From Pseudomonas morbosilactucae (GTDB lineage: Bacteria; Pseudomonadota; Gammaproteobacteria; Pseudomonadales; Pseudomonadaceae), in NCBI RefSeq assembly GCF_023241715.1, contig NZ_JALQCW010000014.1, positions 1 to 64,000 of the forward strand: a stretch of 64,000 bases of DNA. Direction: 5' to 3'. A program made the position numbers and the translations under genes. Positions 1 through 64,000 of this stretch are shown here, in pieces (the stretch's first letter is position 1; each line of letters opens with the position of its first letter). The notes under the pieces were generated by a model, which was not told where the DNA came from, searched no databases, and saw nothing but the letters and a program-made list of their open reading frames with translations.

Positions 1-206
1 AGGGGGGTGTGAGTCGTGACCTAGTGTAGGAGCTGGCTTGCCAGCGATGGCGTCAACGGGCCTTGCGTCATGTTCACATGCCCCATCGCCGGCGAGCCGG
101 CTCCTACAAGGGGGGTGTGAGTCGTGATCTGGTGTAGGAGCTGGCTTGCCAGCGATGGCGTCAACGAGCCTTGCGTCATGTTCAAAGGCCCCATCGCCGG
201 CAAGTG
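1..206. repeat. Tandem 108-bp repeat carrying REP palindromes
   Basis: A unit of about 108 bases occupies 1-108 and is repeated from 109, with two early mismatches and a divergent right end near 205. Each unit contains a REP arm (TAGGAGCTGGCTTGCCAGCG) at 24-50 and 133-157, followed by an inverted arm at 83-108; the second inverted arm is truncated at 189-205. This is a typical Pseudomonas intergenic REP pair that has been duplicated. More copies may lie to the left of the window. Confidence 0.8.
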
Positions 207-209
207 GGC

Positions 210-243
210 AAACAAAAACCCGCACGGGGCGGGTTTTGTTTTT
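210..243 (-). terminator. Rho-independent terminator of cysS
   Basis: On the minus strand, AAACAAAACCCGCC pairs with GCGGGTTTTTGTTT around a short loop. The stem is GC-rich at its tip and flanked by A/T runs, and it lies 15 bases after the cysS stop codon. Confidence 0.75.
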
Positions 244-257
244 AGCCGTGGCTGCGG

Positions 258-1640
<1,383 letters not shown>

Positions 1641-1658
1641 GTTAGTTCCTTGACTGAA

Positions 1659-3359
<1,701 letters not shown>

Positions 3360-3428
3360 AGGATCCTTGAACGTACAAGTGCGCGGCCAGGTGCGGCCTG
3401 ATAAATCAAAACGGCTATCATAGCCGAT

Positions 3429-3448
3429 GCTGTCAAGCGCCTGACAGC
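3429..3448. promoter_or_regulatory. Inverted repeat upstream of glnS
   Basis: GCTGTCA and TGACAGC are separated by six bases, giving a perfect 7-bp stem about 70 bases upstream of the glnS start, in the 253-base gap between divergent glnS and ppiB. It could be an operator or a leader hairpin. No T-box or known riboswitch features were seen. Confidence 0.3.
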
Positions 3449-3612
3449 ACCGCTGCCAAAACTGCCCTTATTAATGCAACTCAATTGAAAAAACAGCCTC
3501 GAATTTCACAGCTGTCACGCTAAACTGCGCACCTTGGCCGCTATGCGCCAAACCGGTTCGGGCCCGCAGGCGGCATCCGCGCCCCGAAACCCACGAATTC
3601 CTTGAATGAGTA

Positions 3613-4122
3613 ATGACCATGACCCAAGTCAAACTGACCACCAACCACGGCGAGATCGTGCTGGAACTGAACGCCGAGAAAGCCCCGGTCACCGTGGCCA
3701 ACTTCGTTGAATACGTTAAGGCCGGCCACTACGAAAACACCGTATTCCACCGGGTGATCGGTAACTTCATGATCCAGGGCGGCGGTTTCGAGCCAGGCAT
3801 GAAAGAAAAGAAAGACAAGCGTCCAAGCATCCAGAACGAAGCCGACAACGGTCTTTCCAATGACAAGTACACCGTGGCCATGGCCCGCACCATGGAGCCG
3901 CATTCGGCCTCCGCCCAGTTCTTCATCAACGTGGCTGACAACAGCTTCCTCAACCACAGCGGCAAGACCGTTCAGGGTTGGGGCTACGCGGTGTTCGGCA
4001 AAGTGGTTGCCGGCAACGAAGTGGTCGACAAGATCAAAGGCGTGGCCACCACCATGAAGTCCGGCCACCAGGACGTACCAGCAGAAGACGTGATCATCGA
4101 GAAAGCCGAGATCATTGAGTGA
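3613..4122 (+). CDS. ppiB: Peptidyl-prolyl cis-trans isomerase B (cyclophilin)
   Basis: Cytoplasmic cyclophilin of about 167-169 residues that catalyses cis-trans isomerisation of X-Pro bonds. Family motifs are [13 protein letters not shown] near residue 50 and [13 protein letters not shown] near residue 100, which hold the catalytic Arg and the substrate-pocket Phe/Gln. There is no signal peptide, which fits PpiB rather than periplasmic PpiA. Two in-frame ATGs (3613 and 3619) are possible; MTQVKL at 3619 matches the usual family start. The stop codon overlaps the GTG start of lpxH, so the two genes are translationally coupled. Confidence 0.95.
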
Positions 4123-4871
4123 TATTGCTGATTTCAGATTTGCATCTGGAAGAGGAGCGCCCGGACATTACCCGGGCGTTTCTGGATTTACTCGGCGGGC
4201 GAGCCCGCGAGGCAGAGGCGCTGTACATACTCGGGGACTTCTTCGAGGTGTGGATCGGCGACGACGCCATGACCCCCTACCAGCTTTCCATCTGCCAGGC
4301 ATTGCGGGATCTGAGCGATAGCGGCACGCCGATATTCCTCATGCATGGCAATCGCGACTTCATGCTCGGCAAGGCCTTTTGCAAGGCCGCGGGCGCCACC
4401 CTGCTCAAAGACCCGAGCGTCGTCGACTTCTACGGCGAACCGGTGTTGCTGATGCACGGCGACAGCCTGTGCACCCGTGATGAAGGCTACATGCGCCTGC
4501 GTCGCTACCTGCGCAACCCGCTGACGTTGTGGGTGCTGCGTCATCTGCCCCTGCGCACCCGGCACAAGCTGGCGCGCAAGCTGCGCAATGAAAGCCGCTC
4601 GCAAACGCGGATGAAGGCCAACGACATCGTCGACGTGACCCCGGACGAAGTGCCGCGGGTGATGCGCGAGTTCGGCGTGCGCACCCTGGTGCACGGCCAC
4701 ACCCACCGCCCCGCTATCCACAAGTTGCAAGTCGGTGAGCACGCCTCCAAGCGCATTGTGCTGGGAGACTGGGATCGACAAGGCTGGGCGTTGCAGGTGG
4801 ATGAACAAGGCTTTCACCTGGCAGCGTTCGACTTCGTACCAACGCAACTGGCGTTGCCTGGCTCGCCCTGA
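4119..4871 (+). CDS. lpxH: UDP-2,3-diacylglucosamine diphosphatase LpxH
   Basis: LpxH hydrolyses UDP-2,3-diacylglucosamine to lipid X plus UMP in lipid A synthesis, at the inner face of the inner membrane. At 250 residues it shows the calcineurin-like metallophosphoesterase motifs in order: [39 protein letters not shown] and HGHTHRP. Together these supply the two-Mn site. The start is GTG at 4119, overlapping the ppiB stop in a GTGA arrangement, and the family-typical [10 protein letters not shown] sequence begins there. REP elements follow the stop codon. Confidence 0.95.
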
Positions 4872-4880
4872 ACGGACGCC

Positions 4881-4942
4881 TTCGCTGGCAAGCCAGCTCC
4901 TACAACGAATTAACGACCGTAGGAGCCGGCTTGCCGGCGATT
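4881..4942. repeat. REP pair between lpxH and emrB
   Basis: Two inverted REP arms: TTCGCTGGCAAGCCAGCTCC at 4881-4900, continuing to 4905, and its opposite (TAGGAGCCGGCTTGCCGGCG) at 4920-4939. They lie between convergent genes. Confidence 0.75.
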
Positions 4943-4947
4943 GCCCC

Positions 4948-6476
4948 TCAATGCCCCGCTGAAGCAGGCCCCGCCTTGGCGGCAAACGGCGGTTTGGCCA
5001 GCCACACCAGCAGGATCAAGCCCATAAACCCCCACCCCAGCAATGTGAAGTAATCCACGGTCGACAGCATGTAGGCCTGGCTGGTCAGCACCTGGTCTAA
5101 CTGCGCGTAGGCCTTGGTGCCCGCGCGCCCAGGCTGTTCAGCGCATCTCGGGTAGCGGGGTCGAAGGTGCTCAGGCTTTCACTCATGTAGGCATGATGCT
5201 GATCGGCCCGGCGAATCCAGATCCAGGTGGTCAGCGACGCCGCAAAGCTGCCGCCCAGGGTCCGCAGGAAGGTCGCCAGCCCGGCGCCGTCGGCAATCTG
5301 GCTGGGCGGCAAGTCCGACATCAGGATGCTCAGGGTCGGCATAAAGAACAGTGCCACGCCAATCCCCATGAACAGCTGCACCAGGGCAATGTGCTGGAAG
5401 TCCACTTCATTGGTGAACCCGGCGCGCATAAAGCAGCTCAGGCCGATGGCCAGGAACGCCAGCCCGGCCAGCAGGCGCAGGTCGAACTTATGGGCGTACT
5501 TGCCGACAAACGGTGACATCACTACCGGCAGGATGCCGATCGGCGCCACAGCCAGCCCCGCCCAGGTCGCGGTGTAGCCCATCTGGGTCTGCAACCACTG
5601 GGGCAGGATCAGGTTGATGCCGAAGAACCCGGCGTACCCCCCCACCAGCACAATGGTGCCAATGCGGAAGTTGCGGTGGGCAAACAGCCGCAGGTTGACC
5701 ACCGGGTGGCGATCGGTCATTTCCCAGATCACGAACACCGCCAGGGCCACCACCGAGATCAGCGTGCCAATGATGATGAAATTGGACTCGAACCAGTCCA
5801 AGTCATTGCCCTTGTCGAGCACCACTTGCAGCGCCCCGACCCCAATGATCAGGGTCAGCAGGCCGATGTAGTCCATAGGCTGGCGACTGGTCACCACCGG
5901 CCGCGCTTTCAACTGCTGCCGGACGACCCAGGCGGCGAACAAACCAATGGGCACGTTGATAAAGAAGATCCACGGCCAGCTGTAACTGTCGGTAATCCAG
6001 CCGCCGAGGATCGGCCCGGCAATCGGCGCCACCACCGTGACCATGGCCAGCAACGCCAGGGCCATCCCCCTTTTGGCCGGTGGATAGACGGCAATCAGCA
6101 AGGTCTGGGTCATCGGGTACAACGGCCCGGCCACCACCCCCTGGAGCACCCGAAAGCCCACCAACTCGGGCATGGAGGTGGAGATACCGCAAAGAAACGA
6201 GGCCAGCACGAACAGGATGGTGGCCCAGATAAACAGCTTCACCTCGCCGAAACGCCGGCTGAGCCAGCCGGTCAGGGGCAAGGCGATGGCGTTGCTCACG
6301 GCAAACGAGGTGATGACCCAGGTGCCCTGCTCCGAACTCACCCCCAGGTTGCCGGAGATGGTCGGCAAGGCCACGTTGGCGATGGTGGTGTCGAGCACCT
6401 GCATAAAGGTCGCCAGCGACAGGCCGATGGTGCTGAGCAACAGGCTGGGCGGCGTGAAAGAGGCGTTATTGCTCAT
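4948..6476 (-). pseudogene. emrB: EmrB/QacA-type MFS drug exporter, frame broken near the C-terminus
   Basis: Inner-membrane MFS drug:H+ antiporter of the 14-helix DHA2 family, pairing with EmrA and a NodT-type outer-membrane protein. The uninterrupted frame starts at 6476 (MSNNASFTPP) and gives 459 residues, but its last 15 or so are out of character and it ends at 5097. From about 5125 the next frame continues with a normal ending (TKAYAQLDQVL, then a final transmembrane helix, ending AGPASAGH) to a stop at 4948. One missing base in the minus-strand GCGCGCGGGC at 5119-5130 accounts for this; restoring it gives about 509 residues, the family length. Motif LDTTIANVALP is in helix 1 and WGWITDSYSW-like segments follow. 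Probably a sequencing error; if real, the last helix is lost. Confidence 0.85.
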
Positions 6477-6540
6477 CGCAAATCCTTGGAAACGAGGCAG
6501 GTGCTGCGACCACCAGGGCCGCAGCAGGCGGATCGGCGAA

Positions 6541-7740
6541 TCAGCGCTGGGCGGTCTTGCCGATGGCCGCGCTGTTGTCGTGGATCAGGCGAGTGATCAG
6601 GGCATCCGCTTCACCCAACTGACGGTCGTAGACGTTGGTGCTGAAGGACGCCTTCTGCGGCGGCTGCTGGGCCAGTACCGGGCCACTCTGGTCGCGCAGG
6701 TTGACGCTGACCTGCGTCGACAGCCCCACTCGCAACGGGTGCTTGGCCAGTTCTTCGGCATTGATGTGCACGCGCACCGGCACCCGTTGCACGATCTTGA
6801 TCCAGTTGCCGGTGGCGTTCTGCGCCGGCAGCAAGGCAAAGGCACTGCCGGTACCCGCGCCCAGGCTGTCGATGGTGCCGCTGTACTTCACGTCGCTGCC
6901 GTAGATGTCAGCTTCGATGTCCACCGGCTGGCCGATGCGCATGTCACGCAGTTGGGTTTCCTTGAAGTTGGCGTCGATCCACAGTTGGTCCAGGGGAATC
7001 ACCGCCATCAGCGCGGTGCCCGGCTGGACCCGCTGGCCCAGTTGCACGGTGCGCTTGGCCACGTAACCGGTCACCGGCGCGATCAAGGTGCTGCGGGCGT
7101 TGGTCAGGTAAGCCTGGCGCAGTTGCGCGGCGGCGGCCTGCACATCCGGGTGGGACGACACCACGGTATCGTCCACCAAGGCATTGGTGGTGTTGAGTTG
7201 CTGCTGGGCATTGGCCAGGGCGTTCTGCGCCGAGGTCAGGTCGTCGCGAGCGTGGGAGAGTTCTTCCTGGGAAATCGCCCCGCTGGCCGCCAAGTTCTTA
7301 CGGCGATTGAAGTTGTCCCGGGCTTTCTGCACTTCGGCCTTCTGCGCCGCCACCTGGGCGCGCATGCCATCGACGTTGCTGTACAGGCCACGGACCTGGC
7401 GCACGGTGCGGGCCAGATTGGCCTCGGCACTTTGCAGGCCGACCTGGGCATCGTTGGGGTCGAAATTGATCAGCACCTGGCCTTCATGCACCAGGTCGCC
7501 CTCGTCGGCGCCGATGCTGACCACGGTGCCAGTGACCAGTGGGGTGATCTCCACCACGTTGCCGTTGACGTAGGCATCGTCAGTGCTTTCATTCCAGCGC
7601 CCGTAAAGCTCGTGCCAGGCGAACACGCCCACGCCACCGAGAATGACGATCAGCGCCAGCCCCAGCAACATGACTTTGCGCTTGCGCGAATTGCCTGCGT
7701 CCTGGGTGTTTTCAGCTGTTTGAGTGTCGGCAGTGGCCAT
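6541..7740 (-). CDS. emrA: EmrA/HlyD-family membrane fusion protein
   Basis: Periplasmic adaptor of 399 residues joining an inner-membrane MFS exporter to the outer-membrane channel. A short cytoplasmic tail is followed by one membrane helix (VMLLGLALIVILGGVGVFAW, around residues 24-43). Next come a biotinyl-lipoyl-like segment (DDAYVNGNVVEITPLVTGTV), a long alpha-helical hairpin rich in Ala/Gln/Glu (about residues 105-200), and the barrel domain (LIAPVTGYVAKRTVQLGQRV). The order is that of EmrA. It lies 15 bases after nodT and 64 bases before emrB on the same strand, so it belongs to the marR-led operon. Confidence 0.92.
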   Translation of the reverse strand: MATADTQTAENTQDAGNSRKRKVMLLGLALIVILGGVGVFAWHELYGRWNESTDDAYVNGNVVEITPLVTGTVVSIGADEGDLVHEGQVLINFDPNDAQVGLQSAEANLARTVRQVRGLYSNVDGMRAQVAAQKAEVQKARDNFNRRKNLAASGAISQEELSHARDDLTSAQNALANAQQQLNTTNALVDDTVVSSHPDVQAAAAQLRQAYLTNARSTLIAPVTGYVAKRTVQLGQRVQPGTALMAVIPLDQLWIDANFKETQLRDMRIGQPVDIEADIYGSDVKYSGTIDSLGAGTGSAFALLPAQNATGNWIKIVQRVPVRVHINAEELAKHPLRVGLSTQVSVNLRDQSGPVLAQQPPQKASFSTNVYDRQLGEADALITRLIHDNSAAIGKTAQR

Positions 7741-7755
7741 GACAATTCCCTCTAA

Positions 7756-9225
7756 TTATTCAGTCTGCGTGGCGGCGGTCGGGGTGGCCGAAGCCAGGTT
7801 GCCGGGCTCGAAGCCACCCCCCAACGCCTGCATCAATTGGATCGACAAATCGATTTGCAGGGCATTCAAGGTCGCCAGCTGGCGCTGGGCCTGCAGCAGT
7901 TGCTGCTCGATGCTCAGCACGTCCAGATAGTTACCAATGCCCGAGCCGAAACGCTGGACCACGGTGTTGTAGGAGTCCTGGGCGATGTCGGTGGCGTGTT
8001 GCTGGGCGGCGATCTGCCGACCGGTGTCACGCAACTGGCCGAGGGTGTCGCTGATATCCCCCAGCGCACTGACCAGGCTCTTGTTGTACTGCGCCACCGC
8101 CAGGTCGTAGTCGGCGTCACGAGCATCCAGGTCAGCCCGCAGGCGCCCGCCGTCGAAGATCGGCAACGACACGGTCGGCGCGATATTGAAGAAGCGACTG
8201 GCGGACCCGAACAGCGCATCTCCGAGCAACGACTGGGTGCCGGCGGCGGCACTCAGGTTGAGGTTGGGGTAGAAGCGGGTCTTGCCGGCGGCGATGTTCT
8301 TGCTCGCCGCCTCCACACGCCAGCGGGCGGCGATCAGGTCTGGCCGGCGCCCCAGCAGTTCGGCCGGCAACACCGCTGGCAGGGCCACGGCACTGGCTTG
8401 CAGGACTTTGGGCCGGGCGATGTCATGGCTGCGATCCGGGCCTTTGCCCAGCAGCACGGCCAAGGCAATGCTCGCGCTCTGCAGCTTTTTCTCGGCATCA
8501 ATCAGGCTGGCCTGGGCACTGGCTTCCAGGCTTTCGGTCTGCTGGTACTGGTACTGGCTATCGATTCCGGACTGCAGGCGGCGGCGGCTCAAATCGAGCA
8601 TCTGCCGGGTACGCTTCAGGTCTTCCTGGGCCAGGTCGTGGAGGATGTGGGCCTGGCCCAGGTCGCTGTAGGCTCGGGCCACGTCGGCCGCCAACGTCAG
8701 TTGGGCGGCCTGGCGATCGACCTCGGCGGCACGGGCCTGGCCCAGGGCGGCTTCCCAGGTGGCACGCTGGCCACCCCAGAGGTCGAAGGTGTAGTTGAAG
8801 TCCACGCTCAGGCTGCGCAGGGTGCTGTAGGCCCCGCCCTGCCCCATCGGATCCTGGTCACGGGCCAGGCGCGAACGGCTGACACTGCCGCTGGCATCCA
8901 GGGTCGGCATCCGCGAAGCGTCGGCGGCATAGGCGGCGGCGCTGGCCTGGTGGGCGCGGGCGCTGGCGATCTGCATGTCCGGGCTGTCGCGCAGGGCTTC
9001 CTGGATCAGGCCATCCAACTGCGGGTCGCCCAGGCTTTTCCACCAGTCGCTTTTCGGCCAGGCCGCCGGCGACAGGGTCACGCCGCTCAGGGACTGCCCG
9101 GCCTTGAGGCTGTTGGCCTCCAGGTTCTGGCCTTCAGTGGTCAGGCCGCTGTAGCTGGCACAACCGGCCAGGCTCATGGCTAACAGCACCAGGCTGGCTC
9201 GGTTACGCAAGGTTTTACTGCTCAT
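7756..9225 (-). CDS. NodT-family outer-membrane efflux lipoprotein
   Basis: Outer-membrane channel of a tripartite efflux pump, 489 residues. It begins with a lipoprotein signal peptide whose lipobox is LAGC (Cys around residue 22). It then has the two OEP repeats typical of TolC/OprM relatives, including the internal PAVLPAELLGRRPDLIAARW signature of the NodT class. The start codon overlaps the marR stop (ATGA at 9222-9225), indicating translational coupling. It likely forms the exit duct for the EmrAB pair downstream. Confidence 0.92.
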   Translation of the reverse strand: MSSKTLRNRASLVLLAMSLAGCASYSGLTTEGQNLEANSLKAGQSLSGVTLSPAAWPKSDWWKSLGDPQLDGLIQEALRDSPDMQIASARAHQASAAAYAADASRMPTLDASGSVSRSRLARDQDPMGQGGAYSTLRSLSVDFNYTFDLWGGQRATWEAALGQARAAEVDRQAAQLTLAADVARAYSDLGQAHILHDLAQEDLKRTRQMLDLSRRRLQSGIDSQYQYQQTESLEASAQASLIDAEKKLQSASIALAVLLGKGPDRSHDIARPKVLQASAVALPAVLPAELLGRRPDLIAARWRVEAASKNIAAGKTRFYPNLNLSAAAGTQSLLGDALFGSASRFFNIAPTVSLPIFDGGRLRADLDARDADYDLAVAQYNKSLVSALGDISDTLGQLRDTGRQIAAQQHATDIAQDSYNTVVQRFGSGIGNYLDVLSIEQQLLQAQRQLATLNALQIDLSIQLMQALGGGFEPGNLASATPTAATQTE

Positions 9226-9695
9226 TTATCACCTACCCGCAGCACGGTGATCGGGTCACCGGCCGCCAGCAAAATTTTCTTGAGGATCTGTTCCAGGGTG
9301 TCCAGCTCTTGGGCACTGATGGCGCCGGCCAGCTCGTTCATCGCCTCGGCGCCGATGTACGGCAAGCGATCGGCGAGCGCCTGCCCGTCCACGGTGAGCA
9401 CCAGTTGCACCTGGCGCCGGTCGCCTTCGGAACGTTTGCGAGCCAGGAAGCCTTTCTGCTCCAGCCGATCGAGCATGCGGGTCATCGAACCGCTGTCCAG
9501 GGACAGGTAGCGGCACAGCTCCGCCGGGGTGTCGACGCCGAACTGGGCCATGATGATCAACACCTTGAACTGCGCCGCGGTGATGCCGTGGGGTTCCATG
9601 TGGGTGTCGATGATCCGGTCCTTGAGCAAGGCGGCGCGGCCCAGCAGCAATCCGAGATGGCAATGGAGGAAATTTTCCGGGGTGAAGTGCTTCAT
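9222..9695 (-). CDS. MarR-family repressor of the efflux operon
   Basis: Winged-helix regulator of 157 residues, first gene of the efflux operon and so the likely local repressor, like EmrR/MprA. The DNA-binding region is TPAELCRYLSLDSGSMTRML, followed by the wing (RKRSEGDRRQVQLVLT). Helical dimerisation segments flank it. Two perfect 12-bp palindromes sit 16-60 bases upstream of its start, which suggests autoregulation. The inducing ligand cannot be told from sequence; phenolic or lipophilic drugs are usual for the family. Confidence 0.9.
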   Translation of the reverse strand: MKHFTPENFLHCHLGLLLGRAALLKDRIIDTHMEPHGITAAQFKVLIIMAQFGVDTPAELCRYLSLDSGSMTRMLDRLEQKGFLARKRSEGDRRQVQLVLTVDGQALADRLPYIGAEAMNELAGAISAQELDTLEQILKKILLAAGDPITVLRVGDK

Positions 9696-9710
9696 CTGAC
9701 CACCAAATAG

Positions 9711-9755
9711 CTGCCTAGGCAGAGAGTGTGTGTCGAGATGTTACTGCCTAGGCAG
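9711..9755. promoter_or_regulatory. Two CTGCCTAGGCAG operators before marR
   Basis: The perfect palindrome CTGCCTAGGCAG occurs at 9711-9722 and again at 9744-9755. The centres are 33 bases apart, about three helical turns, so two dimers would bind the same DNA face. They lie directly upstream of the marR start (9695), consistent with MarR autorepression of the whole efflux operon. Confidence 0.75.
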
Positions 9756-9817
9756 CGAATGTCAAAACAATTATTAGCTTGCTTTGTATTTTGCTGATCA
9801 GCGGCCAGCCCCCAGCA

Positions 9818-9842
9818 CCCGCTCCTGACTGACAGGAGCGGG
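9818..9842 (-). terminator. Stem-loop after tamB
   Basis: CCCGCTCCTG (9818-9827) pairs with CAGGAGCGGG (9833-9842), a perfect 10-bp stem with a 5-base loop just downstream of the tamB stop. There is no clear U-run, so it may be a weak terminator or an mRNA-stabilising hairpin. Confidence 0.5.
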
Positions 9843-9858
9843 GGAATGGCAGGCGGGG

Positions 9859-12800
9859 TTAGAAGTCGCGCTTGTAGAAGATGTCCAGGGAGCTGGCGAT
9901 ACCGCTGGCCGCTTCCAGATAGACCTTCTTGCTGAGCTTGTAGCGCAGGGCGATGGTGTTGGCCGGCTCAAACACACCGACGCCGTAGCGCAGGCTGAGC
10001 TTCTCGGAGATGTTGCCGCTGGCGACCACACTGGTGGCGGTGCCGCTGCCCTGAGTGTCGAGCTGAAAGTCCTGGATCCCCAGGTTCTTGGCCAGCCCGC
10101 CGGTCAAGTCGGCGCTGCCCATCAACCCCAGGCCCAGGGCAGCCTGGGCCAGCATGTTGCTGTCTTCACCGGTGGTGCTCAGCGGGCGCCCCAGGACCAG
10201 GTACGACAGTGCCTGCTCCTGGCTCATCGCCGGCTCGGAGAAGATCTGCGTGGTGGGCTGTTCGGCGCTGCCGCTCAGGCGGATCCCGGCGATCACGTCG
10301 TCGGTCTGGCGCACTGCTTCGATGTCCAGGTACGGCTGGTCGAGGGGACCGGCAAACAGCAACCTCGCGCGGCGCACCGTCAGGCGCTGGCCGTAGGCAC
10401 GGTAACGCCCGTCGTTGAGCCACAACTCGCCGCGGGTGTCCATGTTGTCGCCAATGTGCACATGCCCCTGAACGTTGGCGGTCAGGCCGAAACCGGCAAA
10501 GCTGAGCTTGTCCTCGCCCACCACCACATCGATGTCCATGGCCATGGCCAGCGGGGCTTTGCCCTCATCGGTCTGCTGCCCAACGATCACCGTGTCGTCC
10601 GAGACCTTGACCGTGGATGGCGGCAACTCACGAATGGTGATCTCGCCCTTGGGAATCTGCACTTTGCCGGCGATCGCCAGCTTGTCACCCTGCATGGAAA
10701 TCTTCAGGTCCGGCGCCACTTCGAGGGCCGCATAGGGCTCCACGGTCACCGGCAACTGGCTGCCTTTGAGGTTCAGGTCCACCAGCAGCGCCTGGCCCCA
10801 GGCGACCTGGCCATTGAGGCTGCCCTGCCCGGCCTTGCCGCTTTTCCAGGTGCCGTTGAGGAGCAGGCTTTCACCGGCAATCTGCGCCTGGACCTGCAAA
10901 TCCTCCAGGCTGGTGGGCAATTCCGCGCCCGAGACCTGGCCATCGCTGAGGGTCAGGGTGCCATTGACCTGGGGCGCCAACAGCCCGCCAGACAAGCGCC
11001 CGCTGCCGTTCAGGTTGCCCGCGAGTTTCTCCACCATCGGCACAAAGGGCCGCACCACGGCCAGGTCCAAGCCGCTAAGGCGAAACTCACCGGACAACGG
11101 CTTGTTCTTGGGCAGCGGATTGATCTGCGCCTGGACCAGCAACTGGCCCAGCTTGCCGCCATTGAACTCCAACTGGCTGTCGATACGCCGTGGCGCCAAG
11201 GTGGTGTTGAGCTTCAACGCCTGATAGGGGAAGTCCAGCCATTGGTCCTTTTCCCGTACCCGCAGGGTGCCGCCGCTGGCGTCCACGAGGATCTGGCCCT
11301 TGGGCCCGCTGGCCGGCACGTCCAATTGCACATCGGCATTGAGCAGGCCCTTCCAGGCAAAGTCCTTGGGCAGCCACTGGGCCAGGCTGTCGATGGGGAA
11401 GCGCTTGAGGTGATAGCGCAGCTTGGGATCAGGCATCAGCCGCTGATCTTCGCCGCAGAGGCTGGCGTCGCCACTGGCCCAGCAATGGGCGCCGAAATTC
11501 AAAGTGCCCGTGGCCAGGTATTCCAGCTTGGCCGGGCTTTGCAGCTTCCAGTCCTGGCCACCGGTCTGCACATCGCCGCTGGCCAGGCGCCCACGCCAGT
11601 TGCCTTGATTGAGCACACCGTCCAGCCCCAGGGCCAGTTTCAACAGCGGCCCTTGCAGGTTCAATTGCAAGGCCTGGTTCTTGATGTCGCCCTGGCCGGC
11701 CAGGGTCAGCGTGCCCAGCTGGGTGTCGCCGACCTGAATCCCGCTGCCCTTGAGGTCGACCTTGGCCCGCTGGCTAGCGTCCAGGCGCGCATCGAGCTTG
11801 AGGGCCTGCAGACGGTTGTCGGCATACGCCAATTGTTGGCCCGACAGGTCGAGCTGGCCCTGGGGCGCCTGCAAGGTGCCGGCAACATTCAACTGGCCAT
11901 TGAGCTGGCCGCGCAATTGCGGCCAGAGCTGGCCCAGGCGCGGCATCTTGATCTGCACCTGCCCCGCCAGCTTCTGCTGCAGGCTGCCGGAGCCGTTGAT
12001 GCGGTTGTCTCCCAGGCGGATGTCCAGGGCGCTGAGATTCCACTGCTGGCCCTGGCCGTCGGCCTTGGCTTGCAGCACCGCCGGCTGGCCACGCAATTTA
12101 CCCTTGAGGTCGAGGTTAGCGTTGAGCTTGAGTTGCTCATTCTTCAGCTCGCCCTGACTGTGCAAAGGCCCGGCCAGGGTACCGGGCAGCTCGGCCAGCC
12201 AATAGGCCGGGTTAAGGGCAGACAGGTCGAGCGCGGTGTCCCAGGCGATACCATCGGCAAACTGCAGGTTCAGGTGGCCCTCGGCCTTGCCCTGCCCGGC
12301 CACCAGCTTGAACTCCGGCAGAAAGATCTTTGTCAGGTCGCCACTGAACGGGCTGCTCAGGCTGAATGCGCCAGCGGGGCCGTCCAGGTCTCCCTTGAAG
12401 TTGCCCAGGTAGTTGCCATCGCGGTAGGACACTTCGCCGTTGAAGGTGCGCAAGGCCACGGCCGGTTCGTCGATCAACGGATAGAGGCGGTGCCAGGGGA
12501 AGTCTTTCCAGAGCACCTTGCCCTCGGCCGAGAAACCTTCACTCCAGTCCAGTTGCCCGGATACCTTGAGCTGCTGCTGGTCATTGGCGGTCAGGTCCAG
12601 GGCGGCGATCTGCGCGCCCTTGGCATCGACCCGGCCTTGCAGGGCCAAGGCCACCGGCCCCTGTTCGGCGGGCAAGCTGGCGCTGCCCAGCAGTTGATAG
12701 CCGTTTTTCAAGTCGCCCTGGCCCGTCAACTGCAGTTGATTGAGTTGCAGTGTGTCTGGCAGGTCGGCGCTGGGCTTGAAGCCGTCGGCGGTGATCCGCA

Positions 12801-13530
12801 CCTTGGCCGGCAGGTTGTCCGCCAGGGCTTGCAACTCGCCGCTCAACTGCCCTTGCAGATAACCGCTGCTGTCGGCATTCAACTTGAGGGTCTTGAGCAG
12901 CTCGCCTTCGACCTTCAGCGCCAGGCTCCAGGGCTGATTGCCCGGGGCCGGCAGCGTAAGGTTGCCACTGGCGGTCAGCGGCCAGTCACCCTGGGGTTGC
13001 AGCAGCCCGCTCAGATCCAGGCTCAGGTCATCGCGTTGCAGGTGCACCGAGTCAATCTGCAAACCCTTGACTGTCCAGTGGGCGGCCAGTTGCAGCCCCC
13101 GGAGTTCTTCAGTGCCGTTGAACACCAGGCTGCCGACTCGCACCTGCCCCAGCTCGATGGCCAGCGGCAGTTGCAGGTCCGGCAGGCTGATGGGGCCGCT
13201 GCTTTCTTCGGTGCCGGGGGGAAATTGCAGGCTGACCTGCTCCACGTCCAGTTGCTCGATGCACAGGGTCATGCGCAGCAGGCACAGCGGCGACCAGGCA
13301 AAGGTCGGCGCTTGCAACTCGACCCGGCTGCTGCCCTGTTGCCACAACAGGTACTCGGCGCTCCAGTGCCCGCCGAGGCGCCCGGCAAACTGCTCCACGG
13401 TCAAGCCCGGCACGCGGGCCAGGGCCCAGCGACTGCCGGCCTGGGTCCCGAGGATCAGCGTCACGGCCAGGACCAATCCCATCACTAGCGCCAGAAGCGC
13501 CAACAGGGTTATTTTCACACCACGCTTCAA
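9859..13530 (-). CDS. tamB: Translocation and assembly module protein TamB
   Basis: Very large inner-membrane-anchored periplasmic protein (1223 residues) that bridges to TamA in the outer membrane. It works in outer-membrane protein assembly and phospholipid transport. One N-terminal membrane helix (VKITLLALLALVMGLVLAVT) precedes a long repetitive beta-rich body with recurring LxLxGQL-type segments. The C-terminal DUF490/TamB domain includes GRYRAYGQRLTVRRARLLF and LSYLVLGRPLS, and the protein ends in Phe. Its ATG overlaps the tamA stop by four bases. The length and domain plan fit TamB; no breaks were seen. Confidence 0.95.
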   Translation of the reverse strand: MKRGVKITLLALLALVMGLVLAVTLILGTQAGSRWALARVPGLTVEQFAGRLGGHWSAEYLLWQQGSSRVELQAPTFAWSPLCLLRMTLCIEQLDVEQVSLQFPPGTEESSGPISLPDLQLPLAIELGQVRVGSLVFNGTEELRGLQLAAHWTVKGLQIDSVHLQRDDLSLDLSGLLQPQGDWPLTASGNLTLPAPGNQPWSLALKVEGELLKTLKLNADSSGYLQGQLSGELQALADNLPAKVRITADGFKPSADLPDTLQLNQLQLTGQGDLKNGYQLLGSASLPAEQGPVALALQGRVDAKGAQIAALDLTANDQQQLKVSGQLDWSEGFSAEGKVLWKDFPWHRLYPLIDEPAVALRTFNGEVSYRDGNYLGNFKGDLDGPAGAFSLSSPFSGDLTKIFLPEFKLVAGQGKAEGHLNLQFADGIAWDTALDLSALNPAYWLAELPGTLAGPLHSQGELKNEQLKLNANLDLKGKLRGQPAVLQAKADGQGQQWNLSALDIRLGDNRINGSGSLQQKLAGQVQIKMPRLGQLWPQLRGQLNGQLNVAGTLQAPQGQLDLSGQQLAYADNRLQALKLDARLDASQRAKVDLKGSGIQVGDTQLGTLTLAGQGDIKNQALQLNLQGPLLKLALGLDGVLNQGNWRGRLASGDVQTGGQDWKLQSPAKLEYLATGTLNFGAHCWASGDASLCGEDQRLMPDPKLRYHLKRFPIDSLAQWLPKDFAWKGLLNADVQLDVPASGPKGQILVDASGGTLRVREKDQWLDFPYQALKLNTTLAPRRIDSQLEFNGGKLGQLLVQAQINPLPKNKPLSGEFRLSGLDLAVVRPFVPMVEKLAGNLNGSGRLSGGLLAPQVNGTLTLSDGQVSGAELPTSLEDLQVQAQIAGESLLLNGTWKSGKAGQGSLNGQVAWGQALLVDLNLKGSQLPVTVEPYAALEVAPDLKISMQGDKLAIAGKVQIPKGEITIRELPPSTVKVSDDTVIVGQQTDEGKAPLAMAMDIDVVVGEDKLSFAGFGLTANVQGHVHIGDNMDTRGELWLNDGRYRAYGQRLTVRRARLLFAGPLDQPYLDIEAVRQTDDVIAGIRLSGSAEQPTTQIFSEPAMSQEQALSYLVLGRPLSTTGEDSNMLAQAALGLGLMGSADLTGGLAKNLGIQDFQLDTQGSGTATSVVASGNISEKLSLRYGVGVFEPANTIALRYKLSKKVYLEAASGIASSLDIFYKRDF

Positions 13531-15254
13531 AGCTCCGGCCCCATGGAAAAGTGCAAACGAACGCCGCCGTCATCGTCCAGCGCATGGGCCAGGTCAAGAC
13601 GAATCGGCCCCACCGGCGACACCCAGCGCACGCCCACGCCGACCCCGGTCTTCAGGCTGGGCAGCTCCAGCTTGTTGAACGAGTTGCCCTGGTCGACAAA
13701 GGTCGCGATGCGCCATTTTTCGGCGATGGAATATTGGTACTCAAGGCTGCCGGCCACCATGTAACGCCCGCCGATGCGATCACCGTCGGAGTTTTCCGGC
13801 GACAGGGTCTGGTAGTCATAGCCGCGCACGCTCTGGTCGCCACCGGCGAAGAACCGCAGCGACGGCGGAATCGACTTGTAGCCGTTGGTGGCACTGCCGC
13901 CGAACTGCACTCGCCCGAGGAAGCGATGGTTGTCCCACACGGTGGTCAGGCCCTTGAGCAGCACGGTGCCGTACAGCAGATTGGTGTCCGACAGCAGCCC
14001 TTCCTTGGCCACCTTGGTGTCGAATTGCAGGCGGTAACCGTTGTGTGGATCGATGCGGTTGTCACTGCGCAGGTAGGAATAGCTGACGCCCGGCATCAAC
14101 AGGTTGCTCAACCCCGAGTCGTCCCCCAGGCGATATTCCTCACGCTGCCATTTCAGAGACACCACCCGCTGCCAGCCGCTGGGCAACTTGCTGTGCCACT
14201 CGGGGCCGATGGTCAGCAGCTTGCTCAGGGTGTCGGTGTTGGCGATTTCTTCGTTCTGATAGCCGCCGGCGAAGCGCAGCTTGTCGGTCAGGGGCGGATC
14301 CAGGGGCACGTCGTACCAAAGGCCGACGTTCTGCCGAGGCGCCGAGACTTCCGCTTCCCAGCCGTAGCTGTGGCCTTGCGGGTTGACCCAGTGCCGGGTC
14401 CAGTTGGCCTTGACCCGAGGCCCGACGTCGGTGGAATACCCAAGCCCCAGGCCCATGGTCCGAGGCTTGCGGGTTTCCAGTTGCACGGCCACCGGAATCA
14501 CGTCATTGCTCGCCGCGGCAGGGGCCGCGTCCACCCGCACGCCTTCGAAAAAGCCACTGGATTGCAGGGCCTGGTTGAGTTCGGCGATCAGTTCGGAATC
14601 GTAAGGAGTGCCCGCCTTGAACGGCACCATGCGTTGCAGCAGGTCCTCATCGAAGGGCGTGTCACCTGTAAAGTGCACCGGCCCCAAGGCGTAACGCGGG
14701 CCACTGTCATACACCAGTTCGATATCGGCGACGCCGGCTTGAGGGTCCACCGCCAGTTGCTGACGGGTGAAACGCCCGCTGAAAAAGCCGTAGCGCGACG
14801 CCTGGTTCATGATCAAGCGCTTGGCGTCTTCATAACGCCCATGGTTGAGCACCGCGCCACTTTTCAACTGGTCGCTGCGGGGCACGCGAAAGGCCTTGAG
14901 GGAGGCCGCCGGCCCTTCGATGCGCACCGTGACATTGCGCAGGTGCACGGGCTCGCCCGGATCGATGCGGATCAACAACCGGGGCTTGTCACCGCCCCTG
15001 ACTTCACTGGCAATCTGCGGCTGGTAGTAGCCCAGGGCCTGGGCCGCCTTCTTCGCCTGCTCCTCGGCGCCGCGACTGAAGCGCAGCAAGGCTTCTTCAT
15101 CACGATCGCCGACGCTGCCAATGTAACCCTCCACATTGGCCTTCAGTTCGTCGTTGGCCGGCTTGACCCGGACATCCAATTCGCTCTGCGCCAACGCCAC
15201 ACAGCTTGTGAACAGCAGCAGAAAGCCGCTGGTGAATCTTCCTGAAAACTTCAT
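13527..15254 (-). CDS. tamA: Translocation and assembly module outer-membrane protein TamA
   Basis: Omp85-family outer-membrane protein of 575 residues when started at 15254 (MKFSGRFTSGFLLLFTSCVALAQ, a clear signal peptide). A longer open frame extends upstream across the neighbouring gene but has no support. After the signal peptide come three POTRA-like domains (about residues 25-265), then a 16-strand barrel. The barrel carries the Omp85 lid motif in RFFAGGDQSVRGYDY and a C-terminal beta signal ending in FSMGPEL. It works with TamB, with which it is translationally coupled. Confidence 0.94.
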   Translation of the reverse strand: MKFSGRFTSGFLLLFTSCVALAQSELDVRVKPANDELKANVEGYIGSVGDRDEEALLRFSRGAEEQAKKAAQALGYYQPQIASEVRGGDKPRLLIRIDPGEPVHLRNVTVRIEGPAASLKAFRVPRSDQLKSGAVLNHGRYEDAKRLIMNQASRYGFFSGRFTRQQLAVDPQAGVADIELVYDSGPRYALGPVHFTGDTPFDEDLLQRMVPFKAGTPYDSELIAELNQALQSSGFFEGVRVDAAPAAASNDVIPVAVQLETRKPRTMGLGLGYSTDVGPRVKANWTRHWVNPQGHSYGWEAEVSAPRQNVGLWYDVPLDPPLTDKLRFAGGYQNEEIANTDTLSKLLTIGPEWHSKLPSGWQRVVSLKWQREEYRLGDDSGLSNLLMPGVSYSYLRSDNRIDPHNGYRLQFDTKVAKEGLLSDTNLLYGTVLLKGLTTVWDNHRFLGRVQFGGSATNGYKSIPPSLRFFAGGDQSVRGYDYQTLSPENSDGDRIGGRYMVAGSLEYQYSIAEKWRIATFVDQGNSFNKLELPSLKTGVGVGVRWVSPVGPIRLDLAHALDDDGGVRLHFSMGPEL

Positions 15255-15318
15255 AGGCGCGGATGCTATCACGAGCTTGGGAGCGGGATAGAGCGCCCAG
15301 GTGCGTTGAAAGTTCGAC

Positions 15319-15969
15319 TCAAACTGTTGCGGTTTGTATGAGCTGGGGGTTGGCGTGAAAAAACACATGCTCGCGAATCGGCCCCACGGCGATCTCGCCA
15401 ACCTCTTCATAACCCTGGCGTTTATAGAATTCCAGGTAACGCGGGTTGCCCGTATTGAGCACCACGCCCTGGGAGTGCTGGTCCACGGCGCACCAGTTAT
15501 GCACCGCCGCCAGTAACTGCTCGCCGTAATGCTGGCCCTGAAACTGCGGATGAATCCCCAGCAGCGGCAAGACATGCACCGAATCGCTGGGCAGGCAGGC
15601 ACTGATGGCCGCGTGGTATTCCAGGTAGCGCCGTGTGCAACGAAACCCGGCACTGAGCACCATGCGCAGGCGCCAGGCCCAGCTTTCGGTAATCCCCAGG
15701 CGCCGTTGCGGTGGGGCGATCAAGGCCAGGCCAACCAGGCGATCGTTGACCAACAGGCCAATGGCCGGCAGGTCCTGAAGAAAATGCTGTTTGGTCAACT
15801 CGCGGACCGTGGCCCGCACCCGTTGCTCGTAACCGGGGTGCTCGGATTCGAAGATGTAGCCAAACGTCGGCTCATGCCGATAGGCCTGGTACAGCAAGGA
15901 GCGCGCCTCGCGGGAATAACCGCTGTCGAGCATGTGGACGTCGGCGATGACCGTGGATGTGTCAGGCAT
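15319..15969 (-). CDS. GNAT-family N-acetyltransferase
   Basis: Predicted acetyl-CoA-dependent transferase of 216 residues, starting at MPDTSTVIAD (15969). A longer frame to 15999 lacks support. The acetyl-CoA pyrophosphate-binding motif A is seen as LGIHPQFQGQHYGEQLL around residue 145, followed by the NPRYLEFYKRQGYEEVGE segment typical of GNAT motif B. The substrate is unknown. It lies 64 bases upstream of tamA on the same strand but there is no reason to assume a shared function. Confidence 0.8.
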   Translation of the reverse strand: MPDTSTVIADVHMLDSGYSREARSLLYQAYRHEPTFGYIFESEHPGYEQRVRATVRELTKQHFLQDLPAIGLLVNDRLVGLALIAPPQRRLGITESWAWRLRMVLSAGFRCTRRYLEYHAAISACLPSDSVHVLPLLGIHPQFQGQHYGEQLLAAVHNWCAVDQHSQGVVLNTGNPRYLEFYKRQGYEEVGEIAVGPIREHVFFHANPQLIQTATV

Positions 15970-16145
15970 GGCGGTGAATCTCCCCTGGACCCGGTTCAAA
16001 TGGCCGGGCTCTTGTTGTTACGAGCCTTGCGTACCGCTGATCGTTCCCACGCCCAAGGACATTAGCAGCGCATCCCACGGGCTGCCACGCTGGTGGCCGC
16101 CAGACTTGTCGGCTAGCATCGCTGTTTTTGCCAGGACCGCCGACC

Positions 16146-16958
16146 ATGAAAATCGTCTCGTTCAACATCAACGGGCTGCGTGCCCGCCCCCATCAGTTGG
16201 CGGCGCTGATCGACAAGCATCAGCCGGACGTGATCGGCCTCCAGGAAACCAAAGTCAGCGACGAACAGTTCCCCCTCGCCGAAGTCCAGGCCCTGGGTTA
16301 CCACGTGCACTTCCACGGGCAGAAAGGCCATTACGGCGTGGCCCTGCTCTCGCGCCAGGCGCCCCTGGAGTTGCACAAAGGCTTCGAAAGCGATGAAGAA
16401 GACGCCCAGCGACGCTTTATCTGGGGCACCTTCGCCGATGCCAATGGCCAGCCGGTGACCATCATGAACGGCTACTTCCCCCAGGGCGAAAGCCGCGACC
16501 ACCCCACCAAATTCCCGGCTAAAGCGCGCTTCTACCAGGACCTGCAGCATTTGCTGGAAAGCCGCTTCAGCAATGAGCAGTCGCTGGTGGTGATGGGCGA
16601 CGTCAACATTTCCCCGGAAGACATCGATATCGGCATCGGTGCCGACAACGCCAAACGCTGGCTGAAAACTGGCAAATGCAGCTTCCTCCCGGAAGAACGC
16701 GAGTGGATGGCGCGCCTGAAGAATTGGGGCCTGGTGGACAGCTTCCGCCACCTCAACCCCGAGGTCAGCGACCGCTTCAGCTGGTTCGACTACCGCAGCC
16801 GCGGCTTCGAGGACGAGCCCAAGCGCGGCCTGCGCATCGACGTGATCATGACCTCCCAGGGCTTGCTGCCACGGGTCAAGGCGGCCGGGGTCGACTACGA
16901 CCTGCGGGGCATGGAAAAACCGTCGGATCACGCGCCGATCTGGCTCGAACTGAGCTGA
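16146..16958 (+). CDS. xthA: Exodeoxyribonuclease III
   Basis: AP endonuclease/3'-5' exonuclease of 270 residues, acting in base-excision repair. Catalytic motifs of the exonuclease-endonuclease-phosphatase fold are visible: NINGLRARP at the N-terminus, LQETK (metal Glu), [12 protein letters not shown] (catalytic Asp/Asn) and [10 protein letters not shown] near the end (Asp-His pair). The start at 16146 ([10 protein letters not shown]) is preceded by AGGA; an open frame from 16128 adds six unsupported residues. A strong terminator follows. Confidence 0.95.
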
Positions 16959-16975
16959 TCCAACCGGCCTGAACA

Positions 16976-17001
16976 AGCCCATCCCCGGATGGGCTTTTTT
17001 T
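16976..17001 (+). terminator. Rho-independent terminator of xthA
   Basis: AGCCCATCC and GGATGGGCT form a perfect 9-bp stem around a two-base loop, followed by an eight-T run at 16994-17001, 17 bases after the xthA stop. Confidence 0.9.
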
Positions 17002-17097
17002 CGCCGCCAGGTTGCCCGCAGCAGCCGTCACATCGCTGTCACCTCACGGACTTAATCTCGGCGCACGCTCCCTTCCCCTGCACAAGGCCCGCGCCCC

Positions 17098-18479
17098 ATG
17101 CCCCGCGCTGCTACCCCCTGCGAACGAGATATCTGGTGTCGAACCATCAGCCTGTTGGTTATCGGTTTCATTTGTTATGCCCTGCCCTGGTCGGTGTTTG
17201 CCGCACTGCCCGTGGCCAGCGATTCCGCCAGCGTGCTGCGGGTCCAGGGCTCCAACACCATCGGCGCCAGCCTGGGGCCGCCCTGGTCAAGGGCCTGCTG
17301 GAAGAACAAGGGCTACAGAAGATCAGGATCGAGCGCAGCGGTAAGGACAATGAACAGCAGATCGTGGCGCAGACCGCCCAGGGCCGTCCGGTGCGCATCG
17401 ACCTCGCCGCTCACGGTTCCAGCACCGGTTTTGTCGCCCTGAAAAGCGCCCAGGCCGACCTCGCCGCCGCCTCCCGCCCGATCAAGGACAGCGAGCTGGT
17501 GGAACTGGAACCCCTGGGCGACCTGAAAAGCCCGGGCGCCGAACACGTGATCGCCATCGATGGGTTGGCGATCATACTGCACCCGCAAAACCCCTTGGGC
17601 ACCTTGAACACCGAGCAATTGGCGCGGCTGTTCAGCGGCGAGGTCAAGACCTGGGAGGAATTGGGTGGCGTCGGCGGGCCGGTGCACCTGTATGCCCGCG
17701 ATGAACAATCCGGGACCTACGACACCTTCAAGGAACTGGTGCTCAACCGCCGAGGCAAAACCCTGAGCAGCGCCGCCCGGCGTTTCGAGTCCAGTGAGCA
17801 ACTGTCCGATGCGGTCAGCCAGGACCGCCAGGGCATCGGCTTTATCGGCCTGCCCTATGTGCGCCAGGCCAAAGCCGTGGCCCTGGTGGACGGCGACTCC
17901 CAGCCGATGCTGCCGCTCAACAGCCTGATTGCCACCGAGGACTATCCGCTGTCACGGCGGCTGTACCTGTACCTGCCGCCCAATGGGCACAACCCCTGGG
18001 CCGAGGCCCTGGTGAATTTCGCCCAGAGCGCCAAAGGCCAGGCGATTGTTGCCGCCAACGGTTTTATCGCCCAGACCGTGCAAGCCATGAGCGTGCCCCC
18101 TAGCCCGCAAATGCCCACGGACTATCAGCGGCTGGCGCAACAGGCCCAGCGCCTGACGGTGAATTTTCGTTTTGAGGAAGGCAGCGCCAGCCTGGACAAC
18201 AAGGCGCGCCAGGATTTGGGACGGGTGCTCGATTTCCTGCGCCTGCAGCACAAGCTCGACCGCCAAGTGACCCTGGTCGGGTTTGGCGATGCCAAGAGCG
18301 ACCCGGCGCGGGCAGCCCTGCTGTCCAAGCTTCGGGCCATGGCCGTGCGCCGGGAACTGGTGAAAAGCGGCGTGGTGATGCGCGAGATCCGCGGCTTTGG
18401 TGCGGACATGCCGGTGGCAGCCAACACCGCCGATGAAGGCCGGATCAAGAATCGACGGGTGGAAGTCTGGGTCTACTGA
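17098..18479 (+). pseudogene. PstS-like substrate-binding protein with C-terminal OmpA domain, frame broken
   Basis: Periplasmic protein of about 460 residues when one base is restored. The first frame (from 17098) holds a signal peptide (TISLLVIGFICYALPWSVFA) and VLRVQGSNTIGASLGP. The rest lies in the next frame: ALVKGLLEEQG, then the phosphate-binding-protein fold (HGSSTGF, VIAIDGLAIILHP, ARDEQSGTYDTF). A C-terminal OmpA/MotB-like peptidoglycan-binding domain follows (NFRFEEGSASLDNKARQDL ... NRRVEVWVY). A missing G at about 17279-17282 (CCGGCC read as CCGCC) explains the break. The domain pair suggests an envelope-anchored phosphate- or anion-sensing protein; its role is not known. No Pst transporter genes are adjacent. 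Confidence 0.8.
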
Positions 18480-18493
18480 GACCTGAAACAAAC

Positions 18494-18533
18494 GCTTGCG
18501 AGCGCGCCGCCCAAGGGTGGTGCGCGCTCACAA
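18494..18533. terminator. Bidirectional stem-loop between convergent genes
   Basis: GAGCGCGC (18500-18507) and GCGCGCTC (18522-18529) form a perfect 8-bp stem, extended by GCTTG/CAAGC outside. It sits in the 61-base gap between two convergent genes. U-runs are weak. Confidence 0.5.
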
Positions 18534-18540
18534 GCGACGA

Positions 18541-19770
18541 TCAATGCCCGCTGCGCAGCATCTCCTTGGGCACGTACTTGCCGATTTCGAACTTGCCGAT
18601 CGCCGCCCGGTGCACTTCATCCGGGCCATCGGCCAGGCGCAATGTGCGCTGCATGGCGTACATGTAGGCCAGCGGGAAATCGTTGGACACCCCGGCCCCG
18701 CCATGGATCTGGATCGCACGGTCGATCACCCGCAAAGCCACATTGGGCGCCACCACCTTGATCTGGGCGATTTCACTCTTGGCCACCTTGTTGCCCACGG
18801 TGTCCATCATGTAGGCCGCCTTCAGGGTCAACAGGCGCGCCATGTCGATCTCCATCCGCGAGTCGGCGATCTTGTCGATGTTGCCCCCCAGGCGCGCCAA
18901 CGGTTTACCGAAGGCGGTCCGGTTCACCGCACGCTTGCACATCAGTTCCAGTGCACGCTCGGCCATGCCGATCGAGCGCATGCAGTGGTGAATGCGCCCC
19001 GGGCCCAGGCGCCCCTGGGCAATTTCAAAGCCACGGCCCTCGCCCAGCAGCACGTTCTCGTAAGGCACACGGACGTTTTCAAACAGCACCTCGGCATGGC
19101 CGTGGGGCGCGTCGTCGTAACCGAACACCGGCAGCGGCCGCAGGATCTTCACCCCGGGGGTGTCCACCGGCACCAGGATCATCGAGTGCTGCTGGTGGCG
19201 CGGCGCGTCCGGGTTGCTCAGCCCCATGAAGATCAGGATCTGGCAGCGCGGGTCGCAAGCGCCCGAGGTCCACCATTTCTTGCCGTTGATCACCCATTCA
19301 TCGCCATCACGCACCGCCCGCGCGGCCATGTTGGTGGCATCGGACGAGGCCACGTCCGGCTCGGTCATGGCGAACGCCGAACGGATCTCGCCGCGCAGCA
19401 ATGGCGCCAGCCAGCGCTGCTTCTGTTCTTCATTGGCGTAACGCACCAGCACTTCCATGTTGCCGGTGTCCGGCGCCGAGCAGTTGAACGGCTCCGGCCC
19501 CAGCAGCGAGCGGCCCATGATTTCCGCCAGGGGTGCGTACTCAAGGTTGGTCAAGCCGGCGCCCAGTTCCGACTCCGGCAAAAACAGGTTCCACAGGCCT
19601 TCGGCCTGGGCCTTGCGCTTGAGCTCCTCCATGATCGCGGTGGGCTGCCAGCGGTCGCCTTCGGCAACCTGGCGCTCGAACACCGCTTCAGCCGGATACA
19701 CGTACGTGTCCATGAACGCAGTCACGCGTTCACGCAGTTCCTGAACCTTGGGGGAATAGGCGAAATCCAT
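18541..19770 (-). CDS. Acyl-CoA dehydrogenase family protein
   Basis: FAD-dependent acyl-CoA dehydrogenase of 409 residues, introducing a 2,3 double bond into an acyl-CoA. The FAD/substrate motifs are [15 protein letters not shown] near residue 140 and [13 protein letters not shown]. The C-terminal domain has [24 protein letters not shown] and [18 protein letters not shown], typical of the ACAD10/11-like and FadE-like class. The ATG at 19770 is the family start. The gene is divergent from a LysR regulator that may control it. The substrate chain length cannot be assigned. Confidence 0.9.
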
Positions 19771-19960
19771 GGGCAGCTCTACCTTTTTTCGAAGGTGATG
19801 GGGGGATGTGGGTCTCTGTGGATTCGATGCTAGAACAGGCTACGAAAATTTACCTAACCTATTCTCAGCGTGTATTAACATTCATCACCGATATATGATC
19901 GGCTGATCGACAAGGCCCTCCCGCCCTGACAAGACGCCTTAACAATAAGAGTGCAGCGCC
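19771..19960. promoter_or_regulatory. Divergent promoter region, acyl-CoA dehydrogenase / LysR
   Basis: A 190-base AT-richer gap. It contains the imperfect dyad ATCACCGATATATGAT near 19884-19899 followed by ATCGGCTGATCG, a plausible LysR-type site between the two divergent genes. No promoter can be assigned with certainty. Confidence 0.35.
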
Positions 19961-20896
19961 ATGAATCTGAGCAAGGTCGACCTTAATCTCTTCATCGTTT
20001 TCGACGCGATCTACACCGAAGCGAACCTGACCCGTGCCGGGCAGATTGTCGGCATCACCCAACCGGCTGTCTCCAACGCCCTGGCCCGCCTGCGGGAGAC
20101 CTTCAATGACCCGCTGTTTGTGCGCACCGCCCAAGGCATGGTGCCCACGCCCATGGCCCAGAACATCATCGGCCCGGTGCGCAACGCCCTCTCGCTGCTG
20201 CGGGTATCGGTGCAGGAAAGCCGCATCTTCAACCCGCTGCAGGCGGTCAAGACTTACCGCATCAGCATGACCGACCTCACCGAGGCGGTGATCCTGCCAC
20301 CGCTATTCCAGCGCCTGCGCCGCCTGGCCCCGACGGTGATCATCGAGAGCTTCCTGTCCAAACGCCGGGAAACCACCAAGGAACTGGCCGCCGGGCGCCT
20401 GGATTTTGCAGTCGACGCCCCACTCAATACCGACCCTCAGGTGCGCCACGTCAAGCTGATGGAGGACCGCTACGTCTGCGCCATGCGCAAGGGCCATCCC
20501 CTGGCAGGCAAAGAGAAATTCACCCTCGACGATTACCTGTCCCTGACCCATATCCATATTTCCAGCCGCCGCAGCGGCCTGGGCCATGTCGACCTGGCCC
20601 TGGGCAAAATGGGCATCCAGCGCAAGATTGCCCTGCGCTCCCAGCATTACTTGATGGCCTCCCAGGTGCTGCAACAGACCGACATGGTGATGACCGTGCC
20701 GGAACGTTTTGCCCGGCGCCATGACCTGCAAGCCTTCAACTTGCCGGTGAACGATGTACCGCCGGTGGAAACCCACCTCTACTGGCACGAAAGCACCGAC
20801 CAGGACCCAGCCAACCGCTGGATGCGCGAACAAATGATCGAGCTGTGCCAGCAAGTCACGGCCCATGAGAAGAAGCTCGACCAGCAAACGGCTTGA
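19961..20896 (+). CDS. LysR-family transcriptional regulator
   Basis: Regulator of 311 residues with an N-terminal winged helix (NLTRAGQIVGITQPAVSNAL, residues 25-44) and a NodD-like substrate-binding domain. MNLSKVDLNLFIVFDAIYTE is the typical start. The gene is divergent from the acyl-CoA dehydrogenase gene and about 130 bases upstream of liuR, so it may control acyl-CoA or fatty-acid genes. The inducer is unknown. Confidence 0.9.
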   Translation: MNLSKVDLNLFIVFDAIYTEANLTRAGQIVGITQPAVSNALARLRETFNDPLFVRTAQGMVPTPMAQNIIGPVRNALSLLRVSVQESRIFNPLQAVKTYRISMTDLTEAVILPPLFQRLRRLAPTVIIESFLSKRRETTKELAAGRLDFAVDAPLNTDPQVRHVKLMEDRYVCAMRKGHPLAGKEKFTLDDYLSLTHIHISSRRSGLGHVDLALGKMGIQRKIALRSQHYLMASQVLQQTDMVMTVPERFARRHDLQAFNLPVNDVPPVETHLYWHESTDQDPANRWMREQMIELCQQVTAHEKKLDQQTA

Positions 20897-20900
20897 GTGC

Positions 20901-20956
20901 GATTCGCTGGCAAGCCGGCTCCTACAGGAATGGGTAGGAGCTGGCTGGCGAGTGCT
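20901..20956. repeat. REP pair
   Basis: REP arms GCTGGCAAGCCGGCTCCTAC (about 20906-20925) and TAGGAGCTGGCTGGCGAG (20935-20952), inverted to each other, between the LysR gene and liuR. Confidence 0.7.
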
Positions 20957-20970
20957 ATCCATGGACATTG

Positions 20971-20988
20971 CTTGACGTATACGTCAAG
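20971..20988. promoter_or_regulatory. LiuR operator upstream of liuR-liuE
   Basis: CTTGACGTATACGTCAAG is a perfect 18-bp palindrome 41 bases before the liuR start. Its TGACGT-N-ACGTCA form is the MerR-family LiuR type, and related palindromes lie in front of liuA. It implies autoregulation. Confidence 0.75.
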
Positions 20989-21029
20989 CAGGAATTAGCT
21001 TAGCGCCAAGACTTTCCTTGAGCGCCTCC

Positions 21030-21431
21030 ATGAGCAGCCAGACCTACAGCATTTCCGACCTCGCCCGCGAGCTCGACATCACTACGCGGGCCATTCGCTT
21101 CTATGAAGAACAAGGTCTGCTGGCCCCCGAGCGCCGCGGCCAGGAACGCATCTATTCGCCCCGAGACAAGGTCAGCCTGAAGCTGATCCTGCGGGGCAAG
21201 CGCATTGGGTTTTCCCTGGCTGAATGCCGAGAACTGATCGAGCTCTACGACCCCAGCAGCGGCAACCTGAAACAGCTGCACAGCATGCTGGCGAAAATCA
21301 GCGAGCGCCGTGACCAACTGGAGCAACAGTTGCTCGACATCGAACAGATGAAGCTGGAACTGGACACCGCCGAAGAGCGCTGCACCCAGGCCCTGGAACA
21401 GACCATCAAGAATCAGCAAGCCCCTCAATAA
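21030..21431 (+). CDS. liuR: MerR-family regulator of isovalerate/leucine catabolism
   Basis: MerR regulator of 133 residues. The DNA-binding helix-turn-helix is at the N-terminus (SISDLARELDITTRAIRFYE). A long dimerisation coiled coil follows (MLAKISERRDQLEQQLLDIE), and there is no metal-binding Cys tail, as in LiuR/CueR-unrelated members. The ATG at 21030 is chosen over a TTG four codons upstream. It is followed after 58 bases by liuE. Three LiuR-like palindromes in this window, one in front of liuR itself and two in front of liuA, make LiuR a confident call. Confidence 0.88.
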   Translation: MSSQTYSISDLARELDITTRAIRFYEEQGLLAPERRGQERIYSPRDKVSLKLILRGKRIGFSLAECRELIELYDPSSGNLKQLHSMLAKISERRDQLEQQLLDIEQMKLELDTAEERCTQALEQTIKNQQAPQ

Positions 21432-21489
21432 CCCCCTTTTCGGCACTGCGAGCTCCCCTGCTCGCCTTGCATCCGCACAGGTACCCGCC

Positions 21490-22389
21490 ATGTCACTGCC
21501 AACCCACGTACGCCTGATCGAAGTCGGCCCCCGCGACGGCCTGCAGAACGAAGCCCAACCCATCAGCGTCGACGACAAGGTGCAACTGGTGGACGCCCTG
21601 AGCGCTGCCGGCCTTGGCTATATAGAGGTGGGCAGCTTCGTCTCGCCCAAATGGGTACCGCAGATGGCCGGCTCGGCCGAGGTGTTTGCCCGCATCCAGC
21701 GCAAGCCGGGCGTGGTCTACGGCGCTCTGGCCCCCAACCTGCGCGGCTTTGAAGACGCGCTGGCGGCTGGGGTCAAGGAAGTGGCGGTGTTCGCTGCGGC
21801 CTCTGAATCCTTCTCCCAGCGCAATATCAACTGCTCCATCAGCGAGAGCCTGGCGCGCTTTGCCCCCATCATGGACGCCGCCAAACAGCATGGCGTCAGC
21901 GTGCGCGGTTACGTTTCTTGCGTGCTGGGCTGCCCCTACGAGGGCGACGTAGCGCCGGAACAAGTGGCCCTGGTGGCCCGCGAGCTGTATGCCATGGGCT
22001 GCTATGAAGTGTCCCTGGGCGACACCATCGGTACGGGCACCGCCGGCGCCACCCGCAAGATGTTCGAGGTGGTGGGCGCACAGGTGCCAAGGGACAAGCT
22101 CGCCGGGCACTTCCATGACACCTACGGCCAGGCCATGGCCAACGTGTACGCCAGCCTGCTGGAAGGTATCGCGGTGTTCGACAGCTCGATTGCCGGCCTC
22201 GGCGGTTGCCCTTACGCCAAGGGCGCCAGCGGTAACGTCGCCACGGAAGACGTGCTCTACCTGCTCAACGGCTTGGGCATCGAAACCGGGGTCGACCTGG
22301 ATCAGTTGCTCTTGGCCGGCCAGCAAATCTGCAACGTATTGGGCCGCCCCACCGGCTCCCGCGTGGCCAAGGCCCGTAACGCCGGCTGA
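21490..22389 (+). CDS. liuE: Hydroxymethylglutaryl-CoA lyase
   Basis: Splits HMG-CoA into acetoacetate and acetyl-CoA, the last step of leucine degradation (also called mvaB). At 299 residues it shows the HMGL-like TIM barrel: EVGPRDGLQNE (catalytic Arg/Asp), SFVSPKWVPQMA, SCVLGCPYEG, DTIGTG, HFHDTYGQA (metal His) and the signature GLGGCPYAKGASGN with the catalytic Cys. It is cotranscribed with liuR. In this organism it is separated from liuABCD by crcY and an acyl-CoA ligase gene. Confidence 0.95.
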   Translation: MSLPTHVRLIEVGPRDGLQNEAQPISVDDKVQLVDALSAAGLGYIEVGSFVSPKWVPQMAGSAEVFARIQRKPGVVYGALAPNLRGFEDALAAGVKEVAVFAAASESFSQRNINCSISESLARFAPIMDAAKQHGVSVRGYVSCVLGCPYEGDVAPEQVALVARELYAMGCYEVSLGDTIGTGTAGATRKMFEVVGAQVPRDKLAGHFHDTYGQAMANVYASLLEGIAVFDSSIAGLGGCPYAKGASGNVATEDVLYLLNGLGIETGVDLDQLLLAGQQICNVLGRPTGSRVAKARNAG

Positions 22390-22405
22390 GCCCTGTGCGC
22401 GACGG

Positions 22406-22448
22406 GTGTTACCGCTCCCCGTCGCCGCGTAGCAAAAACGAGTAACAC
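22406..22448. promoter_or_regulatory. Putative CbrB activator sites of crcY
   Basis: GTGTTAC (22406-22412) and GTAACAC (22442-22448) form an inverted pair about 105-145 bases upstream of the predicted crcY start. They resemble the TGTTAC-type subsites of CbrB, the enhancer-binding partner of sigma-54 at crc RNA promoters. Assignment is by inference from position and motif. Confidence 0.5.
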
Positions 22449-22528
22449 GGAAACAGTTTGTCGATTTTCCAGTGGAACAGTCGACAAGCAAAAATACCAA
22501 GTTATTGATTTTAAAGGACTTTAAAAAG

Positions 22529-22545
22529 TTGGCACGGCTTCTGCT
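22529..22545 (+). promoter_or_regulatory. Sigma-54 promoter of crcY
   Basis: TTGGCACGGCTTCTGCT has the -24 GG (22531-22532) and -12 GC (22543-22544) spaced correctly for RpoN, close to the consensus TGGCACG-N4-TTGCA. The predicted start is about 22555. Confidence 0.85.
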
Positions 22546-22554
22546 ATCTCTATG

Positions 22555-22932
22555 GCATAACAAGAATAAAAAGCAGCAAAGCTAATAAAAATAAGACGTA
22601 ACGACTCTGACATAACAAAAACAACACGGCAGAGACGCAGCTAACAGATTTTTTTGGAGAAGGTGTGCTTTTCAGGGTGCTCTCAGAGTCACCCGCAACC
22701 GGGCAGAGAACAATAAAACTACCTTCAGATAGCTCCCGAACTGGTTGGATCGCTTAGTCGAGAAAGCAGATCAGCGCTCAAAAAAATACGTTTGCTCTTG
22801 ACCCCGGATGGGGGTCGCCAAAAACAGCGGTAAAGGGCCACGGTTGCCAAAAACAACAACAGACCGCCCCTCAATAATAAAAAAGAGCACGCAACGACAA
22901 AATTAAAGGGGAGCTTCGGCTCCCCTTTGTGC
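22555..22932 (+). ncRNA. crcY: CrcY small regulatory RNA
   Basis: RNA of roughly 370-380 nt that sequesters Hfq/Crc and relieves carbon catabolite repression. The supporting signs are a strong sigma-54 promoter just upstream and a perfect terminator at the end. The transcript is full of A-rich CA-type motifs (for example ACAAGAATAAAAA, ATAACAAAAACAAC, GAGAACAATAAAA, CCAAAAACAACAAC, CAATAATAAAAAAG). There is no open reading frame. It lies directly downstream of the HMG-CoA lyase gene, which matches my recollection of crcY next to the mvaB homologue in P. putida. CrcZ and CrcX are the alternatives; position favours CrcY. Confidence 0.85.
22905..22932 (+). terminator. Terminator of crcY
   Basis: AAAGGGGAGC TTCG GCTCCCCTTT is a perfect 10-bp stem with a UUCG tetraloop at 22905-22928, then a short T-containing tail. 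Confidence 0.9.
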
Positions 22933-23004
22933 TTTCTGCGATTCCTCGTTTATTCCCCGCTTCTGTGAATGCCCCCTAAGCCTTGCGTCGATGCGGGGGA
23001 TTGT

Positions 23005-23074
23005 CATCGCTGGCAAGCCAGCGCCTACACAGGTGGGTTCAGCGCCCTCCCGCAGGAGCCGGCTTGCCGGCGAT
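23005..23074. repeat. REP pair
   Basis: REP arms at 23005-23029 (CATCGCTGGCAAGCCAGCGC) and 23052-23074 (AGGAGCCGGCTTGCCGGCGA), inverted to each other, after crcY and before the end of the acyl-CoA ligase gene. Confidence 0.75.
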
Positions 23075-23115
23075 CAGCCCTCTGGCCTTGCGCCGACGTA
23101 GGCCGAGGATGTGAT

Positions 23116-24807
23116 TCAGGGATGCTTCAGCTCTTCGATGCTGATTTCTCGCATACGAAACTTCTGGATTTTGCCGGTCACGGTCATGGGGAAGTCTTCC
23201 ACGAACTTGAAATAACGCGGCGTCTTGAAGTGCGCGATGCGCTCCTTGCACCAGGCTTGCAGCTCTTGCTCGGAGGCACTGTGACCCGGGTGAAACTTGA
23301 TCCAGGCGACGATCTCCTCGCCATAACGCGAGCACGGAATGCCAATCACCTGCACATCGGCCACCGCCGGATGGGTGAAGAAAAATTCCTCCAGTTCCCG
23401 CGGATAAATATTCTCGCCCCCACGAATGATCATGTCTTTGTTACGCCCGGCAATGCACACGTAACCCTGCTCGTTCATGGTCGCCAGGTCGCCGGTGTGC
23501 ATCCAGCCGGCCGAGTCGATGGCCTCGGCGGTGCCTTGGGGGTTGTTCCAGTAGCCCAGCATCACGCTGTAACCCCGGGTACAGAGTTCGCCGATGGTGC
23601 CACGTGGCACCACATTGCCGGCCTCATCGATGATCTTGCTCTCCAGTTGCGGCTGGGTACGGCCCACGGTGGTCACCCGCAGTTCCAACTCGTCCGCCGG
23701 GCCGGTCTGCAACGACACCGGGCTGGTTTCAGTCATGCCGTAGGCAATCTGCACCTCACTCATGTGCATCTCGCTGATCACCCGGCGCATCACTTCGATG
23801 GGGCACGTGGCGCCGGCCATGATCCCGGTGCGCAGGCTCGACAGGTCGAACTCGTGGCGCCGAGGCTGATCGAGCATGGCGATAAACATGGTGGGCACGC
23901 CATACAGGCCCGTGGCCTTTTCCTCGGCCACGGCTGTCAGGGCCGACAACGGGTCAAAGGCGTCGCCCGGGTAAATCATGGTAGTGCCGTGGGTAACGCA
24001 ACCGAGGTTGCCCATGACCATGCCGAAGCAGTGGTACAGCGGCACCGGAATCACCAGACGGTCGCTGGCACTCAGCCCCAGGCTCTCGCCCACCATGTAA
24101 CCGTTGTTGAGAATGTTGTAGTGACTGAGGGTGGCGCCCTTGGGAAAGCCCGTGGTGCCCGAGGTGTACTGGATGTTCACCGCCTGGTCGAAGTCCAGGC
24201 TGTCCTGCCGGGCCTGCAACGCTTGTGGCATGACGCTCGCACCCAGCGCGGCCAGTTGCGACCAGGGCAGGAAACCCGAAGGCGGCTGGGCATCCAGGCT
24301 GATGACCCCGCGCAGTTCCGGCAGCCGGGCGCTGTGCAATTGGCCGATGGATTGTTCGGCCAGTTCGGGCACCAGGCCCTGCAACATCGCATGGTAATCA
24401 GAGGTCTTGAACGCACCGGCACAGACCAGCCACTGGCAGCCCGACTGCTTGAGCACGTACTCCAGTTCGGCGCTGCGATAGGCCGGATTGATGTTCACCA
24501 GGATCACCCCGATCTTGGCGCTGGCGAACTGGCTGATGCACCACTGGGCGCAGTTGGGCGCCCAGATGCCGAGGCGATCACCGGTCTGCAGCCCCAGGGC
24601 CAGCAGCGCCCTGGCATGCAACTCGACGGCCTCGGCCAACTGCTGCCAGGTGTAACGCAGCTGCTGATGGCGAACCACCAGGGCCTCGCCGAGGGGGTAC
24701 TGAGCGACGGTGCGATCGAAGGCCTGACCAATGGTCAGGGCCAGCAAGGCTTTGTCCTGGGCGCCGCGACTGTAGCTGCGGCCCGGTTGAGAACCTGGTT
24801 GTTCCAT
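23116..24807 (-). CDS. AMP-dependent acyl-CoA synthetase
   Basis: Acid:CoA ligase of 563 residues in the ANL superfamily, making an acyl-adenylate and then an acyl-CoA. The P-loop is [11 protein letters not shown] near residue 220, followed by [18 protein letters not shown] and the hinge/catalytic segment [18 protein letters not shown]. The C-terminal catalytic Lys is in [13 protein letters not shown]. It is divergent from liuA, and the gap between them contains two LiuR palindromes, so it probably activates a branched-chain or related acid (for example isovalerate) that feeds the liu pathway. Substrate choice is inference. Confidence 0.9.
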
Positions 24808-24905
24808 GACGACCCCTATTGTCTTTATTAGTGGGTATGCAGGAGCGCGGTGCGGGTTGCGAGGGAGGCCGGCTCCAATCGAAAACGCTGCTACTCTGGC
24901 GCAAG

Positions 24906-24964
24906 TTGACGTTTACGTAAAGGGTCATTGACAGCCATTCATCGCAGGTTTACGTTAACGTAAA
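24906..24964. promoter_or_regulatory. Two LiuR operators between acyl-CoA ligase and liuA
   Basis: TTGACGTTTACGTAAA (24906-24921, imperfect) and TTTACGTTAACGTAAA (24949-24964, perfect palindrome). They share the core of the site before liuR. They lie in the divergent gap and could control both the ligase gene and liuABCD. Confidence 0.78.
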
Positions 24965-25033
24965 GGTGAGAACCAACCAGCCCGGTTCTCCGTGCTTTCC
25001 CCCTTAATAACAACAAGTTTGCAGGTGCCCTCC

Positions 25034-26197
25034 ATGAGCTATCCGACCCTGAACTTTGCCCTCGGCGAAACCATCGACATGCTTCGCGATCAGGTCCAGG
25101 CCTTCGTCAAAGCCGAACTGGCGCCGCGGGCGGCGCAGATCGACATCGACAACCTGTTCCCCGCCGACATGTGGCGCAAGTTCGGCGACATGGGCCTGTT
25201 GGGCATCACCGTGGCAGAAGAATACGGCGGTGCCGGCCTGGGTTACCTGGCCCACGTGGTGGCCATGGAAGAAATCAGCCGCGCCTCGGCCTCGGTCGCC
25301 CTCTCCTACGGCGCCCACTCCAACCTCTGCGTGAACCAGATCAACCGCAACGGCAACCATGAACAAAAAAGCAAATACCTGCCCAAGCTGATCAGCGGCG
25401 AGCACGTCGGCGCCTTGGCCATGAGCGAACCCAACGCCGGCTCCGACGTGGTGTCGATGAAACTGCGCGCCGACAAGCGCGGCGACCGCTACGTCCTCAA
25501 CGGCAGCAAGACCTGGATCACCAACGGCCCCGATGCCAACACCTACGTGATCTACGCCAAGACCGACCTGGAAAAGGGCGCCCACGGCATCACCGCCTTT
25601 ATCGTCGAACGCGACTGGAAGGGCTTCAGCCGCAGCAACAAGTTCGACAAGCTGGGCATGCGCGGCTCCAACACCTGCGAACTGTTCTTCGATGACGTTG
25701 AAGTGCCGGAAGAGAACATCCTCGGGGTGCTCAACGGCGGCGTGAAAGTGCTGATGAGTGGCCTGGATTACGAGCGCGTGGTGCTCTCCGGCGGCCCCAC
25801 CGGGATCATGCAAGCCTGCATGGATGTCGTGGTGCCTTATATCCACGACCGCAAACAATTCGGCCAGAGCATCGGCGAATTCCAGCTGATCCAGGGCAAG
25901 GTCGCCGACATGTACACCCAGCTCAACGCCAGCCGCGCCTACCTGTATGCGGTGGCCCAGGCCTGCGAGCGTGGCGAGACCACCCGCAAGGACGCTGCCG
26001 GGGTGATTCTCTACAGCGCCGAGCGCGCGACCCAGATGGCCCTGGACGCGATCCAGATTCTTGGCGGTAACGGCTACATCAATGAATTCCCCGCCGGGCG
26101 CCTGCTGCGCGACGCCAAACTCTACGAAATCGGTGCCGGCACCAGCGAGATCCGCCGCATGCTCATCGGTCGCGAACTGTTCAATGAGACGAAGTAA
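25034..26197 (+). CDS. liuA: Isovaleryl-CoA dehydrogenase
   Basis: FAD enzyme oxidising isovaleryl-CoA to 3-methylcrotonyl-CoA in leucine catabolism; 387 residues, the family length. Signatures are [18 protein letters not shown] (acyl-CoA dehydrogenase signature 1), [20 protein letters not shown], the catalytic Glu in [13 protein letters not shown] (as in human IVD), and the C-terminal [20 protein letters not shown]. The start at 25034 ([12 protein letters not shown]) is preferred to an upstream in-frame codon. It is first in the liuABCD operon with LiuR sites upstream. Confidence 0.95.
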
Positions 26198-26204
26198 GAG
26201 CGGC

Positions 26205-26290
26205 TGCGAGCGACACGCCTCAAGCGGCAAGCCATGGCTGCCTTAACATCGACTTACTCTTGCAGCTTGAAGCCTGTCGCTTGAAGCTGC
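26205..26290. repeat. Intergenic repeat with stem-loop, liuA-liuB
   Basis: The 106-base gap between liuA and liuB holds a GCAGCTTGAAGC/GCTTGAAGCTGC inverted repeat (near 26261-26287, one mismatch) and a CTCAAGCGGCAAG element. It is the short AGCTTGAAGC-type repeat often seen between Pseudomonas genes and could affect liuA/liuB mRNA balance. Confidence 0.5.
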
Positions 26291-26303
26291 CGTAGGCCCT
26301 CCT

Positions 26304-27906
26304 ATGATTCTGAAGTCTCAGCTCAATCCGAAATCACCCGAGTTCGCGCAGAACGCTGCCAGCATGCTGACCCAGGTCGACGCCCTGCGCAGCCTGCTCG
26401 CCCAAGTCCAGCAAGGCGGTGGCGCCAAGGCCCAGGAACGGCACACCTCGCGGGGCAAACTGCTGCCGCGTGAACGCATCAACCGCCTGCTCGACCCGGG
26501 TTCCCCCTTCCTCGAACTCAGCCAACTGGCGGCCTATGAGGTCTACGGCGAAGACGTGCCTGCCGCCGGAGTGATTGCCGGCATCGGCCGGGTGGAAGGC
26601 GTCGAATGCATGATCGTGGCCAACGATGCCACGGTGAAAGGCGGTTCCTATTACCCGCTGACGGTGAAAAAACACCTGCGGGCCCAGACCATCGCCCAGC
26701 AAAACCGCCTGCCCTGCATCTACCTGGTGGACTCCGGCGGCGCCAACCTGCCGCGCCAGGATGAAGTGTTCCCCGACCGCGAGCACTTCGGGCGGATCTT
26801 CTTCAACCAGGCCAACATGAGCGCCCAGGGCATCCCGCAGATCGCCGTGGTCATGGGCTCCTGCACCGCCGGCGTGCCTATGTGCCGGCCATGGCCGATG
26901 AAGCGATCATGGTTCGCGAACAGGCCACTATCTTCCTCGCCGGCCCGCCCCTGGTAAAAGCCGCCACCGGCGAGGTGGTCAGCGCCGAGGACCTGGGCGG
27001 TGCGACGTGCACTGCAAGATTTCCGGGGTCGCCGACCATTACGCGGACAGCGACGAACATGCCCTGGCCCTGGCCCGGCGCAGCGTGGCCAACCTCAACT
27101 GGCACAAGCAGGGGCAATTGCAGCAGCGCACGCCAATCGCCCCGCGATATGCCGGCGACGAGCTGTATGGGGTGATCCCGGCAGACGCCAAACAGCCGTT
27201 CGATGTCCGTGAAGTCATTGCGCGCCTGGTGGACGGCTCGGTGTTCGATGAGTTCAAGGCGCTGTTCGGCACCACGCTGGTGTGCGGCTTCGCCCACTTG
27301 CACGGTTATCCGATCGCCATCCTGGCCAACAACGGCATCCTGTTCGCCGAAGCCGCGCAAAAAGGCGCGCACTTTATAGAGCTGGCCTGCCAACGCGGGA
27401 TTCCCCTGCTGTTTTTGCAGAACATCACCGGCTTTATGGTCGGACAAAAATACGAAGCCGGCGGCATCGCCAAACACGGGGCCAAGCTGGTGACCGCGGT
27501 GGCCTGCGCCAAGGTGCCGAAATTCACCGTGATCATCGGCGGCAGCTTCGGTGCCGGTAACTACGGCATGTGTGGCCGGGCGTACGACCCGCGCTTTTTG
27601 TGGATGTGGCCCAACGCACGGATTGGCGTGATGGGTGCCGAACAGGCCGCCGGGGTGCTGGTACAGGTCAAGCGCGAGCAGGCCGAACGCAGCGGCCAGG
27701 GTTTCAGTGCCGCGCAAGAGGCCGAGATCAAGCAGCCGATCCTCGATCAGTACGAACACCAGGGCCACCCTTATTACTCCAGTGCGCGACTCTGGGACGA
27801 CGGTGTCATCGACCCGGCGCAAACCCGCGACGTATTGGCCCTGGCCCTGTCCGCCGCCCTCAACGCCCCCATCGAACAGAGCCGCTTCGGCGTGTTCCGC
27901 ATGTGA
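26304..27906 (+). pseudogene. liuB: Methylcrotonyl-CoA carboxylase beta subunit, frame broken twice
   Basis: Carboxyltransferase subunit converting 3-methylcrotonyl-CoA to 3-methylglutaconyl-CoA together with LiuD. Coding continuity runs through three frames. The first ends after VVMGSCTAG, the middle frame carries [20 protein letters not shown] ... SAEDLGGA, and the third carries [17 protein letters not shown] to the stop. Each junction is explained by one missing base: a G in GGCGGTGCC near 26871-26876, and a C in GGTGCCGACG near 27001-27004. Restoring both gives 534 residues, the expected length, with [17 protein letters not shown] and [10 protein letters not shown] intact. I suspect read errors rather than decay. 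Confidence 0.88.
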
Positions 27907-27923
27907 CCCGGAGCCAGAACAAG

Positions 27924-28738
27924 ATGAGCGACTTCAATACCCTGGAATTGCTGACTGACCCTCGCGGCTTCGCCACCCTGTGGCTGAGCCGCGAGCAGAA
28001 GAACAATGCCTTCAATGCCGAGATGATCCGTGAATTGATCATCGCCCTGGACCAGGTGCAGGCCGACCCGAGCCTGCGTTTCCTGCTGCTGCGCGCCGCG
28101 GCAAACACTTCAGTGCCGGGGCCGACCTGGCCTGGATGCAACAATCGGCCGAACTGGACTACGCCACCAACCTGGACGACGCCCGGGAACTGGCGGAACT
28201 CATGTACAACCTGGCCAAGCTGAAGATTCCTACTTTGGCGGTCGTACAGGGCGCGGCCTTTGGCGGTGCTCTGGGTCTGATTAGTTGCTGTGACATGGCG
28301 ATTGGTGCCGATGACGCGCAATTCTGCCTGTCGGAAGTGCGCATCGGCCTGGCCCCGGCGGTGATCAGCCCCTTCGTTGTGCAAGCCATCGGCGAGCGCG
28401 CGGCCCGGCGCTATGCCCTGACCGCCGAGCGTTTTGCCGGCCAACGCGCCCGGGACATCGGGCTGTTGGCCGAAAGCTACCCGGCCGTCGAGCTGGAGGT
28501 TCAGGTCGAGCAGTGGATCGCCAACCTGCTGCTCAACAGCCCCCAGGCCATGCGCGCCAGCAAGGACCTGCTGCGGGAAGTGGGCAACGGCGAACTGACC
28601 CCTGCCCTGCGCCGCTATTGCGAAAACGCCATTGCACGTATTCGGGTCAGCGCGGAAGGCCAGGAAGGGCTGCGCGCCTTCCTGCAAAAACGTCCGCCCA
28701 GCTGGCAGCCCACTCGGAACACTCAGGAGTCGCATTGA
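27924..28738 (+). pseudogene. liuC: 3-methylglutaconyl-CoA hydratase, frame broken
   Basis: Crotonase-family enzyme hydrating 3-methylglutaconyl-CoA to HMG-CoA, the step between LiuBD and LiuE. The first frame runs from MSDFNTLELLTDPRGF to about LRFLLLR. The second carries HFSAGADLAWMQQSAEL (oxyanion-hole region), GAAFGGALGLISCCDMAIGA (second oxyanion and catalytic Glu region) and the C-terminal helices. One missing G in CGCGGCCGCGG at about 28091-28098 explains the break; repaired length is 271 residues. The stop overlaps the liuD ATG by one base (TGATG). Confidence 0.87.
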
Positions 28739-30683
28739 TGAGCGCCCCCGTCCTCGACACCCTACTGGTGGCCAACCGCGGCGAAATCGCCTGCCGGGTA
28801 ATGCGCACCGCCAAGGCCATGGGCCTGACCACCGTCGCGGTGCACAGCGCCACTGACCGTGATGCTCGCCACAGCCGCGAAGCCGATATCCGCGTCGACC
28901 TGGGTGGCAGCAAAGCCGCCGACAGCTATTTGCAGATCGACAAACTCATCGCCGCCGCCCAGGCCAGCGGCGCCCAGGCGATTCACCCGGGCTACGGCTT
29001 CCTGTCGGAAAACGCCGGTTTTGCCCGAGCGATTGAAGCCGCCGGGTTGATTTTCCTCGGCCCACCCGCCTCCGCCATCGACGCCATGGGCAGCAAATCG
29101 GCGGCCAAGGCCTTGATGGAGGCCGCCGGAGTGCCGCTGGTACCGGGCTACCACGGCGAAGCCCAGGACCTGGACACCTTCCGCCTGGCCGCAGAACGCA
29201 TCGGCTACCCGGTGCTGCTCAAAGCCACTGCCGGCGGTGGCGGCAAGGGCATGAAAGTGGTCGAGGACGTCAGCCAACTGGCCGAAGCCTTGGCCTCGGC
29301 ACAGCGGGAAGCACAATCGTCGTTTGGCGATGCGCGGATGCTGGTGGAGAAATACGTGCTCAAGCCCCGGCACGTGGAAATCCAGGTGTTCGCCGATCAG
29401 CACGGCCACTGCCTGTACCTCAATGAACGGGATTGCTCGATCCAGCGGCGCCATCAGAAAGTCGTCGAAGAAGCACCGGCCCCCGGCCTCAGCGCCGAAC
29501 AACGCCGGGCCATGGGCGAAGCCGCGGTGCGGGCGGCGCAGGCCATCGGCTATGTCGGCGCGGGCACCGTGGAATTCCTCCTGGATTCCCGTGGCGAATT
29601 CTTCTTTATGGAAATGAACACCCGCTTGCAGGTGGAACACCCGGTCACCGAAGCCATCACTGGCCTGGACCTGGTGGCCTGGCAGATTCGCGTGGCCCAA
29701 GGCGAGCCGTTGCCGATCACTCAGGACCAGGTGCCACTGCGCGGGCATGCGATTGAGGTGCGACTCTACGCGGAAGACCCCAGCAATGACTTCCTCCCGG
29801 CCACCGGGCGCCTGGACCTGTATCAAGAGTCAGCACCCGGCCCGGGCGGCGGGTCGACAGCGGCGTCGAGGAAGGTGACAGCGTCTCGCCCTTCTACGAC
29901 CCGATGCTCGGCAAACTGATTGCCTGGGGCGAGAACCGCGAGCAGGCACGCCTGCGCCTGCTGGCCATGCTCGATGAGTTTGCCATTGGCGGGTTGAAGA
30001 CCAACCTGGCATTCCTGCGGCGCATCGTCGGCCACCCGGCCTTCGCCGCCGCCGAATTGGACACCGGATTTATCCCGCGCTACCAAGAGCAATTGCTGCC
30101 ACCGCCCAGCGAACTTGACCCGGGCTTCTGGCAAGCCGCCGCCCAGGCCTTCGTGCACAGCCTGCCGTCATCGGCACGCGACGACGACCGGCACTCGCCC
30201 TGGGCCAGCACCCAAGGCTTGCGCATCGGCTTGGCCCCACAAACCGTGCTGCACCTGAGCTGTGATGGCCAGGATCAGGCCGTCAGCTTCAGCCACGCAG
30301 AGGCGCAGACCCAACGGCATGAAGCGGTACAAGGGGAAGCACATCCGGGCGTACGGCGCCGGCAGCGAGCAATCCGCCGGGGCGACACCCTCTATCTGCA
30401 CTGGCAGGGGGAGATGCGCAGCATCAGCGCTTACGACCCCATCGCAGCCGTGGAGGCCAGCCACAGCCAGCAAGGCGGCCTCACCGCGCCAATGAATGGC
30501 AGCATCGTGCGCATCCTCGTGGCCGCCGGCCAACAGGTCGAAGCCGGCACCCAGTTGGTGGTGCTTGAAGCCATGAAAATGGAGCACAGCATTCGTGCGC
30601 CACAGGCGGGTGTGGTCAAGGCGTTGTATTGCCAGGAAGGCGAAATGGTCAGTGAGGGAAGTGCTCTGGTCGAGCTGGAATAA
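28738..30683 (+). pseudogene. liuD: Methylcrotonyl-CoA carboxylase alpha (biotin) subunit, frame broken
   Basis: Biotin carboxylase plus biotin carrier subunit, partner of LiuB. Order: biotin-carboxylase N-domain (LLVANRGEIACRVMRTAKAM), ATP-grasp (KATAGGGGKGMKVV, VEKYVLKPRHVEIQVF, MEMNTRLQVEHPVTEAITG), linker, and C-terminal biotinyl domain with the biotinylation site EAMKMEH near residue 615. The frame breaks after LYQESAPGPG; one missing C in GGGCCGGCGGG at about 29845-29848 moves it to the frame that continues RVDSGVEEGDSVSPFYDPML. Repaired length is about 648 residues, normal for the family. Confidence 0.88.
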
Positions 30684-30695
30684 CGGCACCTGAAA

Positions 30696-30736
30696 GAGCA
30701 GGACCGTCCCCATCAAGGATAGGAACGGTCCTGCTC
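30696..30736. terminator. Bidirectional terminator between liuD and repressor gene
   Basis: GAGCAGGACCGTCCC (30696-30710) and GGAACGGTCCTGCTC (30722-30736) form a 15-bp stem with one mismatch and an 11-base loop, in the 59-base gap between convergent genes. U-runs are absent, but the stem is very stable. Confidence 0.65.
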
Positions 30737-30742
30737 CAGCGG

Positions 30743-31408
30743 TTAGAACTTCGCGGTGGCCTGTACGACCACACCAATGATTCGACACTCATCGCTGTAG
30801 AGCATCTTGGGGTACGTGGGGTTCAGCGGCACCAGGTAATGCTGCTCGCCTTCCTGCACCCACTTGCGGAAAATCGCCTCGGCGCTGCCGGGGCACTGCA
30901 CCACCACCAACTTTCCAGGCTCGGCCGCCACGGCCGGGTCCACCAGGATCAACATGTCCTGGCCGATGCTGACGCCACTGGGGGCGATCATTGCGTCCCC
31001 CACGACCACCAGCCAGAACGCCGCGCCCTGGGCCTGATAGTCCGAGAGCTCATAGCGCTCGTGAACGTAGGCCGCCTGCTCGGCCTCGCGCACTTCACTG
31101 GCGGCGCGCCAGTCGCTGACCGGGTAGCGGAAGTAGGGATTGTATTTGTGCACGGGCGCCAGGTCTTGCGCCCCGGGCTCACCGTCATCGCCCACCAGCG
31201 ACTTCTCGCGGATCACCAGGGCGACCTCGAGAAAGCCCATGCCGATCGCATCCAGAACCCGGTTCATGTCTTCGATTTTCGGCTGCCGACGTTTGCTCAG
31301 CCAATGACCGATGCCGCCTTGGGACATGCCCAGACGCTCTGCGAGTTGTTCCTGCGTGACCTTGCGGCCTTTCATGTTGGTCTTGACCAACTCGATCCAT
31401 TTATCCAT
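30743..31408 (-). CDS. XRE/S24-type (LexA-like) repressor with altered protease residues
   Basis: Repressor of 221 residues starting at 31408 (MDKWIELVKTNM). The N-terminal HTH is QEQLAERLGMSQGGIGHWLS (residues 20-39). A linker and a C-terminal S24/LexA-like domain follow. In this family the catalytic Ser is in GDSM and the catalytic Lys in an EAxxK segment. Here they read VVGDAMIAPSG (Ser to Ala) and EAIFRKWV (Lys position is Arg). Self-cleavage is therefore probably lost, leaving a repressor not inducible by RecA or relieved some other way. It is divergent from a DUF6124 gene. It could be a domesticated phage-type regulator; no other phage genes are near. Confidence 0.85.
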   Translation of the reverse strand: MDKWIELVKTNMKGRKVTQEQLAERLGMSQGGIGHWLSKRRQPKIEDMNRVLDAIGMGFLEVALVIREKSLVGDDGEPGAQDLAPVHKYNPYFRYPVSDWRAASEVREAEQAAYVHERYELSDYQAQGAAFWLVVVGDAMIAPSGVSIGQDMLILVDPAVAAEPGKLVVVQCPGSAEAIFRKWVQEGEQHYLVPLNPTYPKMLYSDECRIIGVVVQATAKF

Positions 31409-31422
31409 GGACGGAACAATAC

Positions 31423-31451
31423 GTTGTGTATTTCCACCCTCAACACACAAC
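31423..31451. promoter_or_regulatory. Inverted repeat between repressor and DUF6124 genes
   Basis: GTTGTGT (31423-31429) and ACACAAC (31445-31451), 15 bases apart, within the 130-base divergent gap and directly upstream of the repressor start. Candidate operator for the S24-type repressor. Confidence 0.45.
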
Positions 31452-31538
31452 TTGTAGTATTTGAAATCTCGTCACAATTACAATAAGTATTACCATCGAT
31501 CGGCCCTCCATCCTGATCTCAACAAGGGAGAAGACGAG

Positions 31539-31886
31539 ATGAATACCAGCAGCAAAGACGTGCCGGAACTGGAAAACGACGGCCAGCTCAGCGCCCTCAA
31601 AGGCAGCCAGGCAGCACGTCGGGCGATGGACTATTACTTGAAACCGGCGATGACCGAACAGGGCAAGGACAACAGGCTCTTCGAGATCAGGCACAGCGTC
31701 AGCCACGAGGAAGCGATGATCCAGGCTTCCGATCTGCTGCGCTGCGCGGCCGCCACGGCCTATAGCGCCGCCGATAATCTGCGGGGAACGTCTCGCGATC
31801 TGGCGCTCTCGGTGATGCACATGGTCGACCTGGCCAAAGCCCTGGTGGACAAGTCCCTGGAGAGCCAGCGTTTTGAATCGAGCTGA
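31539..31886 (+). CDS. DUF6124 family protein
   Basis: Small soluble protein of 115 residues starting at 31539 (MNTSSKDVPELEND), preceded by GGAGAAG-like ribosome-binding sequence. It is predicted to be mostly helical, with ARRAMDYYLKPAM and SHEEAMIQASDLLRCAAATA segments that match the DUF6124 type common in Pseudomonas, where the function is unknown. There is no signal peptide or membrane helix. It is divergent from the S24-type repressor and may be its target. The family call is from recognition of pattern, not a search. Confidence 0.7.
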   Translation: MNTSSKDVPELENDGQLSALKGSQAARRAMDYYLKPAMTEQGKDNRLFEIRHSVSHEEAMIQASDLLRCAAATAYSAADNLRGTSRDLALSVMHMVDLAKALVDKSLESQRFESS

Positions 31887-31981
31887 AAAGCCGGACACCG
31901 CAGAACAAAGTCGGCCGACTGAAATTGAGGCAATGAAAACGGGGAATGGAAAATAAATTTCCGAAAGGCGGGGAAAAACAT

Positions 31982-32016
31982 TTGACTTGCAAATGATAAT
32001 GATTATTATTGCAAGC
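31982..32016 (+). promoter_or_regulatory. Promoter and Fur box of prrF
   Basis: A -35 TTGACT (31982-31987) and -10 ATTATT (32005-32010) are spaced by 17 bases. The 19-mer AATGATAATGATTATTATT (31992-32010) covers the spacer and -10 and matches the Fur box (GATAATGAT repeats), so Fur-Fe would block the polymerase. Confidence 0.88.
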
Positions 32017-32131
32017 AACTGGTCGCGAGATCAGTTGATAACCCAAGGGACCTTAGGTCGGACTCTTGGATTATCTCCTCATCAGGCTAATCACGGTTTT
32101 TGACCCGGCTTTTTGCCGGGTCTTTTTTTTT
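32017..32131 (+). ncRNA. prrF: PrrF iron-responsive small RNA
   Basis: RNA of about 115 nt, the Pseudomonas counterpart of RyhB, made when iron is scarce and repressing mRNAs for iron-rich proteins. It begins AACTGGTCGCGAGATCAG, contains AAGGGACCTTAGGTC and GGATTATCTCCTCATCAGGC, followed by TAATCACGG. It ends in a terminator (GACCCGGC TTTTT GCCGGGTC plus T-run, 32102-32131). These blocks match the PrrF sequence as I remember it. Only a single copy is present here, not the tandem pair of P. aeruginosa. Confidence 0.92.
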
Positions 32132-32377
32132 TGCCAGTTTTCTGGCTTGGCTTCAGGCTAATGAAGTCTGGGTACAGCTGAATTTGGTGGCGGCGATGAT
32201 AGCAAAAGAGTGTCGTATTGCAAGAGAACGCCCGTCGCCAAAGCCCAAGAATTCAAAAGCAGCACTTGAGAATCAATCGCATAGCCTCTAAGCTGCTTTC
32301 GCGTCAAGGACGACGCCCCCCTTCTATTACCCTGCCTTGTGTGTAGAGTTGACGGTCACAATCACCCTAATCCAGGA
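32132..32377. other. Gap without recognised gene between prrF and the carboxypeptidase gene
   Basis: About 245 bases of mixed composition. A short open frame here overlaps prrF and looks spurious. No clear promoter, repeat or RNA was recognised. Confidence 0.5.
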
Positions 32378-33532
32378 ATGATGACCGTGACCCAAAATAG
32401 CCTGCACATCACTGCCGACTTCGACAGCGGCAATATCGACGTACTGGACATCAGCAACCCGCTACAAGCCTTGCTGGCCATCAGGCCCGACACCCGCAGC
32501 CCGCACTTCCAGTGGTTCCACTTCAAGGCCAGTGGCCTGCATGTGGGCCAGGAACACTGGTTCCGCCTGAGCAACGCCAGCCAATCCTCCTACAACAAAG
32601 CCTGGACCGGCTATCAAGCCGTGGCCTCTTACGACCACGTGAACTGGTTTCGCGTGCCGACGATCTTCGAAGGCGATGCCCTGCGCTTCAATCTGGAAGC
32701 CAGCCAGACTCACGCCTGGTTCGCCTACTTCGAACCCTACAGCCGCGGGCGTCATGACTGGTTGATCGAGCAGGCGCTGAACAAGGCCGGTGCCGAGTTG
32801 CTGGCCTGTGGCAAAAGCGTCGAAGGCCGGGACATCCAGCTACTGCGCAAAGGCAGCGGTGGCGAAGGTCGGCGTGCCATCTGGATCATCGCCCAGCAAC
32901 ATCCCGGCGAGCACATGGCCGAGTGGTTCATGGAGGGCGTGATCGAACGCCTGCAACGCCAGGACGACCCGGAGATGGAAAAGCTCCTGGCCAGTGCCGA
33001 CCTATACCTGGTGCCCAATATGAATCCGGACGGTGCCTTCCACGGGCATTTGCGCACCAACGCCATGGGCCAGGACCTCAATCGCGCCTGGCAGAACGCC
33101 AGCGCCGAACTCAGCCCGGAAGTGCTGTTCGTCCAGCAACAGATGGAAAAGTACGGCGTGGACTTGTTCCTCGACGTCCATGGCGATGAAGAAATCCCCC
33201 ACGTGTTCACCGCCGGCAGCGAAGGCAACCCCAGCTATACGCCCCGGATCGAACAACTCGAGGAGCACTTTCGTAGCCACTTGAAGCGCCAGACCCGGGA
33301 TTTCCAGACCGTGCACGGCTACCCCCGCGACAACCCGGGCGCCGCCAACATGACGCTGGCCTGCAACAGCGTCGGACAACGCTACGACTGCCTGTCCCTG
33401 ACCCTGGAAATGCCTTTCAAGGATCACGACGACCACCCCAACCCGAGCACGGGCTGGTCCGGCAAACGCTCCATGCAACTGGGCAAGGATGTGCTGAGCA
33501 CCCTGGCCGACATCGTCACCACCCTGCGCTGA
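32378..33532 (+). CDS. M14-family zinc carboxypeptidase (cytosolic carboxypeptidase type)
   Basis: Metallocarboxypeptidase of 384 residues resembling bacterial homologues of the eukaryotic cytosolic carboxypeptidases. An N-terminal beta-sandwich domain (about residues 1-120) precedes the catalytic domain. Zinc ligands appear as HPGEH (His and Glu, near residue 185) and FLDVHGDEE (His, near 270), and the catalytic Glu lies in SLTLEMPFKD near 350. There is no signal peptide, so it is cytosolic. The physiological substrate in bacteria is unknown. The start is uncertain: ATG at 32378 or 32381, or GTG at 32387, which has the best spacing from AGGA. Confidence 0.85.
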   Translation: MMTVTQNSLHITADFDSGNIDVLDISNPLQALLAIRPDTRSPHFQWFHFKASGLHVGQEHWFRLSNASQSSYNKAWTGYQAVASYDHVNWFRVPTIFEGDALRFNLEASQTHAWFAYFEPYSRGRHDWLIEQALNKAGAELLACGKSVEGRDIQLLRKGSGGEGRRAIWIIAQQHPGEHMAEWFMEGVIERLQRQDDPEMEKLLASADLYLVPNMNPDGAFHGHLRTNAMGQDLNRAWQNASAELSPEVLFVQQQMEKYGVDLFLDVHGDEEIPHVFTAGSEGNPSYTPRIEQLEEHFRSHLKRQTRDFQTVHGYPRDNPGAANMTLACNSVGQRYDCLSLTLEMPFKDHDDHPNPSTGWSGKRSMQLGKDVLSTLADIVTTLR

Positions 33533-33573
33533 CCTGCGCCAGCGGCTGCGGGCTCGCCACCCGCAGTCGGGCG

Positions 33574-34020
33574 CTACTCCGGGGCCACTCGCTGACAGTC
33601 TTGCGGCCCCAGCAGGCGCCCGTCCGCCGAGCGCAACTCCAGGGGCTGCACCGGCTGCCCGCGTTCACGATCGACCACCCGTGAATGGGCCTCGCCCTCC
33701 TCGTAGAAAAACCGTTCGCCCCACTGGCGCAAGCCGATGATCAAGTGGAACAGGCCCTGGCCCTTCTCCGTCAGCACGTACTCCTGATAGGCACTGCCAT
33801 CGGAGGCCGGCACCACCTGGAAAATCCCGTGGGCCACCAAGGTGCGCAAACGCGCCGCAAGGATGTTCTTGGCCATCCCCAGGTTGCGCTGGAACTCGCC
33901 AAAACGGCAAATCCCATCGAATGCATCGCGAATGATCAACAGCGACCACCAGTCGCCAATGGCATCCAGTGAACGGGCGACCGGGCATTCGGCGCCTTGC
34001 AGGCTTGTGCGCTTGACCAT
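33574..34020 (-). CDS. HxlR-family transcriptional regulator
   Basis: Winged-helix regulator of 148 residues, starting at MVKRTSLQGAECPVARSLDA (34020); a longer open frame upstream has no support. The HxlR pattern is clear: CPVARSLDAIGDWWSLLIIRD, then FGEFQRNLGMAKNILAARLR (recognition helix), and YVLTEKGQGLF. The Cys in the N-terminal part is often a redox or electrophile sensor in this family. It is divergent from an MFS transporter gene with two matching inverted repeats between them, so it likely controls that transporter. Confidence 0.9.
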   Translation of the reverse strand: MVKRTSLQGAECPVARSLDAIGDWWSLLIIRDAFDGICRFGEFQRNLGMAKNILAARLRTLVAHGIFQVVPASDGSAYQEYVLTEKGQGLFHLIIGLRQWGERFFYEEGEAHSRVVDRERGQPVQPLELRSADGRLLGPQDCQRVAPE

Positions 34021-34050
34021 GAAGGGGCTCGCTGATGACAACAGGGAAAG

Positions 34051-34106
34051 TGGTTGCAATATAAAACCAGCCTCACTACCGTACAACTGGTTTCATAAAG
34101 CAACCA
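34051..34106. promoter_or_regulatory. Paired TGGTT-N9-AACCA operators
   Basis: TGGTTGCAATATAAAACCA (34051-34069) and TGGTTTCATAAAGCAACCA (34088-34106) share the form TGGTT-N9-AACCA and are 37 bases apart. They fill the 103-base gap between the divergent HxlR and MFS genes, and are the probable HxlR binding sites. Confidence 0.7.
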
Positions 34107-34123
34107 GAAATCCGGAGCCTTCG

Positions 34124-35341
34124 ATGCCCTCTCAATCCCCTGCCCTTGCCAGCCCCACCAGCACCCTGCCGACCGTGCAGGTGTTGCTGTTCGCCATGGC
34201 CTGCGGGCTGGCCGTAGCCAATGTGTATTACGCCCAACCCCTGCTCGACGCCATGGCGCAGAGCCTGGGCATGCCCCGTTCGACCATTGGCCTGGTGGTG
34301 ACCCTGACTCAGGTCGGCTACGGCCTGGGCCTGTTGTTATTGGTGCCCCTGGGCGACCTGCTCAATCGGCGGCGCCTGATCGTGGCGCAAATGCTGTTGT
34401 CGGTGCTGGCCTTGTTGGTGGTGGCCCTGGCACCCAGCGCGACCGGGTTGCTGCTGGGCATGGCCGGCACCGGCCTGCTGGCGGTGGTCACCCAGGTGCT
34501 GGTGGCGCACGCGGCCAACCTGGCCGCGCCGGGCGAACGGGGCAAGGTGGTCGGCACCGTCACCAGCGGCATCGTCATGGGTATTCTCCTGGCCCGCACC
34601 GTGGCCGGGACCATGGCCGACTTGGGCGGCTGGCGCTCGGTGTACCTGCTGTCCGCCGGGCTGACCTTACTGATGGCTCTGGCGCTGTGGCGGGTCCTGC
34701 CCGATCACCGTCCAGCGCCCGTGGTGGGTGGTTATGGGCCGTTGATTGGTTCGTTGTGGGGATTGTTTCGGCAAGAGAAGGTGCTGCGCGACCGGGCCGT
34801 GCTGGCGATGCTGATCTTTGCTGCCGGCACCGTGTTGTGGACCCCACTGGTGCTGCCCCTCAGCGCAGCGCCATGGTCGTTGTCCCACACTGAAATCGGC
34901 CTGTTCGGCCTGGCCGGCGCCGCCGGTGCCTTGGGGGCGGCCCGTGCCGGTCACCTGGCGGATCGCGGTTGGGCGCAGTGGACCAGCGGCCTGGCCCTGG
35001 CGCTGATGCTGGCCTCATGGCTGCCCATCGCCTTTACCACGTCCTCGTTGTGGGCCCTGCTGCTGGGGGTCATCACCTTCGACCTGGGCTTGCAGGCCGT
35101 GCACGTCACCAGCCAGAGCCTGATCTACAGCGTGCGCCCCGAGGCCCAGAGCCGCTTGGCGGCGGCCTACATGCTGTTCTATTCCCTGGGCAGCGCCGGC
35201 GGCTCGATTGCCGCCACGATGGTGTATGCCCGGGCCGGCTGGACAGGCGTCTGCACCTTGGGCGCACTGATCAATATCAGCGCGCTGCTGTACTGGTGGT
35301 GGAGCCTGGCGCCGCGACGCACGCCGCTGTCCGCCGATTAA
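34124..35341 (+). CDS. MFS transporter
   Basis: Inner-membrane transporter of 405 residues with about 12 hydrophobic segments. It begins MPSQSPALAS at 34124 after CCGGAG. The MFS motif A region is GDLLNRRRLIVAQM between helices 2 and 3. The early VANVYYAQPLLDAMA sequence places it with the YbjJ/NarK-unrelated drug-exporter-like MFS proteins commonly paired with HxlR regulators. The substrate is unknown; efflux of a small toxic or oxidising compound is a reasonable guess. Confidence 0.85.
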   Translation: MPSQSPALASPTSTLPTVQVLLFAMACGLAVANVYYAQPLLDAMAQSLGMPRSTIGLVVTLTQVGYGLGLLLLVPLGDLLNRRRLIVAQMLLSVLALLVVALAPSATGLLLGMAGTGLLAVVTQVLVAHAANLAAPGERGKVVGTVTSGIVMGILLARTVAGTMADLGGWRSVYLLSAGLTLLMALALWRVLPDHRPAPVVGGYGPLIGSLWGLFRQEKVLRDRAVLAMLIFAAGTVLWTPLVLPLSAAPWSLSHTEIGLFGLAGAAGALGAARAGHLADRGWAQWTSGLALALMLASWLPIAFTTSSLWALLLGVITFDLGLQAVHVTSQSLIYSVRPEAQSRLAAAYMLFYSLGSAGGSIAATMVYARAGWTGVCTLGALINISALLYWWWSLAPRRTPLSAD

Positions 35342-35362
35342 CCCCGCAAGCGCCGGCCGCGC

Positions 35363-35902
35363 TCAATCCTTGCCATGGAGCATGCTCTTCAGGACCCCGT
35401 CGCGTCGTACCCAGCCATGGAACAAGGCCGCGGCCAAATGCAGGAGCACCGTCAAAAACAACAGGTACGCCAGATAACCATGGGCCTGGCGCAGCCAGGC
35501 AAAGACCTTGGCATTGGCCGGCAGAATCGACGGTAACTGCAAGGTGGCGCTGAGCAGCACCGGGTCCCCTGCCGCCGAGATCATCGCCCAGCCCAGCAAC
35601 GGCAAGATCACCATCAAGGCGTACAGCAGCACATGGGACGCCTTGGCCGCGAGGACCTGCCAAGCGGGCAAGTCCGCGGGCAACGGCGGTTGCCGAGTAG
35701 AGAAACGCACGAACAGGCGCACCATGACCAGCAACAGAATGGCAATCCCCAAAGGCTTGTGCAGGTGCAGCAGCCACTCGTGGCGTTCAGACACCGAGGT
35801 GACCATACCGGCGCCAATAAACAGCATGGCGATGATCATCAGCGCCATCAGCCAATGCAGCAGCCGCGCCAAAGGGGCGAAAGATGTCGGTTGGGGGCTC
35901 AT
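35363..35902 (-). CDS. Cytochrome b561
   Basis: Four-helix, dihaem b-type membrane cytochrome of 179 residues, passing electrons in the inner membrane (often from quinol). Haem ligand His candidates are in LLHWLMAL (helix 1), LLHLHKPLG (helix 2) and LLHLAAALFHGW (helix 4), with a further His in QAHGYLAYL. The start overlaps the stop of the peroxidase gene (ATGA at 35899-35902), so the two are translationally coupled and it may supply electrons to that peroxidase. Confidence 0.9.
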   Translation of the reverse strand: MSPQPTSFAPLARLLHWLMALMIIAMLFIGAGMVTSVSERHEWLLHLHKPLGIAILLLVMVRLFVRFSTRQPPLPADLPAWQVLAAKASHVLLYALMVILPLLGWAMISAAGDPVLLSATLQLPSILPANAKVFAWLRQAHGYLAYLLFLTVLLHLAAALFHGWVRRDGVLKSMLHGKD

Positions 35903-36981
35903 GGGCGGGACTCCTGGGCGGCAGGCAATTGGCTGACCTCACTCGTGCGACGCAGATAAGAGCTGGCATACGCCGCCGAACGAGCGGCCAGCAAGGGGTC
36001 GTCGGAGCCTTCGATGCCGCTGGGCAGCACCAGCGGGTCGTAGTTGATGTCCCGGCATGCACCGTTGTCCTGGGGCTGGGTGCTTTGCAGCACCAGGGTC
36101 CCGGCATTCAGCGTCTTGCGCTCGGCGGGCCAGGCCTTGCTGGCGTCATCGGTGGGGTCGCCCGACTCGGCCAAGGTGATGTTCAACTGCCAGCGCAGCG
36201 GCCCGACGGCCAGGCGCTGGGTCAGGTCCTGGGCCAGAAAGTCGGCCCCCGGCGGCGCGCTGGCACCGAGCCCATCCACCGCCTGGGGCACCACGCTCCA
36301 ACGCACCGCCTGGCGCTGGCCTGCGGTGTTCACCAGGTAAAAGGCATTGATGCCGTTATAGGTTTCGGTGGCATAACTGGCCGACGGCTTGGCGCCCTTG
36401 ACCCATTGCAGGAACGGCGCGGCTTCAGGGTGCGACGCGAAGAACGCCGGCACACTGGCCGGATTCGGCTTGCCGGTAGCCGGGTCGGGAGAACTGGCCT
36501 GCTGCAGCTGGAAGAAGGCTTCGGGCGTACCCACCGGGAATACCGGCATGCTGTTCATGCCGGTGCGCCATTGCTGACCATTGGCCTGGAGAAAGCGCAA
36601 CGCCAGGCTGCGAATCGGCACGCTGCTGTCCGGGGCATAGGGGTTGCCGCTGGGCAAGGCAAACCGACCCACCACCGGGGTGCGCGGCTCGCTGAACACC
36701 TGGGCCCGGGAATAGGCCCGGGCCTCGCCACTGCTCTCGAAATACCCCGCCACGCACACGCCCTTGGCGTGATTACGGCGGAACCCGGGGTGCACGCCGT
36801 TGTTCTTTTCCAGCACATCCACCAACGCCTTGGGCGTCAGCCGCTGCGGGTCGAAACTGCCGCGCACATAGGCCATGGCCGCAACCACGGCCGCGACCAC
36901 CAGGGCGATCCCGGCCAGGCGCAGCATAGTACTGGCGGCACTGAGCGGCGGCCGCGCCGGCGGTGATGAGTGATCTACCAT
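35899..36981 (-). CDS. Catalase-family haem peroxidase (SrpA-like)
   Basis: Membrane-anchored member of the catalase superfamily, 360 residues, starting at MVDHSSPPAR (36981). One N-terminal membrane helix (LRLAGIALVVAAVVAAMAYV, about residues 22-41) places the catalytic part in the periplasm. The catalase-like N-terminal His motif is RRNHAKGVCVAGYF; the rest (PVGRFALPSGNPYAPD, GMNSMPVFPV, PLRWQLNITLAESGDPTDD) fits catalase-related peroxidases. It is coupled to cytochrome b561 and divergent from an ECF sigma gene, with an ECF-type promoter upstream. It is likely a peroxide-detoxifying enzyme of that sigma regulon. Confidence 0.88.
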   Translation of the reverse strand: MVDHSSPPARPPLSAASTMLRLAGIALVVAAVVAAMAYVRGSFDPQRLTPKALVDVLEKNNGVHPGFRRNHAKGVCVAGYFESSGEARAYSRAQVFSEPRTPVVGRFALPSGNPYAPDSSVPIRSLALRFLQANGQQWRTGMNSMPVFPVGTPEAFFQLQQASSPDPATGKPNPASVPAFFASHPEAAPFLQWVKGAKPSASYATETYNGINAFYLVNTAGQRQAVRWSVVPQAVDGLGASAPPGADFLAQDLTQRLAVGPLRWQLNITLAESGDPTDDASKAWPAERKTLNAGTLVLQSTQPQDNGACRDINYDPLVLPSGIEGSDDPLLAARSAAYASSYLRRTSEVSQLPAAQESRP

Positions 36982-37025
36982 GAACAACTCCAGGGCCATG
37001 GGCCGCAGGTGGAAAGAACCGGTCA

Positions 37026-37050
37026 GACGCACCCCGAACGGCTTTATTCC
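37026..37050 (-). promoter_or_regulatory. ECF-type promoter of the peroxidase operon
   Basis: On the minus strand, GGAATAA-N14-CGTC, 45 bases before the peroxidase start. It has the same two blocks and the same spacing as the promoter facing the sigma gene. Confidence 0.72.
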
Positions 37051-37079
37051 CGGCACTCGGTGTTTATTTTCCGGGGGCT

Positions 37080-37104
37080 GGAATAACCTGCATGCGCCGG
37101 CGTC
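37080..37104 (+). promoter_or_regulatory. ECF-type promoter of the sigma/anti-sigma operon
   Basis: GGAATAA (37080-37086), 14 bases, then CGTC (37101-37104), ending 44 bases before the sigma-factor start. It is identical in design to the opposite-strand site, pointing to autoregulation. Confidence 0.72.
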
Positions 37105-37148
37105 TTCCTAGTCCAGCGTAGAGACTGGCCACGAACCTGCAGGCAGCC

Positions 37149-37655
37149 ATGAACGAAATCGACGAACAGTTGCGCCCCCTGATCCCCAGGCTCAGGCGCT
37201 TTGCCCTGTCCCTGAGCCGCAATGCCAGCAGCGCCGACGACCTGGTCCAGTCCTGCCTGGAGCGGGCGTTGTCGAGCTGGAGCGATAAACGCCCGGCGGG
37301 GGATTTACGGGCCTGGCTGTTCGCCATCCTGTACCGCCAGTTCCTCGATGCCCACCGCCGCTCCCGGCGCTACGCACGCATGCTCGAGTTTTTTCGCGGC
37401 CGCGACGACGCCCAGCCTTCAGTGGAGCGCACGGTGATCGCCCAGTCGACCCTGGCCGCCTTCGACCAACTCAACACTGAACAACGCGCCCTGCTGCTCT
37501 GGGTCTCGGTGGAAGGCTTGAGCTACCAGGAAGTCGCCGACATCCTCCAAGTGCCCATCGGCACGGTGATGTCACGCCTGTCCCGCGCCCGCCAAGCCTT
37601 GCGCCAACTCAGCGACGGCGAAATCACCCGCCCCGCCTTGCGGAGACTCAAATGA
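37149..37655 (+). CDS. ECF RNA polymerase sigma factor
   Basis: Extracytoplasmic-function sigma factor of 168 residues. Region 2 contains RLRRFALSLSRNASSADDLV and WLFAILYRQFLDAHRRSRR; region 4 contains LLWVSVEGLSYQEVADILQV and VPIGTVMSRLSRARQALRQL. Its stop overlaps the anti-sigma start (ATGA at 37652-37655). It is divergent from the peroxidase/cytochrome b561 operon with matching promoters on both strands. It probably belongs to the ECF group associated with catalase-type and b561 genes (ECF26-like, from memory). Confidence 0.92.
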   Translation: MNEIDEQLRPLIPRLRRFALSLSRNASSADDLVQSCLERALSSWSDKRPAGDLRAWLFAILYRQFLDAHRRSRRYARMLEFFRGRDDAQPSVERTVIAQSTLAAFDQLNTEQRALLLWVSVEGLSYQEVADILQVPIGTVMSRLSRARQALRQLSDGEITRPALRRLK

Positions 37656-38404
37656 TCAGCCTGCCCCCCAGCGAACACGACCTGCATGCTTACGTCGACC
37701 ATCGACTTGACGAGGCCGACCGACGCCTGCTGGACACCTACCTGGCCGCTCACCCGGAACTGGCCGCCCAGGTCCAGGGCTGGCAACGCGACGCTCAGCA
37801 ACTGCGAGCGGCCCTGGCCGGGGCCTTGCAACAGCCGACCAACCCACAACTGGACCCCACACAGCTGCGCCAACGCCGGCAACGCCAATCCCGGCGCTAC
37901 CTGGCCAGCGCGGCGGTGCTGCTGCTCGCCGTCAGCCTGGGTGGTTTCAGCGGCTGGCAGGCCCGGGGGCTGACCCAGGCCGGCGCCGTGCCACCCATGA
38001 CCGATGCCCTGCAGGCCTATCGCCTGTTCGCCCAGCAGCAGATCCTTCCGGCCGACCTCAAGGTGCAGGACGACGACGCCATGCAGGCCTGGCTCGACCG
38101 CTATTTCAGCCAGGCCAAGCGCCTGCCGGACCTGCAAGAGGCTGGCTTCAAAGCCGTCAGCGGGCGCTTGCTGAGTACCGAACAAGGGCCTGCGGCGATG
38201 GTGCTGTATGAAGGCCCCAGCGGCGACAAAATCAGCTTCTATATCCGCCCGCCTGGCCCGCAGAACAACCTGCTGCCACGGGGCAGCCGCCGGGACGGCG
38301 AGTTGCAGGCCGATTACTGGTCTGACAGCGGCTACAACTACGCGATGGTCAGCCCGGCCGATTCGCCGGTGGCCAAGAAGCTGCAGCGCACCTTGAAGTT
38401 CTGA
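37652..38404 (+). CDS. Membrane anti-sigma factor
   Basis: Predicted anti-sigma factor of 250 residues, cotranslated with the sigma gene. The cytoplasmic N-terminus (SEHDLHAYVDHRLDEADRRL) looks like a zinc-finger-type anti-sigma domain without a clear CxxC. One membrane helix (YLASAAVLLLAVSLGGFSGW, about residues 88-107) follows, then a periplasmic domain of about 140 residues. The periplasmic part would sense the stress, and the N-terminus would hold the sigma factor. Confidence 0.85.
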   Translation: MISLPPSEHDLHAYVDHRLDEADRRLLDTYLAAHPELAAQVQGWQRDAQQLRAALAGALQQPTNPQLDPTQLRQRRQRQSRRYLASAAVLLLAVSLGGFSGWQARGLTQAGAVPPMTDALQAYRLFAQQQILPADLKVQDDDAMQAWLDRYFSQAKRLPDLQEAGFKAVSGRLLSTEQGPAAMVLYEGPSGDKISFYIRPPGPQNNLLPRGSRRDGELQADYWSDSGYNYAMVSPADSPVAKKLQRTLKF

Positions 38405-38427
38405 ACCCGGCTGCCCTCGCCGGGGCC

Positions 38428-39417
38428 TTAGAAGCCCACGTCCAGCACCACGTTATCCAAGTAGGTGCCCGCAGGTGGCGTGGCCTGGTCGGTGTAGATC
38501 CGCGCGTTGTAGTTGAAGACCTGGCTGCCGTTGCCCAAGCCATTGCCTGGGAACACTTCAGCGTCGCTACTGGCGCGACGGGCACTGCCGACGCTGCCCC
38601 AGCGGGTGGTGCCGGCACTCTTGAAGATGTCGTAGGCCAGGTAATTGCCGCTGGCCACCATGCGCCGGCGCCCGCCCACACTCACCGGGTTCTGGCCGTC
38701 ACTCAGGCCCACGGTGTAGGCGCTGCCCTTGGTGCAGTTGAGGCTGATAGTCTGCCCGGTGACCGTGGCAAAGGCGCTGACCACCGGGGCGCTGCCAAAA
38801 CTGATGTTGGGCGCGGTGATCAAACAATCATTGGACACGGTCATGTTCACCGTAAGGTTCTGAGTGCCACTGCTGACGTCCCGTCCCAGGCACACCCCCA
38901 GGGCGCCGATCCCCGAGCAATAGTTCCAGTTCCAGAAGATGCTCAGGTTCTCGGTGTAGACCCCCGCCGCCACATTGCTGCCGGTAATCGAGCCCATATA
39001 GATGGGGATGGTCTTGGCCACCGTGCTGCTGCCCAACAGGCCCAGCAGGTCGATGATCGAGTTGCGCGCAAAGTCGAACGGGGTGCCCCGGGTAATCGGA
39101 TAACTGGTGCTGTTGTTGGCGTACAGGGTGTAGCCGATCACATCGCCGGTGGGCCCGACCAGGCCGCTGGTGGTGGAACTGATGGTGGCGTAGAAGTGGT
39201 CGTTGGTGGTCAGCAGGCTCAGCAGCGAACCGGTGCAGCTCAACCCGGCATTGGTGGTGGAGGCTGGTTGCGAAGTGCTGCGCACCAGCATCGAACTGAC
39301 CGTACCGAAGTTCGCCGAGGTCGTGCTCACCGTGGTGCACAAGGCCTGGGCCTCGGCCGCCAGGACCATCGCCGAGAGCCCCAACGCTGCGTGTCGCCAT
39401 CCTTTGAACCTGTTCAC
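38428..39417 (-). CDS. Csu/CupE-type pilus tip adhesin (two SCPU domains)
   Basis: Secreted pilus subunit of 329 residues and last gene of the archaic chaperone-usher operon, the position of CsuE/CupE6. A signal peptide (about residues 1-25, ending QALC) precedes two spore-coat-protein-U-like domains. One starts near SANFGTVSSMLVRSTSQPAS; the second near NDCLITAPNISFGSAPVVSA ends in the C-terminal donor-strand acceptor (YLDNVVLDVGF). The N-terminal domain likely binds the surface. It is convergent with the anti-sigma gene. Confidence 0.88.
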   Translation of the reverse strand: MNRFKGWRHAALGLSAMVLAAEAQALCTTVSTTSANFGTVSSMLVRSTSQPASTTNAGLSCTGSLLSLLTTNDHFYATISSTTSGLVGPTGDVIGYTLYANNSTSYPITRGTPFDFARNSIIDLLGLLGSSTVAKTIPIYMGSITGSNVAAGVYTENLSIFWNWNYCSGIGALGVCLGRDVSSGTQNLTVNMTVSNDCLITAPNISFGSAPVVSAFATVTGQTISLNCTKGSAYTVGLSDGQNPVSVGGRRRMVASGNYLAYDIFKSAGTTRWGSVGSARRASSDAEVFPGNGLGNGSQVFNYNARIYTDQATPPAGTYLDNVVLDVGF

Positions 39418-39450
39418 GTTTCACTCTCCTTGCACGTGGTGTAACCCTGA

Positions 39451-41808
39451 CTACTGGCAGACCAGCGGGCCGATCAACGGCACCTGCTGCTGTTCCAGGT
39501 CCATGTCGAACTGCACCCGGCACTGCTGGTCGTCGCCCAGGCTCACCACCAGGCTGTTGTGCGCCGCCAGGTTTTCCAGGTAGACCAAGCCGTCCCAACC
39601 GACCACCGTGCGCACCCCGCTCTGCTCATGGGTGACGGTGCTGCCCAGGGGCAACTCCCGTTGTTGGGCATCCACCAGCACCACGCTGGCGGCGATCACT
39701 CGGGTCAGGGGAAATTCCAGCAGGTAACCGCTGCCACGGCGCACAGCCACCCGCTGCTCGACATTCGGGCTGCGCACGTTGGCCGGCAGGTTGAGCGGGT
39801 CGATTTCGTATTTGCCCCGGTAATAGGCGCTGCTCCAGGGCACCAGCAAGTGGCCGTTCTTGTCGGTCTGGCCCACCCATTGGTTTTCGTAGCGCACAGG
39901 GATGTCTTTGTAACCATCGGTGCTGACCACCACAAAGGCATCGTCGATACGGTTGGCGGCGAACACTTGGCGGTCCATCCACACCAGCGAACCGCTGGCA
40001 TCGGCCCAACGGGTCTCGGCGTCGCGGGTGCCGTAGACGCCGGCCTGCAGGCGCACCGATTGCAAGCGCCAGGTCAGGTCGGCCTGGTGATAATCAGCGC
40101 CGTCGCCCGTGGCGTAACCGAGGTTGTAGCCCACCCCGCCCTCGATCGGCACCGACCGGCTGAAGTTGACCCGCTGGCGGTTTTCCCCACTCTTGCTGCG
40201 TTCGTTACCCAGGCTCAGGCTGCCGTGCAGATCGAACGGGATCACCAGTTGCGCCTGCATGGCCCACTGGCTTTCACCGATTTGGCGGTTAGCCGACAGG
40301 TAGAAGCTGCTGTTGTGCCACAGCGGCTTGCTCCAGGTCAGGTTCACCAGCCGGGTGCGGCTCGAATCGGCGGCGCGCACATCGAAATAACCGGCGCCCA
40401 GGCTGCCGTAACTGTCCAGGCTGAGGCTCAGGGTCAGTTGCTCACTGCGCTGGCTGAGGCTGGTGTAGGCGCTGTCGACCACCGTCAGGTCGGCGTATTG
40501 ATCGCGGCGCTGCATGCGCTGATAGGCCACGCTGTAGCGCTGGCTGCTGTACTGGTAGCCAATGCTGAATTGCTGCCCACTGCTGCCGTCGAAGCGGCTC
40601 TGGCTGAAGGCCGTATTGAGCACGCCAAAGTTGCCCAGCCGCAGGTTGCCCCCCAGCCCGCCCAGGGTCAGGGCGTCCGACGCTTCGGCGTGGCCTTCCA
40701 GGGTCAGGTTGTCGCTGAGGCCATAGCGCAGGCTGCCGGAGGTCACGCCCGGGCCATAACCGAAATCCCGCAGGGTGTAGTCGCGGCGCAAGTTGCCAGC
40801 GGCCACCGAAAAATCCGTCAGGCCCTTCTGCAACAAGGTGCTGGTGACGTAGAACGGCACCGTGGTCGAGACCTGCCGCCCCAGAGCGTCAGTGGTCACG
40901 ACCACGGCCTCCCCCGCGCCGTTGATAAAAGGGATATTGGTCAGGGTGTAGGGGCCTGGCTGCAACTCGGCGCTACTGGACTTGTAGCCATTGATAAACA
41001 GGTCCACCGAGGACGGCACCGCCGCCTCCCCGGCAAACTGCGGCAAGGGGTACGTCACCAGGTCCGGGCGCACGCCAAAATCCCGCGACAGCTGCACACC
41101 GCCCAGGCGCACCGAGCTGCTCCAGGGCAAGGCACCGCTGACCAGGTCGCCGGCCTCGTAGGTCAGCAGGCGCTCGTCGTCGGAATAGCGCCACGTGGTG
41201 TCGTAGCGCTGGTAACCATTGTTCAGGGAAGCCCCCTCGATGCCGGACAGGGTCTGCCGGTACTGCCCGGTGTTGGATAAGGTGCCCCAACTGTCGAACA
41301 GCCGGACCTCATTCCAGGCCGCCAGGTAGGTGCCACCGTTATCGGTGTCATTGAGGTACAGGTCGTAGTTGAGCAACGCCCCGAAACTGCTGAGGGCCGG
41401 GGTTCGCGGGTAAGCCTGGCGGTTGCCGATAAACTGCTCCGGCAGCCAGTCCGGTGGCACCTCCAAAAGCAGGCGCTGCCCCTGGCTGTCGTACTCACTG
41501 TGCAGGCCCTGGAGGTTGTCCAGACCGACTTCGGCGCCCAGCCCTTCCGGAAGCTTCATGCCGCTGTCGCGCAGGGTCTGCACCGGCAGGAACAACTGCC
41601 CCGCTCGCTGCTCCACCGCCACCACCCGTCCTGTGTTCATCTGATTGATCACCAGCTCCAGAAACAACTGCGCATCGGCGACCGACTCCAGGCTGCTGGG
41701 CGGTGGAGGCAATTCGCCAGCCTGGAGCGGTTGGGCCAGCAGCAAGCCCCACAGGCCGGCCAGCAGGCCTTGCAAGTGCCGAAAACGACGAGCCGAATCC
41801 TGGCTCAT
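39451..41808 (-). CDS. Outer-membrane usher of archaic chaperone-usher pilus
   Basis: Pilus assembly platform, 785 residues when started at MSQDSARRFR (41808); 11 further upstream codons are unsupported. The signal peptide ends near AQPLQAGE. Next come the N-terminal chaperone-binding domain (SVADAQLFLELVINQMNTGR), the 24-strand barrel with the plug (SVDLFINGYKSSSAELQPGP), and C-terminal domains ending in the Cys pair around DDQQCRVQF and LVCQ. It is of the CsuD/CupE5 type, shorter than PapC/FimD. Confidence 0.92.
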   Translation of the reverse strand: MSQDSARRFRHLQGLLAGLWGLLLAQPLQAGELPPPPSSLESVADAQLFLELVINQMNTGRVVAVEQRAGQLFLPVQTLRDSGMKLPEGLGAEVGLDNLQGLHSEYDSQGQRLLLEVPPDWLPEQFIGNRQAYPRTPALSSFGALLNYDLYLNDTDNGGTYLAAWNEVRLFDSWGTLSNTGQYRQTLSGIEGASLNNGYQRYDTTWRYSDDERLLTYEAGDLVSGALPWSSSVRLGGVQLSRDFGVRPDLVTYPLPQFAGEAAVPSSVDLFINGYKSSSAELQPGPYTLTNIPFINGAGEAVVVTTDALGRQVSTTVPFYVTSTLLQKGLTDFSVAAGNLRRDYTLRDFGYGPGVTSGSLRYGLSDNLTLEGHAEASDALTLGGLGGNLRLGNFGVLNTAFSQSRFDGSSGQQFSIGYQYSSQRYSVAYQRMQRRDQYADLTVVDSAYTSLSQRSEQLTLSLSLDSYGSLGAGYFDVRAADSSRTRLVNLTWSKPLWHNSSFYLSANRQIGESQWAMQAQLVIPFDLHGSLSLGNERSKSGENRQRVNFSRSVPIEGGVGYNLGYATGDGADYHQADLTWRLQSVRLQAGVYGTRDAETRWADASGSLVWMDRQVFAANRIDDAFVVVSTDGYKDIPVRYENQWVGQTDKNGHLLVPWSSAYYRGKYEIDPLNLPANVRSPNVEQRVAVRRGSGYLLEFPLTRVIAASVVLVDAQQRELPLGSTVTHEQSGVRTVVGWDGLVYLENLAAHNSLVVSLGDDQQCRVQFDMDLEQQQVPLIGPLVCQ

Positions 41809-41939
41809 GACGGGTCCAAGTCCATCTATGGACATCTCCATCCCAAGGCGCGTGCGTCAACCCGCTCGCATCCGCCTTTGTCACTCCCAAACAGGCGCCT
41901 TAGCGTTGATGCCGCCACCGGCGGCAATCAGCCCGCCGA

Positions 41940-42731
41940 TCACGGCGAAGGCGGCAAGCTCTGCACCTGTGGCGCACCGTTGACCCGTAGCTGCAGGTTC
42001 GGCTCGCCCACCAGGGTTTCAGGCGCCGGCCAGCGCATCACCGCCCCAGGCAACACATACCCCAACAACCCCTGGGCCAACGGCCGGGTCTGCCCGCCCT
42101 GCTGGAAGGCGACATCGGTGAGTCGCGCATGCACCGCCCCCTGGTTGCGCAGTTCGAAAAACGCCTTGCCGTCCACCGCCACCTTGCGCCAGCTCAACTG
42201 CGGCACGCCGGCGCTCTTGGGGTCGCGCTGGCGGGTGGTGTCGGCCTTGCTCCAGAGCCCCGCGCCATAGGCAAACAACGGCACCGAGTAACGCATCTGG
42301 AAGCGAATGGCCGCGGCACTCTTGGCGTCCCCTTCCGGGGTAATGGGCTTGGCCGAGGGAATCTCGTCGATGATGATCCGGTACGCCAACTCCTGCCCGG
42401 GGGGCACCTCACGGGTCCGGGTCAAACGCACCAGTTGCCGTTGGCCGGGTTCAATCTTTGCCACCGGTGGGCTGCCAATGATGTCGCGCTGGTTCTGGTA
42501 CTGATCGGCAAAGCCGCTCTGGCTCCAGCCAAACACGCGGATCTGCAAGTTGGCGGTCTCGGTGCCGCGGTTTTCCAGCCATAAGGCACTGGCCTGCTGA
42601 TCGGCCTCCAGCACCGGGTCGATCGGCCAAATCAGTACCGAGCTGGCCGCCTGGGCCGTGGAGGCTCCCAGCGCCAACGCCAGCAGTGCCCCATAACCCA
42701 GGGTCCACAGGCCTCGCAAAGGTAAATGCAT
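41940..42731 (-). CDS. Periplasmic pilus chaperone (PapD-like, archaic type)
   Basis: Chaperone of 263 residues with a signal peptide ending AQAA. Two Ig-like domains follow: domain 1 with VLEADQQASALWLENRGTET and ELAYRIIIDEIPSA, domain 2 with SWRKVAVDGKAFFELRNQGA. It donates a beta strand to pilins and delivers them to the usher, as CsuC/CupE4 do. It lies 62 bases after the fourth pilin gene and 131 bases before the usher gene; the latter gap holds a small hairpin but no convincing gene. Confidence 0.9.
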   Translation of the reverse strand: MHLPLRGLWTLGYGALLALALGASTAQAASSVLIWPIDPVLEADQQASALWLENRGTETANLQIRVFGWSQSGFADQYQNQRDIIGSPPVAKIEPGQRQLVRLTRTREVPPGQELAYRIIIDEIPSAKPITPEGDAKSAAAIRFQMRYSVPLFAYGAGLWSKADTTRQRDPKSAGVPQLSWRKVAVDGKAFFELRNQGAVHARLTDVAFQQGGQTRPLAQGLLGYVLPGAVMRWPAPETLVGEPNLQLRVNGAPQVQSLPPSP

Positions 42732-42777
42732 ACGACTACTCCTTGTTTGCCTGCCGGCTTGTTATTGAATCGCCCCA

Positions 42778-43278
42778 TCACCACGACAGCTGCACCTGCA
42801 GCACATCGCTATAAGTCCCCCCAGGCTGATTGCCCGGCAACTGCACCTGTCCGTAAATCGGCAGGCTGATGTTATTGGCATCGCTGTAAGCCACCGCCAC
42901 GCTTTGGCTGATGCCCAGGCTCTGGCTGTAGGCCGCATCCCGATACAACTGGTACGCCACCCGTGCCGTGCCGCTATTGAGCTGCATGTGCCGCCCACTG
43001 CTGTTGTACTGCCCGCCGTCGACGGTCATGTTCAGGGTCACCCCTGGCGTGCACTGCAACTGCACCCCCCCGGCCAGCGCCACTATCACCGTGCTGGTGG
43101 ACAGCGCCGATTGGCTGCCGAACGCCAGGCTGCCGTAGTTGCTGACACCGCCCACCACCAGGCACCCAGCGGTGATGGTGGCGCTGACCTGGAAGCTCTG
43201 GCTGGTGGCCGCCGAAATCCAGGTCGGCCAGGCTCCTGCACAGATCAGCGCCAGCAGCACACCAGCGTGGCGGGCCAT
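42778..43278 (-). CDS. Archaic pilus minor subunit (SCPU domain)
   Basis: Pilin-like protein of 166 residues, signal peptide ending WISAA, then one spore-coat-U domain: the conserved N-terminal Cys loop (ATITAGCLVVGGVSNYGSLA) and the C-terminal strand (GTYSDVLQVQLSW). It is fourth in the operon, directly before the chaperone. It probably serves as an adaptor or minor subunit, like CsuB. Confidence 0.85.
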   Translation of the reverse strand: MARHAGVLLALICAGAWPTWISAATSQSFQVSATITAGCLVVGGVSNYGSLAFGSQSALSTSTVIVALAGGVQLQCTPGVTLNMTVDGGQYNSSGRHMQLNSGTARVAYQLYRDAAYSQSLGISQSVAVAYSDANNISLPIYGQVQLPGNQPGGTYSDVLQVQLSW

Positions 43279-43282
43279 GGCA

Positions 43283-43819
43283 TCAGAAGGTCAGTTGGAC
43301 CGACACCGTGTCGGTGTAGGTCCCCGCCGGCAACCCCGCCTTGCCCACCGCCTGGCCATAGAGGTTCACGGTCTGCGCCACCCCGGTGCTCGGCGCCAGG
43401 TTGATCACCCCGTTGATCGCCACGATCTGCGAATGCCCGGAGTCGGTGTACAGGTCGTAAGGCACGTAGTTGGCCACGCCGTCGAACAGCGCACGGGTGC
43501 CGCCGGTGGACTTGCCGTCGTTGCTGCCGCCCTGGATGGTCAGCGACGGTGACGTGCCACTGGAGCACAGAATCGACAGCGCACCGCCACCGCCGCCCAG
43601 CACTTGGCCAGTGGCGGTGGTGAACAGCGAGTTGGCGGTGCCGAAGTTCAAGGCCCCGAAGTTCAAGCCTGTGCTACCGCCCACTCCGTTGACCTGGCAA
43701 CTGCTGGTGAGGATCAGCGTCGAACTGATCTGCCCGGTGACCGTGGTGGCGGCGTTGGCTGTGGAGGCCATGGCCAAGCCCAATACTGACCAGCCAATCC
43801 TGGATACAAGCGCGTGCAT
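43283..43819 (-). CDS. Archaic pilus major pilin candidate (SCPU domain)
   Basis: Pilin of 178 residues starting at MHALVSRIGW (43819); the signal peptide ends STANAA. It has the SCPU domain with SSCQVNGVGGSTGLNFGALN and the C-terminal AGTYTDTVSVQLTF. The pattern with LNFGTANSLFTTATGQVLGG resembles the major pilin CsuA/B or CupE1 more than its neighbours do. If so, the major pilin is third in the operon rather than first. Confidence 0.83.
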   Translation of the reverse strand: MHALVSRIGWSVLGLAMASTANAATTVTGQISSTLILTSSCQVNGVGGSTGLNFGALNFGTANSLFTTATGQVLGGGGGALSILCSSGTSPSLTIQGGSNDGKSTGGTRALFDGVANYVPYDLYTDSGHSQIVAINGVINLAPSTGVAQTVNLYGQAVGKAGLPAGTYTDTVSVQLTF

Positions 43820-43839
43820 GATGTGTGTCCTCTTGTGAT

Positions 43840-44385
43840 TTACCAATCCAGCGTGATGGTCAGGGTGTCGGTGTAGACCCCTGCCGGAATCGCGCGGGTA
43901 TTCACGACCACCGAGCCAAACACCGGAATGGGGATCCGGCGACCACTGCTCACTGCGAAATTGCGTTGCTGGCCGATGCTGTAGCTGTCGCTACCGGAAG
44001 CATCGACGAACAAGTGATAGGGAATGGTCTGGCGGCCGTTGCTCAAGCGTCGGGTCGTGCCGTCGCCGTTGAGGCCGCCATTGATGGTCACGGTGAAGCC
44101 GGTGACCGAGGAGTTGCAGGCAACCTGCACCTGGCTTTCGCTGCCGCTGCTGAGGTTGGCATTGATGGGATTGACCCAGGTCGGGCCCTGCTGGCCAAAG
44201 TTGAGCATGCCCAGGTCGGTGATCGGGCTGCCGGACGCGTTGTCGCCACTGGTCACCTGGCAACTGGCCGTGATCACCAGGCGCGCCTGGATCTGCCCAT
44301 CGACTGCAGCCTGCGCGGTATCCACCGACAGCCACAGCCACCCGAGGGCGAGCATCGTCCAGGTCTTGCTGTTCAAAGCACCCAT
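43840..44385 (-). CDS. Archaic pilus subunit (SCPU domain)
   Basis: Pilin-like protein of 181 residues starting at MGALNSKTWT (44385). The signal peptide ends TAQAA; the SCPU domain includes ITASCQVTSGDNASGSPITD, LGMLNFGQQGPTW and the C-terminal GVYTDTLTITLDW. It is second in the pilus operon, 20 bases before the next pilin. The exact structural position in the fibre is unknown. Confidence 0.84.
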   Translation of the reverse strand: MGALNSKTWTMLALGWLWLSVDTAQAAVDGQIQARLVITASCQVTSGDNASGSPITDLGMLNFGQQGPTWVNPINANLSSGSESQVQVACNSSVTGFTVTINGGLNGDGTTRRLSNGRQTIPYHLFVDASGSDSYSIGQQRNFAVSSGRRIPIPVFGSVVVNTRAIPAGVYTDTLTITLDW

Positions 44386-44480
44386 CCCAGTTCCATCAGG
44401 ACTCCCACACGAACCGCCCACGATGAACGGTTTTCCTTGGCCTGCCCGGTTCCACCGCGGCAGCATTCACGACCTTGGCC

Positions 44481-45032
44481 TTACCAGGTCAGGGTCACTT
44501 TCAATACATCGGAATAGCCACCGGCCCGAGGGATCTCGGCCAGGGGTTCAATACGCCCGTACAACGGCAAATCCACCGTACCGGAATCCGGCACCCGCCC
44601 ACTGACCGGCACATTCACCGGCAGCGGAATGCGCCGGGCCGGGTCCTGGTAGAGGCGATAGGGGATGGGTTTGCTCGACGACTGGTTGCTGGCCAGGTAA
44701 CGCACCTCACCGACGCCACCATGCAGGCCGCCGTCGATGCGCATTTGATAAGGGGTGTCGGGGTTGCATTCCAGGCGTGGCTGGCGGTCACTGGCCAGCG
44801 CTGCGCCCAAGGGGCCTGCGGGCTCGTCCAGGCGCGCGGTGCTGCCGAAATCCAGGGTACCGAGCTGCTCGATACCCGCCTCGCGCTGTTGACCGACCAG
44901 TTGGCAGCCACGCATCACGTCGACCCGGACTTGCACCTGCAAATCCGCGGCCCCCGCCGTTGCGCTGAGCAAGGCGCTCATGACTGCCCACCCCTTACAT
45001 CCATTCAAGGCCCCAATCCCTATGAGAAACAT
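44481..45032 (-). CDS. Archaic pilus subunit, first gene of the operon (SCPU domain)
   Basis: Pilin-like protein of 183 residues with a signal peptide ending TAGAA (alternative start at an internal Met). The SCPU domain has VMRGCQLVGQQREAGIEQLG, LDFGSTARLDEP and the C-terminal GGYSDVLKVTLTW. First in the seven-gene operon (pilins 1-4, chaperone, usher, adhesin); the promoter must lie in the 190-base gap upstream, where I see no clear motif. Confidence 0.82.
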   Translation of the reverse strand: MFLIGIGALNGCKGWAVMSALLSATAGAADLQVQVRVDVMRGCQLVGQQREAGIEQLGTLDFGSTARLDEPAGPLGAALASDRQPRLECNPDTPYQMRIDGGLHGGVGEVRYLASNQSSSKPIPYRLYQDPARRIPLPVNVPVSGRVPDSGTVDLPLYGRIEPLAEIPRAGGYSDVLKVTLTW

Positions 45033-45222
45033 TTGCAGAAATCAGGTTAGCAACCCTGATGAAAACCGCCAGTTAGCGCCTTAATCTGACGAATTAAAGG
45101 AAAAATCCAGCAAGTGCTGGCCACCCTGAACGTCAGAGATCACTGGCCCGCGGCTTTTCTATTGGTTAAATTGTCACGCCGCTTTCAAGGTGAGCGGCCT
45201 GGAATAATTGGGGTAACCACCA

Positions 45223-46341
45223 TTGGCCGCTTTCCCGCCAAAACCTGCACAGGTTCAATCACGCTGGCGCCGCCTGCTCGGCAAGGTTGCGCGCCGCCCG
45301 AGCGGCTCCGGTCGAGTGATCCACGACTACTTTCGCCACAAGGCCCAGGACCAGGGGTACACCCTGAGCCACAGCCAGATGCGAGTGATCGAATGCATGG
45401 CCCAGCAGGCCGACGCCCTGCTACAAGGCCAGCGCACAATCCAGAGCCTGTACCTGTATGGCGCCGTTGGCCGGGGCAAGAGCTGGTTGCTGGACGGCTT
45501 CTTTCGCGCCCTGCCCATTGCGCAGAAACAGCGCCTGCACTTTCACGACTTCTTCGCCCAACTGCACCAAGGCATGTTCCGCCATCGCCAGGCAACAGAC
45601 GCCCTGGCGGCGACCCTCGATGAGCTGCTGCACGACTGCCGGGTCCTGTGTTTCGACGAGTTTCACGTCCATGACATCGGCGACGCGATGCTGATCACCC
45701 GCCTGTTCAAGGCCCTGTTCCAACGCGGCATCCTGCTGCTGGTGACCTCCAACTACGCCCCCGAGGGGCTGCTGCCCAACCCGCTGTATCACGCGCGCTT
45801 CAAGCCGGTGATCGACCTGATCAACGCGCGCATGCAGGTGATGGAAGTCGGCGGCCCCCATGACTACCGCAGCCAGGCCCGCTCCCACAACCAGCAACTC
45901 TTTACCCAGGGCCAGTACGTTTGGCCGGGCAGCGCGGCCCAGCGCAGCGCCTTGCAGCTGCCGGAGCGCCACGCCCCCGCCCTAGCCCTGGAGGTCGGTG
46001 CCCGGCAATTACGGGCCCGCCAGTGCGAGCAGCGCAGCATTCGTTTCGAGTTCGCCGACCTGTGCGAACAACCCACCGCGGTGATGGATTACCTGGAACT
46101 GAGCCGGCGCTTTGACACCTGGATCATCGACGAACTGCCCGCCCTGGACGACTGCCCCATTGCCACCCAGCAACGTTTTATCAACCTGATCGACGTGCTC
46201 TACGACCAGGACAAACACCTGGTGCTGATCAGCGAACTGCCCCTGCGGGAAAGCCTCGGCGGCGATGCCATTGACCTGGCGCGCACCCGCAGCCGCCTGG
46301 GCCAGCTACGGGAAGTCGGCCCGCAGACGTCGATCGGCTGA
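45223..46341 (+). CDS. ZapE/AFG1-type ATPase
   Basis: P-loop ATPase of 372 residues in the AFG1/ZapE family. Walker A is LYGAVGRGKSWLL, Walker B is VLCFDEFHVHD, and the sensor region is LLVTSNYAPEGLLPNPLYH; the C-terminal FEFADLCEQP is family-typical. ZapE acts on FtsZ at the division site. This copy differs at the N-terminus (WRRLLGKVARRPSGSGRVIH instead of the usual start), so it may be a second paralogue with another role. The start is uncertain: TTG at 45223 or a later codon. Confidence 0.8.
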   Translation: MAAFPPKPAQVQSRWRRLLGKVARRPSGSGRVIHDYFRHKAQDQGYTLSHSQMRVIECMAQQADALLQGQRTIQSLYLYGAVGRGKSWLLDGFFRALPIAQKQRLHFHDFFAQLHQGMFRHRQATDALAATLDELLHDCRVLCFDEFHVHDIGDAMLITRLFKALFQRGILLLVTSNYAPEGLLPNPLYHARFKPVIDLINARMQVMEVGGPHDYRSQARSHNQQLFTQGQYVWPGSAAQRSALQLPERHAPALALEVGARQLRARQCEQRSIRFEFADLCEQPTAVMDYLELSRRFDTWIIDELPALDDCPIATQQRFINLIDVLYDQDKHLVLISELPLRESLGGDAIDLARTRSRLGQLREVGPQTSIG

Positions 46342-46413
46342 GCACGCGCCCGCCCCAGCCGTTATCATGCGGCCCTTTGCGGGCCCCGCCCGCCCCTGAC
46401 GAGTGCTGACGCG

Positions 46414-47730
46414 TTGACCGACACCCTTGCCCAATTGCGAGCCGGCCAGTTGACCGGGCTCAAGCGCCTGGACCTGTCCTGCGGGCTGACGCAGTTCCCG
46501 CGAGAAATCTTCGACCTCGCCGACTCCCTGGAAGTACTCAATCTGAGCGGCAATGCCCTGAGCAGCCTGCCCGATGACCTGCATCGCCTGCCGCACCTGC
46601 GGATCCTGTTCTGCTCCGACAACCGTTTTACCGAACTGCCCGCCTGCCTGGGCCAATGTGCACAGTTGAGCATGATCGGCTTCAAGGCCAACCAGATCGA
46701 ACGGGTGCCCGCCGAAGCCCTGCCGCCGTTACTGCGCTGGCTGATCCTGACCGACAACCGACTCAGCGAACTGCCAGAGGAGTTGGGCCGGCGCCCACTG
46801 CTGCAAAAACTCATGCTTTCCGGCAACCGCCTGAGTGCCCTGCCCCAGAGCCTGAGCCAGTGCCACCGCCTGGAGCTGCTGCGGATCGCCGCCAACCAGT
46901 TGCGGGCACTGCCGCCGTTTCTCCTGGCCCTGCCACGCCTGACGTGGCTGGCCTACGCGGGCAACCCACTGGAATCAGAGGCGGGTACCGAGGCTCTGGC
47001 GTCCACCGCCTGTATCGCCTGGTCCGAACTGACCCTGCAGCAGCGTTTGGGCGAAGGTGCATCCGGGGTGATTTACCAGGCCCAGTGGCAACCGGCGCAG
47101 CAGCCCGCGCGCCCGGTGGCGGTCAAGCTGTACAAGGGTGAAATGACCAGCGACGGCTCGCCGTTGCATGAAATGAACGCCTGCGTCAGCGCTGGGCTGC
47201 ACCCGAACCTGATTCGGGTCGAGGGCCGTATTGCCGATCACCCCGACGGACAAAACGGCCTGGTGATGCAGTTGATCGACCCCAGCTATCGCAACCTGGC
47301 GGGGCTGCCGAGCCTGGACTCCTGCTCCCGGGACATCTACCCGGCCGACGCACGCTACAACGCCGAGGTGATACTGCGCATGGCCGGTGGCGTCGCCTCG
47401 GTGGGTGCCCACTTGCACGCACAGGGCATCACCCACGGCGATCTTTACGGCCATAACCTGTTGTGGAATGAACAGGGCGACTGCCTGTTGGGGGATTTCG
47501 GCGCGGCCGCTTTCCATGCCCAGGACGACTCCGTACAAACCCGTGCGCTGCAACGCCTGGAAGTGCGCGCCTTCGGCATCTTGCTGGAGGAGTTGCTGGA
47601 ACGTGGGGATGGGTCGCTGGCCGAGGAGCGGCAGAAAAAGCTGCAGGCGCTGGTGGAGCAATGCTGTCAGCCGGAGGTGCTGGCACGACCGGATTTTGTG
47701 CAAGTGGCGCGGGGGTTGGCGGCGCTCTAA
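46414..47730 (+). CDS. Leucine-rich-repeat protein with Ser/Thr kinase-like domain
   Basis: Protein of 438 residues. Residues 1-190 form about eight 23-residue LRRs of the LxxLxLxxNxLxxLP type (for example SLEVLNLSGNALSSLP). The C-terminal half is kinase-like: glycine loop LGEGASGVIYQ, VAVKLYKGE with the ATP Lys, catalytic loop ITHGDLYGHNLLW, and LLGDFGAAAF. The loop reads HGD rather than HRD, as in aminoglycoside/lipid-kinase-like enzymes, so it may phosphorylate small molecules or atypical targets. TTG start at 46414. There is no signal peptide, so it is cytosolic. It follows the ZapE-like gene after 72 bases. Confidence 0.85.
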   Translation: MTDTLAQLRAGQLTGLKRLDLSCGLTQFPREIFDLADSLEVLNLSGNALSSLPDDLHRLPHLRILFCSDNRFTELPACLGQCAQLSMIGFKANQIERVPAEALPPLLRWLILTDNRLSELPEELGRRPLLQKLMLSGNRLSALPQSLSQCHRLELLRIAANQLRALPPFLLALPRLTWLAYAGNPLESEAGTEALASTACIAWSELTLQQRLGEGASGVIYQAQWQPAQQPARPVAVKLYKGEMTSDGSPLHEMNACVSAGLHPNLIRVEGRIADHPDGQNGLVMQLIDPSYRNLAGLPSLDSCSRDIYPADARYNAEVILRMAGGVASVGAHLHAQGITHGDLYGHNLLWNEQGDCLLGDFGAAAFHAQDDSVQTRALQRLEVRAFGILLEELLERGDGSLAEERQKKLQALVEQCCQPEVLARPDFVQVARGLAAL

Positions 47731-47734
47731 CAGC

Positions 47735-47790
47735 TTCACCGGCAAGCTGACTCCTACAGCGGTGTGCAGGAGCGGGCTTGCTGGCGAATT
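47735..47790. repeat. REP pair
   Basis: REP arms at 47735-47758 and 47765-47790 (AGGAGCGGGCTTGCTGGCGA), inverted to each other, between the kinase gene and the YebC-like gene. Confidence 0.7.
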
Positions 47791-47796
47791 TCGGTC

Positions 47797-48501
47797 TTAA
47801 CCGGCCAGGCCGACGAACATGTCTTGCACGTCGTCGTGGTTGTCCAGGCCTTCGAGGAAGGCTTCGACTTCGGCCATCTGCTCATCGGTCAGGCCGCTGA
47901 CCGGGTTCTTCGGCTGGTAGCCGAGCTTGGCCGACAACACGGTAAAGCCCTGCTCAGGCAATGCCTTCTGCACCGCGTCGAGGTCCGCAGGCTCGGTCAG
48001 GAACAGGGTCGCGCCCTCTTCACCCGGCTCGAAATCCTGGGCACCGGCTTCGATGGCGGCCAGTTCCGGATCGGCGTCCGGGGTGTCTGGCGAGGCTTCG
48101 ATCATGCCCACATGGTTGAAATCCCAGGACACCGAACCCGAAGCGCCCAGTTGGCCCTTGCGGAACGCCACGCGGATTTCCGCCACGGTACGGTTGATGT
48201 TGTCAGTCACACATTCAACGATCAGCGGCACCTGATGGGGGGCAAAACCTTCATAGGTCACGCGATGGTATTGCACGGTCTCACCGAGCTGGCCCGAACC
48301 TTTCTTGATCGCCCGTTCCAGGGTTTCACGGGGCATCGAGGCTTTTTTCGCCTGCTCGACCACCAGCCGCAAGTGGGCGTTGGTGGCGGTGTCTGCGCCG
48401 TTGCGTGCAGCAATGGTGATCTCTTTCACCAACTTGCCGAAGATCTTGCCCTTGGCGTTGGCTGCTGCTTCTTTGTGTTTAACCTTCCACTGTGCGCCCA
48501 T
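47797..48501 (-). CDS. YebC/PmpR-family regulator (YeeN-type)
   Basis: YebC-family protein of 234 residues. It begins [20 protein letters not shown], the YeeN-type start rather than the AGHSKW start of YebC. Family segments are [39 protein letters not shown] and [17 protein letters not shown]. Members act in translation of poly-proline stretches or in transcription; a precise role cannot be given here. Probably a paralogue of the ruvC-linked yebC, which is not in this window. Confidence 0.9.
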
Positions 48502-48606
48502 TACTCACTCTCTTGATCTATGGCGTCGAGTTAGATGTTGGCCGACGCGATGGGCAAGTTTATACGTCCTCAGGGCACCAATCGACCAAAAAGTCAGCCC
48601 TTGTCA

Positions 48607-48673
48607 TGCAGGAGCCGGCTTGCCGGCGATGGTGGTCCTGCGGGCGCTATCGCTGGCAAGCCCACGCCTACGT
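48607..48673. repeat. REP pair
   Basis: REP arms at 48607-48632 (AGGAGCCGGCTTGCCGGCGA) and 48647-48673, inverted to each other. The second arm runs into the stop codon of the LysR gene. Confidence 0.75.
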
Positions 48674-49534
48674 GGGTGAAGGGGCCAGGGCCAGGAAGGC
48701 TTGGATCAGCCGCAGGTCTCGGCGCCGTTCGATGCAACCCATCATGTGTTGGTTGAGCAAACCCTCCCCGCGAATCGGCACGGCGCGGACCCGCGGGTCG
48801 TGGCTGACCTCCGCCGACGAGACGATGCCCACCCCCAACTCGGCCGCCACCGCCTCGGTCACCGCCTCGCGGCTGTCCAGTTCCAGCAGGACCCGGGGCT
48901 GGACCTTGGCCAGTGCGCAGGCGCCATCGAACGTGCGCCGGGTAATGGAACTGGGCTCGCGCAGGACCATGATCACCTGGTCCAGTTGCTCGATGGCAAT
49001 GCCCCCCGGTTCGGCCAGCCACTCATGCCCCAGAGGCACCAGGGCGCAGATCCGCGACGCTCCCAGGCTTTGCAGATGCAGGCCCTTGCGTGGCTCCACT
49101 TCAGTCAACACCGCCACATCGGCGTGCTCGGACAGCAGCGCCGCCAGGGTTTCCTGGGCATTGCCCAAGCGCAGGTTGACGGTTACCCCAGGGTAAAGCG
49201 CCCGCAGCCTGGCCAGCATCGGCATGACCAGGTGCGGGCCGTCCGCTGCCACTTCCAGGCGCCCGGTGAGCAATTGCCGGTTGGCTTCCAGCAACGCCTG
49301 GGCCTCTTCCGCCAGGCCGAACATGGCCCGGGTAATGGCCGCCAGCTTGATGCCCTCCTCGGTCAGTTCCACACGTCGCGCAGTGCGCCGCAACAAGGTG
49401 ATCTGGTAGTGCTCTTCCAACGCCTTGATGTGCCCGGTCACCGCCGGCTGGCTGATAAACAGCCGTGCGGCGGCCCGGGTGAAGCTGCCTTCACGGGCCA
49501 CGGCATCGAACGCCCGGAGTTGGAACAGGTTCAT
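48668..49534 (-). CDS. LysR-family regulator of aminoethylphosphonate genes
   Basis: LysR regulator of 288 residues starting at MNLFQLRAFDAVAREGSFTR (49534). The winged helix is ARLFISQPAVTGHIKALEEH (about residues 24-43), and the substrate-binding domain includes DGPHLVMPMLARL and SREAVTEAVAAELGVGIVSS. It is divergent from phnW-phnX, the same arrangement I recall in P. aeruginosa for 2-aminoethylphosphonate catabolism, so it is probably their activator. Confidence 0.9.
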   Translation of the reverse strand: MNLFQLRAFDAVAREGSFTRAAARLFISQPAVTGHIKALEEHYQITLLRRTARRVELTEEGIKLAAITRAMFGLAEEAQALLEANRQLLTGRLEVAADGPHLVMPMLARLRALYPGVTVNLRLGNAQETLAALLSEHADVAVLTEVEPRKGLHLQSLGASRICALVPLGHEWLAEPGGIAIEQLDQVIMVLREPSSITRRTFDGACALAKVQPRVLLELDSREAVTEAVAAELGVGIVSSAEVSHDPRVRAVPIRGEGLLNQHMMGCIERRRDLRLIQAFLALAPSPT

Positions 49535-49644
49535 AGCTATCGGCCTCACTTATGATTGGCATAACAATAAACAATTTGATTGATATAAACGCAAACTGCA
49601 ACGTATGCCTCGTAGCTTCAGCCCATCCCTTGCGAGGACACAGC
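49535..49644. promoter_or_regulatory. Divergent LysR/phnW promoter region
   Basis: A 110-base AT-richer gap between the LysR gene and phnW, with ATGATTGGCATAACAAT near 49551-49567. It must hold the LysR site and both promoters; I cannot place them exactly. Confidence 0.35.
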
Positions 49645-50754
49645 ATGCGTACCACCGCGCCCATCCTGCTTACACCCGGCCCCTTGACCACCTCTGCCCG
49701 CACCCGTCAGGCGATGATGGTGGATTGGGGCTCTTGGGATGAGCGCTTCAACCAACTGACCGCCAGCCTCTGCGAACAATTGCTGGCCATCGCCAACGCC
49801 GCCGACAGCCACCACTGCGTGCCCTTGCAAGGCAGCGGCACCTTCGCTGTGGAGGCCGCCATCGGCACTCTGGTGCCCCGGGACGGCAAAGTCCTGGTAC
49901 TGATCAACGGTGCCTACGGCAAGCGTCTGGCGAAAATCTGCGAGGTATTGGGTCGCGCCTGCTGCACATTCGAAACCGCCGAAGACCAGCCCACCAGCGC
50001 CGCCGATGTCGACCGCCTGCTGGGCGCCGATGGGACGATCAGCCACGTGGCGCTGATCCATTGCGAAACCAGCACCGGCATCCTCAACCCCCTGGCGGAG
50101 ATCGCCGAAGTTGTCGCCCGCCACGGCAAACGCCTGATCATCGACGCCATGAGTGCCTTCGGCGCCTTGCCCATCGACGCGCAAAAAGTCCCTTTCGACG
50201 CCTTGATCGCCGCCTCCGGCAAGTGCCTGGAGGGGGTGCCGGGCATGGGCTTCATCTTGGCCCGCCAAGACGCGCTGGCCCAGGCGGCTGGGCGCTCTCA
50301 CTCCTTGGCCATGGACCTGCATGACCAACACAACTATATGGCCAGGACCGGCCAATGGCGCTTCACCCCGCCCACCCATGTGGTGGCTGCACTGCACGAA
50401 GCTCTTTTACAACACGCCGAAGAAGGCGGTTTGGCGGCGCGCCACCAACGCTACGCCGACAACTGCCAGGCCCTGCTCGACGCCATGAGCGGCCTGGGTT
50501 TTCGCAGCTTCCTGCCGGCCGCGATCCAGGCCCCGATCATCGTCACCTTCCACGCCCCGCGCGACCCGCACTACCAATTCAAACCCTTCTACGAACGGGT
50601 CAAGGCCAAGGGTTTCATCCTCTACCCGGGCAAGCTGACCGAAGTCGACACCTTCCGGGTCGGCTGCATTGGCCACGTGACCCAGGCCGAGATGCTCGCG
50701 GCCGTCAACGCCATCGCCGAAGCCCTGGACGAACTGCAAGTCATCGACATTTGA
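49645..50754 (+). CDS. phnW: 2-aminoethylphosphonate--pyruvate transaminase
   Basis: PLP enzyme of 369 residues converting 2-aminoethylphosphonate and pyruvate to phosphonoacetaldehyde and alanine. It starts [20 protein letters not shown], the family start; the longer open frame upstream is unsupported. Class V aminotransferase features are [37 protein letters not shown], the PLP Lys in [14 protein letters not shown], and a C-terminal FRVGCIGHV. It is first gene of phnW-phnX. Confidence 0.95.
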
Positions 50755-50851
50755 GCCATCCCAAGCCCCGTCGTCGCTGATGCCTCAGCGATCCGGGCCT
50801 GCTCCCCATTGATTGCCACGGGCCTGCCCGGCCCCCAACAGGATTTTCGCC

Positions 50852-51679
50852 ATGAACTACAACACCCCCCGACAACTGCAAGCCGCCATCCTCGACTGGG
50901 CCGGCACCGTGGTCGACTTCGGGTCCTTCGCCCCAACCCAGATCTTTGTCGAGGCCTTCGGCGAATTCGATGTCCAGGTGTCCATCGAGGAAGCCCGGGG
51001 GCCGATGGGCATGGGCAAATGGGACCACATCCGCACCCTGTGCAACCTGCCGGCAGTGGCCGAGCGTTATCGCCAGGCGTTCGGCCGCACGCCCACCGAT
51101 GACGACGTGACCGCGATCTATGAGCGCTTCATGCCGCTGCAAATCGAAAAAATCGCCGAGCACTCGGCACTGATCCCCGGTGCCCTGGAGACCATCGCCC
51201 ACCTGCGTGAACAAGGGATCAAGATCGGCTCCTGCTCCGGCTACCCCAAACAGGTGATGGACAACGTAGTGGAATTGGCGGCCCGCAACGGCTACACCGC
51301 CGACCATGTGGTGGCCACCGATGAAGTGCCCAACGGCCGCCCATGGCCGGCCCAGGCCCTGGCCAACGTCATCGCCCTGGGCATCGACGATGTCGCCGCC
51401 TGCGTGAAAATCGACGACACCGTGCCGGGCATCCTCGAAGGGCGCCGCGCGGGGATGTGGACCGTCGCCCTGACCTGCTCGGGCAACGCCCTGGGACTGA
51501 ACTACGAAGACTTCCGCGCCCTGGACAGCGAGGCCTTGGCCAGCGAGCGTCGACGCATCCACGGGTTGTTCGCCGGTTCGCGCCCGCACTACCTGATCGA
51601 CACCATCAGCGACCTGTCCGAGGTGATCAGCGATATCAACCGGCGCCTGGCCCAGGGCGAGATGCCCCAGGGCAACTGA
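50852..51679 (+). CDS. phnX: Phosphonoacetaldehyde hydrolase
   Basis: HAD-superfamily enzyme of 275 residues that cleaves the C-P bond of phosphonoacetaldehyde to acetaldehyde and phosphate. The nucleophile Asp is in [18 protein letters not shown], the Schiff-base Lys in [11 protein letters not shown] near residue 53, and the HAD motifs II-III are GSCSGYPKQ and [13 protein letters not shown]. The start at 50852 follows AGGATTTTCGCC. It follows phnW after 97 bases, so phosphonate use here is the phosphonatase route. Confidence 0.95.
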
Positions 51680-51703
51680 TCCAGCAGGCCATAACAGCCA
51701 CCA

Positions 51704-51734
51704 GGGCGGTGCCTTCCGGGCCCGCCGTTTTTTT
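51704..51734 (+). terminator. Terminator of phnW-phnX
   Basis: GGCGGTGCC pairs with GGGCCCGCC around TTCC, followed by seven or eight T residues (51727-51734), 25 bases after phnX. Confidence 0.85.
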
Positions 51735-51878
51735 ATCGAAAGCCCCCTGAAACGGGGACCGAACACGCGGATAAAAGCCTGACCCACCTCAGGCAAATCG
51801 GGCAAAACAGGATTACAGTTAAAGCACTCCGTCGTCCAAGAACGGAGGTCACCGACCTGATGACTGAGGATGTCCCGT

Positions 51879-52427
51879 ATGCCCTGGAAAAACTCCGACA
51901 CGCGCTACAGCAGCGTGTCGATCGCCCTGCATTGGCTGATGGTGGTGCTACTGGCGGTGGTATACGCCTGCATCGAATTACGCGGCATCTTCCCCAAGGG
52001 CAGCGGCGGCCGGACCCTGATCAAGGAAGCCCACTTCATGCTCGGCCTGACGGTGTTCCTGCTGGTCTGGTTGCGCCTGTTCGCCCGCAGCCTGGGGGTG
52101 GCTCCGAAAATCCTGCCCACGCCGCCTGACTGGCAACAGTGGCTGGCCAAGCTGATGCACTGGGCGCTGTACCTGTTCATGATCGGCATGCCGATACTCG
52201 GCTGGCTGATCACCAGTGCCGAAGGCCATCAGGTGATGTTCTACGGCATCGACCTGCCGCTGTTGATCGGCGAGGACAAATCACTGGCCAAGCAGATCGA
52301 AGGCTGGCACGTACTGGGCGGCACCATCGGCTACTGGCTGATTGGCCTGCATGCCCTGGCCGGGCTTTATCACCACTACTTTATGCGCGACAACACCCTG
52401 CAACGCATGCTGCCCAAGCGCAGCTAG
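51879..52427 (+). CDS. Cytochrome b561
   Basis: Second b561 in the window: 182 residues, four membrane helices, from MPWKNSDTRYSSVSIALHWL. His ligand candidates are ALHWLMVV (helix 1), EAHFMLGL (helix 2), LMHWALYLF (helix 3) and GLHALAGLYHHYF (helix 4). The ATG at 51879 is preferred to one at 51870 because GAGG lies eight bases upstream. It is not adjacent to a redox partner gene; its stop overlaps the converging PLP-enzyme gene by four bases. Confidence 0.9.
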   Translation: MPWKNSDTRYSSVSIALHWLMVVLLAVVYACIELRGIFPKGSGGRTLIKEAHFMLGLTVFLLVWLRLFARSLGVAPKILPTPPDWQQWLAKLMHWALYLFMIGMPILGWLITSAEGHQVMFYGIDLPLLIGEDKSLAKQIEGWHVLGGTIGYWLIGLHALAGLYHHYFMRDNTLQRMLPKRS

Positions 52428-53359
52428 TCCCGGGCCGGCAAACCCAGACCCCGGCGGCCTTGAAGGCCGCCGGTATGGACGAAGACCAGGCGTGTTCCGG
52501 CCACAAAGCGGCCCAGCTGAACCTGCTGCTGCAGCGCCAGCAAGGCCTTGCCCGTGTAGAGGGGCTCCAGGGGCATGCCGCTCTGCGCCTCGGTCTGGGC
52601 GATGAATTCGAGCAGATCCGGATCGACCTTGGCAAAACCGCCACGGCTGCTGTCGAACATTTCATAGCGCGGCATCAGGCCATTGCCCTGCTGCACAATC
52701 GCCGCCACCTGCTGCGCCACCCCGTGGTCATCCGGCACCGCCAGGGCGCCATACACCGGATGGGCCCCGGCTTCGGCCAAGACCAGCCCCGCCAGGGTGG
52801 TGCCAGTGCCGGCGGCCAGCCACCAGCCGTGATAATCGTCCCAGCCCAGCGCCACCAATTGCTCGCGCACCTGATTCAGCAGTGGCCGGCAACCTAGGGC
52901 CCCGAGCAAGCCGCCGCCGCCTTCGGGCACCGCTTGCCACTGCGGGTACTGCGCCTGCCACGGCGCCCAGAAATCCGGCGCGTGCCGGGCGCGATAACCG
53001 CCATAGCCCAGCCAATACAGGCGCATGCCAAAGCGCTGCAGGTCCTGCACGGTGGGCGTGTCCTGCTCATGACCGCGCAGCAGGCCGGCGGTGGCAAAGC
53101 CAAACCGTTGGCCGGCAGCCGCCAGGGCATGCAAATGGTTGGAATGGGCACCGCCCAGGCTGATGACGCCCTGGGCCCCGGCACGCCGAGCGGCGGCCAA
53201 ATGCTCGGTCAGCTTGAACCACTTGTTACCGGAGATCAGCGGGTCGATCAGGTCCAGGCGTAGCACCGCCACCTCGACACCGGCCTGGCTCAGCCAATCC
53301 AGTTGCAAGCGTTGCAATGGGGCGCTGGGCAACCAATCAAAGGCGTCGGGAATGGGCAT
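52424..53359 (-). CDS. PLP-dependent ACC deaminase / D-cysteine desulfhydrase family protein
   Basis: Fold-type II PLP enzyme of 311 residues. The PLP Lys is in PLISGNKWFKLTEHL near residue 50, the Ser/Asn cluster in SLGGAHSNHLHALAAAGQRF, and the phosphate loop in LAAGTGTTLAGLVLAEAG. It belongs to the ACC deaminase/D-cysteine desulfhydrase (DcyD-like) group. ACC deaminases in plant-associated Pseudomonas are about 338 residues and have a different start, so desulfhydrase-type activity is more likely; substrate not proven. Confidence 0.85.
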   Translation of the reverse strand: MPIPDAFDWLPSAPLQRLQLDWLSQAGVEVAVLRLDLIDPLISGNKWFKLTEHLAAARRAGAQGVISLGGAHSNHLHALAAAGQRFGFATAGLLRGHEQDTPTVQDLQRFGMRLYWLGYGGYRARHAPDFWAPWQAQYPQWQAVPEGGGGLLGALGCRPLLNQVREQLVALGWDDYHGWWLAAGTGTTLAGLVLAEAGAHPVYGALAVPDDHGVAQQVAAIVQQGNGLMPRYEMFDSSRGGFAKVDPDLLEFIAQTEAQSGMPLEPLYTGKALLALQQQVQLGRFVAGTRLVFVHTGGLQGRRGLGLPARD

Positions 53360-53456
53360 CGTTCAGAGGTCCGCAAGCACAGGGCCGGGCAGTCTAACAG
53401 CGCGGGCGAAGCGGCCAAACACCCGCTGCAGCCAGGCTGTGGCCCAGCGTCAGCGC

Positions 53457-53488
53457 AAAAAAAAGGCCAGGCTGCATGGGCCTGGCCT
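53457..53488 (-). terminator. Terminator of fadH
   Basis: On the minus strand AGGCCAGGC and GCCTGGCCT form a 9-bp stem around a 7-base loop, followed by an eight-base U-run. It lies 16 bases after the fadH stop. Confidence 0.9.
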
Positions 53489-53504
53489 CTGCCGTAAACG
53501 GCTT

Positions 53505-55597
<2,093 letters not shown>

Positions 55598-55752
55598 TCA
55601 GTCATGCTCGACAGCCTAAGAGCCGGGCACCCAGCGCTCAATGACCGTAACTGACAACTTATTGATCCAAATGCGCAGCAACCCTTGGCAAGCGCCAACG
55701 CGCGCCCTACCCTAGTCGACGAATCCTGCACCTGGCCGCTGACTGTCTCCCC

Positions 55753-56883
55753 ATGCGCAAACTTCTGTACTGCACCTTGACCCTGGCCCTGCTCGCCGCC
55801 CTGACCAGCTACGGGCTGTGGACCCGGGACCGCCCCGAGGCCCATTACCTGTCGGACCTGCGCATCAACCTGGCGCTGGACCAAGGCATCCCCGCCGACC
55901 ACGGCAACCTGCTGGGCATCCAGCCCGAGCTGTTCCCCACTGATTACCAAAGCCCCGAGCGCCTGCGGCGCAAGCTGGCGGCCTACCTGCAGCAAGCCCG
56001 CGAACAGGGCCTGCTGAATGAAAAAACCATCGTCGTCCTGCCGGAACACGTCGGCACCTGGTTGATGGTCAGCGGCGAGAAAAACGAGCTGTACCAGGCG
56101 GCCAACCTCAAAGAGGCGATGAACTGGCTGGCGGTGAGCAATCCCCTGCGCTTCCTGCGGGCGCTGATCACCGCCAAGGGCGACAGCCGGGTGGACGACG
56201 CGCACCTACGGATGAAAGCCAAGAAAATGGCCAAGGACTATCAGCAGCTGTTCGGCGGGCTGGCCAAGGAGTTTCGCGTGACCCTGGTGGCCGGCTCCAT
56301 CGTCCTGCCAGAGCCGGTGGTCAACCAGGGCCAACTGCAGATCGGCAGTGGTGCGCTGTACAACAGTACCCTGGTGTTCGACCGTGACGGGCTGCCCATC
56401 GGCCAGCCCCAGCGCCAGCTTTACCCGACCTTCGACGAGCGCGGGTTTATCCGCCCCGACACCGAGCAATCCCTGCAAGTCGTCGACACCCCGGCCGGGC
56501 GCCTGGGCGTACTGATCGGCAGCGACAGCTGGTACCCGGACAACTACCGCAAGCTCAATGACCAAGGGGCACAACTGGTGGCCGTACCGGCCTTCGTCCT
56601 CGGGCGCGAGGTGTGGGACCAGCCTTGGCGCGGCTACAAGAACGCCTCCAGCCCCGATGAAGTCAGCCTCAAGCCAGGGGAAGTCAGCGAGGGCGAAGCC
56701 TGGCATCGCCTGACCCTCACCAGCCGCGTACCCAGCAGCCTGGCCACGGCCGGGGTCAGCGTGTTCCTGCGCGGCCAGTTCTGGGACCAGGGCAGTGCCG
56801 GCCAGGGCTTTATCAACAGCAACGGGCAGACCTACGCCGACGGCAACGCCCGTGGCGCGCGCTTGCTGAATATCTGGTTATAG
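55753..56883 (+). CDS. Nitrilase-fold (carbon-nitrogen hydrolase-like) membrane protein lacking the catalytic Cys
   Basis: Protein of 376 residues with an N-terminal signal anchor (LLYCTLTLALLAALTSYGLW) and a nitrilase-like domain in the periplasm. Of the Glu-Lys-Cys triad, Glu is present (VVLPEHVGTW). The Lys position (normally RKxHL) reads PQRQLYP, and the Cys position (normally ICxD) reads VLIGSDSWYPD, so Cys is Gly. It may be a binding or structural relative rather than an amidase. The next gene, an AraC regulator, begins four bases after its stop, which suggests cotranscription. It is divergent from fadH. Confidence 0.8.
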   Translation: MRKLLYCTLTLALLAALTSYGLWTRDRPEAHYLSDLRINLALDQGIPADHGNLLGIQPELFPTDYQSPERLRRKLAAYLQQAREQGLLNEKTIVVLPEHVGTWLMVSGEKNELYQAANLKEAMNWLAVSNPLRFLRALITAKGDSRVDDAHLRMKAKKMAKDYQQLFGGLAKEFRVTLVAGSIVLPEPVVNQGQLQIGSGALYNSTLVFDRDGLPIGQPQRQLYPTFDERGFIRPDTEQSLQVVDTPAGRLGVLIGSDSWYPDNYRKLNDQGAQLVAVPAFVLGREVWDQPWRGYKNASSPDEVSLKPGEVSEGEAWHRLTLTSRVPSSLATAGVSVFLRGQFWDQGSAGQGFINSNGQTYADGNARGARLLNIWL

Positions 56884-56886
56884 GCC

Positions 56887-57927
56887 ATGAAGCCACAGCC
56901 GATGCGCCTGGGCGATTTATCGGTGGGCTTCGTCCACAGCCTGGCCGACGCTGTGCGTAGCCATGGTATCGACCCCCTGCCCTTGCTGGATCAATACGGG
57001 CTGGATGGGGCGCGCCTAGGGGAAGCCGGGGCGCGCTTGTCGATCCCCCGTTACATGCGCCTGGGCCACGGCGCGATTCAACTCACCGGCGACCCGGCCC
57101 TGGGCCTGCGCATGGGCCGCCTCAGCCGCCTTAGTCAGGCCGGGCTCGCTGGGGTCACCGCCGCCCAGGCGCCCACGGTGCGCGAAGCGGCACGTTGCCT
57201 GACCCGTTTCGAAGCCTTGTACGGCTCCAATTACCGGGGCCAGTCGAGTTTTCACGAAGACGCCGAAGGTGCCTGGCTGCGCTTTTATTCCATCAGCCCG
57301 TACAACGCCTACAACCGCTTTGTGGTGGATTCCATCCTCGCTGGCTGGCTGCAACAGCTCTCCAGCCTGAGCCCACAGCCCATCGCCGCCGAACGCATCG
57401 ACATCGAATTCCAGGCGCCGGATTATTACGAGGCCTACAACGTGCTGGGCCAGTGCCCGATTCAGTTTGGCGCCGAGCAGAACCAGGTGCGCCTGAGCCT
57501 GGCGAGCCTGGCCCAGCGCAACCCCGAACACTGCCCGAGCACCTGGCGCCACCTGCTGCAACTCTGTGAGCGAGAACTGGAGCAACTGACCCGCACCCGC
57601 AGCCTGCGCGAACGCATCATTCAGTTGCTGGGGCCTTTGCTCAATGGTGGCCGGGAACCAGACCTGGAAGAAGTGGCGGCACGCCTGAAACTGCCGACCT
57701 GGACTTTGCGTCGCAAGCTGGCCGAGGAAGGCACACAATTTCGGGCGGTGCTCAACGACACGCGGCGCGACCTGGCAATGACCTACATTCGAGACACCGA
57801 ACTGGCGTTCGGAGAGATTGCCTACTTGCTGGGGTTTGCCTCAGCCGAGGCCTTTCAACGCGCCTTCAAGCGCTGGACCGGCCAGACTCCTGGTGAGTTT
57901 CGACGCAGCCACCGGCAATCGGCCTAA
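56887..57927 (+). CDS. AraC-family transcriptional regulator
   Basis: Regulator of 346 residues with an N-terminal arabinose-binding-like ligand domain of the OruR/ArgR-type (LPLLDQYGLDGARLGEAGAR) and a C-terminal double HTH: DLEEVAARLKLPTWTLRRKL (first) and GEIAYLLGFASAEAFQRAFK (second), ending in the WTGQTPGEFRR signature. It begins four bases after the nitrilase-fold gene and so is probably in its operon. Its targets are unknown; that gene and divergent fadH are candidates. Confidence 0.88.
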   Translation: MKPQPMRLGDLSVGFVHSLADAVRSHGIDPLPLLDQYGLDGARLGEAGARLSIPRYMRLGHGAIQLTGDPALGLRMGRLSRLSQAGLAGVTAAQAPTVREAARCLTRFEALYGSNYRGQSSFHEDAEGAWLRFYSISPYNAYNRFVVDSILAGWLQQLSSLSPQPIAAERIDIEFQAPDYYEAYNVLGQCPIQFGAEQNQVRLSLASLAQRNPEHCPSTWRHLLQLCERELEQLTRTRSLRERIIQLLGPLLNGGREPDLEEVAARLKLPTWTLRRKLAEEGTQFRAVLNDTRRDLAMTYIRDTELAFGEIAYLLGFASAEAFQRAFKRWTGQTPGEFRRSHRQSA

Positions 57928-57961
57928 AAAAAACGCCACCGGCGTTAAAGCTCGGTGGCGT
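57925..57961 (-). terminator. Terminator of the 28-residue ORF
   Basis: On the minus strand ACGCCACCG (57961-57953) and CGGTGGCGT (57941-57933) form a perfect 9-bp stem, followed by a run of seven or more U. It overlaps the small ORF's stop codon. Confidence 0.8.
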
Positions 57962-58031
57962 CGTCTGCGGGTTCCAGCGGGTCCAATTCGAACGCCTGGT
58001 ACTCCAGTAACTCTTCTTGATAGTCGTCCAT
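57945..58031 (-). CDS. Small acidic peptide of 28 residues
   Basis: ATG at 58031 with AAAGGA seven bases upstream, an open frame of 28 codons (starting MDDYQEELLEYQAF and ending DDATEL), a stop at 57945 and a clear terminator overlapping it. About ten Asp/Glu residues make it strongly acidic. No family was recognised. The good ribosome-binding site and dedicated terminator support a real gene. It is divergent from the E1-fragment gene, and shares the AT-rich intergenic region with the TTGCAAT repeats. Confidence 0.6.
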   Translation of the reverse strand: MDDYQEELLEYQAFELDPLEPADDATEL

Positions 58032-58188
58032 TGCATCGTCCTTTTAAATCGAATGAATAATCCTGTTTTTGTTGACCTGCACCTTCAGCATAAAGTGCCA
58101 AGGTGACAGAAAAAATATGCGCCAAAAACGGCTGGCCTTACAACTGAAAACGTCGTTCCAGACAGAAAATTTAACAAAGTCGATATTA

Positions 58189-58216
58189 ATGCAATTGCAA
58201 TCATTGCAATTGCAAT
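58189..58216. promoter_or_regulatory. TTGCAAT operator array before the E1-fragment gene
   Basis: Two TGCAATTGCAAT elements are arranged as a 25-base perfect palindrome about a central base (58190-58214), making four half-sites. They begin about 55-80 bases before the start at 58270. The core matches the operator before the AceE-type gene, so both are probable targets of the MarR regulator at 59367-59828. Confidence 0.75.
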
Positions 58217-58269
58217 TATATTTGCTCTTCCGCTAGGGTGAGCGCCTCGGATTTTCAGACGGCGCCCCC

Positions 58270-59355
58270 ATGACTGCCTCCATCCCTTCCCGACTCAACA
58301 CCACCCGCACCGGCCAGGCTGCCCTGGCCTGCATCGAGACCCTGCAAGCAGCAAAGCGCGAACCCGGTTCGCCGTTATTCACGGTCATGGAGATTGCCAA
58401 CACCCTGGAGTTGGACCGGCGTGTGGCCAACCAGGCCTGGGTCATCCGCAACCACGGCGAGGCAGGCCCAACCACCCGCATCAGTGCCTGGCCGCTGTGG
58501 TTTTCCCGGGACCGCAGCGAGAAGCCGCTGCTGTACCTGCACAGTGCCAGTTCTTCGGCTCAGCTCTGCGCCCTGGCGGCGGAAGCCACGCGCCGGGGCA
58601 TTTTATGCAACGCCAGCGAAACCCTGACCTCGCCCTGGCCCAAAGGGGCCGAGCCTTCGCTGCCGTTGTGGCTGGCCAGTAACCCCGAGTGCCTGCCCTT
58701 CGACCCGGCGTCCGGCGACGAGGCCCGGGCGATTGTGCTGGAGGCGTTGCAGGCGCTGTATGTGGAGGGTCGCCCGGGGTTCTATTACCTGGCCCTGCAT
58801 GATCGCCACAACGGCCCGGCCCTGGACGAACAACAACGTCGCGCGGCCTTGAAGGGCATGTACCAGGTGGCCCGATACGGCCCTGCAGACAGCACCTGCC
58901 AGGTACGCTTGCTGGGTGCCGGGCAAGCCTTTGCCGAAGTGCGGGAAGCGGCCCTCTTGCTGGCTGAAGAATGGGGCGTGGCGGTGCAGCTGTGGAGTTG
59001 CCCGAGCTACACGCGACTGGCCAGGGAAGCGGCCAGTGCCGAGCGCTGGAACCGCTTGCATCCGTGCCTCGACAAGCGCGACAGCCACCTGTTGCGCTGC
59101 CTGGGAGACAGCCGAGCGCCGGTGCTGGCGGTGACCGGCTACGGGCAAAGTGTGGCGGATCAGCTCAGGAGGTTTGTGCAGTCATCCTTTAGCGCCATCG
59201 GTGCCGACTCCCTGGGTGGGAGCACCGACCCGCGTCAAGGCGCTGCGCCCCAACGCCACTGGATCAGCGTGCTGGCCCTCAAGGCTCTGGCTGATGAACA
59301 ATGCCTGCCCCAGGTGACAGTGGAGCAAGCGCTGCAGCGTTACCGCCTCGGATGA
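58270..59355 (+). CDS. Stand-alone C-terminal part of an AceE-type E1 (transketolase C-like)
   Basis: Protein of 361 residues aligned by eye to the C-terminal third of the AceE-like protein at 59989. Matches include FYYLALHDRHN to YYYITLLNENY, QVRLLGAGQAFAEVREAALL to RVQLLGSGSILREVMAAGEL, SAERWNRLHP to QAAERWNLLHP, and HWISVLALKALADEQCLP to HFIVLAALKALADDGELP. The TPP-binding domain (GDGEMDQPES ... NCN) is absent, so it cannot be a complete E1. It may be a regulatory or partner subunit, or a diverged remnant kept under selection. It carries the MarR-type operator upstream. Divergence from the full E1 is substantial, which argues against a recent duplication. Confidence 0.8.
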   Translation: MTASIPSRLNTTRTGQAALACIETLQAAKREPGSPLFTVMEIANTLELDRRVANQAWVIRNHGEAGPTTRISAWPLWFSRDRSEKPLLYLHSASSSAQLCALAAEATRRGILCNASETLTSPWPKGAEPSLPLWLASNPECLPFDPASGDEARAIVLEALQALYVEGRPGFYYLALHDRHNGPALDEQQRRAALKGMYQVARYGPADSTCQVRLLGAGQAFAEVREAALLLAEEWGVAVQLWSCPSYTRLAREAASAERWNRLHPCLDKRDSHLLRCLGDSRAPVLAVTGYGQSVADQLRRFVQSSFSAIGADSLGGSTDPRQGAAPQRHWISVLALKALADEQCLPQVTVEQALQRYRLG

Positions 59356-59366
59356 CGGCTTGCGCC

Positions 59367-59828
59367 TCAGCGTTTTCCGGCTTCCTGGCCCGAGGCCCGG
59401 GCCAGGTTTGCAGTGCGCTCCAGGGCGTCGGCAAACCCCTGTTTCTGCTCGGGCTCCAACTGGGAAAGAAACAGCTCGTCGACGGTGCTTTCGTAGATTT
59501 TCCACATCTTCTTGCGCAGGTTGCGCCCCGCTTCAGTGATGCTGACAAAGGCCGCACGACCATCGCCGTCGCACCGCGAACGAGCGACCAGGCCGTCCTT
59601 TTCCAGGCGGTCCACCAGGCGCGTCAGGTTGTAGCGTTCGATCGCCAACACATCGGCCAGTTCATGCATGCGCCGGGTGCCTTCGGGGCCGCTTTCCAAG
59701 CCCCACAAGGCGTCGTACCAGGCGTAGGCCGGCAACTCGGCAGCGGCCAGGCGGCGCTCGATTTCACGGATGACCGTCCTGTGAGCCCGGACAAAACGGA
59801 ACCACACATCAGGCTCTTTTGAAGACAT
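59367..59828 (-). CDS. MarR-family transcriptional regulator
   Basis: Winged-helix regulator of 153 residues starting at MSSKEPDVWFRFVR (59828); the frame extends upstream without support. DNA-binding core: TRRMHELADVLAIERYNLTR with LVDRLEKDGLVARSRCDGDG as the wing. It is divergent from the AceE-type gene and the shared gap contains the perfect palindrome GTAATTGCAATTGCAATTAC, the likely operator. A related site lies in front of the E1-fragment gene. Confidence 0.9.
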   Translation of the reverse strand: MSSKEPDVWFRFVRAHRTVIREIERRLAAAELPAYAWYDALWGLESGPEGTRRMHELADVLAIERYNLTRLVDRLEKDGLVARSRCDGDGRAAFVSITEAGRNLRKKMWKIYESTVDELFLSQLEPEQKQGFADALERTANLARASGQEAGKR

Positions 59829-59894
59829 GCCACACCATCCGAGGGATTGAAGAAAGGTTGCAATAGTAGCGCATGGCGGGATAGATTCGGCCAT

Positions 59895-59914
59895 GTAATT
59901 GCAATTGCAATTAC
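59895..59914. promoter_or_regulatory. MarR operator between marR and the AceE-type gene
   Basis: GTAATTGCAATTGCAATTAC is a perfect 20-bp palindrome, 66 bases from the MarR start and 74 bases before the E1 start. The core TTGCAATTGCAA is shared with the sites at 58189-58216. Confidence 0.85.
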
Positions 59915-59988
59915 TTTTATCCGTGCGCCACGCCCCTCGATCCCACAAGGATCCGCGCATTGGCAACCCGCTCAACCTGGAGCCCGGC

Positions 59989-62664
59989 ATGACCCAGAAC
60001 AACAGTGCAACCCTCGATCACGACCCACAGGAAACCCGCGAATGGCTCGACTCCATCGAGTCGGTGCTGAGCGCCGAAGGGCGCCCGCGGGCCCATTACC
60101 TGATCGACCAGTTGCTGGACTTCGACGTGGCCCGCCATGGTGACTTCCATGGCCGCGTGACCACGCCCTACATCAACAGCATTGCCCCCGAGCGCCAACT
60201 GCCCTACCCCGGCGACCTGGAACTGGAGCGCAAGCTCAACGCCTTTATCCGCTGGAACGCCATGGCCATGGTGCTGCGCGCCGGCAAGCATTCCGGGGTG
60301 GGCGGGCATATCGCGACCTACGCCTCGGCGGCGGTGCTCTACGACGTCGGCTTCGATCACTTTTTCCGCGGGCGTACCGAGCACTTCGACGGCGACATGG
60401 TGTACATCCAGGGCCACTCGTCACCAGGCATCTATGGCCGCGCCTACATGGAAGGCCGAATCAGCGCTGCGCAACTGGACAACTTCCGCCGCGAGGCCGA
60501 TGGCCAGGGCATCTCTTCCTACCCGCACCCACGGCTGATGCCGGACTTCTGGCAGTTCCCTACGGTGTCCATGGGCCTGGGCCCGATCACTGCGGCGTAT
60601 CAGGCGCGCTTTATGCGCTACCTGGAACTGCGCGGCCTGAAACAGCACCAGGGGCGCAAGGTCTGGGCCTTCCTCGGCGACGGCGAGATGGACCAGCCGG
60701 AATCCCTGGCCGCGATTTCCTTGGCCGGGCGCGAAAAGCTCGACAACCTGATTTTCGTGGTCAACTGCAACCTGCAACGCCTGGACGGCCCGGTGCGCGG
60801 TAACGCCAAGGTGATCCAGGAGTTTGAAAGCCTGTACCGCGCGGCCGGCTGGAAGGTGATCAAGGTGGTCTGGGGCAGCGGCTGGGACGCCCTGCTGGAA
60901 AAGGACCGCAGCGGCCTGCTGCGCCAGCGCATGATGGAGTGCGTAGACGGCGACTATCAGAACTACAAGTCCCAGAACGGCGCCTATGTGCGCGAACACT
61001 TCTTCGGTAAATACCCGGAGTTGCTGGAACTGGTGGCCGACCTCTCCGACGACGATATCTGGAAACTCTCCCGAGGCGGCCATGACCCACTCAAGGTCTA
61101 CAACGCCTATGCCGCCGCCGTGGCCCATTCCGGCCAGCCGACAGTGATCCTGGCGAAAACCGTCAAGGGCTTCGGCATGGGCGAGGCCGGCGAAGGCCAG
61201 AACATCAATCACCAGTTGAAGAAAATGGGCGCCGACGCGGTGCGGGCCTTCCGCGATCGCTTCGACCTGCCGGTCAGCGACGAGCAACTGGCCGAACTGC
61301 CCTACCTGAAACCTGACCCGGACAGTGCCGAAGGGCGTTATTTCGCCAGTTGCCGGGGGCGCCTGGGCGGCCATGTACCGGCCCGCAGCAATGATTGCCA
61401 GGCCCTGGCGATTCCGCCGCTGGAGGCTTTTGCCAACCAGCTCAAGGACACCGGCGAGCGCGCGATTTCCACCACCATGGCCTTTGTGCGCATCCTCGGC
61501 ACCCTGCTCAAGGACCCGCAGATCGGCAAACTGGTGGTGCCCATCGTGCCGGACGAATCGCGGACCTTCGGTATGGAAAGCCTGTTCCGCCAGATCGGCA
61601 TCCACTCCGCCGTCGGCCAACTCTACACGCCGCAGGACGCCGGGCAACTGAGCTATTACAAGGAGAGCAAGGACGGCCAGATCATGCAGGAAGGGCTCAA
61701 CGAGTCCGGGGCGATTTCCTCGTGGATTGCCGCCAGCACCGCGTACAGCAACCACGGGGTGATGACCCTGCCCTTCTACATCTTCTATTCGATGTTCGGT
61801 TTCCAGCGCGTCGGCGACCTGGCCTGGGCAGCCGGCGATGCTCGGGCCCGGGGCTTCCTGCTGGGCGCCACCGCAGGCCGCACCACCCTGATGGGTGAAG
61901 GCTTGCAACACGACGATGGCCACAGCCATGTGATGGCGTCCCTGGTGCCGTGCTGCGTGGCCTACGACCCGACCTTCGCCTACGAATTGGCGGTGATCAT
62001 CCAGGAAGGCATGCGGCGCATGTACGTCGAGCAGGAAGACATCTACTACTACATCACCCTGCTCAACGAGAACTACCCGCACCCGGGGATGCCGGATGGT
62101 GCCGAGGACGGGATTCTCAAGGGGCTGTACCGCCTCCACGGCCACGACGCTCCCGGCCAGGACCAGCCGCGGGTGCAGTTGCTGGGCAGTGGTTCGATCC
62201 TGCGGGAAGTGATGGCGGCCGGGGAATTGCTGTTGGCCGATTTTGGCGTGTCGAGCGACGTCTGGAGTGCCACCAGCCTGACCGAACTGCGCCGTGCCGG
62301 GCAGGCCGCAGAACGCTGGAACCTGCTGCACCCGGAACAGCCACCGCGCTCAAGCCATGTGCAGGACTGCCTCAAGGACCAAGTGGGCCCGGTGGTGGTG
62401 GCCACGGACTACATGAAGATCTACGCCGACCAGATCCGCCCCTTCGTTGACGGGCGGCGATTCGTGGCCTTGGGCACCGATGGTTTCGGTCAGTCCGATA
62501 CCCGGGAAACCCTGCGTCGTTTCTTCGAGGTGGATCGGCACTTTATCGTCCTGGCGGCCTTGAAGGCTCTGGCCGATGACGGTGAACTGCCTTACAGCCG
62601 AGTCGCGCAAGCCATCAGCCGCTATGGGATCGACATCAACAAAGTCGACCCTGTCACGGTCTGA
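59989..62664 (+). CDS. AceE-type (homodimeric) 2-oxoacid dehydrogenase E1
   Basis: TPP-dependent E1 of 891 residues, the length of AceE/MdeB, catalysing oxidative decarboxylation of pyruvate or a related 2-oxo acid such as 2-oxobutyrate. TPP motif: FLGDGEMDQPES ... FVVNCN near residues 230-260. The central domain contains FYIFYSMFGFQRVGDLAWAA and GEGLQHDDGHSHVMAS, and the C-terminal domain VQLLGSGSILREVM. The start at 59989 (MTQNNSATLD) is preferred to upstream codons. There is no aceF beside it, so it is likely a second, inducible E1 paralogue (MdeB-like) rather than the housekeeping enzyme. It is controlled by the divergent MarR. Confidence 0.92.
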   Translation: MTQNNSATLDHDPQETREWLDSIESVLSAEGRPRAHYLIDQLLDFDVARHGDFHGRVTTPYINSIAPERQLPYPGDLELERKLNAFIRWNAMAMVLRAGKHSGVGGHIATYASAAVLYDVGFDHFFRGRTEHFDGDMVYIQGHSSPGIYGRAYMEGRISAAQLDNFRREADGQGISSYPHPRLMPDFWQFPTVSMGLGPITAAYQARFMRYLELRGLKQHQGRKVWAFLGDGEMDQPESLAAISLAGREKLDNLIFVVNCNLQRLDGPVRGNAKVIQEFESLYRAAGWKVIKVVWGSGWDALLEKDRSGLLRQRMMECVDGDYQNYKSQNGAYVREHFFGKYPELLELVADLSDDDIWKLSRGGHDPLKVYNAYAAAVAHSGQPTVILAKTVKGFGMGEAGEGQNINHQLKKMGADAVRAFRDRFDLPVSDEQLAELPYLKPDPDSAEGRYFASCRGRLGGHVPARSNDCQALAIPPLEAFANQLKDTGERAISTTMAFVRILGTLLKDPQIGKLVVPIVPDESRTFGMESLFRQIGIHSAVGQLYTPQDAGQLSYYKESKDGQIMQEGLNESGAISSWIAASTAYSNHGVMTLPFYIFYSMFGFQRVGDLAWAAGDARARGFLLGATAGRTTLMGEGLQHDDGHSHVMASLVPCCVAYDPTFAYELAVIIQEGMRRMYVEQEDIYYYITLLNENYPHPGMPDGAEDGILKGLYRLHGHDAPGQDQPRVQLLGSGSILREVMAAGELLLADFGVSSDVWSATSLTELRRAGQAAERWNLLHPEQPPRSSHVQDCLKDQVGPVVVATDYMKIYADQIRPFVDGRRFVALGTDGFGQSDTRETLRRFFEVDRHFIVLAALKALADDGELPYSRVAQAISRYGIDINKVDPVTV

Positions 62665-62675
62665 GCCGAGGCGGA

Positions 62676-63542
62676 CTAAGGCAGGGCCTTGATCGGCTCG
62701 GTGGGCGGCGGCAAGGAGCTGGGAGGCGGCGGCGTGATGCTTTCCGTGGCCGGCTCCGGCTCGCTGGCAGGCTCTGCGACGCTGGTGGATTCCGGCACGA
62801 TGGGCGCGGCCTCAACCGGTGGCGTCAGTGGTTGCGACACCGACTGAGGGGCTGCCGGCTCGGTGGCTGGGGCCTCGGCCGGGTGCACGGCAGCATCCGC
62901 CGGAGCCGGCGCCGTGACTGGCGCTGCGGCAGGAACGGGAAGCGCTTCGGCCGCCTTGGGCTCTGGCACGCCCAGGTCGGTCTTGGGCTTCTCGACGATG
63001 TGTGCGGCCTTCTTGGCTTCCTGAGGCAGGAACATCTCTACCAGGGCGAAGTAACGCTCATAGAACTTGGCCGACGACACGGTTTCGCTGGCCACCTTGA
63101 CCATGGAGTCGTCGGTCGAGCCAATGGGCATCGACACCGAGCCCAGCACGCCGACGCCGAGGCTTGCGGAATTGTTGACCTTCTTCAGCGCGTAGCGGTC
63201 CTGCAGGGCGTTGGCAAACACCGTGGAACGCTGATCGCCGGTGCCGTCCTGGGCACACACCACGTTGAAGCTGATTTGCAGATGGGTTTCGCCGGTCTGC
63301 TGGAAGCTCTTGTTGCCGCTGATCAACTTCGGATCGCTGCTGGTGATGATGTAGCCCTGGCTGAGCAACGCACGTCGCGCTGCCTCGCAGGACGCGGTGT
63401 CACTCACCGGGTAGTTGCGCGAGAAGGTGCCGGAGTCGTCGAAGTTCTCATGCTCGTAAACAGCGGGTTTCTGTGACGAACAGCCGGCGGACGCCAACAG
63501 CAAAGCCACCGCCGTCACACGCAAGTGAAATGATCTAAACAT
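62676..63542 (-). CDS. DUF2242 lipoprotein
   Basis: Lipoprotein of 288 residues, signal peptide with lipobox LASAGC (Cys near residue 21). A domain resembling DUF2242 follows (residues 25-165, with CEAARRALLSQGYIITSSDP and FYERYFALVEMFLPQ). The last 110 residues are a Pro/Ala/Glu-rich tail, probably spanning or decorating the envelope. Function unknown. It converges on the AceE-type gene with an 11-base gap. Confidence 0.75.
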   Translation of the reverse strand: MFRSFHLRVTAVALLLASAGCSSQKPAVYEHENFDDSGTFSRNYPVSDTASCEAARRALLSQGYIITSSDPKLISGNKSFQQTGETHLQISFNVVCAQDGTGDQRSTVFANALQDRYALKKVNNSASLGVGVLGSVSMPIGSTDDSMVKVASETVSSAKFYERYFALVEMFLPQEAKKAAHIVEKPKTDLGVPEPKAAEALPVPAAAPVTAPAPADAAVHPAEAPATEPAAPQSVSQPLTPPVEAAPIVPESTSVAEPASEPEPATESITPPPPSSLPPPTEPIKALP

Positions 63543-63633
63543 CGAAAATCCTGAGAAAAACGGTCCGGGGCGTATTGTGCAACAGATCGACGCCCGACAG
63601 CGTGCGGATTAGTGTCTTAAAAACCATACAAGT

Positions 63634-64000
63634 CTACTGACCCTCGGTTGCCGGAAAAAGTCGCGCGCACAGGTGGTCGATAAATACCCGCAGCTTGGAC
63701 GCGGCGTGTCGGCTCGACGGCCAAAGGATCCAGAAGTCGCCGCGATGTTCCAGGTAGTCGTCCAGTACACACTGCAAGGTCCCTGCCACCACCGCCGTGC
63801 GGACCATGAAATCCGGCAGGCAGGCAATCCCCAGGCCACTGCGCACGGCATGGTCCACGGCCTCGATGGAGGTGCTGGTGAAACGCGTCGGCAGCACCAC
63901 CTCCCCGTCCTCGGGCCCACTGCGCAAGGGCCAGGGCTCGAGTTTGCCGGTGCTGTGAAACACGTGTCGCAAGCAGGCATGGGCCGCGAGGTCGGCCGGT
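63634..64000 (-). CDS. LysR-family regulator, C-terminal part (runs off the window)
   Basis: The open frame continues past base 64000. The visible 122 or so residues match the end of a LysR substrate-binding domain: DLAAHACLRHVFHSTGKLEP, then EAVDHAVRSGLGIACLPDFM and a final KLRVFIDHLCARLF. The N-terminal HTH lies outside the window, so target and partner cannot be judged. Confidence 0.85.
   Translation of the reverse strand, partial: PADLAAHACLRHVFHSTGKLEPWPLRSGPEDGEVVLPTRFTSTSIEAVDHAVRSGLGIACLPDFMVRTAVVAGTLQCVLDDYLEHRGDFWILWPSSRHAASKLRVFIDHLCARLFPATEGQ

Follow-up and report, generated by a model that had tools for sequence, protein, structure and literature searches.

Why would a bacterium keep, beside a complete pyruvate dehydrogenase E1, a separate gene for part of such an enzyme, with a regulator gene set between the two? 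The question is raised by a locus of Pseudomonas morbosilactucae that lies within the 64,000-nucleotide stretch of DNA analyzed here (hereafter, the window).

A fragment, a MarR regulator and a second E1

The locus begins with a plus-strand ORF of 361 aa (positions 58270-59355) that appears to encode an E1-beta-like pseudo-half consisting of Pyr and C-terminal domains (the fragment). It is followed by a MarR-family regulator gene on the minus strand (59367-59828, 153 aa) and, on the plus strand, by a gene for a second homodimeric-type E1 of the AceE family of pyruvate dehydrogenases (59989-62664, 891 aa). The first-pass annotation of this DNA had described a full E1, a separate fragment, a marR gene between them and a common operator in front of both, and we found every one of these elements. 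Its remark that aceF is missing beside the second E1 also holds, as no E2 gene was found among the surrounding ORFs.

The fragment, marR and the second E1 form a conserved module in Pseudomonas and Burkholderiales. All three genes are present in this order, with marR between the other two, in 73 of 80 named loci from these groups. Among sampled Pseudomonas genomes, an E1 of the second type is present in 48 of 50 that bear the fragment and in 8 of 248 that do not. The expectation that the pair would remain linked and undecayed in related strains is thus mostly borne out; the part that did not stand concerns the 8 of 56 E1 genomes without an intact fragment, one of which retains a remnant. Fragment and E1 are apart in a few genomes; wherever a named genome has the fragment at a locus of its own (four cases), the second E1 type is still present. 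One genome (G080) has the fragment and marR without an E1 of this type, and in two Bordetella ansorpii genomes a hydroxyacid-dehydrogenase-like gene occupies the E1 slot beside the fragment and marR.

The regulator contains a winged-helix domain (Pfam MarR_2, 47.9 bits; cut-off 27), and a motif search located its candidate operators, all given on the plus strand. An exact copy of the 12-bp palindrome TTGCAATTGCAA precedes the fragment gene (58204-58215) and is itself preceded, at a distance of 15 bp, by a copy with one mismatch, ATGCAATTGCAA (58189-58200), forming a tandem whose 15-bp spacing recurs in many homologous loci. A second exact copy lies in the divergent marR/E1 gap (59899-59910), overlapped by a copy with two mismatches, ATGTAATTGCAA (59893-59904), that is weak alone. 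The tandem overlaps a putative sigma-70-like promoter (TTGCAA-16-TATATT, 58195-58222), a consensus match alone at 9 of 12 positions, with one such promoter found against 0.3 expected in shuffles.

Within the window, the palindrome is modestly unusual (six matches at two or fewer mismatches, a number reached in 7 of 100 shuffles); its credibility as a real site comes from conservation across loci. Of the 80 named loci, 77 have a TTGCAATTGCAA-type site with at most one mismatch ahead of the fragment, no more than about 160 bp away, and all 76 that possess marR have one between marR and E1, placing a conserved palindrome at the promoters of both the regulator and its predicted targets. Only one other such match occurs elsewhere in these loci (1,282,254 bp). 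Upstream sites also accompany 48 of 49 fragments in the genus set. In the genomes with a split module (G104, G110, G302 and G299), fragment and E1 both retain a site, and at L050, L052 and L151 it is the sole match of this quality within 15 kb. The proposed co-regulation of fragment and E1 is therefore backed by conserved predicted operator sites. The window's own genome (7.23 Mb) contains four exact copies of the palindrome, the module's two being intergenic and the other two inside ORFs, so that we rejected a wider regulon based on exact sites; 16 further one-mismatch places occur besides the module's one.

The fragment and the second E1 as proteins

The first-pass annotation held that the fragment matches only the C-terminal third of E1. 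This is accurate for the part easily recognized by sequence, where the C-terminal domain is the sole Pfam match, but not for the fold. The predicted model (pLDDT 91, pTM 0.90) aligns to E. coli E1 residues 460-877, which comprise the Pyr and C-terminal domains (Z 33.9 by structure comparison), and to these alone, leaving no counterpart of the PP (ThDP diphosphate) domain. A score of 149.4 bits against TIGR00759 (aceE), under the cut-off of 859.9, sets the fragment outside the homodimeric E1 family. In a global profile alignment that is uncertain in a gapped stretch, the equivalents of E571 (the catalytic glutamate), Y599, F602 and H640 are not kept. We regard the fragment, on its sequence, as an E1-derived protein that is predicted to be catalytically dead, which is what a partner or regulatory subunit would look like.

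The E1-beta subunits of heterotetrameric E1 enzymes have a Pyr plus C two-domain layout, and the modeled fragment, like the beta half of a split transketolase (6yaj, Z 21.4), presents these domains as a separate chain. It differs from both in being nearest to the homodimeric AceE line, probably without the ThDP-activating glutamate, and no separate gene for a PP-domain (alpha) chain adjoins it.

Compared with E1, the fragment has diverged more quickly (median distances 0.50 and 0.18), and in a few loci (L037, L053, L085 and L088) it carries a stop or is reduced by deletion or to a remnant, as might be expected of a decaying duplicate. We give that reading practically no chance. Omega values of 0.07-0.21 indicate purifying selection in all 15 of the close fragment pairs chosen for the calculation, the frame is open in 48 of the 50 copies that were read from the genus (30 of the 48 stop-free proteins entered our fragment alignment), the operator is conserved, and the fold is compact and confidently modeled.

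The second E1 scores 1413.6 bits against TIGR00759, well above the 859.9 cut-off, and like E. coli AceE it keeps its active-site residues. Numbering follows the E. coli E1 active-site list (H106 to H640); that of E571 and E235 fits PDB titles. Of 28 active-site positions checked, all are kept except for conservative changes, and H106, H142, D230, N258, N260, K392, H407, E522, E571, Y599 and H640 are identical in 54 of 54 E1 rows, some of which are genes counted twice because they were reached via two loci. The underlying alignment holds the window and 52 of the 80 named loci (L161 and L171 were left out for a stop codon, the rest as redundant). Unlike E. coli AceE, the window E1 has its own MarR and no adjacent aceF, and in a tree of 20 fragments and 27 E1s its type forms a clade apart from housekeeping AceE, from which 21 fixed differences distinguish it. 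Few of these adjoin the active site (F110Y, E235Q, I391V, A572S and E641D). A housekeeping-type aceE sits on another contig of the window's genome, and the window E1 is 58-62% identical to it. The second E1 thus appears to be an AceE-type enzyme with intact catalytic residues, predicted to decarboxylate pyruvate together with E2 and E3.

In P. putida, the mdeRAB genes likewise pair an additional AceE-like E1 with a regulator of its own. The score of the window E1 against the corresponding MdeB-type family (TIGR03186, AKGDH_not_PDH), however, is 1255.1 bits, beneath the cut-off of 1408.3, and we rejected an MdeB-type identity.

Association with azomycin genes

Three features of the module's surroundings were absent from the first-pass annotation: the variety of contexts in which the module is found, a glutathione transferase gene, and a tie to genes for azomycin (2-nitroimidazole). 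The contexts are genomically unrelated, and no catabolic or transport genes accompany the module in the neighborhoods of homologous loci. The glutathione transferase lies beside the fragment in 14 of the 80 named loci, 8 of which are without azomycin genes. In one Burkholderiales family, 8 of 10 loci have it there.

RohP-like azomycin genes are present in 14 of 298 sampled Pseudomonas genomes, 13 of which carry the fragment, versus 37 of the 284 others (Fisher p 2.4e-10, a value that overstates independence because the genomes are related). In 11 of the 14 the fragment adjoins azomycin genes, the linkage of a spare copy of the presumed target to producer genes that self-resistance would entail. 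The exceptions include one genome without the fragment (G288) and one in which it is unlinked (G171). Roh genes were assigned by family matches, gene order and the presence of luxRI, rather than by comparison with reference Roh sequences. They lie beside the module in 9 of the 80 named loci; most carriers do not have them there, and the window's own genome has no RohP match. Outside Pseudomonas the tie is weak: among 268 genomes of one Burkholderiales family, RohP occurs in 2 and the fragment in 10, with both found, unlinked, in a single genome (p 0.07).

The linked loci have the same kinds of genes beside luxRI as the rohPQRST azomycin cluster described in PMC12713392, which in P. syringae B728a spans Psyr_1622-Psyr_1614, and they add the module across luxR, a neighbor not treated in the available part of that account. 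The terms pyruvate dehydrogenase, aceE and MarR do not occur in its text. By extrapolation from KUIN-1 (L164), the module in B728a may lie beside ahlR. The locus tags at which we would expect the module, sought along with the guessed tags PSPTO_3869 and CD58_RS05010, gave no text match in open-license PMC papers.

What the module may do

We infer, rather than observe, the function of the module. The first-pass suggestion that the fragment is a partner or regulatory subunit of the second E1 is supported in part: the pair and its sites are conserved, and the fragment is predicted to be an inactive E1 derivative. Our preferred explanation, held tentatively and at somewhat less than an even chance, is that the module supplies an inducible backup pyruvate dehydrogenase E1 together with a dead partner half, guarding against a metabolite that damages E1. 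MarR would repress from the TTGCAATTGCAA palindromes the fragment on one side and marR and E1 on the other until the metabolite releases it. The spare, fully equipped E1 could then replace housekeeping AceE, using the common E2 and E3. Having apparently lost the ThDP-activating residues, the fragment would act as a dead partner or decoy, pairing with E1 chains or holding the inhibitor and so aiding E1 survival. The most likely damaging compound is azomycin itself or one of the 2-oxo acids in its pathway, which many carriers of the linked form may make; the remaining carriers, the window's organism among them, might use the module against competitors' products.

The presence of the module beside azomycin genes in several bacteria suggests that it may protect from such a poison. 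Mupirocin producers carry a second IleRS, which confers self-resistance as a duplicated insensitive target. As in such systems, the module provides a spare essential enzyme that adjoins antibiotic genes in producers and stands by itself elsewhere; it differs in including an E1-derived dead half and in that insensitivity of the spare E1 is hypothetical. To our knowledge, no azomycin target of the pyruvate dehydrogenase kind has been described, and we found no published azomycin action on pyruvate dehydrogenase in the open-license PMC literature. The varied contexts, the neighboring glutathione transferase and the RohP association count in favor of protection. Counted against it are the E1 genomes without an intact fragment, the scarcity of fixed E1 differences near the active site, the many carriers without nearby azomycin genes, the window's own genome among those without RohP, and the exceptions G288 and G171.

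A rival reading is a metabolic module that confers no resistance. Under some particular condition detected by MarR, the spare E1 would decarboxylate pyruvate or a different 2-oxo acid, and the fragment, as a regulatory pseudo-subunit, would tune its activity or E2 docking. The kept active site, the aceE rather than MdeB-type score, the distance of most modules from azomycin genes and the 8 of 56 genomes that dispense with an intact fragment all agree with this, and the azomycin link could reflect shared quorum regulation or the pyruvate expected from the pathway's retro-aldolase. We nevertheless consider it possible but doubtful, since catabolic and transport genes do not accompany the module, many loci include a glutathione transferase, and the strong association with azomycin genes within Pseudomonas hints at protection, not metabolism alone. 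That association might itself be functionless, the module having been caught once beside a mobile cluster and carried along. Roh-linked fragments share one clade, together with unlinked ones, so that the counts may reflect few independent linkings, and RohP genomes of other kinds (G288, G171 and two Burkholderiales) are unlinked. Yet the side of the module on which the roh genes lie varies: in most linked loci it is that of the fragment/glutathione transferase, but in L139, L224 and L225 it is that of E1. The link thus either survived a rearrangement or arose by one; given this and the 11 of 14 linked RohP genomes, we judge hitch-hiking rather unlikely. It is quite improbable that the fragment works alone, for example as a ligand-binding protein through which the inducer is supplied or cleared, with merely a regulon in common with E1. 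Separate fragment and E1 loci, the B. ansorpii replacement and G080 would fit, but the second E1 type is somewhere in 48 of 50 fragment genomes, including all four with a separated fragment, and the fragment is E1-like in both fold and sequence.

A bolder form of the protective explanation, which we think unlikely, holds that E1 is the true target of azomycin, or of its precursor 2-oxo acid, in aerobes. The mobile module would then combine an insensitive E1, a protective dead half and a MarR protein that senses this compound, and with it non-producers would defend themselves against producers. If so, a cellular target would be named for 2-nitroimidazole in aerobic cells, the tolerance of azomycin-producing pseudomonads to their own product would be explained, and it would become visible how a homodimeric E1 can evolve into a dead E1-beta-like partner. 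On a modest reading, the second E1 of many Pseudomonas and Burkholderiales has a co-regulated pseudo-subunit of its own, an arrangement of which we found no prior account in the open-license PMC literature.

An anti-phage identity was rejected: PADLOC models gave no match for the fragment, E1 or glutathione transferase, and the one obtained for MarR, of HTH type, fell below the threshold (E 0.00093). Spread by plasmids was likewise rejected, on the 10 listed of 75 matching plasmid records. Coverage of the fragment reaches 80% or more in one of them, a 3.5-Mb Burkholderia arboris replicon; the other nine cover 61-70% of the query, the portion common to full E1, and several are annotated as aceE or mdeB.

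Three linked genes and a shared operator

The module in the window is made up of the fragment gene (58270-59355, + strand), marR (59367-59828, - strand) and the gene for the second AceE-type E1 (59989-62664, + strand), in that order. An exact copy of the 12-bp palindrome TTGCAATTGCAA lies 55 bp upstream of the fragment start, with an imperfect extra copy 15 bp before it, and another exact copy falls inside the divergent marR/E1 gap. A sigma-70-like promoter match before the fragment (58195-58222; consensus match only) overlaps the operators, an arrangement that fits repression. Within the window considered by itself, the motif stands out only modestly (six matches at two mismatches, a count reached by 7 of 100 shuffles), and the remaining exact sites of the genome, outside the module, are all inside ORFs. 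It is conservation across loci that places the predicted operator beyond chance. Using a fragment profile, we gathered 80 named loci, the best 80 of 103 relatives. Allowing no more than one mismatch, a site is present in the roughly 160 bp upstream of the fragment in 77 of these 80 and in the marR-E1 gap of all 76 that carry marR; the other 1,282,254 bp of these loci contain one match of such quality. Among the 298 sampled Pseudomonas genomes, the site is found at 48 of 49 fragments, the exception (L055) having two mismatches. The proposal in the first-pass annotation that the same operator precedes both fragment and E1 is thus borne out. Where tandem copies precede the fragment (L036-L042 and other tandem-site loci), their starts are often separated by 15 bp, equal to one and a half turns of the helix.

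The full set of three genes, ordered and oriented as in the window, is present in 73 of the best 80 of 103 relatives. Of the others, three have the fragment and marR only (L124, with no long E1 match at the locus, L148 and L158) and four the fragment only (L128, L149, L151 and L168; the sequences of L128 and L168 stop shortly past it). Carriers among these 80 include Pseudomonas, Achromobacter, Bordetella ansorpii, Pandoraea, Massilia and Burkholderia, and further Pseudoduganella, Herbaspirillum, Cupriavidus, Janthinobacterium and Paraburkholderia. The genus loci have the three genes in order, as in the window, in 44 of 49 cases. With this E1 type defined by at least 76% identity and at least 1590 bits (the next band reaches at most 1247 bits), the 298 genomes contain it in 56, the fragment in 50 and both in 48 (Fisher p 2e-44, not corrected for relatedness). 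Conservation of the pair across Pseudomonas, part of the check proposed earlier, holds well from the fragment's side, where 48 of 50 genomes have the E1, and less strictly from the other, where 8 of 56 E1 genomes are without an intact fragment (G279, G282, G090, G165, G281, G213, G086 and G015; G281 retains a remnant). The two fragment genomes without a full E1 are G234, in which it is internally deleted, and G080; G087 has mere remnants of both genes.

In three genomes the fragment is apart from marR-E1 (G104, G110 and G302), and in G299 the E1 is apart from fragment-marR; both halves keep the site in each. At L050, L052 and L151, the exact site beside the fragment is the sole one with at most one mismatch in a 15-kb stretch. 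Co-regulation therefore seems to outlast the loss of shared position, and the sites kept at separated halves are the strongest evidence for the genes working together. In two Bordetella ansorpii genomes the E1 is located elsewhere, and a hydroxyacid-dehydrogenase-like gene (NAD_binding_2; L148:9721-10632, L158:9727-10638), divergent from marR, occupies its place beside fragment and marR.

The E1 and its half-length relative

With 1413.6 bits to TIGR00759 (cut-off 859.9), the window protein is confirmed as a full AceE-type E1. Every catalytic residue examined is conserved in 54 of 54 rows; mild substitutions occur at S109 (T in 46 of 54) and I569 (L in 34 of 54). This E1 type and housekeeping AceE have different fixed residues at 21 positions, including F110Y, E235Q, I391V, A572S and E641D beside the active site and two, A43D and G47H, in the N-terminal part. 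The protein is expected to function as a pyruvate-type E1. The genome's housekeeping-type aceE, on contig C123, is 58-62% identical to it. That gene (G000:C123:140946-143584; L094:6947-9585) reads in two frames that join at about residue 365; an assembly error may be the cause, because G071, of the same species, has two E1 matches at E <1e-200. A third, perhaps MdeB-like, AceE-like type in other Pseudomonas genomes (L086, L087, L090, L091 and L093) is 54-56% identical to the window E1 and forms its own clade in the tree.

The fragment had been described as matching only the C-terminal third of an E1. This is so for the TIGR00759 match (149.4 bits, profile positions 644-875 only), but the predicted fold extends further: the AlphaFold2 model (53 sequences; mean pLDDT 91.0, pTM 0.90) matches E. 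coli E1 over residues 460-877 (Z 33.9, 342 aligned residues, rmsd 3.0). The next structural matches are phosphoketolases and transketolases, and the split-transketolase beta half 6yaj matches at Z 21.4. Because the model aligns with both that E1 region and the beta half, the fragment is predicted to be a Pyr + C half, more than the last third of an E1. Pyr + C is the layout of an E1-beta subunit. No fragment equivalent was found at E571, Y599, F602 or H640 in a global profile alignment, which is uncertain in the gapped N-terminal stretch. Omega values of 0.07-0.21 for the fragment (15 close pairs) and 0.01-0.07 for the E1 (the 14 of those pairs with both E1s at hand) indicate that the fragment is constrained yet faster-evolving than the E1. 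A tree of the common C-terminal part, taking in 20 fragments and 27 E1s of three types, separates 20 of 20 fragments from 27 of 27 E1s by a branch with full support; given the long branches, the exact origin of the fragments in it is unsure.

Azomycin-type genes beside the module and a possible protective role

A comparison of flanks across loci found no constant neighbour outside the three genes; many fluorescens-group loci share one set of flanks, and other loci have different ones. Two neighbours recur in unrelated places, a glutathione transferase and an azomycin-type cluster with LuxR. The transferase, a sub-cut-off match to a GSH-dependent disulfide bond oxidoreductase model, is divergent beside the fragment in 14 of the best 80 of 103 loci; 8 of these 14 lack roh genes. 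Within one Burkholderiales family it is present at 8 of the 10 loci that have the fragment. Homologues of it in the window's own genome are all distant, none exceeding 44% identity.

The azomycin cluster rohPQRST adjoins luxRI in Pseudomonas (PMC12713392). The recurrent cluster comprises LuxR, usually LuxI, an MppP-like PLP enzyme (TIGR04462, 169.9 bits; cut-off 450), a DapA-like aldolase, DUF6190 and a haem-oxygenase-like iron enzyme, and appears to have the rohPQRST make-up, as assigned by families, order and luxRI. At E <=1e-80, RohP is present in 14 of 298 Pseudomonas genomes; 13 of these 14 have the fragment, versus 37 of 284 others. The roh genes adjoin the module in 11 of the 14, mostly on the fragment/transferase side and in L139, L224 and L225 on the E1 side. 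Of the remaining three, G212 has roh genes and module both near contig ends, G171 has them at separate places, and G288 lacks the fragment. A LuxR neighbour is present in 12 RohP genomes (absent in G171 and G288), and 12 of these 12 have the fragment, a split chosen post hoc. Among 268 genomes of one Burkholderiales family, RohP occurs in 2 and the fragment in 10, with both in 1, unlinked (p 0.07). RohP had no match in the window's genome, or in 71 of the 80 named loci (best 80 of 103) within the locus DNA examined.

The module combines conserved genes and sites with a constrained, probably dead half and an intact E1. AceE E1s, E1-beta-like halves, MarR operators and duplicated-target resistance are known kinds. 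Among the papers searched, none gave an account of a pseudo-half and an E1 under one MarR, or of such a module lying with azomycin genes; PMC12713392 covers the roh cluster with luxRI, and its text nowhere mentions pyruvate dehydrogenase, aceE or MarR. In the most likely mode of action, MarR would keep both promoters, and its own gene, repressed until a ligand releases it, whereupon the E1 would replace or supplement AceE on the common E2 and the fragment would pair with E1 chains or bind the inhibitor.

The main rival is a purely metabolic role. Three observations lead us to prefer protection: the glutathione transferase, the variety of contexts and the tie to azomycin genes. Some intermediates of the azomycin pathway are 2-oxo acids, which would suit E1 as the victim; the literature search returned no report that azomycin acts on pyruvate dehydrogenase.

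A second kind of RohP-like cluster (RohP identity 64-66%; L221, L222, L250 and L251, from two Pseudomonas and two Burkholderiales genomes) has no match to the main kind's LuxR/LuxI and is unlinked to the module. The P. syringae quorum regulon is described as nine genes, all near ahlR (PMC7048289, citing earlier work), and in the related strain KUIN-1 (L164) the module sits at the ahlR place.
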